Shown here: positions 1 through 38,993 of the stretch, piece by piece
Position numbering within the stretch: position 1 is the stretch's first letter
Layout: each line of letters opens with the position of its first letter
NCBI GenBank assembly: GCA_001784585.1
Contig: MFRN01000042.1
Span: forward strand, 1 to 38,993
DNA from: Candidatus Melainabacteria bacterium RIFCSPLOWO2_02_FULL_35_15
GTDB taxonomy: Bacteria; Cyanobacteriota; Vampirovibrionia; 2-02-FULL-35-15
Direction: 5' to 3'
Length of the DNA stretch: 38,993 nt
Notes under the pieces: generated by a model
Told to the model about the DNA's origin: nothing
What the model saw: the letters and a program-made list of their open reading frames with translations, nothing else
Databases searched by the model: none
Program-made: the position numbers and the translations under genes

Positions 1-3000
1 ATCTATCGTTACTAATGCCAGTCTAAACTTTTCAGGTTCATTTCTTGAACATAAGATTTCATTTTTTGTAAGTGTTACTTCATCCTTAGTATGCCACCTG
101 CCTTTTACTTCAATGAAATATAGTGAGCCTGTATTTGGATCTTTTGATTCAATATCATAACCAATTCCACGCTCTTTTGAAACATCTCTTGGTACTCTCC
201 CTATGGATTTCTCAATGCTAATCACAGCTTGCATCGCTGCTTTTTCAATTTTCTCTCTTTCTTCAAATGTGAGAACATCACCACTTATTCCTTCTTCACC
301 TTTCAGTTTTTTAAGAAGTCCTTTTGGAATAATAATTGCTCCACCTCTAATTTGTGGAGGTAAGGCACTGATTTCCCTTTCTCTTTCAAGCTCTTTTAAT
401 CTTCTTTGCAATCTTTCCTCTAATTCTTGAGCACGAGTTGCTGCATTTGAAGAACTTAACTTAGTGTTTCTTCCTGCTCTTTCCTGCATTTTTAATTCTT
501 CAGCTCTATGATCCCAAAAGTTTATTTCTCTTTTTAGTCTAGAAGTAACTTCAGCTTCAACTTTTTCAATTTCTTTTAGCCTACGATTTTTAACTTCTTC
601 TAAATGCTCTGGTACTAAATTTTCAATGGCATAAGAAATTATTTGGGCTTCAAGGTCTTTATTTAGCCAGTTAGTTTCTATTTCAGATTTTAGTATCTCA
701 AGCTCATTATCTTTGATAGGAGTGTAATCAAGGTAAGGTGCTGCACCTGCACTATTTAGCTTGCCATTTTGATCTATTTCTGTAAATTGAAACTTTTGAG
801 ATACTACCTGATGAATCCCATGTTTATTAGTTCTACCATCTTGAATAACCTGTTCAAGATAGAACAATACTCTACTTTCTTCACCATCATCATTCTCATC
901 AATTAGCACTGTACCTTTCTTAAGCAGGTCTCTATATCTTTCGAGGATTAAATCAATAGTGCAGTCAAGGAGTGGATGCCCAGGACAGATAAAAGCAGCA
1001 AGAGGAGGTTCTTTTATTTTGTCTTTTTCAAAACAAATCCTTTCATATCGTGATTGGATAGGATTTCCAATTCCTATTAGCCTGTCTCTTTCTTTAATTG
1101 AACCTGGTACATATGTTATTTCAAATCTATCTTCTTCTCGTGGATAACACTTCCCCCCTAGATGCTCAAAAGCTTTAAGAAAAAAAGATTGAATAAAGTG
1201 CGGTTGAAGTCTCCTAGCTTGAGCCCTTTCCATCTCTTCACGTATCTCTTGGACTTTAGTTTTATCAAGTGTATTCTTTACTAAAGCTTTTTCTTCTAGT
1301 AGTTCTACAAGTTTATCGCTGTTAACAGCATTTTCTATAATTTGTTCAAGTTTAGCTTTGACAGTAGGATCATCACCATATCTTATTGCTTGAATTAATA
1401 AATCTCTTAATGGATATTCATCAAATAAACGTCCAAGCACATTGTAGACTTTGCCGCCTAAACTTTCTCTTGCTTTTTCTAATTTTTTTAAAAGAAGATT
1501 GTATACTTCACCCTCTCTTGTTTCAGATGCAACCAAATTCCATAAATGACACACTTCTGTTTGACCGATTCTATGAATACGTCCAAATCTTTGTTCTAGC
1601 CTATTTGGATTCCATGGGAGATCATAATTAACCATTAAATGAGCTCTCTGTAAATTAACACCTTCACCAACAGCATCAGTTGCTACTAATATAAGTACAT
1701 TTTTATCATGGGTAAATCCTTCAATAAGTTTTTTGCGTTCTTCTCTTAAAAGCCCTCCATGTATGGCAATTACTGCTTCATTATTTCCTAGCCTGTTTTT
1801 TATTTTACTCTCCAAGTATTTCAAAGTATCTTTTGACTCTGTAAATATAACTAGCTTTCTCCTGTTTCCACTTTTATCAATCATTAGTGGATCATCTAGG
1901 ATGCTGTTTAATTGAAGCCACTTAGTATCTTTACCAGAATTACGCAATTTTCTTGCTCGTTCTTCAAGATTTTTAAGAGTTTCAATTTCTATTATTAATT
2001 CTTCAACATTTCTTGATGCGGTTGCTCTATCGAGAATTGTTTCTTCGACTTTATCAACTTCAGCTTCTGGAGCATCTTCTAAATCAGTTATATCTACTTC
2101 GTCTTGTTCATCTTGTTCAGAAGAAAGCACTTGTTCTCCTCTTTGTAATAACACCTCTTCATTAAGTCTTCTTTCAAGGCGTTCTCTTCTTCTAAGCAAT
2201 GATTGATATATAGCTTCTGGAGATGATGCTAGTCTTCTCTGTAATGATTGCATTGCAAAACCTACATTAACTCTTTGTGTTGGATTTTCATCTGAGAATC
2301 TTTCTACTCGATTCATTTCCTCTCTTACATAATTGGTAACTTCTGCATATAGAGCAGCTTCTTCATCAGAGAGCTTGTAGTTTAGAGTGTATGCTTTCCT
2401 TTCAGGGAATAGAGGCTTCCCGTCAAACTTAACTAATTCTTCTTTTACCATCCTTCGCATCAAGTCACTAACATCAGTTTTATGAACACCGTCTCTAAAC
2501 TTACCTTCAAATCTATCGCTGTCTATAAGCGCCATAAACAATTGAAAGTCTTCTTCTTTTCCGTTATGTGGGGTTGCAGTCATTAAAAGAAAATGTCGGC
2601 ATTTTTCCCCAAGAGTACGCCCAAGCTGGTATCTTTTTGTGAAATTGATTTCACCACTAAAGCAAGTGGCAGACATCTTATGGGCTTCATCACAAATAAT
2701 AAGATCCCAGTCCTTAGAGGATCTAAACTTTGCTTGAAGATGTTCATTTCTACTAAGCATATCTAGACGAGCTATCAAAAAGCCAGAATCTTGGAATGGA
2801 TTATCTAAAGAAGCTTCAATTTTCTCCTTTGTTAAAATATCAAATCTTAAACCAAACTTTTCATATAATTCATCTTGCCATTGTTCCACTAAATTGCCAG
2901 GTGCTACAATCAAACACCTTTCAACATCTCCTCGTATGAATAATTCTTTAATTAATAAACCAGCCATTATTGTTTTTCCTGCACCAGGATCATCTGCTAG

Positions 3001-3378
3001 TAAAAATCTAAGTGGTTGTCTGCTTAGCATGTTTTCATATACAGCAGTAATTTGATGAGGTAATGGTTCTACGAGGGATGTGTGTATAGCAAGGTAGTGA
3101 TCAAACAAATAAGCCAATTTAATTCTGTATGCTTCGGATACCAATCTAAATAAACTTCCATCCCCATCAAATGACCATGGAAGTCCTTTTTTGACCACTT
3201 CTAATGTTGGTTCATCACTTCTATAGACCAATTTGTCTTTAGGCCTACCAGTTGAATCTTCATAAACTACTTTTATAGCTTGATTACCAAACCATTCAAC
3301 ATTAACAACCTTAGCCGTACCATCACTAGATAGGCCTTTTACTATTGAGCCAGTTTTTAATTCTTCAAGCAGTGCCAC
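1..3378 (-). CDS. SNF2-type helicase with C-terminal DUF3883-like domain (3' end outside window)
   Basis: Minus-strand reading frame open for 1126 codons from a GTG at 3378, two codons after an in-frame TAA, to the window edge, where it is cut. It shows superfamily 2 helicase motifs: Walker A LADDPGAGKT near residue 125-135, a DEAHK box near 231, TATPHNG near 266, and motif VI QRFGRIHRIGQ near 600. After the helicase core come a long charged, coiled-coil-rich part (about 640-1040) and an end region with GYDIESKD and FIEVKGRW, which resembles DUF3883, a nuclease-fold-like domain. SNF2/RapA-like ATPases of this architecture are common in phage-defence and restriction islands, including the DrmD type of DISARM. 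The assignment to defence is inference from family and context. A divergent integrase lies 132 bases upstream. The domain calls are firm; the system it belongs to is not visible here. Confidence 0.93.
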   Translation of the reverse strand, partial: MALLEELKTGSIVKGLSSDGTAKVVNVEWFGNQAIKVVYEDSTGRPKDKLVYRSDEPTLEVVKKGLPWSFDGDGSLFRLVSEAYRIKLAYLFDHYLAIHTSLVEPLPHQITAVYENMLSRQPLRFLLADDPGAGKTIMAGLLIKELFIRGDVERCLIVAPGNLVEQWQDELYEKFGLRFDILTKEKIEASLDNPFQDSGFLIARLDMLSRNEHLQAKFRSSKDWDLIICDEAHKMSATCFSGEINFTKRYQLGRTLGEKCRHFLLMTATPHNGKEEDFQLFMALIDSDRFEGKFRDGVHKTDVSDLMRRMVKEELVKFDGKPLFPERKAYTLNYKLSDEEAALYAEVTNYVREEMNRVERFSDENPTQRVNVGFAMQSLQRRLASSPEAIYQSLLRRRERLERRLNEEVLLQRGEQVLSSEQDEQDEVDITDLEDAPEAEVDKVEETILDRATASRNVEELIIEIETLKNLEERARKLRNSGKDTKWLQLNSILDDPLMIDKSGNRRKLVIFTESKDTLKYLESKIKNRLGNNEAVIAIHGGLLREERKKLIEGFTHDKNVLILVATDAVGEGVNLQRAHLMVNYDLPWNPNRLEQRFGRIHRIGQTEVCHLWNLVASETREGEVYNLLLKKLEKARESLGGKVYNVLGRLFDEYPLRDLLIQAIRYGDDPTVKAKLEQIIENAVNSDKLVELLEEKALVKNTLDKTKVQEIREEMERAQARRLQPHFIQSFFLKAFEHLGGKCYPREEDRFEITYVPGSIKERDRLIGIGNPIQSRYERICFEKDKIKEPPLAAFICPGHPLLDCTIDLILERYRDLLKKGTVLIDENDDGEESRVLFYLEQVIQDGRTNKHGIHQVVSQKFQFTEIDQNGKLNSAGAAPYLDYTPIKDNELEILKSEIETNWLNKDLEAQIISYAIENLVPEHLEEVKNRRLKEIEKVEAEVTSRLKREINFWDHRAEELKMQERAGRNTKLSSSNAATRAQELEERLQRRLKELEREREISALPPQIRGGAIIIPKGLLKKLKGEEGISGDVLTFEEREKIEKAAMQAVISIEKSIGRVPRDVSKERGIGYDIESKDPNTGSLYFIEVKGRWHTKDEVTLTKNEILCSRNEPEKFRLALVTID

Positions 3379-3495
3379 GATTTATAACCTTTTGTTTTAT
3401 ATCCTTATTTAATAGCCAAATAATATATTAACAAAATTCTGCGTAATAGTTCGCAATTGGTTAGTCTTTTGATGAATTGGTATTGATTTTAATTT

Positions 3496-3502
3496 AGGAG
3501 GT
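3496..3502 (+). promoter_or_regulatory. Strong Shine-Dalgarno of the integrase
   Basis: AGGAGGT lies 8 bases before the ATG at 3511 and fixes the integrase start. The 132-base gap 3379-3510 must hold divergent promoters for helicase and integrase. I see AT-rich sequence but no convincing -35/-10 pair. Confidence 0.8.
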
Positions 3503-3510
3503 AACTGATT

Positions 3511-4629
3511 ATGCTAGAAACACTTACAACAAAAGACATCGCTCAAGATTTAAAAAAATCAACCAGGAGCATCCAAAGGCTGCTTGAAAAGAGAGAAATA
3601 CCTTACATTAGGGTTCCATTTAGAGGAGGCTTTACTTATAGAGTTCCAGTTTTTGCATATTTTGAATGGAAAGAAAAAATCTTAAATAGTAAGCTGCAGC
3701 AATATGAACATCTATCAAATTTTGATAGAGTGTATGAATTAAAACGTGAGTGGTTAACCTGGGGCAGAAACGGTTTGTTAACTGGAAAACCTTTTAGTGA
3801 AGTAACAATTTCTTCTTATGATTATTTTTTTGATTATTACATTGAGCATTTACCCAGAAGATATCATAGGACACCACTTGTTTCGCTTGAATATGCGAGA
3901 TTAGTTCTGGGTAATCTAGATCCTAAAAAATACAGCTTGAAAGGTAATATTTATAAAGTTCTTAGATCTTTTGTTAAGTTTTTGATTGCTAAAAATCACG
4001 CTAATAATGAGCTGCTAGTTGATTTGGAGAAAGTCAAACCCAAAAGAGCTTATCCTCCAGTACGCCTGCATTGTACAAGTGAAGATTATGAAAGATTGTT
4101 AGATGAGGCAAGTAAAAGAACTTTTGGGCAATCTGAATATGATGCAATTTTGAATAAAACTCTAATTGCAACATTAGGTTTTACTGGATTAAGATCATCT
4201 GAATTATGTAATTTAAGAATAGAAGATGTGGATTTAAACAAAAGAACAATTTTTGTCTATTTAGGAAAAGGTAGAAAGAACAGGTGGCTTGGAATATCAA
4301 GCAGGTTATTAAGTTACTTAACTGATTACAAAAATGCTAGACCAGAAACTAAACTGAACAATTTTCTTATCACCTATTCAAAAAATATAAAAGAATATGT
4401 GCCTTTGAATAAAAGTACACTTCATCAAAAGGTTGAAAGATTGTCAAAGAGACTCGGAATAAAAATCAATGTTCATGGGCTCAGAAGAACGTTTGCCAGT
4501 AATTATGCTAATGCCGGAAAACCACTCAACATGATTTCACTAGCACTAGGGCATTCTGATCTTAAAACTACAAAAGGATATCTTATGACGACAACAAATG
4601 AAGTTATTCAGGAGATGCAAAGGTGGTAG
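3511..4629 (+). CDS. Tyrosine recombinase/integrase with N-terminal helix-turn-helix
   Basis: A 372-aa site-specific recombinase of the phage integrase family. The catalytic set is complete: Arg228 in TGLRSSE, a beta-hairpin lysine around GKGRKNR, His322 and Arg325 in HGLRR, His348 in LGHSD, and the nucleophile Tyr357 in KGYL. Residues 1-45 (TTKDIAQDL.. STRSIQRLLEKREIPYIRV) form an excisionase/MerR-like helix-turn-helix ahead of the usual core-binding SAM-like domain at about 75-170. This extra domain could supply arm-site binding or excision control in the same chain. Its natural partner is a tRNA-type att site. The duplicated tRNA-His 3' end at 12743 and 13865 is the only candidate in the window, although it lies 8-9 kb away. 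The family is certain; the pairing with that site is inference. Confidence 0.95.
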   Translation: MLETLTTKDIAQDLKKSTRSIQRLLEKREIPYIRVPFRGGFTYRVPVFAYFEWKEKILNSKLQQYEHLSNFDRVYELKREWLTWGRNGLLTGKPFSEVTISSYDYFFDYYIEHLPRRYHRTPLVSLEYARLVLGNLDPKKYSLKGNIYKVLRSFVKFLIAKNHANNELLVDLEKVKPKRAYPPVRLHCTSEDYERLLDEASKRTFGQSEYDAILNKTLIATLGFTGLRSSELCNLRIEDVDLNKRTIFVYLGKGRKNRWLGISSRLLSYLTDYKNARPETKLNNFLITYSKNIKEYVPLNKSTLHQKVERLSKRLGIKINVHGLRRTFASNYANAGKPLNMISLALGHSDLKTTKGYLMTTTNEVIQEMQRW

Positions 4630-4641
4630 TTTGAGTTTGCT

Positions 4642-4661
4642 CACCAGGATTATATCTGGTG
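4642..4661. repeat. Short inverted repeat after the integrase gene
   Basis: CACCAG and CTGGTG form a 6-bp stem around an 8-base loop, 12 bases after the integrase stop. No T run follows, so it is a weak terminator candidate, or a binding site. The rest of the 212-base gap 4630-4841 holds nothing I can identify beyond very short chance reading frames. Confidence 0.35.
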
Positions 4662-4841
4662 GCCCCAGAACACATTAATACATGCATCTTTTAAGGAAAG
4701 CTATGTCTAGTGTGGTTTTTGTTTAAACATGAGGTCGCTGGCATTCTTAGAAATTTCCCACTTATAGTCTAATAAAATGCTCGAAGAAAGAATTAATGCT
4801 AATTGGGCTTTGGATTTGAAGGAGTAGAATTTTAATATTTT

Positions 4842-6626
4842 TTATGACTTAGTGATTACTGGATCTTTATAATCAATTTTTTTATTAGCCTTCTTTATTA
4901 GATCTTTAAAATATTCTTCAAGAAACTGATATTGTTTATGACACCTATAATCTAGCCCAGCCTTTTCACAATATTTTGCAATAATTTCAAAGGGTTCATA
5001 TCCCTGAACCTTCTCCCCGATCTCCCTATCTTGATAGCCATAAGCCCCCTCATACATCCTCTGAGGACTTATATCATCTTTACCAAGCACTCTCATATAA
5101 AAACAGTTAATTGTAAAAAGCTCATTTAAGCACTCGATAAATAATTTTTTGTTTTCAGCAAGTAGAACTATTAACAATTCAAATTCATCAGGTGATATTA
5201 CAACAAAATTAATTTCTTCATCATTAATATTACCTATTTCTTTTCTTTTATCGCTTGACAAAAATTTCAAACAATCATTTTTCACATTTTCATATGGAGT
5301 ATTAATATCATATATATTTCTGTAAGTGACAATAAAAGGGAAAAATCTTTTTATGTGTTTAAACTCATTCTGAACTTTTGTTTCTGATAACTTAGTTTTT
5401 AGTATTTTTATATGCTTAAACACCTGCAAGACTATTTCTAAAAGTCTTTTTTGTATATTAGTCCACTCGTTTTGATTAGGGCTTTCTCTACCAGTTATCA
5501 CACCTTGCATTCTGGTTGTAAAATTCTTACACTCAAACATAACTGCAATATCATCAAATAATATAGAAATATCTGCAGGCCCATCCCACCAGCTACCTTT
5601 TATTTCTTCGTAATATTGTTTCTCATATAGAATTTGATATGTTTTATTTAAGAATCTATCTGTAACCTCCTTGCAGTAATTCTCAAAAGCTTTTCCAAAC
5701 CAATGAGTAAATTCCATTTTATCCTGATCAAACAATATTCTTGAAATAAATTCATTGTAGAAAAATTCAAACATCTTCGGAGATGGACACATTATTTGTT
5801 TTTTATCATAATAAAATAATGGCTTATGTCTAAGTACATTTGGCATTACTGTGTGCAATTTATAATAAAGTTCTTTGCCGTCTTGTCCATCAGAGTTAAG
5901 CTTGTCTATCTGTTCTTTCATTATCTGTTCATATAGGCATTTAAATTCAGTATGATTTAATGTAAGTAATTTAAAGAATTTATCATTAGTGTCTTTATCA
6001 ACAGAGACAACGTCAGAATCTAATAGATATATATCTTTATCCAATGTATTGTTTTTAAAAAGCATATTTAACTCGTAATCAATTCTCATGCATAATGTAA
6101 CAAATACATCATGTTCAATTCCATTTGTTGCAGTCTTAAATCGATCCTTATAATCATAGGATAAATCACCTTGTTCTAATATTTTTAACATTCTCATTAA
6201 TTTTTTGTAATGAGGGAAGTTATCATAGGGATATTGAGTGTTTTTAATTCGCCTGATCATAGCAGCTGTTCTTTGGTCATTTGTAAGGTTATCCTCATCT
6301 AATATGGGATCGATTTGTTCAATTAATAGACGTTGGAATTTATACAAATCAGGGAACTCCATAAGTTCTCTTTTATGCTCATTGCTTAAATAAATTGCTT
6401 GCTGAGACATATATGCTAATTCCCATTCTGGTAAAAACCCTGGACTAAAAAAAATATCATCAGGACTTAAACCAGTTTCTTGTATCGCAGACTTTGGATA
6501 GTACTTAGTTTTAGCGGCCCTGCTAAGCACTAAAAGTGTTCTTTGAAGATTTAAACGCTTCAATTGCCTATTAATTTCCTTAATTGCAGGGTCTTTTAAA
6601 TTTTCACAATCAAATAAGTAATTCAT
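4842..6626 (-). CDS. Unrecognised 594-aa protein with PD-(D/E)XK-like nuclease signature
   Basis: I do not recognise the family. The N-terminal 300 residues look largely helical and charged, with no helicase or NTPase motif. In the C-terminal half, GPADISILFDDIAVMFECKNF gives Asp352 followed by Glu365-Cys-Lys367 on two hydrophobic strands, the D...ExK arrangement of PD-(D/E)XK nucleases. An upstream helix (HWFGKAFENYCKEV, about 305-318) may supply the motif I glutamate. There is no signal peptide or membrane segment, so it is probably cytoplasmic. It is transcribed divergently from a 1245-aa protein that also ends in a nuclease-like domain, with 121 bases between the starts, and no clear Shine-Dalgarno precedes its ATG. 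A role as a defence nuclease is inference from motif and island context. Confidence 0.85.
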   Translation of the reverse strand: MNYLFDCENLKDPAIKEINRQLKRLNLQRTLLVLSRAAKTKYYPKSAIQETGLSPDDIFFSPGFLPEWELAYMSQQAIYLSNEHKRELMEFPDLYKFQRLLIEQIDPILDEDNLTNDQRTAAMIRRIKNTQYPYDNFPHYKKLMRMLKILEQGDLSYDYKDRFKTATNGIEHDVFVTLCMRIDYELNMLFKNNTLDKDIYLLDSDVVSVDKDTNDKFFKLLTLNHTEFKCLYEQIMKEQIDKLNSDGQDGKELYYKLHTVMPNVLRHKPLFYYDKKQIMCPSPKMFEFFYNEFISRILFDQDKMEFTHWFGKAFENYCKEVTDRFLNKTYQILYEKQYYEEIKGSWWDGPADISILFDDIAVMFECKNFTTRMQGVITGRESPNQNEWTNIQKRLLEIVLQVFKHIKILKTKLSETKVQNEFKHIKRFFPFIVTYRNIYDINTPYENVKNDCLKFLSSDKRKEIGNINDEEINFVVISPDEFELLIVLLAENKKLFIECLNELFTINCFYMRVLGKDDISPQRMYEGAYGYQDREIGEKVQGYEPFEIIAKYCEKAGLDYRCHKQYQFLEEYFKDLIKKANKKIDYKDPVITKS

Positions 6627-6747
6627 ATAAAACTTGCCAATTTAGAATTCTATCAATTTCCCTGGATTAATATTTATAAAAAGCTATACTTAATTATTAG
6701 TACAATTCTAGTAAAAAGTGGATTAACACTTAAATCTGTTTGCTAGC
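6627..6747. promoter_or_regulatory. Divergent control region between the two nuclease-like genes
   Basis: This 121-base AT-rich gap must carry the promoters for both the 594-aa and the 1245-aa genes. I see -10-like hexamers (for example TATACT and TACAAT in the right half) but no -35 at proper spacing. Neither start codon has a Shine-Dalgarno, which may mean leaderless or weak translation. Confidence 0.4.
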
Positions 6748-9700
6748 ATGGATTTACAAAAGACAATTAAATCATTAATTAAATATTCAATAGAGGAATT
6801 ATTAAACTGGATTCTTGCAACTAGTATTCATCCGTCCAATCAACGCTTTTGTTTTAATTTAGAACTTTTATTTAAACTCTTGATATCCATACAACCAATT
6901 GAATTTGAGAATCAAAATATAACAAGAGAAGATTTTATTAAAATAATCAGAGTTTTTTCTGAAGAAACTCAAAGTGTAAATCATATAGTTGATTCTCAAG
7001 ATTTCAAGAATCAATCAGAACTAGTACCAATTTTTGTTAATGGTAAAAAGTATTATTTCTTTTATGGGGCTATGAGTGCTCCCTACAAATTGGCTAAATG
7101 GTTCTATGAAAAGTACATAGACAATGAAGATTTAGAGAAACACAAGGAATTGAAAGATATATTAAATTGTTTTATTTTAAGCTTAGAGTACCAAACCAAG
7201 CTTCTGGAAGTAATTAAATCAATAAACGAATCTGGCAACATCTCTGAGAATGAAATGCATGTGCCATCTCAAAATTTCTACGACAGGTTATTTGCTGTAT
7301 TAAATACTAATAGATTCACTAGTATGCTACCGTCTGATATACAGAAATATAACTTGCTTCAAGGTGAAAACCATCTTTCTGATATATGGGCAGAATTGAA
7401 TGCTGACAATATTTTAAGCAGTATAGTAGTCCAGCTAAATAATGGTAAGCTATTTTTTACTTTGCCTCAGCTACATATTGAATCATTGCATATACTTGCT
7501 TGTAGGCTGATAAATGAATCGGAGAATAAAGAAGAATTAATGAAGGAACTAAATAATAATTTCTGCTATAAAGCTGAAATTAGCTCTATCCTTTTCTTTA
7601 ACAAGAATTTTCAAATAAAAAAAATCACTGATTTTAAGAGTCGTGAAATTAATATAACTGCGGATTTGGCATTTCTGGTTGATTCCAACAAGGTTTGTCT
7701 AATTAATGTTGTAGATAAAACTCAAAAAGATATTTTGGAAACAAAGAAAAATCAAATTGTGGCTTTCGAAGACGAGTTGAAGAAGGCAAAGAATATAAAT
7801 ATTTTTTTGGAAAATAAAAAAATAAACCAAGCAAATCCTACAAAGGTTGAAGATTTAGAGATATGGAAATTCTATATTCTTAATGATTTGGAACTTAATA
7901 AAGGACTTGAATTGCCTAGTGGCATTAACAGTACCTCTGTTTTTATTGAACATCAAAATTTTAAGATTTTAATGGAAAGATTAGATAGCCCTTTAACTTT
8001 AATTAAGTATTTTAAAACTGCTATTATGAGTGGTAAATTTAAAGGTTTTTTTGATGCTTTTGAACTTGATAGATTTGCATATTTTATAAGTAATGATCAA
8101 GAATATCCAGTTTCACTTATTCCAAAAATTAATCTTCAAGTACCACTAGGATATTGGGAAGATTTCAATCATAATGAGCAAATAGAAAAGTACAAAGATA
8201 ATATATATGAATTAATAGAAAGAGACTTTCCACATAGATTTGATACTGTTATGAAAAACCATGGTAATGAATATGGTGTAATGAAGAAAGTATTACAAGA
8301 CGGTGGCTATGTAATAAAAAATAATAATATGCTTATTTGGATAATGATGCCACTTGATAGATTTCAAAGAACTCCAGATGAAACACATTATTGTATAAGT
8401 TTTGTAGGCAAATTATACGCATACTATTTACAGAAGCTTCAACAAGAAATAAATTCTTTACTTACTAAATATAATTATGATTTAAACAAAAGCATTATTG
8501 TAGAAATGCTACCTACTTCAATAATAGAAAAAAATGATAGCTTTAAAGAACTTAGACATTTAATGAAAGAAATTAAAGATAGTGACCCCTTTATATATTT
8601 TGCTAGTTGCACTAATTCACCTCAAGAGCAATCGATCAATGTCAAAGCAATCTTTAGTATTGAAAAGCTTCAAACTGTTTTTAATGGGGGAAACAATAGT
8701 CCGGAAAAGCTTTGCATACAAGGGCTTATTGAAGAGATATTAAACGTTTTATGCAAGGATAAAACTAAAGCTAGTGAAGAAGCAAAAATATTTGTTGATA
8801 AGAATATTAAAGTTGGTAAAGGTAAGCATGTGTTAAAGGAGTTTAAGACCCATAATCCATCACTTGACAAATATCAAAAACCAATAGAAAGAAGCTTAAT
8901 AGATGTAAATAATTTAAATAGGGAGCTTTCCAAAAAGCTGATGGATCTAAAAATAAAACCAGGAGAATATAAGAATGATGAAGCTTTAAAAATAAATAAA
9001 GATATCTTTAATTTTTTATATGAGAAATTAAGGAATGAGATTGTGCAATATGACAAATCAATCTTATTTTTAGCAATGAAACAAGCTGAATTAGTGGAAG
9101 GAGCAAGGAAAGAAAATGATATGCAACTAGAGATAGATTCTTCTACTGAAATTGAATTTGACTTGGTTGAAACAACTATTAAAAAAAATACAGAAATTGC
9201 TAGGTTAGCTGAGCCTATAAAATATATTGTTTCTCTTATTATGAAAGAGGGAATTAAAGGAATAAAAAAAATTAATAGAGAGGGTTGGGGTGTGGCACTT
9301 GCGGCAGCAGACTTAATACGGGACACTTCAACTATACATGATTTCCTAAAATATAATCTTTCTGAATATACATTGAAAATTGATGAGCTTTATAGAGTGA
9401 TAGATCTAAAAGATGAAAAAATATTTGATATTTCAAAGTATTATAAAAAAGAAAGTAAAGAAATGATTCAAGTAGCCAAAGATAATTTTCGATATAGGTT
9501 TAGCGGAGCTAAGCTTGACAATGCAGAATTATCTGAGGAGCTGAAAGATGAAACTGATGCTGTATTCAATAATGAATATGGGTTTAAATTTAAAAACATG
9601 CTTAATCTTTTATGTTCCTTAGGTAATTCAGAGAATTTCACTGAAGATTATTTTCCAGCAACCCTAATAAAAAAAGAAGATATAAAAAAGGTATTAAATC

Positions 9701-10485
9701 GAAATAATTTTAAAATAGAAGAGAACGAACTGGATGCAATTTTAAAATTCTTATCAATTAACTTCAATTCATTTGATGATATTAATATATTATTGCTTTA
9801 TGAGCTTAATAGAAACAGTAAAAGAGTAAACCTTTCACCTTTAATAGAATTAGAAAAAGATACTTATATATATGGTCGTCAAATATGTTTAAAATCTGCA
9901 AATTTTTGGTTGCGGGAAATTTATCAAGGCAGTATTCCGTTTAGTGTTGGAAATATGCCTAAAGCAATAGAAGACCTAAGTGATAGAATACATAGGTTTT
10001 GGGATCTTGAACTTGAAGAAGATGCTTGTAAAAAACTGAAAGAAATTTTAGATGATAAAAATGTAGAATGTAGAATAAGTAACTTTAAAAGACTATCAAG
10101 TTCTTTTGTATCGAGGCCCCCTTGTGGAGAAATAGATGTTCTTGCAGTTAATAATAAAAATAAAACTATATATGTTTTTGACGCAAAAAATCTAACAAAA
10201 AAAATAAGGCCCTATGATTTACGACATGAATATAAAGAATTTTTTGAAGATAAAATAAAAGACGGGAAAATTACAAAACCATCATATTTAACAAAGTTAA
10301 GTAAAAAAGAAGAATTTGTAAAAGATAATTTGCCAGAAGTGTTAAATCATTTTGGTATTGTTGATACTAATGGTTGGTCTGTAAAAAAAGCATTTATTGT
10401 AAAAGAAAATTATACGTCTGCATTTTCAAAAGAACATACGATAAATTTCTTGTTAATTGAAGAGCTTAAAGAATATTTTAGTTAA
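6748..10485 (+). CDS. Unrecognised 1245-aa protein with C-terminal nuclease-like domain
   Basis: A large protein of unknown family, without signal peptide, transmembrane segment or Walker motifs that I can find. Most of it reads as alternating helices and short strands. The last 120 residues contain CGEIDVLAVNNKNKTIYVFDAKN: Glu-Ile-Asp near 1127-1129, then Asp1145-Ala-Lys1147 on a second strand, the layout of NERD/PD-(D/E)XK nucleases with Asp in place of the commoner Glu. A second, weaker two-strand pattern near 295-325 (ITADLAFLVDSNKVCLINVVD) has the same rhythm but lacks the lysine and may be a degenerate copy. It diverges from the 594-aa nuclease-like gene, and the two probably act together. 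The reading frame is intact and long, so it is a real gene. The defence function is inference. Confidence 0.88.
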   Translation: MDLQKTIKSLIKYSIEELLNWILATSIHPSNQRFCFNLELLFKLLISIQPIEFENQNITREDFIKIIRVFSEETQSVNHIVDSQDFKNQSELVPIFVNGKKYYFFYGAMSAPYKLAKWFYEKYIDNEDLEKHKELKDILNCFILSLEYQTKLLEVIKSINESGNISENEMHVPSQNFYDRLFAVLNTNRFTSMLPSDIQKYNLLQGENHLSDIWAELNADNILSSIVVQLNNGKLFFTLPQLHIESLHILACRLINESENKEELMKELNNNFCYKAEISSILFFNKNFQIKKITDFKSREINITADLAFLVDSNKVCLINVVDKTQKDILETKKNQIVAFEDELKKAKNINIFLENKKINQANPTKVEDLEIWKFYILNDLELNKGLELPSGINSTSVFIEHQNFKILMERLDSPLTLIKYFKTAIMSGKFKGFFDAFELDRFAYFISNDQEYPVSLIPKINLQVPLGYWEDFNHNEQIEKYKDNIYELIERDFPHRFDTVMKNHGNEYGVMKKVLQDGGYVIKNNNMLIWIMMPLDRFQRTPDETHYCISFVGKLYAYYLQKLQQEINSLLTKYNYDLNKSIIVEMLPTSIIEKNDSFKELRHLMKEIKDSDPFIYFASCTNSPQEQSINVKAIFSIEKLQTVFNGGNNSPEKLCIQGLIEEILNVLCKDKTKASEEAKIFVDKNIKVGKGKHVLKEFKTHNPSLDKYQKPIERSLIDVNNLNRELSKKLMDLKIKPGEYKNDEALKINKDIFNFLYEKLRNEIVQYDKSILFLAMKQAELVEGARKENDMQLEIDSSTEIEFDLVETTIKKNTEIARLAEPIKYIVSLIMKEGIKGIKKINREGWGVALAAADLIRDTSTIHDFLKYNLSEYTLKIDELYRVIDLKDEKIFDISKYYKKESKEMIQVAKDNFRYRFSGAKLDNAELSEELKDETDAVFNNEYGFKFKNMLNLLCSLGNSENFTEDYFPATLIKKEDIKKVLNRNNFKIEENELDAILKFLSINFNSFDDINILLLYELNRNSKRVNLSPLIELEKDTYIYGRQICLKSANFWLREIYQGSIPFSVGNMPKAIEDLSDRIHRFWDLELEEDACKKLKEILDDKNVECRISNFKRLSSSFVSRPPCGEIDVLAVNNKNKTIYVFDAKNLTKKIRPYDLRHEYKEFFEDKIKDGKITKPSYLTKLSKKEEFVKDNLPEVLNHFGIVDTNGWSVKKAFIVKENYTSAFSKEHTINFLLIEELKEYFS

Positions 10486-10646
10486 TTTTTGCTAAAAGTT
10501 TTATCTGGTCACAAATAAACTAAGACAAATTATAGAAACTGACTTGGTAGATTTCTAACTTTAGCTAGTACTTTAATTTAGTTCTTTCTCAAAAACTCGA
10601 CAATCGTCGAATCCGCCCTTGTGAGTAAGGATAAACAATAGTGCAG

Positions 10647-10662
10647 AGCACTAGGAAGTGCT
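10647..10662. repeat. Small hairpin in the gap between converging operons
   Basis: AGCACT-AGGA-AGTGCT is a perfect 6-bp stem with a four-base loop, preceded by an overlapping alternative GTGC-AGA-GCAC. It sits in the 215-base gap 10486-10700 between the 3' end of the 1245-aa gene and the 3' end of the replication operon. There is no T run, so termination is possible but unproven. The gap also has TCGAC-AATC-GTCGA near 10600. No gene is seen in it. Confidence 0.35.
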
Positions 10663-10700
10663 GAATCATGCAGCAAGAATCAAGCCCAGTATGTAAAGTC

Positions 10701-11066
10701 TTAATTATTCATGTCTAATTTTTTCAACTCAGTTAATTCCTCAACCAGTTTTAAAAGCTGAATAAAAAAATCAAACTTCATGGATATTAAATAAGGCATT
10801 GTGTTTCCAAACTTAGTATGTTTTCCTACTTGGCGTTTAGCTAAAAATAAATTACCTGCTGCTTGATGAAGTCCTTTGTAATCAAAATTAAATCCATTGC
10901 CACCTTTTGCTTTTACTTCTCCTTTTAACCATCCAAATGTTTTGGTTTTGATTCTAATATCATTGCCTTTAGAAGCAGGAGATAAATGAGATTCAAAGCC
11001 ATGTGCTCTGACTTGTTTCTTAAGATCAGCTTCAGCTCTTTTACCTTTTTGGTGCCTACTTCCCAT
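10701..11066 (-). CDS. Small resolvase-like PD-(D/E)XK nuclease
   Basis: A 121-aa protein resembling phage and archaeal Holliday-junction-resolvase-type nucleases. It opens with a basic helix carrying a glutamate (KGKRAEADLKKQVRAHG), followed by Gly-Asn-Asp36 and then Glu50-Val-Lys52 in KGEVKAKG, the classical E...D...ExK order of the fold. The length fits the small resolvase and VRR-NUC-like families. It is the last gene of a four-gene minus-strand operon, 10 bases after the sigma factor gene. In a mobile element it would resolve recombination or replication intermediates. I infer this role from the motif set; the exact family is uncertain. Confidence 0.75.
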   Translation of the reverse strand: MGSRHQKGKRAEADLKKQVRAHGFESHLSPASKGNDIRIKTKTFGWLKGEVKAKGGNGFNFDYKGLHQAAGNLFLAKRQVGKHTKFGNTMPYLISMKFDFFIQLLKLVEELTELKKLDMNN

Positions 11067-11076
11067 TCTTACTTAT

Positions 11077-11610
11077 TTATTCGTGAAATTTCTTTGTAAA
11101 TCTTTCCCTTGCTCTTGCAATTCGACTTTTTACTGTGCCTAGCTTAATTGCATACTTTTTAGCAATTTCTTCATATCTAAGATTATTAAGCTCTCTTGCT
11201 ATGAGCATATTTTTCCAAGGATCACCCATTTTATTTAAAACTTCTTGAATCTTAGTTTTTAATTCTTTGTTTTCACAAATTATTGAAGGATCTTTTTCTT
11301 CAACAAGCATGTTCTCTGGTTCAAAACATTCTTGAATTTCTGGATCAATTGCTATGCCCGAGAAGTTGATGCAATTAAGCCTTCTTTCTCTGAAATAATC
11401 AACCAAGTGATTAAAAACTAATCTTGATAGCCAAGATTTTATCGCTGTTGAATTTCTTATTGATTCGCAACCTTTAAATATTTTAATTAATATCTCTTGT
11501 TTAATATCTTGGAGATCTTGTAATTCTCGGACTCTTAGTAAGCATAAATCTATAAACTTGTCATGCCTAGGATAGATTTCATTAAACTTCATTGTGAGTA
11601 TTCCATACAT
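11077..11610 (-). CDS. Element-encoded RNA polymerase sigma factor (sigma-70/ECF-like)
   Basis: A 177-aa protein with the two domains of a small sigma factor. Region 2 (about 15-75) contains DIKQEILIKIFKG and SWLSRLVFNHLVDYFRERR. Region 4 (about 125-172) contains LRYEEIAKKYAIKLGTVKSRIARARERF, a helix-turn-helix of the kind that reads the -35 element. The gene begins 2 bases after the stop of the helicase loader, with AAAAGG 6 bases before ATG, so it is translationally linked. It would redirect host RNA polymerase to promoters of the element. A second ATG at codon 7 (MKFNEIY) is a possible start. The sigma-factor identity is good; targets are unknown. Confidence 0.85.
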   Translation of the reverse strand: MYGILTMKFNEIYPRHDKFIDLCLLRVRELQDLQDIKQEILIKIFKGCESIRNSTAIKSWLSRLVFNHLVDYFRERRLNCINFSGIAIDPEIQECFEPENMLVEEKDPSIICENKELKTKIQEVLNKMGDPWKNMLIARELNNLRYEEIAKKYAIKLGTVKSRIARARERFTKKFHE

Positions 11611-11612
11611 AA

Positions 11613-12386
11613 TTAACCTTTTTCAAGTCTGTGATTCAGGTTAGGCATTTTAATCACCTCGCACATTTGAATAATTCTTGAAACAATCCTTTCATCGAAA
11701 TGTTTGTCTAAATCATCAAGAGAGCAATTTGAGGTAATAATTGTTGGCAAATTACTTATGTACCTGTCATTGATTATTTTGTAGAAAACAGTAAAAGTCC
11801 AATCTGATCTCTTTTCAACTCCAATATCATCAAGGACTAAATAAGTAGCACTGGTATATTTCTCAATGATGTCTAATTCTGTAATTTCTTGTGAGTTAAA
11901 AGCTCTTTTGATTTCTAAGAGTAAATCTATAGTCTGAATAAACTTTACTGAACCTAGACTTTCAGTAATGATTTTACTCGTAATTGCACATGCTAAGTGA
12001 GTTTTACCAGAACCAGGAGAGCCGTAAAGAAACAATCCTTTTCTTTGATTTTGATTCTTTAGAACTTTGGATACAAGATCAAGCTGTCTCTCATACTTAT
12101 CAGCTTTAAAGTTTGTAAAGGTGTAGAAACTCAGATTACCTTTTAACCCAGCGCTTTGAATTTCTCGCTGAATACGTTTTATTTCATTCTCTTGATGGAG
12201 TTTTTGTTGTTGTTTAGTCTCACAGTGGTTACAAAAGGTCTTCCAACCCACAAAGTCTATAAAAACAGATTTGCATTTATTTCTACAATCTTTGCAGATT
12301 ACATCAGCAGGTTTATTGTTTTTCAGCTCTGTTTGCTTTTCTCTTGCTTTTTCTATGACATTTTTTAAACTCATTGGTAATGGCAT
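11613..12386 (-). CDS. DnaC/IstB-like helicase-loader ATPase with N-terminal zinc finger
   Basis: A 257-aa AAA+ protein of the DnaC/DnaI/IstB group. Walker A is GSPGSGKT at 122-129, Walker B VLDDIG at 184-189, sensor 1 TIITSN at 215-220, and an arginine-finger region is in DERIVSR near 231-237. N-terminal Cys31, Cys34, Cys52 and Cys55 (CKDC...CNHC) form a probable zinc ribbon, as in DnaI-type primosomal proteins. No transposase of the IS21 type is adjacent. The partner instead is the small protein encoded 4 bases upstream, which fits a plasmid/phage replication-initiation pair rather than an insertion sequence. The start is supported by GGAG before ATG. Confidence 0.9.
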   Translation of the reverse strand: MPLPMSLKNVIEKAREKQTELKNNKPADVICKDCRNKCKSVFIDFVGWKTFCNHCETKQQQKLHQENEIKRIQREIQSAGLKGNLSFYTFTNFKADKYERQLDLVSKVLKNQNQRKGLFLYGSPGSGKTHLACAITSKIITESLGSVKFIQTIDLLLEIKRAFNSQEITELDIIEKYTSATYLVLDDIGVEKRSDWTFTVFYKIINDRYISNLPTIITSNCSLDDLDKHFDERIVSRIIQMCEVIKMPNLNHRLEKG

Positions 12387-12390
12387 TTTT

Positions 12391-12741
12391 TTAATCTCCT
12401 GTTATTTTCACGCTTGCATATTTACTAGGCTTGTTTTCAACCATTTCTGATTTAGAAACAGTTGGACCTACTCTTGAATTTGTCTCAAGCTTTTTAAGTT
12501 GACCTGTGTGTGTATCCCAGTGCCGCTTTAATTCAGATGGTTTTGTTATTGTTGTACAAAAAGGTTGACCGTAAGTCTTTTCGAGATTTTTAATTTTTTC
12601 CTCAAGGGCTTTTTTACCATGTCTATCTAATAAAACTTTTAATGCTTTTCTCTCTGTAGTGTTAGGAAAAACATCTTGTAGGTTTTGATTTACTGGCTTA
12701 AATAAAGGGAATGAAGAAGTTTTAGCTTCAATCATTCCCAT
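12391..12741 (-). CDS. Small basic protein, first gene of the replication operon; start overlaps att copy
   Basis: A 116-aa protein I do not recognise. It is rich in Lys and Thr, with a helical central part (ERKALKVLLDRHGKKALEEKIKNLEKTYG) and a disordered tail. Its position before a DnaC-like loader suggests a replication initiator or loader-accessory protein, by inference only. The ATG at 12741 is one base beyond the CCA of the duplicated tRNA-His 3' end. No Shine-Dalgarno precedes it, only att sequence, and the frame stays open upstream through the whole att repeat without another ATG, GTG or TTG. In the original insertion, without the 1.1-kb block, the operon would directly follow the tRNA in the same direction and could be read from its promoter. 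Confidence 0.7.
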   Translation of the reverse strand: MGMIEAKTSSFPLFKPVNQNLQDVFPNTTERKALKVLLDRHGKKALEEKIKNLEKTYGQPFCTTITKPSELKRHWDTHTGQLKKLETNSRVGPTVSKSEMVENKPSKYASVKITGD

Positions 12742-12742
12742 C

Positions 12743-12770
12743 TGGGGCAGGTGACGGGATTCGAACCCGC
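12743..12770 (-). repeat. att copy: displaced 3' end of tRNA-His
   Basis: These 28 bases match the T-arm, 3' acceptor strand and CCA of tRNA-His at 13865-13892 in direct orientation, with a single difference in the T loop (TTCGAAT here, TTCAAAT in the intact gene). Similarity stops abruptly beyond 12770. This is the classic footprint left when a tyrosine recombinase inserts an element into a tRNA 3' end. It may preserve the pre-integration host sequence. Confidence 0.85.
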
Positions 12771-12798
12771 ATATTACATTAATAAGGTTAAAAGGATA

Positions 12799-12826
12799 CT
12801 GAAAAAGGGTTGAAATAAGCTATAAT
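12799..12826 (+). promoter_or_regulatory. Promoter of the phosphoribosyltransferase gene
   Basis: CTGAAA (12799-12804), a 16-base spacer, then a consensus TATAAT (12821-12826). Transcription would begin around 12833, within the palindrome at 12830-12854. The -35 is weak. Confidence 0.45.
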
Positions 12827-12829
12827 AAG

Positions 12830-12854
12830 TTCCTAGTTCACAGTGTACTAGGAA
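12830..12854 (+). promoter_or_regulatory. Palindromic operator or 5' leader hairpin
   Basis: TTCCTAGT (12830-12837) and ACTAGGAA (12847-12854) are perfect 8-base arms around a 9-base centre. The position just after the -10 element and over the predicted start site is typical of a repressor operator. The downstream gene encodes a winged-helix protein that could be its own regulator. Alternatively it folds in the mRNA. Confidence 0.55.
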
Positions 12855-12881
12855 TCAGGAAAATTGGGTGTAAATATTAAC

Positions 12882-13862
12882 ATGAACAAGAACACATCAG
12901 CAAAAATAATTGAATACATAGCATCTAAAGGGCAAGTAGAAGGGAAAGAGCTTTTTGGTTATTTTGAACTTTCAGACAGAGCTATAAGAAAACAGCTTAA
13001 AAAACTTTTTGAAACTGGTGTTTTGATTAAAGCAGGGAAACCTCCAAAAGTTTTTTACTCATTAAAAGAAAAAGAATCTAAAGAAGAAAATATAGTAACG
13101 ATTGAACCATCTCAGGAAAAAATTATCAATAACAAATTCTTAATAATCACACCTTCTGGAGAAGAAAAAGAAGGTATAGAAGGATTTAAGTATTGGTGTA
13201 AAAGATTTAAATTGCCAATTGAAAAAACTGCTCAGGAATATATTCAAACATTAAAAAAATATGACTCTTATAAAAAAGACGGACTTATTAATGGATTATA
13301 TAAATTTAAGAGTACTTTTAAAGAGACGTTTTTAGATGAAATTTATTACCTTGATTTTTATAGTATAGAAAGATTTGGAAAGACAAAACTCGGTCAATTC
13401 TTGCTATATGCAAAACAAAGTCAGAACAGAGCTTATATAAAAAAATTGATTGGTCAAATTAAGCCAGAGATTGAGCATACGATTAAAAAATTTAAGATAG
13501 ATGGTGTAGGGGTAATGCCTCCGACAGTAAAAAGAGAAGTTCAGATAATGAAAGAACTTGAAAAAGCTATAAAGCCTAACCACAAATTAATTTTAATTAC
13601 AAAAATTAAAACTACCATTACTGTTCCGCAAAAGACATTAAGTAAACTTGAAGATCGTATAGAAAATGCCAGAAGCACGATAGTAGTAAACGAGAGAGGA
13701 GTTTATAAAAATATTATCTTGGTTGATGATGCAGTAGGCTCGGGTGCTACATTAAATGAGACTGCCCGAAAAATAAGAGAAAGAAAGATCTGCAAAGGAA
13801 AAATTATAGGGCTTGCAATTGTCGGCAGTTTTAAAGGGTTTGATGTAATTAGCGAGGTTTAA
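12882..13862 (+). CDS. Winged-helix/ComF-like phosphoribosyltransferase fusion
   Basis: A 326-aa protein from the ATG at 12882. A TTG at 12864 would add six residues, but its AGGA is only 3 bases away, so the start is uncertain. Residues 1-60 form a winged helix (SDRAIRKQLKKLFETGVLIKAGKPPKVFYSL). The C-terminal 130 residues are a type I phosphoribosyltransferase. They include QKTLSKLEDRIENAR, as in ComF-type proteins, and a PRPP loop ILVDDAVGSGATL with both aspartates (282 and 283). The enzyme would bind PRPP or a nucleotide and the winged helix DNA, suggesting a metabolite-sensing regulator. It lies alone between the two tRNA-His repeats and stops 2 bases from the tRNA 3' end. The domains are clear; substrate and role are not. 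Confidence 0.88.
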   Translation: MNKNTSAKIIEYIASKGQVEGKELFGYFELSDRAIRKQLKKLFETGVLIKAGKPPKVFYSLKEKESKEENIVTIEPSQEKIINNKFLIITPSGEEKEGIEGFKYWCKRFKLPIEKTAQEYIQTLKKYDSYKKDGLINGLYKFKSTFKETFLDEIYYLDFYSIERFGKTKLGQFLLYAKQSQNRAYIKKLIGQIKPEIEHTIKKFKIDGVGVMPPTVKREVQIMKELEKAIKPNHKLILITKIKTTITVPQKTLSKLEDRIENARSTIVVNERGVYKNIILVDDAVGSGATLNETARKIRERKICKGKIIGLAIVGSFKGFDVISEV

Positions 13863-13864
13863 CT

Positions 13865-13892
13865 TGGGGCAGGTGACGGGATTTGAACCCGC
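13865..13892 (-). repeat. att copy inside the intact tRNA-His 3' end
   Basis: Partner of the repeat at 12743-12770 (27 of 28 bases identical). Together they bound a 1.1-kb block with a single gene. Confidence 0.85.
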
Positions 13893-13942
13893 GAATACCG
13901 GGACCACAACCCGGGGCCTTAGGCCACTTGGCGACACCTGCC
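13865..13942 (-). tRNA. tRNA-His (anticodon GTG), integration target
   Basis: A 78-base gene with the extra 5' G(-1) at 13942 opposite discriminator C73, a hallmark of tRNA-His. The acceptor stem is GCAGGTG/CACCTGC. The anticodon stem CCGGG/CCCGG holds the loop TTGTGGT (anticodon GTG), and the T loop is TTCAAAT. CCA is encoded (13865-13867). The 3' 28 bases are duplicated at 12743, so this is the reconstituted copy after integration and its 3' end is probably element-derived. Upstream, a TATAAT on the minus strand (14011-14016) is a possible -10, but it is 68 bases away. Confidence 0.97.
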
Positions 13943-13966
13943 GTATGAGGAGAAGTTGGAAATTAG

Positions 13967-13996
13967 AGAATCAGAAATCAAAGAATCAGAATTCAG
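13967..13996. repeat. Two tandem 15-base repeats between tRNA-His and ilvD
   Basis: Two adjacent 15-base units starting AGAATCAGAA agree at 13 of 15 positions. They lie in the leader or promoter region of tRNA-His, just after the ilvD stop. Probably a simple purine-rich repeat with no known role. Confidence 0.5.
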
Positions 13997-14018
13997 AAAA
14001 AACAAATTTAATTATAGC

Positions 14019-15731
14019 TTACAATGATGTTACAGCTTGTAATATTTCACTGGTTTCTGATTTGTAGTTTGTTACTGCCCCGTCTCTGGCACTTCCTACC
14101 AGCTTTGCGTATTTAGCTAAAACTCCTGAAGTGTAATTTGGTTTTGGCGGCTGCCATTTTAATTTTCTTTGCTTTAATTCTGAATCTGATAACTCTACTG
14201 AAATAATTCCAGCTTCAGCATCAATGCTTATAATATCTCCGTTCTGAATCAATGCAATAGGTCCGCCTACAAATGCTTCTGGTGAGACATGTCCTGCCAT
14301 AAGGCCACGAGTACCGCCACTAAACCGTCCGTCAGTAATCAGTGCACATTCAGTACCTAACCCCTGTCCATAAAGCGCTGCAGTGACAGAGAGCATTTCA
14401 CGCATGCCTGGTCCGCCTTTTGGCCCTTCATATCTGATTACTACTATGTCACCCGGCTTGATTTTTTTCTCTGTAATTGCTTCAAAAGATTTTTGCTCAC
14501 TGTCAAATATTTTCGCAGGACCACGATGAGATAGTTTTTTACATCCGGCAATTTTTACTATAGCTCCGTCAGGCGCCAGATTTCCTTTTAAAATTTTCAA
14601 CCCCCCGATAGGACTGAGTGGTTTATCTATAGGATAAATTACATCCTGATTTTTTGGAAACTTTATATCCTTCAAATTTTCAGCCTGGGTTTTACCTGTG
14701 ACTGTTAAACAGCCACCATTCAATAAACCTGCATCAAGAAGGCATTTTAGAACTACAGATACCCCGCCAACTTTATGCACATCATATGCTGTATATTTAC
14801 CGCCGGGTTTTAGGTCTGCAAAATAAGGAGTTTCATGGAAAATTTTATCCATCTCTTCAATTGTAAATTTTATTCCTGCTTCATGTGCCATTGCAGGCAG
14901 GTGTAAGACAGCATTTGTAGATCCGCCTGTAGCAGCTACTACACGTGCTGCATTTTCAAATGCTTTTTTCGTCATTATGTCTCTTGGACTGATTGTGGTT
15001 TTTAACAAGTTCATTACTGCTTCACCGCAGGCTTTATGAACTTTTGCACGTTCAGGATCAATAGCCGGATATGAACTGGTGTGTGGAAGTGCTATACCAA
15101 TGGCTTCAGAAACACAAGCCATGGTATTTGCTGTGAACTGACCGCCGCAGGAGCCGGCTCCCGGGCAGGCAGTACACTCTATTTCATAAAGTTCTTTGTC
15201 TGAAATTTTTCCTGAATTATGTGCACCGACTGCTTCATAGACATCTACTATTGTTAAATCTTTTCCGTGATAATGACCTGGCATAATTGTACCGCCGTAT
15301 AAAAAAACTGCCGGCAGATTTAATCTCAGCATTGCCATCATTATTCCGGGCAGACTTTTATCACAACCTGCAATTCCTACCCACCCGTCATAACAATGAG
15401 CACGTATCATAAGCTCTATAGAATCAGCAATAATTTCACGACTAACAAGAGATGATTTCATTCCTTCATGACCCATTGCAATTGCATCGCTTACTGATAT
15501 GGTTATAAATTCTCTGGGTGTTCCACCGTTTGCGATAACAGATTTTTTAATCGCTTCTGATTGATCACGAAGTGTTATATTACATGGAGTAGCTTCATTC
15601 CATGTGCTGGCTATACCGATAAACGGCTGATTTATTTCTTTATCACCAAGCCCCATTGCCCTGAGCATTGCTCTGTGAGGGGCTCTTTCCGGCCCACTGG
15701 TTACTGTTTTGCTTTGTTCTTTCAAATTCAT
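14019..15731 (-). CDS. ilvD: Dihydroxy-acid dehydratase
   Basis: A 570-aa IlvD/Edd-family dehydratase that makes the 2-keto acids in the third common step of isoleucine and valine synthesis. Signatures include [17 protein letters not shown] at the N-terminus, Fe-S cysteine Cys123 in GCDKSLPG, and the second cysteine cluster [20 protein letters not shown]. Further signatures are [23 protein letters not shown] and [21 protein letters not shown]. The length is full. It is transcribed toward tRNA-His and is the first chromosomal gene beyond the integrated block. Together with the aminotransferase at 18228 it belongs to branched-chain amino-acid synthesis, but the two are not in one operon. No clear Shine-Dalgarno precedes the ATG. 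Confidence 0.97.
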
Positions 15732-15821
15732 TTGTATAAGCTATAATTTAACATATATAAGATTTTATCCGATTCACTTGGTAAAATCTGTAAAATGCTA
15801 CAGGAGGTATATTCGAGATCT

Positions 15822-15896
15822 ATGCAAAGCGACGCAATTTTATTAGAAAATTGTGTCGCGGCAGGTAGAAACACATTTCAAATTACAAAAAGATAA
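15822..15896 (+). CDS. Possible 24-codon leader ORF upstream of the methyltransferase
   Basis: ATG at 15822 opens a 24-codon frame (begins MQSDAILLENC, ends QITKR) that stops 13 bases before the methyltransferase ATG. A full AGGAGG (15802-15807) precedes it, although the 14-base spacing is long. The methyltransferase itself has no good Shine-Dalgarno, so this ORF may be a leader peptide coupling translation. It contains the strong hairpin at 15829-15859. It could also be chance. Confidence 0.3.
   Translation: MQSDAILLENCVAAGRNTFQITKR
15829..15859 (+). promoter_or_regulatory. Strong 13-bp leader hairpin before the methyltransferase
   Basis: GCGACGCAATTTT (15829-15841) and AAAATTGTGTCGC (15847-15859) pair at all 13 positions, with one G-U, around loop ATTAG. 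There is no following T run, so it is not a standard terminator. It lies between an unused-looking AGGAGG and the gene start at 15910, so it may be a translational or RNA-stability element. Confidence 0.6.
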
Positions 15897-15909
15897 TTAA
15901 GAATCTAAG

Positions 15910-16569
15910 ATGACAAAGACAGAACCTAATATAGAAAAAATATATGAAGAAAATCTCAGGTTTTGGGATGAGGCCTGGCAGAGAGTTGCAAAGCCGCATA
16001 AAGAGTTACCTAAGCTTCCATATATTCACGAGATAACAAGAAAGCTAAAAAAGTTCAGGGTAAAAAGAGTTCTTGATCTTGGGTGCGGTTCAGGCTGGTT
16101 ATCTGTTTTTATGTCTAAATATGGCTTTGAAGTTACTGGTGTTGATACTTCAAGGTCAGCCATTGCTTTGGGTACAGCATGGGCAGGTGAAGATAATGCA
16201 AATGTAGCTTTATTAGCAGGTGATTTATTAAACCTTCCTTTTGGTGATGGTTCATTTGATGCTGTAATTTGTAATTCTGTTCTGGAACATTTCAGGCTTG
16301 ATCAGGCAAAAATTATTTTTAATAAGGTTCATAAAATACTTACAACCGGTGGATTTTTCTTCGGGTGTTTTGATCAGGTTGGTTCCGGAAAAGGCGAATA
16401 TTTTGAGCTCTTAGATCATACTCATGTTTACACAGATGAAATGCGAAAAGGCATGATGCTTAGAAATTATTCTGATCAGGAACTGAAAGAACTCTTAGCT
16501 AATTTTGATCTTTTATCTTTTGACAAAAATAATTACGGAAGCCGGTTGGTTTGGGCGAAGAAGAGGTAA
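15910..16569 (+). CDS. Class I SAM-dependent methyltransferase
   Basis: A 219-aa protein with the Rossmann methyltransferase core: motif I VLDLGCGSGWLS (about 55-66), motif II VTGVDTS, an acidic motif around LAGDLLNLPFGDGSFDAVICNSVLEHF, and a post-motif G-F-F-F-G-C-F strand. This UbiE/Methyltransf_11-like type methylates small molecules, lipids or sugars; the substrate cannot be told. Its stop lies 14 bases before the likely start of the next gene, which suggests an operon with the unrecognised protein at 16584. Confidence 0.88.
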   Translation: MTKTEPNIEKIYEENLRFWDEAWQRVAKPHKELPKLPYIHEITRKLKKFRVKRVLDLGCGSGWLSVFMSKYGFEVTGVDTSRSAIALGTAWAGEDNANVALLAGDLLNLPFGDGSFDAVICNSVLEHFRLDQAKIIFNKVHKILTTGGFFFGCFDQVGSGKGEYFELLDHTHVYTDEMRKGMMLRNYSDQELKELLANFDLLSFDKNNYGSRLVWAKKR

Positions 16570-16583
16570 ATTTCTTTGTATAT

Positions 16584-18218
16584 ATGTTTAGAAGAGTCGG
16601 ACAAATCATTAAATATTTAGTAAGTCCGTTTATAGGAGTACAAGCATCTAATGTTAAAAATCCCAAAAGTACTGAATTTGAACTTGATTTATCTTCTGAA
16701 ATTACAGAAGACCCGGAAAAATTCCTTGCTCAGCTTTTAGATGAAAGTGAAGCAACACGCAGACAGTTTTTACAAACTTCTGTTGTTCCTTTAGTAGCAG
16801 ACTTGTTGCCGGGAGGCATAGGCGGTACTTTAAACAAAGTGTTAGAAGCTATTGCTGATAGTGATGAATCCAATGAAAAAAAAGAAGAATTTGGGAAAAG
16901 CTTCCTGCTTGATTTCTTAGGACATACATTTAAAAAAGATGGACCAAGATTTATTTTTACAGAACCAAAAACAAAATATCATTTTCAGCATGATGGCAAA
17001 AATAGTATAATTCAGTATTGGCCTCATAGTTTTAACTATCCTAAAGATATCCTGACAAAATTAGAAAAAATGTTACCGGATCTAATGAAAACTGCAAGTG
17101 GTAATAATATTCTTCCGGTAGGTCATATGCCTTTAGATGAGGTTCCTGGCATATATGCATGGGGATATCCAAAGAACTATGAACATGTAAGTGAATGTCC
17201 TTACTGTCTGGGAGAATTTGCAAAGAACTGGCTTACTATGACACCGCAGTATGAGAAGTTTTTACCACGTTATATTCAATCTGTTGAAAAAGTAAAAGAA
17301 AGAATTCCTTCAATGAATAAAGAAGAGATACTGAAATTGGCGTCAGATGGAATCATGCCTGAAGAAACAATAAATAAGTTTCTTGCACAAGGATTACAAC
17401 CTCCTTGGGATTATCAATTTCACATCAAAAAGATAAAAAAGTTTTTGGAAAGTATGTCAATCGAAGATTTAAGAAAAGTAATGCTTGGTACCCTTGCTGA
17501 ACAGGCAGAGATGTTTACAAAATGGGTCAGTGATTTAAGTACTATGTCAAAACGTTTAAGTTCTCTACCGAACTTTCTGAAAGCAGCCAGACCACACATC
17601 CTGGAACAGGATAGCAAGACTATTGAAGATATAGATAGTAAAATAAAAAGAAGACTTACAAATGCTATGGAGAAAGCATCAGGGAGGTTTATTTTAATTA
17701 ATAATCATGGATTTGATTTGTTAGACGATTCATCACTGATAAGAATTTTAATTAATGAAAATGAAGCATTTAAATCAAAAATTAAATTTAAATCCGTAAG
17801 GTTGCCTGATAGAAACTGGCTTGGTACTGTTGCTTTTGCTTTGGAGTTAGCAAAAAAGCATGTAGAAGAAAACCCTGGTGAAAATCTTGGAATTGGTTTT
17901 AATTATAATGAAATATTATTTTCTTTAAATCATGACTTGCCTGCCGGTTCTCCTCTTCAGTTTCATTATCCGGTTCATGAGGCTTATGTCTTTGATCTTG
18001 TCTCGGAGATATTTAAACTTTCAGATATACCAACTAAGGTAAATTTTATTTTTACAGATCCGTTCCAACGAAATGGAAATAAACTTACAGCATCAGATTT
18101 GTTCTTTGAATGGGCACATGCAAAAAAAGAAGGTTCAATTATTATTCAATCAAAATGGAAATTCGGCGAAGGAATGACTGAATTATTAAGCAGACTATAT
18201 AAAAGTAAACAAGCTTAA
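16584..18218 (+). CDS. Unrecognised 544-aa protein
   Basis: I do not recognise the family. The ATG at 16584 is preferred. An in-frame TTG at 16551 would add 11 residues and overlap the methyltransferase. Early residues contain a hydrophobic stretch (VGQIIKYLVSPFIGV). Later an ATRRQFLQTSVVPLVADLLPGG segment resembles a twin-arginine motif but lies about 70 residues in, so export is doubtful. A CPYC pair and several conserved-looking His (QHDGKNSIIQYWPH) could bind metal. The C-terminal half has strand-helix alternation (SGRFILINNHGFDLLDDSSLIRILI). It follows the methyltransferase closely and converges on ilvE. The long intact frame supports a real gene; function unknown. Confidence 0.8.
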   Translation: MFRRVGQIIKYLVSPFIGVQASNVKNPKSTEFELDLSSEITEDPEKFLAQLLDESEATRRQFLQTSVVPLVADLLPGGIGGTLNKVLEAIADSDESNEKKEEFGKSFLLDFLGHTFKKDGPRFIFTEPKTKYHFQHDGKNSIIQYWPHSFNYPKDILTKLEKMLPDLMKTASGNNILPVGHMPLDEVPGIYAWGYPKNYEHVSECPYCLGEFAKNWLTMTPQYEKFLPRYIQSVEKVKERIPSMNKEEILKLASDGIMPEETINKFLAQGLQPPWDYQFHIKKIKKFLESMSIEDLRKVMLGTLAEQAEMFTKWVSDLSTMSKRLSSLPNFLKAARPHILEQDSKTIEDIDSKIKRRLTNAMEKASGRFILINNHGFDLLDDSSLIRILINENEAFKSKIKFKSVRLPDRNWLGTVAFALELAKKHVEENPGENLGIGFNYNEILFSLNHDLPAGSPLQFHYPVHEAYVFDLVSEIFKLSDIPTKVNFIFTDPFQRNGNKLTASDLFFEWAHAKKEGSIIIQSKWKFGEGMTELLSRLYKSKQA

Positions 18219-18227
18219 AAAGGCGTC

Positions 18228-19178
18228 TTAAAAAACCCCTGTACACCACTTTTTATACTTTGTATTCTTTCCTTTAACCACATTAAAATAAATTTCCTGA
18301 AGTTGTTTACTGATTTGTCCAGTCTTTCCATTTCCAACCGCTCTGTGATCAATCATCGTCACAGGGCTGACCTGTGCGCCGGTTCCACAGAAAAACACTT
18401 CATCACAAATATATAATTCTGTTCTGTCAATCTGCCTTATTTCGGTTTCAACAGATAACTCTTTTTTTGCAAGTTCGATTATGGTATCTCTGGTAATTCC
18501 TTCTAAAATATTGTCTGTAACCTGAGTAGTAATAAGTTTTCCATTTCGTACCATAAAAAGATTCATGGCGCTTCCTTCAGATACATGTCCGTCGCCTGAC
18601 AAAACAATAGCATCATCGAAACCGTTTAGCAGTGCATCTGTCTTTGCAAATGCAGTGTTTACATAACTTCCCTGAATCTTTCCTCTGGCTGGTATGGCGT
18701 TATCTTCTACTCTTGTCCAGCTGCTGACACAAACATGAAGCCCTTTTGAAATGTCTACGTATTCTCCCATTGGCATGGTGCAGAGTGAAAAAGCTGTAGG
18801 GTTCTTACCATTTGTATTTAATAGTGAGGGGCCGACAATAATTCCTGCTTTATAAACATTTGGTCTTATGTACATATCACAATTCGGGTTATTTTTTTGC
18901 ATTAACTCTACAGTTATTTGGCAGAGTTCATCTGCAGATTTATCTAATTCAAGCCTTAGTAATTTTGCATTTTGACTCAGTCTTTCATAGTGTTCTTTCA
19001 TGCGAAAAATATACATTTGTTTTTCATTTTCATTCCAGTAACCACGAATACCCTCGAAGATCCCTGTACCGTACTGAAACGCGTGAGTCATAATGTTTAT
19101 ACTTGCTTCGCGAAGAGGCATAAACTTTCCGTTAAAATACGCTATTGAATTTAGATCTATCCCTTCTTTAAAAGCCAT
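18228..19178 (-). CDS. ilvE: Branched-chain amino-acid aminotransferase
   Basis: A 316-aa class IV PLP aminotransferase that transfers the amino group from glutamate to the keto acids of Leu, Ile and Val. Features are GTGIFEGIRGYW, the catalytic lysine in ARGKIQGSYVNTAFAKTDAL, the phosphate-binding EGSAMNLF and ITRDTI, and DEVFFCGTGAQVSPV. The ATG at 19178 is chosen because GGAG lies 5 bases before it. An ATG nine codons upstream (19205) has no Shine-Dalgarno. It converges with the 544-aa gene, with 9 bases between stops. D-amino-acid aminotransferase and aminodeoxychorismate lyase share the fold, but the N-terminal signatures favour IlvE. Confidence 0.93.
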   Translation of the reverse strand: MAFKEGIDLNSIAYFNGKFMPLREASINIMTHAFQYGTGIFEGIRGYWNENEKQMYIFRMKEHYERLSQNAKLLRLELDKSADELCQITVELMQKNNPNCDMYIRPNVYKAGIIVGPSLLNTNGKNPTAFSLCTMPMGEYVDISKGLHVCVSSWTRVEDNAIPARGKIQGSYVNTAFAKTDALLNGFDDAIVLSGDGHVSEGSAMNLFMVRNGKLITTQVTDNILEGITRDTIIELAKKELSVETEIRQIDRTELYICDEVFFCGTGAQVSPVTMIDHRAVGNGKTGQISKQLQEIYFNVVKGKNTKYKKWCTGVF

Positions 19179-19219
19179 TTTTTTCTCCAGTGTTTGTTTT
19201 GACATAATCGAATATTATA

Positions 19220-20305
19220 TCATTTTTGCTTCAGGGGCACTTTTACAATTTCTTTCCTGTCCAGAGAATCAATTATTGCAAGAGAGTAATCTTCTAATTT
19301 CCCCCAAACTGTAAATGCTAATAAAATATTCATTTCTTCTGAGGGTCTGATTGATTGCAGGGCTTTTGTACCGCTTAAAAATAAATCAGCATGTAATAAA
19401 TTTGAATCTTTATTGTTTATCAGAACTATATCTGTCAGATTAATTGTCTTTTGTGAATCATTTTTAATTTTTATTTTAAGGATGAAATAATTTCCAAAAG
19501 TTTTACTGTGTTCTTTTTTTATGTTAAGTATTGAAAGCTTTATTTCCTCCTTATTAGCCAGTGGAAAGAAACGAAATCCTTTGTACTCCCCGCCCTCCGG
19601 TTTTCTCGCCCTCTTGTCTCCCCTTTTTGGCAGCTCTCCTAAAATAAACAAATCACTTTTTAAGAGAACCGGTACGTTACTTCCTGTAATAGCAGTTGGT
19701 ATTTTACCTTTTCTAATGGCAGATCCTATTAATCCGGCACCGGCTCCAATACCAGCACCGGTTAGTAAGCTGATTCCATGACTTGCAATGGCAAGCGGTA
19801 TGCCTCCGTATTGTACTCCTGCAATAAGTCCGTGAGCAGTTCCATAAGCAATTAAGGCTGCATCATAAGTCAGTATTTCGGCAACTTTTTCACTCTTTTT
19901 TTGAACATCAGTGCTTACCGTAGCAGATATTGGAATAGAAATATTTTCAGGTGTAACTATTTCATTAAAGCTTATTCCAAAAGCTCCATTTTGACCAAAT
20001 CCTTTTGGTTCTTTTATGTCTGTAATTGTTCCTTCAATCCTGCTTCCTGCCGGAATGTAAAAATTCTCCCCGATTACAATATCTTTATTTGTAAAAAAGA
20101 CTACTTTATCACCAGGTTGACTAAAGTAAAAATTAATTGGTGTATTTAAATTTGCATTGATAATTTCTCCTTTTTGGATGACAGTTGTAATTGCACCTTT
20201 TAGAACCAGGGAAGAATTTTGTGAAAAAACTTTACTGTAAGAAAAACCTGAAATAAATATAAAAATCAGCAGAAATGTATAAAAGAGTTGTTTCAAAGTG
20301 GCCAT
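19220..20305 (-). CDS. Exported protein with glycine-zipper segment
   Basis: A 361-aa protein beginning with a signal peptide (hydrophobic LFYTFLLIFIFISGFSYS, then VFSQ). Residues 40-150 look like beta-rich sequence (INFYFSQPGDKVVFF, GENFYIPAGSRIEGTITDIKEP) similar in style to periplasmic TrbI/VirB10-like or outer-surface domains. A glycine-rich hydrophobic stretch (LLTGAGIGAGAGLIGSAI, about 185-202) may be a glycine zipper that inserts into or packs on a membrane. The last 100 residues resemble a DUF4352/Ig-like beta domain (FGNYFILKIKIKNDSQKTINLTDI). It diverges from another exported glycine-rich gene at 20495. Cell-envelope location is well supported; function unknown. Confidence 0.8.
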   Translation of the reverse strand: MATLKQLFYTFLLIFIFISGFSYSKVFSQNSSLVLKGAITTVIQKGEIINANLNTPINFYFSQPGDKVVFFTNKDIVIGENFYIPAGSRIEGTITDIKEPKGFGQNGAFGISFNEIVTPENISIPISATVSTDVQKKSEKVAEILTYDAALIAYGTAHGLIAGVQYGGIPLAIASHGISLLTGAGIGAGAGLIGSAIRKGKIPTAITGSNVPVLLKSDLFILGELPKRGDKRARKPEGGEYKGFRFFPLANKEEIKLSILNIKKEHSKTFGNYFILKIKIKNDSQKTINLTDIVLINNKDSNLLHADLFLSGTKALQSIRPSEEMNILLAFTVWGKLEDYSLAIIDSLDRKEIVKVPLKQK

Positions 20306-20494
20306 TGCTATATTTGTTTATCATATATTTGCCCTCTTTTTCCATGATTACATGCAAAAAATCATTAATAAAATATGTAATGCCATACATTTTGTAAAAA
20401 ATCTATAATAAAAGTATTCAATCCGGGAGCAACTTGCTTTAATAAACAACTTAGGGATGGGTATTTAATTTAAGAATAAAGGAGTGAAAAAAGA

Positions 20495-20965
20495 ATGTTA
20501 AAAAAATCAAAATTACTTGCGCTTGTGTTGGTAACTTCAGTTTTAATGCCAACAATTGCTTTAGCAGATGAAGCAAGTTCAGGTTGCAAAAAAACAGATC
20601 CAATTTTTGGATGGACAATCGGTTTACCATTCAAAGCAGTTGGTGCAACACTTAGCACAGGAACAGGAGTTCTTGTTGGCACGACAAGTGGACTGATTCG
20701 TGGTGCTTCTAAAGGTACAAAAGCAGTTGCAGATGCATTTGGTGATGAAAAAGGAGTTATGGAAAATATAGCTGGCTTAGTCATAGGAGCAGTACCAGGA
20801 GCAGTAGTACATGGAGTAGTCGGAGGATTACTTTGGGGCGGAAAAGGCTTTGTAGACGGTTGGGAAAAACCATTTAAATGCCAAACCTTACATTCTGCTT
20901 TAGAAGGTATTCCTAATTCAATCGAATGGACTGCAGAAGGTGCTTCAAAAGCTTTCTCAAGCTAA
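20495..20965 (+). CDS. Small exported glycine-rich protein
   Basis: A 156-aa protein with a clear signal peptide (KKSKLLALVLVTSVLMPTIALA, cleavage near ALA-DE). The mature part has Gly/Ala-rich hydrophobic stretches (AVGATLSTGTGVLVGTTSGLIRGASKGTKAVADAFG and IAGLVIGAVPGAVVHGVVGGLLWGGKGFVDGW) and two isolated cysteines. AAAGGAG (20478-20484) lies 10 bases before ATG, and a TATAAT at 20404-20409 with a poor -35 may be the -10 element. The gene is followed by a strong terminator, so it is a single-gene transcript. Probably an envelope protein; no family recognised. Confidence 0.85.
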   Translation: MLKKSKLLALVLVTSVLMPTIALADEASSGCKKTDPIFGWTIGLPFKAVGATLSTGTGVLVGTTSGLIRGASKGTKAVADAFGDEKGVMENIAGLVIGAVPGAVVHGVVGGLLWGGKGFVDGWEKPFKCQTLHSALEGIPNSIEWTAEGASKAFSS

Positions 20966-21000
20966 GAAAACTATCTTTGTCCAGGTGAACGATATAATAA

Positions 21001-21033
21001 AAAGCCAGTGCTGTTTTATAGCACTGGCTTTTT
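21001..21033 (+). terminator. Rho-independent terminator
   Basis: A perfect 12-bp stem AAAGCCAGTGCT / AGCACTGGCTTT with a 7-base loop and a short T run, 35 bases after the exported-protein stop. The A tract before the stem also lets it work on the other strand. Confidence 0.93.
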
Positions 21034-21076
21034 AATTTAGTGTATTAAATTAAAAAATTACATGTTAGTGATTATA

Positions 21077-21104
21077 GGATTTGAGTGGTTTATCCACCAA
21101 ATCC
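21077..21104 (+). promoter_or_regulatory. Leader hairpin upstream of the PBP gene
   Basis: GGATTTG(A)GTGG pairs with CCACCAAATCC over 11 bp with one bulged A and a 5-base loop. It lies between the terminator and the PBP start, without a T run, and may belong to the 5' UTR of the PBP mRNA. Confidence 0.55.
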
Positions 21105-21126
21105 GATCCTGTGAAAGGAATTGATC

Positions 21127-21153
21127 GAAGGAAGCGCAAACTTGTTTTGCGCT
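21127..21153 (+). promoter_or_regulatory. Shine-Dalgarno followed by hairpin before the PBP start
   Basis: GAAGGA (21127-21132) is directly followed by the perfect 8-bp hairpin AGCGCAAA-CTTGT-TTTGCGCT (21133-21153, last loop T shared with the arm). The ATG is 7 bases after the hairpin. Linear spacing is 28 bases, but with the hairpin folded out it becomes a normal 7, so folding may be needed for initiation. Confidence 0.55.
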
Positions 21154-21160
21154 ATATAAA

Positions 21161-23431
21161 ATGAATAATAAATATCTTTTTTTTCTTATGTCCTTTGTAG
21201 TTATCCTGCTTGGCAGTTATATTTTCCTGCCTTTAGTAAACAGATCCCTGGGATTCCCGTCAATTGATAATATTACTGAATACGAGCCAATCAGCTCTAT
21301 AGAGCTTTATGACTACAGAGACAGTTTCGTTGGCTTTTTACAGGGACATGAAGACAGGCAGGTTGTCCCTTTAAGTGAAATCTCAACTTTGTTAAAAAGA
21401 GCTGTCCTTGCAATTGAAGATAAAAATTTTTATGAGCATATTGGTGTAGATCCTCCTGCAATAGTAAGAGCATTTTTTGTAAATCTTCAGGCCGGAAGAG
21501 TGGTTGAAGGTGGCAGTACCCTTACCCAGCAGCTTATAAAAAATCTTTTAATTCCGGAAAAAGAAAGAGGAAGAACGCTCGGGCGAAAGTTTAAAGAACT
21601 TTTGCTGGCTTTGGAAATGGAAAGAAAATTAAACAAAGATAAAATTCTTGAATTATATTTAAATCAGGTTTTCTGGGGAAACCGTGCTTACGGAGCACAG
21701 CGGGCTGCACAGAGATATTTTAATAAAAAAGCTTCTGAGTTAACTTTAGAAGAGGCAGCATATCTGGCTGGATTACTTAAAGCTCCCAGTGCTTTTTCTA
21801 TGAACAGAAGGGCAGGTGAAGAAAGAAAAAAACTTGTTCTTCAGAAAATGCTTGAATTTGGTTACATAACACAAAAGCAGTACAAAACAGCCATCAGTAA
21901 AAAGCTAATCTTTTCTTCTTCACCGGGGCAATTTGAACTTTATCCTTATTACTTTTCATATGTTCTGGAAGAATTAAAAAACAGATTTGATATAGAACAG
22001 CTAAGAGAAAAAGGATATAAGGTTTTTACAAGCCTTGATCCTGATGCTCAGGACAAAGCAGAGAAAGTTTTAAATGAAGAAATAAAAAATGCTCCAGGTG
22101 GAATAACCCAGTATGCACTTGTTGCAATTGATGTAAAAACTTCACAGATAAGAGCGCTTGTTGGCGGTGTAGGTGATTTCTGGAAGAATCAATGGAACAG
22201 GGCTACAAACCCGCATACCATTGGCTCTGCATTTAAGCCGTTTACCTACTTAACAGCATTTGAACAGGGGATAATCGATCCTGAAACAACAATCAAAGAT
22301 TCAAAATTTGAAATCATAGATGGAACCGGTATGATGTGGGCTCCAAAAAACTTTGACGGGAAATTCTGGGGCACTATTACAGTCAGAGATGCTTTAACAT
22401 TTTCAAGAAATTTACCTGCAGTAAAAGTAGCTTATAAGGTTGGGATTGAAAAAGTTATAGAAACAGCTAAAGCATGCGGGATTGAAACAGAACTTGAACC
22501 ACATCTTTCGCTTGCCCTGGGAAGTGCTGCAATTACTCCTCTTGAGGCGGCCAGCAGTTATGCTACGTTTGCAAGGGGCGGAATTTATATGAAACCGATA
22601 CTTATAAGGAGAATTGAAGATCCAAAAAAAAGAATTATTGAAAAGAATATTCCTGTCCCGCAGAGAGTTACATCTGCATATGCTACCGGGACTCTGGTTA
22701 GTGTGCTGGAGGATGTGGTAAAAAGAGGAACAGGAGCGCTGGCAAGACTTAACGACAGGCCAACAGCAGGTAAAACCGGTACATCAGATAAATCAAGGGA
22801 TGTATGGTTTATTGGTTTTACTCCTGATCTTTCGCTTGCAATCTGGGGAGGCAATGATCATAATCAGGCCATAAACAGTAAATGGGTAACAGGTGGCGCA
22901 ATTGTTGCAAGGGTATGGAAAAGATTTTGTGAGGCATATTATGAAGATAAAGATATTCCTGCAGGGACGTTCCCCGATGAAATAAATATGAAAATTGTTC
23001 TTGTAGATCCGCTGACCGGACTTTTAGCTACATCATACACTTCAAATCCTGTGAAGAAATTGTTTGTACCCGGTACTGAACCTAAGGAGTATGCTCCCAT
23101 TCCGCCCGGTGCTGCAAAATTCAGTCCGTTAGTAAGATTTCTGTACGGACCGTTTTTAAATAAGAACAGGTTTTTAGAAAAAGAGTTTGATCCGGAAGAT
23201 GATAAAAAAGAAATTGCTGATCAAAATAAAACTGAGATAAATAATGATTTGGAAGAGCATGATAAAGAAGATAACGGGGAAGAGAAAAATGATACTCAGG
23301 AAACAGAACAAAAAAGACATGAAAGTAAAGCAGAAAGAAGAAGAAAGCATGATCCAAGGCTTTTGAGAATGATACCGGAAGAAGGCTCACAAAACGAAAA
23401 TGCTGATGAAGAGAGCAGCAACGGGCCTTAA
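21161..23431 (+). CDS. Class A penicillin-binding protein (PBP1A-like)
   Basis: A 756-aa bifunctional peptidoglycan synthase. After a single N-terminal membrane anchor (about 4-24) comes a GT51 glycosyltransferase domain with the catalytic Glu86 in IEDKNFYEH and GGSTLTQQLIKNLL. A transpeptidase follows with Ser356-x-x-Lys359 (SAFK), SRN in FSRNLPAVK, and Lys538-Thr-Gly in GKTGTS. The last 60 residues are a highly acidic, Lys/Glu-rich tail. It polymerises lipid II glycan and cross-links peptides at the outer face of the inner membrane. TrmH follows after 6 bases, probably cotranscribed. The unusual leader is described separately. Confidence 0.96.
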   Translation: MNNKYLFFLMSFVVILLGSYIFLPLVNRSLGFPSIDNITEYEPISSIELYDYRDSFVGFLQGHEDRQVVPLSEISTLLKRAVLAIEDKNFYEHIGVDPPAIVRAFFVNLQAGRVVEGGSTLTQQLIKNLLIPEKERGRTLGRKFKELLLALEMERKLNKDKILELYLNQVFWGNRAYGAQRAAQRYFNKKASELTLEEAAYLAGLLKAPSAFSMNRRAGEERKKLVLQKMLEFGYITQKQYKTAISKKLIFSSSPGQFELYPYYFSYVLEELKNRFDIEQLREKGYKVFTSLDPDAQDKAEKVLNEEIKNAPGGITQYALVAIDVKTSQIRALVGGVGDFWKNQWNRATNPHTIGSAFKPFTYLTAFEQGIIDPETTIKDSKFEIIDGTGMMWAPKNFDGKFWGTITVRDALTFSRNLPAVKVAYKVGIEKVIETAKACGIETELEPHLSLALGSAAITPLEAASSYATFARGGIYMKPILIRRIEDPKKRIIEKNIPVPQRVTSAYATGTLVSVLEDVVKRGTGALARLNDRPTAGKTGTSDKSRDVWFIGFTPDLSLAIWGGNDHNQAINSKWVTGGAIVARVWKRFCEAYYEDKDIPAGTFPDEINMKIVLVDPLTGLLATSYTSNPVKKLFVPGTEPKEYAPIPPGAAKFSPLVRFLYGPFLNKNRFLEKEFDPEDDKKEIADQNKTEINNDLEEHDKEDNGEEKNDTQETEQKRHESKAERRRKHDPRLLRMIPEEGSQNENADEESSNGP

Positions 23432-23437
23432 AATCAC

Positions 23438-24196
23438 ATGATTAAAAATAAGAAAGAAAATAATTTTACAAGCTGTGAATTAGTGTCTGGAAAAAATCCG
23501 GTTCTTGAAGTGATTAAAAATTCTACTCTTCAGGTTAATAAAATATGGCTGAGCGAAAATCTCAGAGATCAGAATATAAAACAAAGAATTACCTCTTATG
23601 CCAAAGAAAAAAAAATCCCATTTTACACAGTTCCTGAACAAAAAATCTCTTCTTTGGCAAAAAATCATAATCACCAGGGAATGGTTTTAAGCATATCTCC
23701 AGTTAAATATTTACCGGTTAAAGAGATTGTTGAAAAATCCAAAATCATTCTGGTAGCTCATGAAATAGAAGATCCTCATAACATAGGAGCCATGATTAGA
23801 ACATTTGTAGCCGGAGGAGGAAACGGAGTAATTTTAAGTGGAAGAAAAAGCGCCGGTATTAACTCAACTACCATAAAAACCAGTGCAGGAGCTTTATTTC
23901 ATGCTAATTTTGCAAGGGTAGCGAATTGTGTAAATGTAATAAATGAGTTGAAAAAAAATAATTTCTGGATAGTTGGCACAGACAGTTCAGCAGCTTCCAA
24001 ATCCATCTATGATATCGATTTTCCGGAACAAGTAGCCATTATTGTAGGGAATGAGCATGAAGGGCTTGGAAAACTTATAAAAAAAAATTGCGATTTTCTG
24101 GCAAGAATTCCTGTTAGTGATAAAGTAGATTCGTTAAATGTATCAGTGGCATTTGGGATTGTGTTGTTTGAAATATTAAGGCGAAGGATATCCTAA
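23438..24196 (+). CDS. RlmB/TrmH-family 2'-O-ribose methyltransferase
   Basis: A 252-aa SPOUT RNA methyltransferase. The N-terminal substrate-binding domain (SGKNPVLEVIKN..., about 15-80) resembles RlmB/SpoU_sub_bind. The knotted domain has motif 1 EIEDPHNIGAMIRTFVAGG (Asn and Arg catalytic), motif 2 IIVGNEHEGL and motif 3 IPVSDKVDSLNVSVAFGIVLFE. RlmB methylates G2251 of 23S rRNA, and this protein may do that or modify another site. It lies 6 bases after the PBP gene without its own Shine-Dalgarno, consistent with coupling. Its last 21 bases overlap the 3' end of the opposing sulfotransferase. Confidence 0.92.
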   Translation: MIKNKKENNFTSCELVSGKNPVLEVIKNSTLQVNKIWLSENLRDQNIKQRITSYAKEKKIPFYTVPEQKISSLAKNHNHQGMVLSISPVKYLPVKEIVEKSKIILVAHEIEDPHNIGAMIRTFVAGGGNGVILSGRKSAGINSTTIKTSAGALFHANFARVANCVNVINELKKNNFWIVGTDSSAASKSIYDIDFPEQVAIIVGNEHEGLGKLIKKNCDFLARIPVSDKVDSLNVSVAFGIVLFEILRRRIS

Positions 24197-25135
24197 TTCC
24201 TTCATTACAGGCTCAATCTGCGGATAAATTTTTTCTATTAAAGCTGCATTCTTTTTCCATTTTTCTTTTTGTGGCCTGCTGACATAATTCACATCTGGTG
24301 GCTTATATGATATGTTTCTTAGCTGACCGGAAAACGGAATTTCAATAAAATCACATAATTCTTTTATTACTGAATATGTGTTATTAGAGAGGTCTTCATA
24401 GCTTATGGTATATTTTCTTTTCTCTTCAATTTCTTTTAATCCTTCTATAGCAGCCTTATTGGAGCTTATCCATTGAAATGCACAGACCTTTTCTAAAGAC
24501 TTATTTGTATGGTTTTCCCAGCCGGGCGGCATAACAAAATTCCAGTCTTTTCCATCATATCCTTTTATGTTTAATTTGACAGCCGGGTCTTTCATCCTTA
24601 TATATTTTCCGTTTAATTTCCAGCCTTCGATTAAAGAATGAATATTTGACCTGCCGTCACGCTTTAAAAAGATAAACTTACAGTCCCTAAATAATTTATT
24701 TATAAAAGAAATCCGGAAACAATTTTTTGGTGTTTTTTCAACAAGCCTGTATTCTTTTATCAATAGATTTTTATATAAAAGATTTGCTTCTGTAATGAGC
24801 ATGGATAAAGGTCTGAGTAAGCTGTTTTTCGAAAGGCATTCTCTTAAAAAATATCCAGTATAATAATTATTAAAGGAGTACTTATGAAACTCTTTTAATA
24901 AGAAGCCTTTTGATTCTTCACTTAGATCTTCACCGGTTAATACTTCATTCTTAAATTCTTTACCGGTAAATCTGTAAAAGTTTTCCCAGATATCATTGCT
25001 CTCCCTGTATAAGGACCAGAGGTGTTTACTTGTGCTTAATATAGTAAATAAAAGACTTGTTCCTGAGCGCGGGCAGCCTATTATAATTACCGGTTTTTTG
25101 ATCATCAGGTCTTTTCTCATAAAATAACTTTCCAT
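24176..25135 (-). CDS. PAPS-dependent sulfotransferase-family protein
   Basis: A 319-aa protein of the sulfotransferase fold. The 5'-phosphosulfate loop is IIIGCPRSGTSLLFTIL (about 17-33), and the 3'-phosphate-binding segment is CKFIFLKRDGRSNIHSLIEGW (Arg and Ser conserved). It would move sulfate from PAPS to a carbohydrate, lipid or protein. It lies next to a Wzx-like flippase on the other strand, which hints at surface-glycan modification, by inference. Start candidates are Met1 (used) and Met6, the latter with GGAAAG 7 bases upstream. The 3' end overlaps that of TrmH by 21 bases. Confidence 0.87.
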   Translation of the reverse strand: MESYFMRKDLMIKKPVIIIGCPRSGTSLLFTILSTSKHLWSLYRESNDIWENFYRFTGKEFKNEVLTGEDLSEESKGFLLKEFHKYSFNNYYTGYFLRECLSKNSLLRPLSMLITEANLLYKNLLIKEYRLVEKTPKNCFRISFINKLFRDCKFIFLKRDGRSNIHSLIEGWKLNGKYIRMKDPAVKLNIKGYDGKDWNFVMPPGWENHTNKSLEKVCAFQWISSNKAAIEGLKEIEEKRKYTISYEDLSNNTYSVIKELCDFIEIPFSGQLRNISYKPPDVNYVSRPQKEKWKKNAALIEKIYPQIEPVMKELGYPSP

Positions 25136-25217
25136 AACCAGACTTTAACATATCAAATTGCCCGTTATAGTAACAATTCCCTGTCAAATTATTATATTTG
25201 AGCCCTTTTTATTATAT

Positions 25218-25556
25218 ATGGAAAATGAATTACCAATACAAAGTGAACAAATAAAAATCAACTCATTTGAACTTTTATCAAATTTTGTTTCAGAATGCAA
25301 AAGAATCGTCAGGGATGATAATGACTATCCTACAGCTCTTTGTTCAGCAGATATTTTAACTGCTGTTTATTACTACAGATTATATCCTGATGTTGAATAT
25401 TTCCTTGAAAATATTTTTAAGCTGAAACAAAATTATTTCCAGATGCAATGGGTAAGATCAATCTGGTCCAGGTTCGGCAAAATGACTGATGCTGAGCTTA
25501 GTGAAATTGTTATAAATCAAATCACATTAGTTGCCAAGTTAACAGAAGAACAATAA
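25218..25556 (+). CDS. Unrecognised small helical protein
   Basis: A 112-aa protein from the ATG at 25218. A TTG at 25158 would extend it by 20 hydrophobic residues, which looks like non-coding sequence. Predicted all-alpha and acidic, with three Cys and many aromatic residues (ADILTAVYYYRLYPDVEYFLENIFKL). No signal peptide or known motif. It starts a plus-strand run, with the flippase gene following after 9 bases. Confidence 0.65.
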   Translation: MENELPIQSEQIKINSFELLSNFVSECKRIVRDDNDYPTALCSADILTAVYYYRLYPDVEYFLENIFKLKQNYFQMQWVRSIWSRFGKMTDAELSEIVINQITLVAKLTEEQ

Positions 25557-25565
25557 TATAGGGAT

Positions 25566-27020
25566 GTGAAACAAAATCCTCTTTCCAGAAAACTAACTTT
25601 TGGAATTTTTTACTTATTATCAGGTGCAGTTACTACAGTTGCCTTAAACGTAGTGCTTGTAGGTTTTATTGCCAGAACGCTCGGAGTGGAAAACTTTGGA
25701 CTTTATTCCACAATTATTTCTTTTGTGGGTTTGTTTCAGTTTTTAAGTGATTTTGGACTAAACAGGACACTTTTAAAATTTGGTTCTACAAATATAACTA
25801 ATGCTCAGTTTAGTTTTGGAAATGCCTTATTTTTAAAGACTATTCTTGTTATTCCTACTTTTGTTCTGGTTACTTTTTTTGGCTATCTGGCAGGGTATAG
25901 AAATAACGAAATTTTAATTTTCGAATTGTTTACACTTACTATGGTGCTGGAAAGCTATGGGACAGTCTTTAGCAGTATAAGAAGAATCCTGGGTGATTTT
26001 AAACTTGTCTCTTTTTTTAGAGTACTTAAAGCAATAATTAATCTTTTAATAGTAATCGCTGCTCTTTCAGTTAATAATTCGGTTTTATATCTTGCATTTG
26101 CAAGTGTGCTTTTGAACGTGATTATTTTTTTTATTTCTTTAATAAACTCAATCTTACTTTTAAGACCAAAATTAAAATTGGAGTTTATGAAAGATTTCTT
26201 TAAGGATTCCACAATATTCAGCTTTAGTGATTTTTTTGTAGGAATTTATGCAAAAATCAGTACTGTATTGCTTTCATTTTTTTCCAGTTTACATTCTGTC
26301 GGAATTTTTAGTGCTGCAATAAAATTTACAAATGTTGCAAATTTATTTCCTAACCAGGTCAGATTTGCTCTTTTGCCTACTATCTATAGAATTCTGGAAA
26401 ATGACAAGATGAAAGAGTCAAAAGATCAAAAAAGAGTTTTTAAAATTATATTTAAGTATATGGTAATTTTTGCTACACCGTTTGTGATTTCCATCTTTCT
26501 TTTTTCTGATTCTATTATCCGCTTAATATTTGGAATAAAGTATGATTTATCTATTCCTCTTGTAAACTTATTCAGCTTATTTATTTATTTCAGATTTATT
26601 CAGGCGCCATTTAATTTATTCTATATTGCAATGAACAAGCATAAAAATATGGTTGTTTTTCAGGCTGTAACCAGTATGGTAAATTTGATTTTAAACCTGA
26701 TACTGATACCGAAATACTCTGCTTTTGGAGCCAGCATAGCCACAGTAGTCAGCGAAGGGCTGCTTCTTATAATTATAGTTACTTCAGGGACAAAGTATCT
26801 GGTGTGGAATTTAAAAGATATTTTTTTAGTAATGCATAAGCCGTTAACTGCAGGACTGATAAGTCTTGTTTTTATTTATGGCTTGTTAATTAACAAAGTA
26901 AATTTGTTTTTTCAAATGTTTTTTCTTTTGTTGGCTTATTTCCTGTTTTTATTTGCAATAAAAACATTTAATAAAGATGATAAGGAGTTATTTGTTAAAA
27001 TCTTTAACAAAAAACTTTAA
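25566..27020 (+). CDS. Polysaccharide flippase (Wzx/MATE-like, MOP superfamily)
   Basis: A 484-aa integral membrane protein with about 12-14 hydrophobic helices across its length. The N-terminal pattern LLSGAVTTVALNVVLVGFIARTLGVENFGLYSTIISFVGLFQFLSDFGLNRTLLKFG is typical of the polysaccharide biosynthesis/RfbX family (YGLY-like motif after helix 1). The mid-protein NPSAFGAS-like signature appears as IPKYSAFGASIATVVSEG. It flips undecaprenyl-linked oligosaccharides to the outer face of the inner membrane. The start is GTG at 25566; an ATG two bases earlier is followed at once by a stop. No glycosyltransferase genes lie next to it. Confidence 0.92.
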   Translation: MKQNPLSRKLTFGIFYLLSGAVTTVALNVVLVGFIARTLGVENFGLYSTIISFVGLFQFLSDFGLNRTLLKFGSTNITNAQFSFGNALFLKTILVIPTFVLVTFFGYLAGYRNNEILIFELFTLTMVLESYGTVFSSIRRILGDFKLVSFFRVLKAIINLLIVIAALSVNNSVLYLAFASVLLNVIIFFISLINSILLLRPKLKLEFMKDFFKDSTIFSFSDFFVGIYAKISTVLLSFFSSLHSVGIFSAAIKFTNVANLFPNQVRFALLPTIYRILENDKMKESKDQKRVFKIIFKYMVIFATPFVISIFLFSDSIIRLIFGIKYDLSIPLVNLFSLFIYFRFIQAPFNLFYIAMNKHKNMVVFQAVTSMVNLILNLILIPKYSAFGASIATVVSEGLLLIIIVTSGTKYLVWNLKDIFLVMHKPLTAGLISLVFIYGLLINKVNLFFQMFFLLLAYFLFLFAIKTFNKDDKELFVKIFNKKL

Positions 27021-27038
27021 ATGTTATGATAATTACCT

Positions 27039-27917
27039 ATGTTAACTGATACAGAAACTAAAAAACCTGTACGTCTTCCGGAATGGCTTAGAAAAGATGT
27101 TTTATTAAATGACAAATCAAGAAAAATCCATTCACTTGTTCGGGAATTTAACTTAAATACTGTTTGTCAGAGTGCAAGATGTCCAAATAAAAATGAGTGT
27201 TTTTCCGGCGGTACTGCTACATTTATGATTAACGGAAGTATGTGTACAAGAGGTTGTACTTTTTGCAGTGTATTAAAAGGGAAACCGCATGATCTGCCGG
27301 ATGAAAATGAACCTGAAAATATTACACATGCCATAAAGATTCTTGGATTAAATCATGTCGTTATTACTTCAGTAAACAGAGATGAGCTTTCTGATCAGGG
27401 TTCTAAGCAGTTTGCAAAAACAATTAACATGCTAAGAAAAGAAATCCCGGATGTAACAATAGAAGTTTTAACTCCGGATTTCAGAGGAGATCGAAAGTGC
27501 ATTAAGACTGTAACCGATGCCTGTCCGGATATTTATAACCATAATTTGGAAACAGTTCCGCGGCTATATAAAGAAGTCAGACCAGGAGCTGTTTATAAGA
27601 GATCACTTGAACTTATTAAATTAGTCAAAGAGTTAAATTCTAAAATTGCTACAAAGTCAGGACTTATGCTCGGTCTGGGTGAAGAATTAAATGAAATTGT
27701 TCAGGTAATGCAGGATTTATTTTTATATAAATGTGATTATCTGACACTTGGCCAGTATATGCAGCCAACCCGTAAAAGTCTCCCTGTCTATAGATATCTT
27801 TTGCCTGAAGAATTTGAAAACCTTAAAGAAACCGGACTGGAAATTGGATTTAAAAAAGTCTTTAGCGGGCCACTTGTCAGAAGCTCTTATCATGCCGGGG
27901 AGTTTTACAGAGCATGA
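27039..27917 (+). CDS. lipA: Lipoyl synthase
   Basis: A 292-aa radical SAM enzyme that inserts two sulfurs into octanoyl groups on lipoyl domains. Both Fe-S cluster sets are complete: auxiliary cluster Cys43, Cys48, Cys54 (CQSARCPNKNEC) and radical SAM Cys69-x3-Cys73-x2-Cys76 (CTRGCTFC). The conserved end RSSYHAGE supplies the serine ligand of the auxiliary cluster. Length is normal. The stop overlaps the start of the YibE/F-like gene (ATGA), so they are translationally coupled. No lipB or 2-oxoacid dehydrogenase gene is in the window. Confidence 0.97.
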   Translation: MLTDTETKKPVRLPEWLRKDVLLNDKSRKIHSLVREFNLNTVCQSARCPNKNECFSGGTATFMINGSMCTRGCTFCSVLKGKPHDLPDENEPENITHAIKILGLNHVVITSVNRDELSDQGSKQFAKTINMLRKEIPDVTIEVLTPDFRGDRKCIKTVTDACPDIYNHNLETVPRLYKEVRPGAVYKRSLELIKLVKELNSKIATKSGLMLGLGEELNEIVQVMQDLFLYKCDYLTLGQYMQPTRKSLPVYRYLLPEEFENLKETGLEIGFKKVFSGPLVRSSYHAGEFYRA

Positions 27918-29059
27918 AACCTGGAACTATTATACTGATTCTGATAGTTTCTTTTTGTAGTCTTGGGATTTCTGTGAGCAAAAATACGCTAGGTCATGAG
28001 CCTAAGGAAGAAACAACAATTAATGACGAACCACACACAAAGGAAACTTATTGTTTAGCAAAGGTGATAAGGATTATTTCAGATATTACAGAAGAGCTGC
28101 CCGGTGGTAACAAACAAAGAAGCCAGCAATTACTTTTAAAAATTCTCTCAGGTGAAGATAAAGGAAAAAAACGATCAGCAGCAAATATAATTCCTGATAA
28201 TCCTGCTTTTGCAATTGTCGGTCAGCCGGGTAAAAAATATCTTGTGACTAAGATAGAAAACCTTGATACAGGAAATGAAGATTATTTTGTGATTGATTAT
28301 AACCGCGATTATTTAATCTGGATTTTGAGCGGATTATTTTTAATTACTTTGATAATTGTCGGAGGTTATAAAGGCACAAGAGCGATTATTTCTTTAATGG
28401 TTACTATTTTTCTTATTTCTTTTGTATTGATTCCTTCTATCGAAAGAGGAATTAATCCGCTTTTTTCTGCAGTTGTTGTTTCAGTCCTTGCTACCGCACT
28501 GACCATGCTGCTTGTAGCTGGTGCAAACATAAAATCTTTAGCCAGCACTCTTGGAACCGGAATAGGTGTAACTATAAGCGGACTTATTGCTACTCTTGTA
28601 ATTAAAATTGCTCCCCTGTCAGGACTGGCTACTACTGAAGCCATGATTTTGTGGGGTAATCAGCTTTATCAGATTAATTTTAAGGGTTTGCTTGCAGCAG
28701 GAATGATCGTCTCATGTCTGGGCGCTGTAATGGATGTAGCAATTTCAGTGGCCAGCTCTATGCAGGAAGTAAAAATCGCAAATCCGCATTATTCTCTCGG
28801 CAATCTTTTTAAATCCGGGATGAATGTAGGAAAAGATATTATGGGAACCATGACAAACACTCTGGTCCTGGCTTATACAGGAATGGCGCTTCCACTGCTT
28901 CTTTTAATCAGTCATGAACAAAACCCGGCAAAGTTTTTAAATCTGGAGCTTGTAGTGTCTGAAATTACAGCAGCTATTGCAGGAAGTATCGGATTAATTA
29001 TTGCGATTCCGGCAACTGCACTGATAATGAGCTATCTGGTAAATAAAAATAAAACATAA
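27914..29059 (+). CDS. YibE/F-like multipass membrane protein
   Basis: A 381-aa protein with an N-terminal signal or anchor segment and an extracytoplasmic beta-rich domain (about 30-130). It then has seven to eight transmembrane helices starting at IWILSGLFLITLIIVGGYKGTRAI. The segments GLIATLVIKIAPLSGLATTEAMI, CLGAVMDVAISVASSMQEV and DIMGTMTNTLVLAYTGMALPLLLL are characteristic of the YibE/F family. The family function is not established; transport is assumed. It overlaps lipA by 4 bases and abuts the phosphatase gene with no gap. Confidence 0.92.
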   Translation: MKPGTIILILIVSFCSLGISVSKNTLGHEPKEETTINDEPHTKETYCLAKVIRIISDITEELPGGNKQRSQQLLLKILSGEDKGKKRSAANIIPDNPAFAIVGQPGKKYLVTKIENLDTGNEDYFVIDYNRDYLIWILSGLFLITLIIVGGYKGTRAIISLMVTIFLISFVLIPSIERGINPLFSAVVVSVLATALTMLLVAGANIKSLASTLGTGIGVTISGLIATLVIKIAPLSGLATTEAMILWGNQLYQINFKGLLAAGMIVSCLGAVMDVAISVASSMQEVKIANPHYSLGNLFKSGMNVGKDIMGTMTNTLVLAYTGMALPLLLLISHEQNPAKFLNLELVVSEITAAIAGSIGLIIAIPATALIMSYLVNKNKT

Positions 29060-29683
29060 ATGGACATCTTAAACTACAAAGAACCCATAACAAAAATCTA
29101 CTTTGTCCGCCATGGAGAGACAAAAGCAAACAAAGAAAGACTTTTATTCGGGCAGTTAGACTGGGATCTGAATAAAGAAGGAATAAAACAATCCGGGAGA
29201 GCAGCTTCTAAACTCTCTAAAATAAAAGCACATTATATAATTTCAAGCCCTCTGAAAAGAGCTGTTCATACTGCAAAATGTATTTCAAAGAAGCAAAAGA
29301 TAAAAAAGATTATTATAGAAAAAGATCTTATGGAAAAGTCAGAAGGCTTGTGGGAAGGAAAAAGTTACTGGCAGATAAAAAAAGAAGATTTAAAGGTTTA
29401 TAAGCAGTGGCTAAAAGATCCATTTAGAAATAAACCTCCAAAAGGTGAGTCAGTTTTAGATTTGAATAAAAGAGTAATAAAATTTTACAAAAGAGTTTTA
29501 AAAAAATATAACGGCAAAAATATTATAGTAGTCTGTCATTCGGGGCCGATAAGACTTTTTGTTTTATATTTATTAAAAGCAAACATTAATAAGTTCTGGC
29601 ATTTAAAGACAGAGCACTGCTCTATTACCGAGATTCACCTTAGTAAAAAACATGCAATGGTATGGAGCATAAACAGGGTTTAG
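29060..29683 (+). CDS. Histidine phosphatase family protein
   Basis: A 207-aa branch-1 histidine phosphatase. FVRHGETKANKE carries the phospho-accepting His (about 18) after the RHG motif, followed by GQLDWDLNKEGIKQS, SSPLKRAVHTA, the acid E in KSEGLWEG, and the second catalytic His in VVCHSGPIRLF. Members include PhoE-like and alpha-ribazole phosphatases (CobC). Nothing here indicates cobalamin synthesis, so the substrate is open. Its ATG immediately follows the YibE/F stop, making it the last gene of the five-gene run that begins at 25218. Confidence 0.92.
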   Translation: MDILNYKEPITKIYFVRHGETKANKERLLFGQLDWDLNKEGIKQSGRAASKLSKIKAHYIISSPLKRAVHTAKCISKKQKIKKIIIEKDLMEKSEGLWEGKSYWQIKKEDLKVYKQWLKDPFRNKPPKGESVLDLNKRVIKFYKRVLKKYNGKNIIVVCHSGPIRLFVLYLLKANINKFWHLKTEHCSITEIHLSKKHAMVWSINRV

Positions 29684-29735
29684 TTCAGGAGACTGTCGCA
29701 TATATATGGAATTATGCCGGATTTTAAAGATAAAT

Positions 29736-29764
29736 TTAACACTCTTTTATACAGTAACTATAAT
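29736..29764 (+). promoter_or_regulatory. Promoter of the secreted TSP3 protein gene
   Basis: TTAACA (29736-29741), a 17-base spacer and perfect TATAAT (29759-29764), placing the start near 29771, about 57 bases before the ATG. This is the best sigma-70-type promoter in the window. Confidence 0.75.
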
Positions 29765-29827
29765 ATATCAAACTAAAGTAACATAAATTAGCAGTACTGG
29801 TTACAGAGAAAAGTTGAGGTAAAAAAC

Positions 29828-31360
29828 ATGAAGGAAACCATTAAAGTTGTAATCCTGATTACAGTATTTATTCTTTTTACAAGTATGGCCGTTTCTGCAC
29901 TGAATGAAAAAGATGCTGATTCTGCAATTGAAAATTTTTACATACTTAAGAATATTCAGGCGGAACTTGGTACTTCACATGACACGAAAAGCATATCAAG
30001 AACCATTAACTCTGCTTTGAGCAAACTCCAAAATGCAATTTCTCTTTCCGGACCTGCATGCCAGGCCAGAGTAAATAATAGCCTTTCAAAATTAGATAAA
30101 ATTACAGCTAAACTTTCAGGCAGGACGGACCTTGCAGATGCAGTTAATGAAATTAAAGAAACAATTTTACAGGATAAAGATGGCAATGGAACAGTTGATG
30201 TTTGTGACAATGATCCTGACGGTGACGGGATAGTAGGAAAAAAAGATAACTGTCCTCTTACAAAAAATCCTGATCAATCCGACTCAGATAAAAATAATAC
30301 AGGTGATGCTTGTGATTTGGTTTATTGTTGTGAAGACAGCAGCTTAACTGTGTCACTTAAAAAATGTGACAGAACAACAATAAACGGTTGCAGGGGAAAA
30401 GGTGTTATAGTGGGTGGTATTCCGTCTCATCGTGCCAGTAGAAGTGCAAAGAACAGAACAAGCATACTGAGAAACAGCATTGACTTTGGGGGATTGTCAA
30501 TGGTTACTATTAACACTGGATTTTTTCCGTTTGAAAATTCGCAAAATGTTTTAAACACATTTAATACACAACAATGCAGAAATATAGATCTTACTTTTAC
30601 TCCGCCGATTGGTTTTTCCGGCGGTATCCTGGAAGTTGGTCCTGCAGCAAACAGCTCTGAAACAGGACCTCGTACTACAATTCAGATTAACGGAGACATG
30701 AGTTCTACAGTCACATTAAACAATTTTCCTACTGTTGATCCTTCTACCAGACAGCCTTTTAACCCGTCAATGGGTGATGTGATTGGTCTTTCAATCTTTA
30801 CAGACTCACAAGTGTTTATTGGTTCTTCATTTAATATTTTTTCAGATATTGGCAAGAGTTGTCCTGGCTCCGGCTCTTCAAGTGGAGCAGTAAATACCTC
30901 AAGTAGTGGTTCAGTAGTGGTGGTTACTACATCTAGTAGTGGTGGTACAAGCAGTAGCGGAGATTTTATAACTATGCTTCAGGGTGATCTTAGTATGAGT
31001 ACTGTACCTGATCCTACCGGTACAAGATACATGGCAGGAACATATGACTGTGATGACTTTGCAAATGATCTTGAACGAGAACTGGATATGGCCGGATATG
31101 ATTCAACATTTACTCTTATATGGAGAGACAATGGCATGACTGGTCATGCTGTAACAGATGTTCATACTGCAGATGGTGGAACCATTTTTGTAGAACCTCA
31201 GGATGGAATGATCATTAATCTTGATGAAAATATGGATGGCATGGTGGGCTTCCGGGACAATATGCACAGTGAAGCCATAGCTCCTACAGAGGGAGGAGCA
31301 GAAATAGAAGTTTATATGGATCAGGATAGCGCTGTAATGGCTGGTGTAACTCTTGATTAG
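29828..31360 (+). CDS. Secreted thrombospondin-type-3 protein with C-terminal cysteine protease/transglutaminase-like domain
   Basis: A 510-aa modular extracellular protein. A signal peptide (about 1-24, ending VSALN) is followed by a helical stalk (30-115) and two Asp-rich calcium-binding thrombospondin type 3 units ([19 protein letters not shown], then [24 protein letters not shown]). A Cys-containing beta domain comes next (190-340), then a Ser/Gly linker (about 345-377). The last 130 residues contain YDCDDFAND with Cys near 408, GHAVTDVH with His near 440, and FVEPQDG around 456-460. This Cys-His-acid order is that of papain-like transglutaminase domains. GAGGT lies 8 bases before ATG. 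It may act on surface proteins or peptides; substrate unknown. Confidence 0.88.
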
Positions 31361-31376
31361 GAAATAAATTTATTTC
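31361..31376. terminator. AT-only palindrome between converging genes
   Basis: GAAATAAATTTATTTC is a perfect 16-base palindrome filling the gap between the stops of two converging genes, with an A run after it. It is a weak bidirectional terminator at best. Confidence 0.3.
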
Positions 31377-32071
31377 TAAAAAATCCTTGACAGCTCGATT
31401 ACAAAACCATTATTACCGTTAGCTCTGTTATTTGATATCTGATAGCCGGCCCACAGGGTAGTATTCTTTGGGCAGAGATAGTAAAATCCCGGGGTTAAAA
31501 ACCCATATGCATGTTTTCCTGAATACCAATCCATAATTATTCCAAATCTTTTTGTAATCGGCTGCTCAATACCTGCAATAAAAGAAACAAAATCTCTTCC
31601 AAAAAGCAGTGTGGTTCCAACAAATACTCCGGAAGTAATTCTTGTGTTAATTTTAGGCAGTCTTGTGCTTATATGTGAGTATGTATATCCTCCAACTCCA
31701 TCACCTCGTAAGGAAATTGGAATTAAATTTCCAAATGTAAGTTTCGTTTCTGATTTTTCATGTATTGGGATTGAGGTTTTAAATCCTATTCCTAAAACTT
31801 CATTTCTAATTTTTTTTGTACCTACACCAAATAAAGTTATGTCAAGTTCAGTGTGTTTCCCGATTCCATACGCACTGTAATTTGTAAAAAGTCCAAAATC
31901 ACCAGAGAATTGGCTCTCATGCTGAAGAAATATCTGCCCTTTGTCTAAGACATCTGCTGAAGGTACATTAAAAATAGTTTGTTGAGCAAGAACTTTGCTT
32001 TGTATTAATAAAACATAAATTACTGCTATGAGAACCAGTAGTGATATAGTTATAATACTTTTTCTGGGCAT
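31376..32071 (-). CDS. Exported beta-barrel-like protein
   Basis: A 231-aa protein with a signal peptide (ITISLLVLIAVIYVLLIQSKVLAQ). The mature chain is a series of amphipathic strands (GQIFLQHESQFSG, HTELDITLFGVG, SETKLTFGNLIPISL, TRITSGVFVGTTLLFG, FGIIMDWYSG) ending in FVIELSRIF. A C-terminal phenylalanine is typical of outer-membrane barrels recognised by BamA. Strand number suggests a small barrel of 8-10 strands. No specific family recognised. It supports a diderm host. It converges with the TSP3 gene. Confidence 0.8.
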   Translation of the reverse strand: MPRKSIITISLLVLIAVIYVLLIQSKVLAQQTIFNVPSADVLDKGQIFLQHESQFSGDFGLFTNYSAYGIGKHTELDITLFGVGTKKIRNEVLGIGFKTSIPIHEKSETKLTFGNLIPISLRGDGVGGYTYSHISTRLPKINTRITSGVFVGTTLLFGRDFVSFIAGIEQPITKRFGIIMDWYSGKHAYGFLTPGFYYLCPKNTTLWAGYQISNNRANGNNGFVIELSRIF

Positions 32072-32146
32072 TCAAAAGTATTGAGTGTAGATTTGTTAGA
32101 TTTGTTTCCGTTGGCAGTATATTTGTTGTTACTGGATTATACGTAA

Positions 32147-33550
<1,404 letters not shown>

Positions 33551-33644
33551 TTATTGACCCTCCGAAAGATGGATCCATAATCACTCCTAAGGCTGGAGAT
33601 TCAATATTTTTTAAAGGGTATTGTTATCTTGGGAGGTAAAAGGA

Positions 33645-34145
33645 ATGCTCACAAAAACAAAACAATTTACCGTAAGAGAGCTTATGCAACGGAATGTTTT
33701 TACAATCTACCCAAATCAAACTATTTTCTCTGTGTCTGTTTTAATGGCCAGTAAAGGTATTGGCGGAGTACCTGTAGTGAAAGAAGACGGAACATTTGTA
33801 GGAATTATTACAGACAGGGATATAGTTACCAGGTGTAATGCTCTTGGGAAAGATCCAAATAAGACCAAGGTCTTTGAATGTTTGACTAGTAATCCTACAC
33901 GGACAGTTCCAAGTCATTTGATTGCAGATGCGGTAAAGTTAATGGCTGATTTTGGTACCAGGCGATTACCGGTAGTAGAAAATGACAAACTTGTAGGGAT
34001 AATTTCAATAGCAGATATTGCAAAAGCCTGTGCTTTTTGTCCAAACGAAAAGCATCCATACGATACCTGCATCTTAATAGATATGGCTAAAGAATTACAA
34101 AAATCCTCGCATCTGGAACCTGGCTGTGTAAGTTGTTGTTTGTAA
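33645..34145 (+). CDS. CBS-pair protein with cysteine-rich tail
   Basis: A 166-aa protein from the ATG at 33645, chosen because GGGAGGT lies 7 bases before it. The in-frame TTG at 33621 has none. Two CBS motifs (VRELMQRNVFTIYP... FVGIITDRDIVTR; LTSNPTRTVPSH... LVGIISIADIAK) form a Bateman module that binds adenine nucleotides. The last 38 residues add six Cys (CAFC, TC, CVSCC) and a His, a probable small metal site unusual for stand-alone CBS proteins. It converges with the M20 peptidase, with 12 bases between. A second CBS protein lies at 38201. Confidence 0.9.
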   Translation: MLTKTKQFTVRELMQRNVFTIYPNQTIFSVSVLMASKGIGGVPVVKEDGTFVGIITDRDIVTRCNALGKDPNKTKVFECLTSNPTRTVPSHLIADAVKLMADFGTRRLPVVENDKLVGIISIADIAKACAFCPNEKHPYDTCILIDMAKELQKSSHLEPGCVSCCL

Positions 34146-34157
34146 AAGAGAGAGCTT

Positions 34158-35510
34158 TTAAGTTTCTGATTCATATATTTGAACAAACTTATACAGCCAG
34201 TCACTGACTTCTACCAGCGATCTCCAGTCTGCTTTCTCGGTTACAGTGTGTAAATCCTCTAAGTTTGGACCGACAAGTGCTGAAATAAATTCTTCTGCAT
34301 AGGCATTTCTTTTAGGAACCAGATGATTAGCCTGACATGCGCCATGTGAAGGTATTATTTTTACTGAGCTATGCCCTGCTTCGCCGGCAGCCTGCTTCAG
34401 TAATTTTACAAGTAAATTATCAGTACTGCCCTGCCATGGGGGAAATTGTTCATCTGTTTTAATTGTAATTTTCAGATTTTTTTCTATACATTTATATTTT
34501 TCCTCAGTGCGTTTAACTTCCTGTTTAATCCTTCCAAGTTCATTATCCTGCTCTTCTCTGGTTAAACTTCTAAGTGAAAGATATATATGCCCTTTTGTTG
34601 AGAAGGCATTATTTGGAGTTCTTTTAATCTCATACTCATAAATGTTCTTTGAAATTAATGGCTGGTGAATTTCCGGATTCCACTTAACTACTCCATTCCC
34701 TAATACAGATCCCAGTTCTGTTAAAATATCCGAAGCACTTATAAAATCATCCCGGTTATCTATACCTGAGTGGCCACCTCTAAGTCCGTTTATATCAATC
34801 TTAATATCAACAAAACTTGCACATCCGGTAGTTATTTGAAATGCCTCATCACCGTCTATTACAATTACATATTTTGCTTTAAATTGACTTGTATCCAAAG
34901 CAATTAAAGATGCACTATCCTCTTCTTCATCCGGAGCAAGTACAATTTCAAAAGGAACATGAGCCTTTTCTTCCGATATAAAACGTCTAACAATGTCCCA
35001 CATAATAGCAACCTGTGCTTTATCATCTGCACCTAAAGTAGTAGTACCGTCAGTTGCAATATATTCTTTTATATCTTCTTTTATAGAGTGATTAATTAGT
35101 ACAGGATAAATTTGCTTTGTCGGCTCATCGAGATCTGCCGGAACTATATCCAGGTGACCCATGAACATGAGCGGCTGTCTGTCTTCGCATCCTTTTGAAC
35201 CGGGCACTTTTATAATTAATGAACCGTATTTATCAACATAGCTGGTAATTCCCGGATGTAACTCTTCAAAAAGTTTTGCAGTTACCTGTCGAACAAGTTC
35301 CATATTTTCTTTCATCTCTGGTTCTTTTGGATGACCAGGTCTTACAGTAGGAGTAGGAATAACTGCAAGTTTTAAAAATGTGTCAACAACAGGATTTTTA
35401 TTAGCAATCTGGATTAGTCTTTCAGCAGGTAATTCATTTGGAATCTTTCTTCTGTTTTGAGAAAGTAAAATCGGTGTATGGTTAATATTAATCAAAGCTA
35501 CAGGAAGCAT
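34158..35510 (-). CDS. M20-family metallopeptidase (PepT-like)
   Basis: A 450-aa zinc aminopeptidase. Metal ligands and catalytic residues are in MGHLDIVP (His, catalytic Asp), TTLGADDKA (bridging Asp), LAPDEEEDSA (general-base Glu) and the C-terminal LEDLHTVTE (His). A dimerisation insert (INGLRGGHSGI, with its conserved His) lies at about 245-260. Peptidase T cuts the N-terminal residue from tripeptides. The protein is about 40 residues longer than PepT at its N-terminus and has no Shine-Dalgarno before the first ATG, so the true start may be later. It diverges from the M32 carboxypeptidase, another peptidase. Confidence 0.9.
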   Translation of the reverse strand: MLPVALININHTPILLSQNRRKIPNELPAERLIQIANKNPVVDTFLKLAVIPTPTVRPGHPKEPEMKENMELVRQVTAKLFEELHPGITSYVDKYGSLIIKVPGSKGCEDRQPLMFMGHLDIVPADLDEPTKQIYPVLINHSIKEDIKEYIATDGTTTLGADDKAQVAIMWDIVRRFISEEKAHVPFEIVLAPDEEEDSASLIALDTSQFKAKYVIVIDGDEAFQITTGCASFVDIKIDINGLRGGHSGIDNRDDFISASDILTELGSVLGNGVVKWNPEIHQPLISKNIYEYEIKRTPNNAFSTKGHIYLSLRSLTREEQDNELGRIKQEVKRTEEKYKCIEKNLKITIKTDEQFPPWQGSTDNLLVKLLKQAAGEAGHSSVKIIPSHGACQANHLVPKRNAYAEEFISALVGPNLEDLHTVTEKADWRSLVEVSDWLYKFVQIYESET

Positions 35511-35668
35511 ACGAAGATCGAATCATGACAACTGGTAAAAAATCAGAAAACGTTCTGTAAAATTTTTCATACGAGAAAAATCTTTTTAATTTATTTTTTT
35601 TCATGTTGACAGTTTTATAATGAGTCCACCAGGACAAATTGAGAACTTAAAACAGGCATGCACTATTC

Positions 35669-37309
35669 ATGTTAAAGGTTGTTCGTTCACAATTCAACAA
35701 ACCACAACAAGCCTTACACCAGAAACCTGCTTGTGAAGCTAAGCCGGTCAATGAAGAAGCTCGCACACAAATTATTCAATATCCGAATTTAATTCCGGAA
35801 AATCTGGATTTTAAAATCAAGTTAGCTGATTTTAAAAGACTTGTAAATGAGTTTCAAACAGTAATCAATATAAGCTCGATTTTAGAATGGGACTCAGCAG
35901 TAATTCTGCCGGAACGTGCTACGGATAACCGGGCAGGAGAGATGTCATGCCAGGCAAAGCTTGCCCATGAAATTTTAACTTCAAAAGAAATGGGAAACTT
36001 AATCAGCTATCTGAAAGAAGAAACAAACTTTACCAGACTGGATAAGCACGAACAGGCATTGCTGCGGGAAATGAAAAATCAATATAACAGAGGGAAAAAT
36101 ATTCCCGGTATACTTTTACAGGAACTGGCTTCTACAATAGTCCAGGCACAGGAAGCCTGGTCGAGAACAGCTACAGCAAAGGATTTTTCTGTATTTATTC
36201 CGTCACTTGAAAAGATAATTTTCCTTAAGCGTAAAATCGCAGAATATATAAAATATGAAAAATCACCATATGATGCATTACTGGAAGCTTATGAACCGGG
36301 AATGACTGCAGAAAAACTGGATAAACTGTTTGAAGAACTTAAAGGGGAATTAATCCCGATAGTAAAAAAAATTAACAGCTTGCCTAAAAAAACCGACACT
36401 ACATTCCTAAATAAAGACTATGATACAGAAAAACAGATAGAGCTGGGAAAAAGTCTTCTTAAACATATACAATTTGATTTTTCAAGAGGGTGCCTGGATG
36501 AAGGTAATACTTCATTTAGCTTAGGTATCGGACCGAACAATGTAAGGTTAGTCAGTGTTATTTTTAAAAACAATATTTTTTATACAATGGCTACTCTTCT
36601 TCATGAAGGGTTTCACGGGCTTTATGATCAGGGATTTGATCCTGCTTTAGCTACTACACCTTTATTTGATGCTCCTTCTACAGGTATGCATGAAGCAATG
36701 GCCAGGTTAGGTGAAATTTTTATCGGGAAAGGGCTTCCATTCTGTAACTTCTTTCTTCCAAAATTAAAAGATACTTTTCCTGAACAGCTTCAAAATATTT
36801 CTCCGGAGCAATACTATAAAGCAATAAACGATGTACAACCCTCCTATGTCTGGAGCGAGTCTGATGAAGCAGCATGTAATTTGCACATATGTATTCTTTT
36901 TGAAATTGAAAGGAATTTAATAGAAGGTAAGCTAACTGCTAAAGAAGTGCATGATTTTTGGAGTAAAAAACTGGAGGAATATTGTGGAATAACACCACCC
37001 AATGATGAAATATGCAGCCACTGGTCAAGCGGTGACATTGGTTATTTCCCGGCTTATACATTAGGAAATTTATACGCTGCACAAATATACAATACAATGA
37101 AAAAAGAAATACCTGATCTTGAAGAACAAATTGCAAATGGAAATATAGCTACTTCCGTAGAGTGGTTAAAAGAAAAAATCTTTAAATACGGTAAGACAGA
37201 GAGTCCGTCAGAAATCATGACAAGAGTTACAGGAGAACAACTCAACCCCGGATATTACCTGAATTACATTAAAGACAAATACAGTAAAATATATGGGATT
37301 GAACTTTGA
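35669..37309 (+). CDS. M32 carboxypeptidase (Taq family)
   Basis: A 546-aa zinc carboxypeptidase. The HExxH site is His312-Glu313-Gly-Phe-His316 (LLHEGFHGLYDQGF), and the third ligand region is His341-Glu342 (GMHEAMARLGE). The family signature ILEWDSAVILPERATDNRAGEMS appears near 75-97. M32 enzymes are usually about 500 residues. The extra 45 N-terminal residues (Gln/Pro-rich) are atypical and may be a mis-set start or an extension. It releases C-terminal residues from peptides in the cytoplasm. EamA follows after 6 bases and is probably cotranscribed, giving a peptide or amino-acid handling pair. Confidence 0.95.
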   Translation: MLKVVRSQFNKPQQALHQKPACEAKPVNEEARTQIIQYPNLIPENLDFKIKLADFKRLVNEFQTVINISSILEWDSAVILPERATDNRAGEMSCQAKLAHEILTSKEMGNLISYLKEETNFTRLDKHEQALLREMKNQYNRGKNIPGILLQELASTIVQAQEAWSRTATAKDFSVFIPSLEKIIFLKRKIAEYIKYEKSPYDALLEAYEPGMTAEKLDKLFEELKGELIPIVKKINSLPKKTDTTFLNKDYDTEKQIELGKSLLKHIQFDFSRGCLDEGNTSFSLGIGPNNVRLVSVIFKNNIFYTMATLLHEGFHGLYDQGFDPALATTPLFDAPSTGMHEAMARLGEIFIGKGLPFCNFFLPKLKDTFPEQLQNISPEQYYKAINDVQPSYVWSESDEAACNLHICILFEIERNLIEGKLTAKEVHDFWSKKLEEYCGITPPNDEICSHWSSGDIGYFPAYTLGNLYAAQIYNTMKKEIPDLEEQIANGNIATSVEWLKEKIFKYGKTESPSEIMTRVTGEQLNPGYYLNYIKDKYSKIYGIEL

Positions 37310-37315
37310 TAAAAC

Positions 37316-38248
37316 ATGTCTGAAGCGCTAAAAAATAATAAATCCTATATGGCAGAAATCGGATTACTTTATGCCAGTGCAATCTGGGGTACGACATTTT
37401 TTATGGTCAAGAACAGTTTGCAATACATTGATCCGGTGACACTGTGCAGTTATAGATTTTTACTGGCTGCACTGATATTGATGTTTTTTTTAATTTATAA
37501 TCGGCTGAAATTATTTTCCGATTTAAAAGAAGGATTAATTCTGGGATTTTTTCTATGGCTGATTTACATATCCCAGACAATAGGTCTGGTTTTTACCACT
37601 GCTTCAAATGCTGCATTTATAACAGGTTTATTTATTGTTTTTATCCCGATTTTTTTATTTATTTTTTTCAAAAAGAAACCTGCTCTTAAAAGCCTCTTTG
37701 CAATAACAGTTGCTCTGTGTGGTTTAAGCTTTTTAACCGGTGGTTTAATTCATGCAAATAAGGGAGACGTAATAACCTTAATTACAGCATTTGCTTATGC
37801 ATTGCATGTATTGTTTGCTGATAAATATGTAAAAAATAATATTAATCCTTACACACTTTGCTTTCAACAGTTTTTATTTGTTTCATTACTGAGTTTTCTT
37901 ACTGCATTTTTTTTTAAGTTACCATTTTCAGTTACTAAGATAAGTGTTATATGGACAATTTTGTTCTTAACAATTTTTCCTACCCTTACTGCATTTGTTA
38001 TCCAGCTGGTTGCTCAAAAAAATACAACTCCGGTAAAAGTATCATTAATTTTTGCTTTAGAACCTGTGTTTGGAGCAATCTTTGCCTGGACACTTGGAGG
38101 AGAAATTTTTGTTACTACAAAAGCAATAGGTGGATTACTGGTTTTTTTATCGTTGATAGTGTATCAGACTAATTTTATCCCAAATTTTAGTGGATTGATA
38201 TTATCCGCCTTCTCTGGTACGCTGCTTCGCATGCGGACTGGGCGGTAA
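37316..38248 (+). CDS. EamA/DMT-family transporter
   Basis: A 310-aa membrane protein with ten hydrophobic helices in two EamA repeats. Typical features are LLYASAIWGTTFFMVKNSL with YRFLLAALIL in repeat 1 and ITAFAYALHVLFADKYV ... LIFALEPVFGAIFAWTLGGE in repeat 2. Drug/metabolite transporters of this type export amino acids or metabolites. Its position right after M32 fits amino-acid efflux, by inference. The last 48 bases overlap the 3' end of the opposing CBS gene. The tail after the last helix (LRMRTGR) may be a read-on due to that overlap. Confidence 0.93.
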   Translation: MSEALKNNKSYMAEIGLLYASAIWGTTFFMVKNSLQYIDPVTLCSYRFLLAALILMFFLIYNRLKLFSDLKEGLILGFFLWLIYISQTIGLVFTTASNAAFITGLFIVFIPIFLFIFFKKKPALKSLFAITVALCGLSFLTGGLIHANKGDVITLITAFAYALHVLFADKYVKNNINPYTLCFQQFLFVSLLSFLTAFFFKLPFSVTKISVIWTILFLTIFPTLTAFVIQLVAQKNTTPVKVSLIFALEPVFGAIFAWTLGGEIFVTTKAIGGLLVFLSLIVYQTNFIPNFSGLILSAFSGTLLRMRTGR

Positions 38249-38740
38249 GTTTAAAACTTCATTTGAATAATAATCTGCAAGATGTTCTACAATATCTCTT
38301 ACAGATATAAAACCAACAGGATGGTTTCCTTCATCGACCAAAGGAATATGTCTGTATCCGCCTGCTGCCATACGATTTAAAGCATAGACAATCGGATCAT
38401 CCAGATAAAGCGCATCAGGATTTTTTGTCATATATTCACTGACTGTTTCTTTCGAATAATCATGTCCTTTATTAACAAGTTTTCTGATTACATCTCTCTC
38501 AGTAAAAATCCCGATTAACTTATTAGTATCTTTTTCAACGACTAAAACACATCCGACATCTTTTTCAATAAAATAATTTATAGCATCAGCTACTTTTGTA
38601 TCCGGAAAAACAATAACAGGATCCCTGTATAATATTTTTTCAATTGGCTCATGAATCGATAACGCAAACTCAAGATTTGGTTTACTGGAACTGTCCCGCT
38701 CTTCAATTATTCTTTGTTCTTCTTCAATTTCTTCCGGCAT
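38201..38740 (-). CDS. CBS-pair protein
   Basis: A 179-aa protein with two CBS motifs (ILYRDPVIVFPDTKVADAINYF... LIGIFTERDVIRKL; YMTKNPDALYLDDPIVYALNRM... PVGFISVRDIVEHL). The N-terminus is acidic and the C-terminus short, basic and Pro-containing. It has no catalytic partner domain, so it is a stand-alone adenylate-sensing Bateman module; the target is unknown. GGGGGAG directly precedes the ATG (2 bases away), which is close. It overlaps the EamA gene by 48 bases at the 3' ends. Confidence 0.92.
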   Translation of the reverse strand: MPEEIEEEQRIIEERDSSSKPNLEFALSIHEPIEKILYRDPVIVFPDTKVADAINYFIEKDVGCVLVVEKDTNKLIGIFTERDVIRKLVNKGHDYSKETVSEYMTKNPDALYLDDPIVYALNRMAAGGYRHIPLVDEGNHPVGFISVRDIVEHLADYYSNEVLNLPPSPHAKQRTREGG

Positions 38741-38967
38741 ATCTCCCCCTGTTGAATCTATTTTATATCGTCAATTTGAAATCAAACCATATACACCAAA
38801 TGGTTGATCTTTTAATGACCTGTTATAAATTTACAATTAATGTTCAAAAAAAAACACTATGGATAATAAGTACCATGACTTAACCCCGGGTATTTTACAA
38901 TGCAGGGAATAATACCTCTTGGCATATCTTAAAAAAACTTATTTTTTATTGCAATTAATTTCCTAAA

Positions 38968-38993
38968 ATGAAAAAAATAAATATATTGAAGTT
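38968..38993 (+). CDS. Possible start of a gene cut by the right edge
   Basis: ATG at 38968 opens MKKINILK, which looks like the Lys-rich start of a signal peptide, but only 8 codons are visible and no Shine-Dalgarno precedes it. The rest of the gap 38741-38967 shows no gene or clear promoter. Confidence 0.2.

What the first reader, a model, noticed from the sequence alone, without database searches (positions are those of the whole stretch)
4842..10485. Divergent pair of large nuclease-like proteins: candidate undescribed defence module
Seen: two long intact genes (594 and 1245 aa) start 121 bases apart on opposite strands. Each carries a D...(E/D)xK two-strand signature toward its C-terminus (Asp352/Glu365-Cys-Lys367; Asp1129/Asp1145-Ala-Lys1147). 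Known: PD-(D/E)XK nucleases are frequent effectors in defence islands. Inference: I recognise neither protein. Their size, the shared control region and neighbouring DUF3883 helicase, integrase and att repeat suggest a two-component anti-phage or anti-plasmid system.
Basis: partly seen in the sequence, partly recalled or inferred. Interest (0 to 1): 0.75.

Follow-up and report, generated by a model that had tools for sequence, protein, structure and literature searches.

The report
Two unrelated nuclease-type defence genes, side by side
Two large bacterial genes that sit head to head both look like DNA-cutting anti-virus proteins, but their relatives elsewhere live apart, so they are most likely two separate defences carried on the same mobile stretch of DNA rather than one new two-part system.

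Summary
In detail: intact genes A (4842-6626, -, 594 aa) and B (6748-10485, +, 1245 aa) start 121 bases apart, and each carries a PD-(D/E)XK-type motif conserved in relatives. The first acid of B is Asp1130, not Asp1129. A is a divergent homologue of the published single-gene anti-phage protein GapS1 (NCBIfam NF047931, E 1.5e-18, below its membership cut-off). B matched no library as a whole, but it belongs to a sparse, unnamed family of about 1,240-aa proteins: two gut-melainabacterial genes (21% identity end to end) and a Lactococcus plasmid gene interrupted by IS981. One relative lies 7 bp behind a complete Gabija system, another near a PADLOC candidate. The family's C-terminal nuclease weakly resembles Upx, which is of similar length. 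No B relative lies beside the A relatives in 12 other Cyanobacteriota genomes, and no A relative beside the three B relatives. The two genes are therefore most likely independent nuclease effectors on a mobile defence island (HmaA helicase, integrase, phage-like replication genes) near the tRNA-His of a Caenarcaniphilales bacterium. The two-component claim is not supported; B's family is the new part. All functions are inferred, and the structure predictions were too poor to use.

The parts
4842..6626 (-). Gene A, 594 aa: divergent GapS1-like PD-(D/E)XK nuclease, candidate single-gene anti-phage effector
   Evidence: NCBIfam NF047931 E 1.5e-18 over residues 111-502 (66.9 bits, curated cut-off 320); NERD weak; family alignment
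5526..5573 (-). A catalytic motif Asp352 ... Glu365-Cys-Lys367
   Evidence: Letters checked; D...(E/D)xK conserved in GapS1-like relatives
6627..6747 (.). 121-bp intergenic region between the divergent starts; no promoter-like consensus match in it
6748..10485 (+). Gene B, 1245 aa: member of an unnamed family of ~1240-aa proteins with C-terminal PD-(D/E)XK nuclease, candidate stand-alone defence effector
   Evidence: Full-length relatives L078:9535-13242(-) and L079:8994-12743(-)
10135..10188 (+). B catalytic motif Asp1130 ... Asp1145-Ala-Lys1147
   Evidence: DUF234/NERD weak hits
1..3378 (-). HmaA-type SNF2 helicase with NOV_C domain (neighbour; runs off the contig)
   Evidence: PADLOC PDLC00659 1571 bits; Pfam; HmaB not found in the genome
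3511..4629 (+). Tyrosine integrase with N-terminal HTH_17 (mobility gene of the island)
   Evidence: Pfam PF00589 E 8e-30
10701..12741 (-). Phage-like replication block: RusA-like resolvase, ECF sigma factor, DnaC-like helicase loader, 116-aa ORF
   Evidence: PHROGs
12743..12770 (.). att-like copy of the tRNA-His 3' end
   Evidence: 28 nt, 96%; only two copies in the genome; same junction next to tRNA-His in G238
12864..13862 (+). HTH-phosphoribosyltransferase gene between the two repeats (PsyrT/ShosT-like)
   Evidence: PADLOC PsyrT E 3e-15; 80% identical copy beside tRNA-His in G104
13865..13941 (-). tRNA-His(GTG), integration hotspot; its 3' end is the second repeat copy
   Evidence: ARAGORN

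Best explanation
A and B are two independent, single-gene anti-phage effectors that happen to be neighbours in a mobile defence island near the tRNA-His of a Caenarcaniphilales (Melainabacteria) bacterium. Each has a long N-terminal part, probably mostly helical, that senses infection or gates the enzyme, and a PD-(D/E)XK nuclease past the middle (A) or at the C-terminus (B). A is a divergent GapS1-type protein: on sensing a phage component it would switch on its nuclease, cut nucleic acid and stop growth. B, like the similarly sized Upx, would be a one-protein nuclease defence held inactive by its ~1100-residue N-terminal part until infection. Shown: genes, motifs, homology, lack of conserved pairing in the sample, island context. 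Inferred: nuclease activity, trigger, abortive outcome.
For: A: GapS1 family match E 1.5e-18; 12 further Cyanobacteriota genomes hold GapS1-family matches; catalytic motif conserved in the relatives; no B relative within the ~5-8 kb taken around them (less where contigs end). B: full-length collinear relatives of 1235 and 1249 aa, hhalign probability 94% and E 1e-7 over 701-1244, 18-20 standard deviations above shuffles; one relative 7 bp behind GajB and GajA, another near PDC-M11A and an integrase; a relative on a mobilizable Lactococcus plasmid. No GapS1-family match in the two genomes holding B relatives. Island: HmaA, integrase, replication genes; B absent from the 10 other family members searched; A and B G+C 0.28-0.30 against 0.36 for the contig beyond position 14000.
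Against: No activity has been measured. A scores far below the GapS1 curated cut-off (66.9 of 320 bits). Only three B relatives were found, at 20-23% identity, so co-occurrence statistics are thin; the N-terminal half of B is only weakly alignable (z 5.4). Structure predictions failed (mean pLDDT 35 and 39). The genes share a 121-bp divergent control region, which a functional pair would also show.
Confidence: 0.68

Rival explanations
1. A and B form one two-component defence system, for example a nuclease plus a regulator or co-nuclease switched from the shared 121-bp region.
For: Divergent starts 121 bp apart and both proteins nuclease-like.
Against: No B relative beside the A relatives and no A relative beside the B relatives; no promoter-like signal above chance in the shared region; A's known relative GapS1 is a single-gene system (own knowledge).
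Confidence: 0.12
2. The two genes are accessory or maintenance genes of the mobile element (replication, recombination or competition between elements) and not anti-phage defence.
For: They sit between an integrase and phage-like replication genes; PD-(D/E)XK folds are also used in repair and recombination (own knowledge).
Against: A's closest annotated family is anti-phage; B relatives sit next to Gabija and near a PADLOC candidate in other settings.
Confidence: 0.12
3. B is simply a far-diverged Upx protein (compatible with the best explanation), so nothing in the locus is outside known systems.
For: An L079 relative hits the Upx profile at the nuclease (E 0.00088); lengths match (1245 against 1271 positions); the nuclease sits at the same relative place.
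Against: B itself has no PADLOC hit; the match is limited to the nuclease strands, which many families share; no Upx sequence could be aligned end to end here.
Confidence: 0.3

Closest known systems
GapS1 / GAPS1 (NCBIfam NF047931; Mahata et al. 2024, cited as ref. 79 in PMC12774648)
   Same: Homologous over residues 111-502 of A; single gene (own knowledge); PD-(D/E)XK-type motif in the GapS1-like relatives aligned here
   Different: Far below the curated cut-off; about 30% identity even to the nearest relative; longer (594 aa against 455 profile positions)
Upx (PADLOC PDLC02221; listed under nucleic acid degradation in PMC10855318)
   Same: Very large single protein (1271 positions) with a C-terminal nuclease motif; weak profile match of B's relatives at that motif
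   Different: No detectable similarity outside the nuclease; B itself does not match
NERD (PF08378) and DUF234 (PF03008) nuclease-like domains
   Same: Weak matches over the D...(D/E)xK stretch: NERD in both proteins, DUF234 in B
   Different: Below gathering scores; the rest of both proteins is unrelated
Gabija (GajA/GajB)
   Same: A B relative sits 7 bp downstream of GajB in G178
   Different: B has no detectable OLD/TOPRIM or UvrD domain; no Gabija gene was noticed beside A and B

Membership tests
GapS1 family (NF047931) - A | Significant profile homology over most of the model | tested here: met
   E 1.5e-18, profile positions 77-437 of 455
GapS1 family (NF047931) - A | Score above the curated cut-off (320 bits) | tested here: not met
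   66.9 bits; none of 386 Cyanobacteriota genomes reaches the cut-off
GapS1 family (NF047931) - A | Conserved PD-(D/E)XK residues | tested here: met
   D352/E365/K367 and relatives
GapS1 family (NF047931) - A | Protects against phage as a single gene | not testable with these tools
   Needs a plating assay
Upx - B | Whole-protein profile match | tested here: not met
   No PADLOC hit for B; relatives match only at the nuclease
Upx - B | ~1270-aa single protein with C-terminal PD-(D/E)XK nuclease | tested here: met
   1245 aa, D1130...K1147
Upx - B | Homology outside the nuclease | tested here: inconclusive
   No Upx sequences could be fetched for a profile-profile test
Unnamed B family (defined here) | End-to-end collinear homology with the L078 and L079 proteins | tested here: met
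   Local alignment spans B 3-1245, z 18-20; hhalign prob 94%, E 1e-7 over 701-1244; N-terminal half alone weak (z 5.4)
PD-(D/E)XK nuclease superfamily - A and B | Alpha-beta core fold around the motif | tested here: inconclusive
   AlphaFold2 models of pLDDT 35 and 39; the order of helices and strands in B is compatible but not reliable
Conserved two-component system A+B | Recurrent head-to-head pairing in unrelated genomes | tested here: not met
   No pairing at the 13 A-relative places examined nor at the three B-relative places
Hma system (neighbour) | HmaA together with HmaB in the genome | tested here: not met
   HmaA present, HmaB not found; HmaC not searched; the contig ends inside HmaA

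The most novel reading that the evidence does not exclude
B represents an undescribed family of ~1240-aa single-protein nuclease defences, found so far in Melainabacteria and on a lactococcal plasmid, that works as a self-contained sensor plus nuclease and is sometimes acquired as an add-on to Gabija.
Probability: 0.4. Interest if true: 0.55.

Novelty: new variant of a known kind. Interest (0 to 1): 0.42.

Why it matters
If right, B's family adds one more giant stand-alone nuclease to the list of candidate anti-phage genes, in Melainabacteria and on a lactococcal plasmid. Its placement directly behind Gabija in one genome makes a cooperation or add-on hypothesis testable. A extends GapS1-like proteins to non-photosynthetic relatives of cyanobacteria. 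The negative result matters too: head-to-head neighbours in an island should not be read as one system without testing whether they pair elsewhere.

Tried and rejected
Searches with full-length B or its parts in genome contigs, viral contigs, phages, plasmids and 292 Cyanobacteriota genomes found no convincing relative; relatives appeared only through the Upx profile. The C-terminal search and the class search gave one marginal match (G232, a 569-aa protein), judged spurious. Weak plasmid matches of B's C-terminus to three proteins share GEID...(E/D)xKN (one has ECKN, one EAKN, one EAKN) and were kept only as leads. Viral-contig scans with the family alignments found nothing. A genome of another phylum could not be used as a search centre. 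AlphaFold2 on A (two sequences) and on B's last 261 residues gave pLDDT 35 and 39; fold searches were therefore not run. A and B are not homologous to each other. The GapS1 paper itself is not in the library. Rejected: the repeat as the boundary of an A/B element, since in this contig it encloses only the PRTase gene.

Full report
OBSERVATION. The two genes are as described: A at 4842-6626 (-, 594 aa) and B at 6748-10485 (+, 1245 aa), both intact, 121 bases between start codons. A's Asp352/Glu365-Cys-Lys367 is correct; B's first acid is Asp1130 (residue 1129 is Ile), with Asp1145-Ala-Lys1147.

HOST. The nearest relative of A (L008/G234, 30% identity) comes from a Candidatus Caenarcanales MAG in the same family as the window's genome, so the window belongs to the Caenarcaniphilales, non-photosynthetic relatives of cyanobacteria. 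B was found in none of the 10 other genomes of that family, and a clear relative of A only in G234. Both genes are therefore accessory.

GENE A. NCBIfam gives GapS1 family, E 1.5e-18, over residues 111-502, but only 66.9 bits against a cut-off of 320. The same family matches 13 of 386 Cyanobacteriota genomes, the window's included, always below the cut-off. In an alignment of these relatives the (P/A)D ... (E/D)xK motif recurs, with a conserved Glu before it and Gln after it, and Pfam NERD aligns weakly to the same stretch. I therefore treat A as a divergent GapS1-type nuclease, a homologue but not a member by the curated threshold. From memory, and not readable here, the GAPS1 paper (Mahata et al. 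2024; cited for the GAPS1 system in PMC12774648) reports that GAPS1 is triggered by a phage capsid protein and induces dormancy. That mechanism is transferred to A by inference only.

GENE B. Searches with B itself found no relative. Weak plasmid hits to its C-terminus led, through one that matched PADLOC Upx, to a search of 357 genomes with the Upx profile. It rang weakly in two open frames of about 1250 aa in other Melainabacteria, G240 and G178. These proteins, of 1235 and 1249 aa, align with B from end to end at 20-23% identity. The score is 18-20 standard deviations above shuffled controls, mostly carried by the C-terminal half; the N-terminal half alone is weak at z 5.4. Profile comparison gives 94% probability, E 1.1e-7, collinear over 701-1244. 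A Lactococcus plasmid (pFI430) holds a further relative, split by IS981 into a 218-aa and an 892-aa reading frame. G1127, D1130 and K1147 are invariant in the three full-length proteins. B is thus a member of a small, unnamed family of very large proteins with a C-terminal PD-(D/E)XK nuclease. It resembles Upx in size and layout, but similarity was seen only at the nuclease.

IS IT A PAIR? In the regions around the A relatives no B relative was found, by phmmer with B or by a profile of the B family. Around the three B relatives no A relative was found, and G178 and G240 have no GapS1-family match anywhere. One B relative is 7 bp behind GajB and in series with GajA (E 1.9e-169 and 1.6e-212); another is near an integrase and a PDC-M11A candidate. 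Both families thus travel independently through defence-type neighbourhoods. The sample is small (12 further A genomes, three B relatives), so recurrence in rarer lineages is not excluded.

SURROUNDINGS. To the left lie an HmaA-type helicase cut by the contig end (1571 bits; HmaB absent) and a tyrosine integrase. To the right are a RusA-like resolvase, an ECF sigma factor, a DnaC-like loader and a 116-aa ORF. The repeat 12743-12770/13865-13892 copies the tRNA-His 3' end and occurs only there in the genome. In G238 the sequence corresponding to window 12702-12774 lies directly across the tRNA-His 3' end, and the PRTase gene between the copies has an 80% counterpart at the same place in G104. 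So the visible repeat pair delimits the PRTase segment; the outer end of any element that carries A and B is not in this contig. G234 has other element-like genes at its tRNA-His, which marks the site as a hotspot.

MECHANISM. Most likely each protein is a sensor-gated nuclease: the large N-terminal part restrains the nuclease until infection, and cleavage of nucleic acid then stops phage or cell. The nuclease chemistry follows from the conserved residues; gating, trigger and outcome are inference. AlphaFold2 models were too poor to use.

VERDICT. The single two-component system is not supported. A is a divergent relative of a known kind; B is the more original part, an undescribed family with a plausible but untested defence role.

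Noticed in passing
window 1-3378 (-): HmaA-type helicase (PADLOC 1571 bits) without a detectable HmaB anywhere in the genome; a solitary or broken Hma, or partners lost at the contig end.
   Followed up: partly
window 12864-13862 (+): HTH-phosphoribosyltransferase gene resembling PsyrT/ShosT proteins, between two copies of the tRNA-His 3' end, with an 80% counterpart at the same site in a second genome of the genus (L063).
   Followed up: partly
L079:8994-16585: A B-family gene directly downstream (7 bp) of a complete Gabija pair in a Melainabacteria genome; possibly an add-on to Gabija.
   Followed up: partly
L080:2845-7575: Lactococcus plasmid pFI430 carries a B-family gene interrupted by IS981.
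   Followed up: partly
L068:4561-9222: Different element-like genes (by eye, a serine recombinase and a primase-like protein) sit at the tRNA-His of G234, so this tRNA looks like an integration hotspot in the family.
   Followed up: no
window 11077-11610 (-): An ECF-type sigma factor within the phage-like replication block, next to a DnaC-like helicase loader; unusual company.
   Followed up: no
window 15910-16569 (+): PADLOC mad2 match (E 2.6e-23) is probably a false lead: the gene is kept beside ilvD in several family genomes examined and looks like a housekeeping methyltransferase.
   Followed up: partly
L008:7190-7945 (-): 251-aa protein with a zinc-ribbon-like start and no family matches, divergently next to the A relative in G234.
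   Followed up: no
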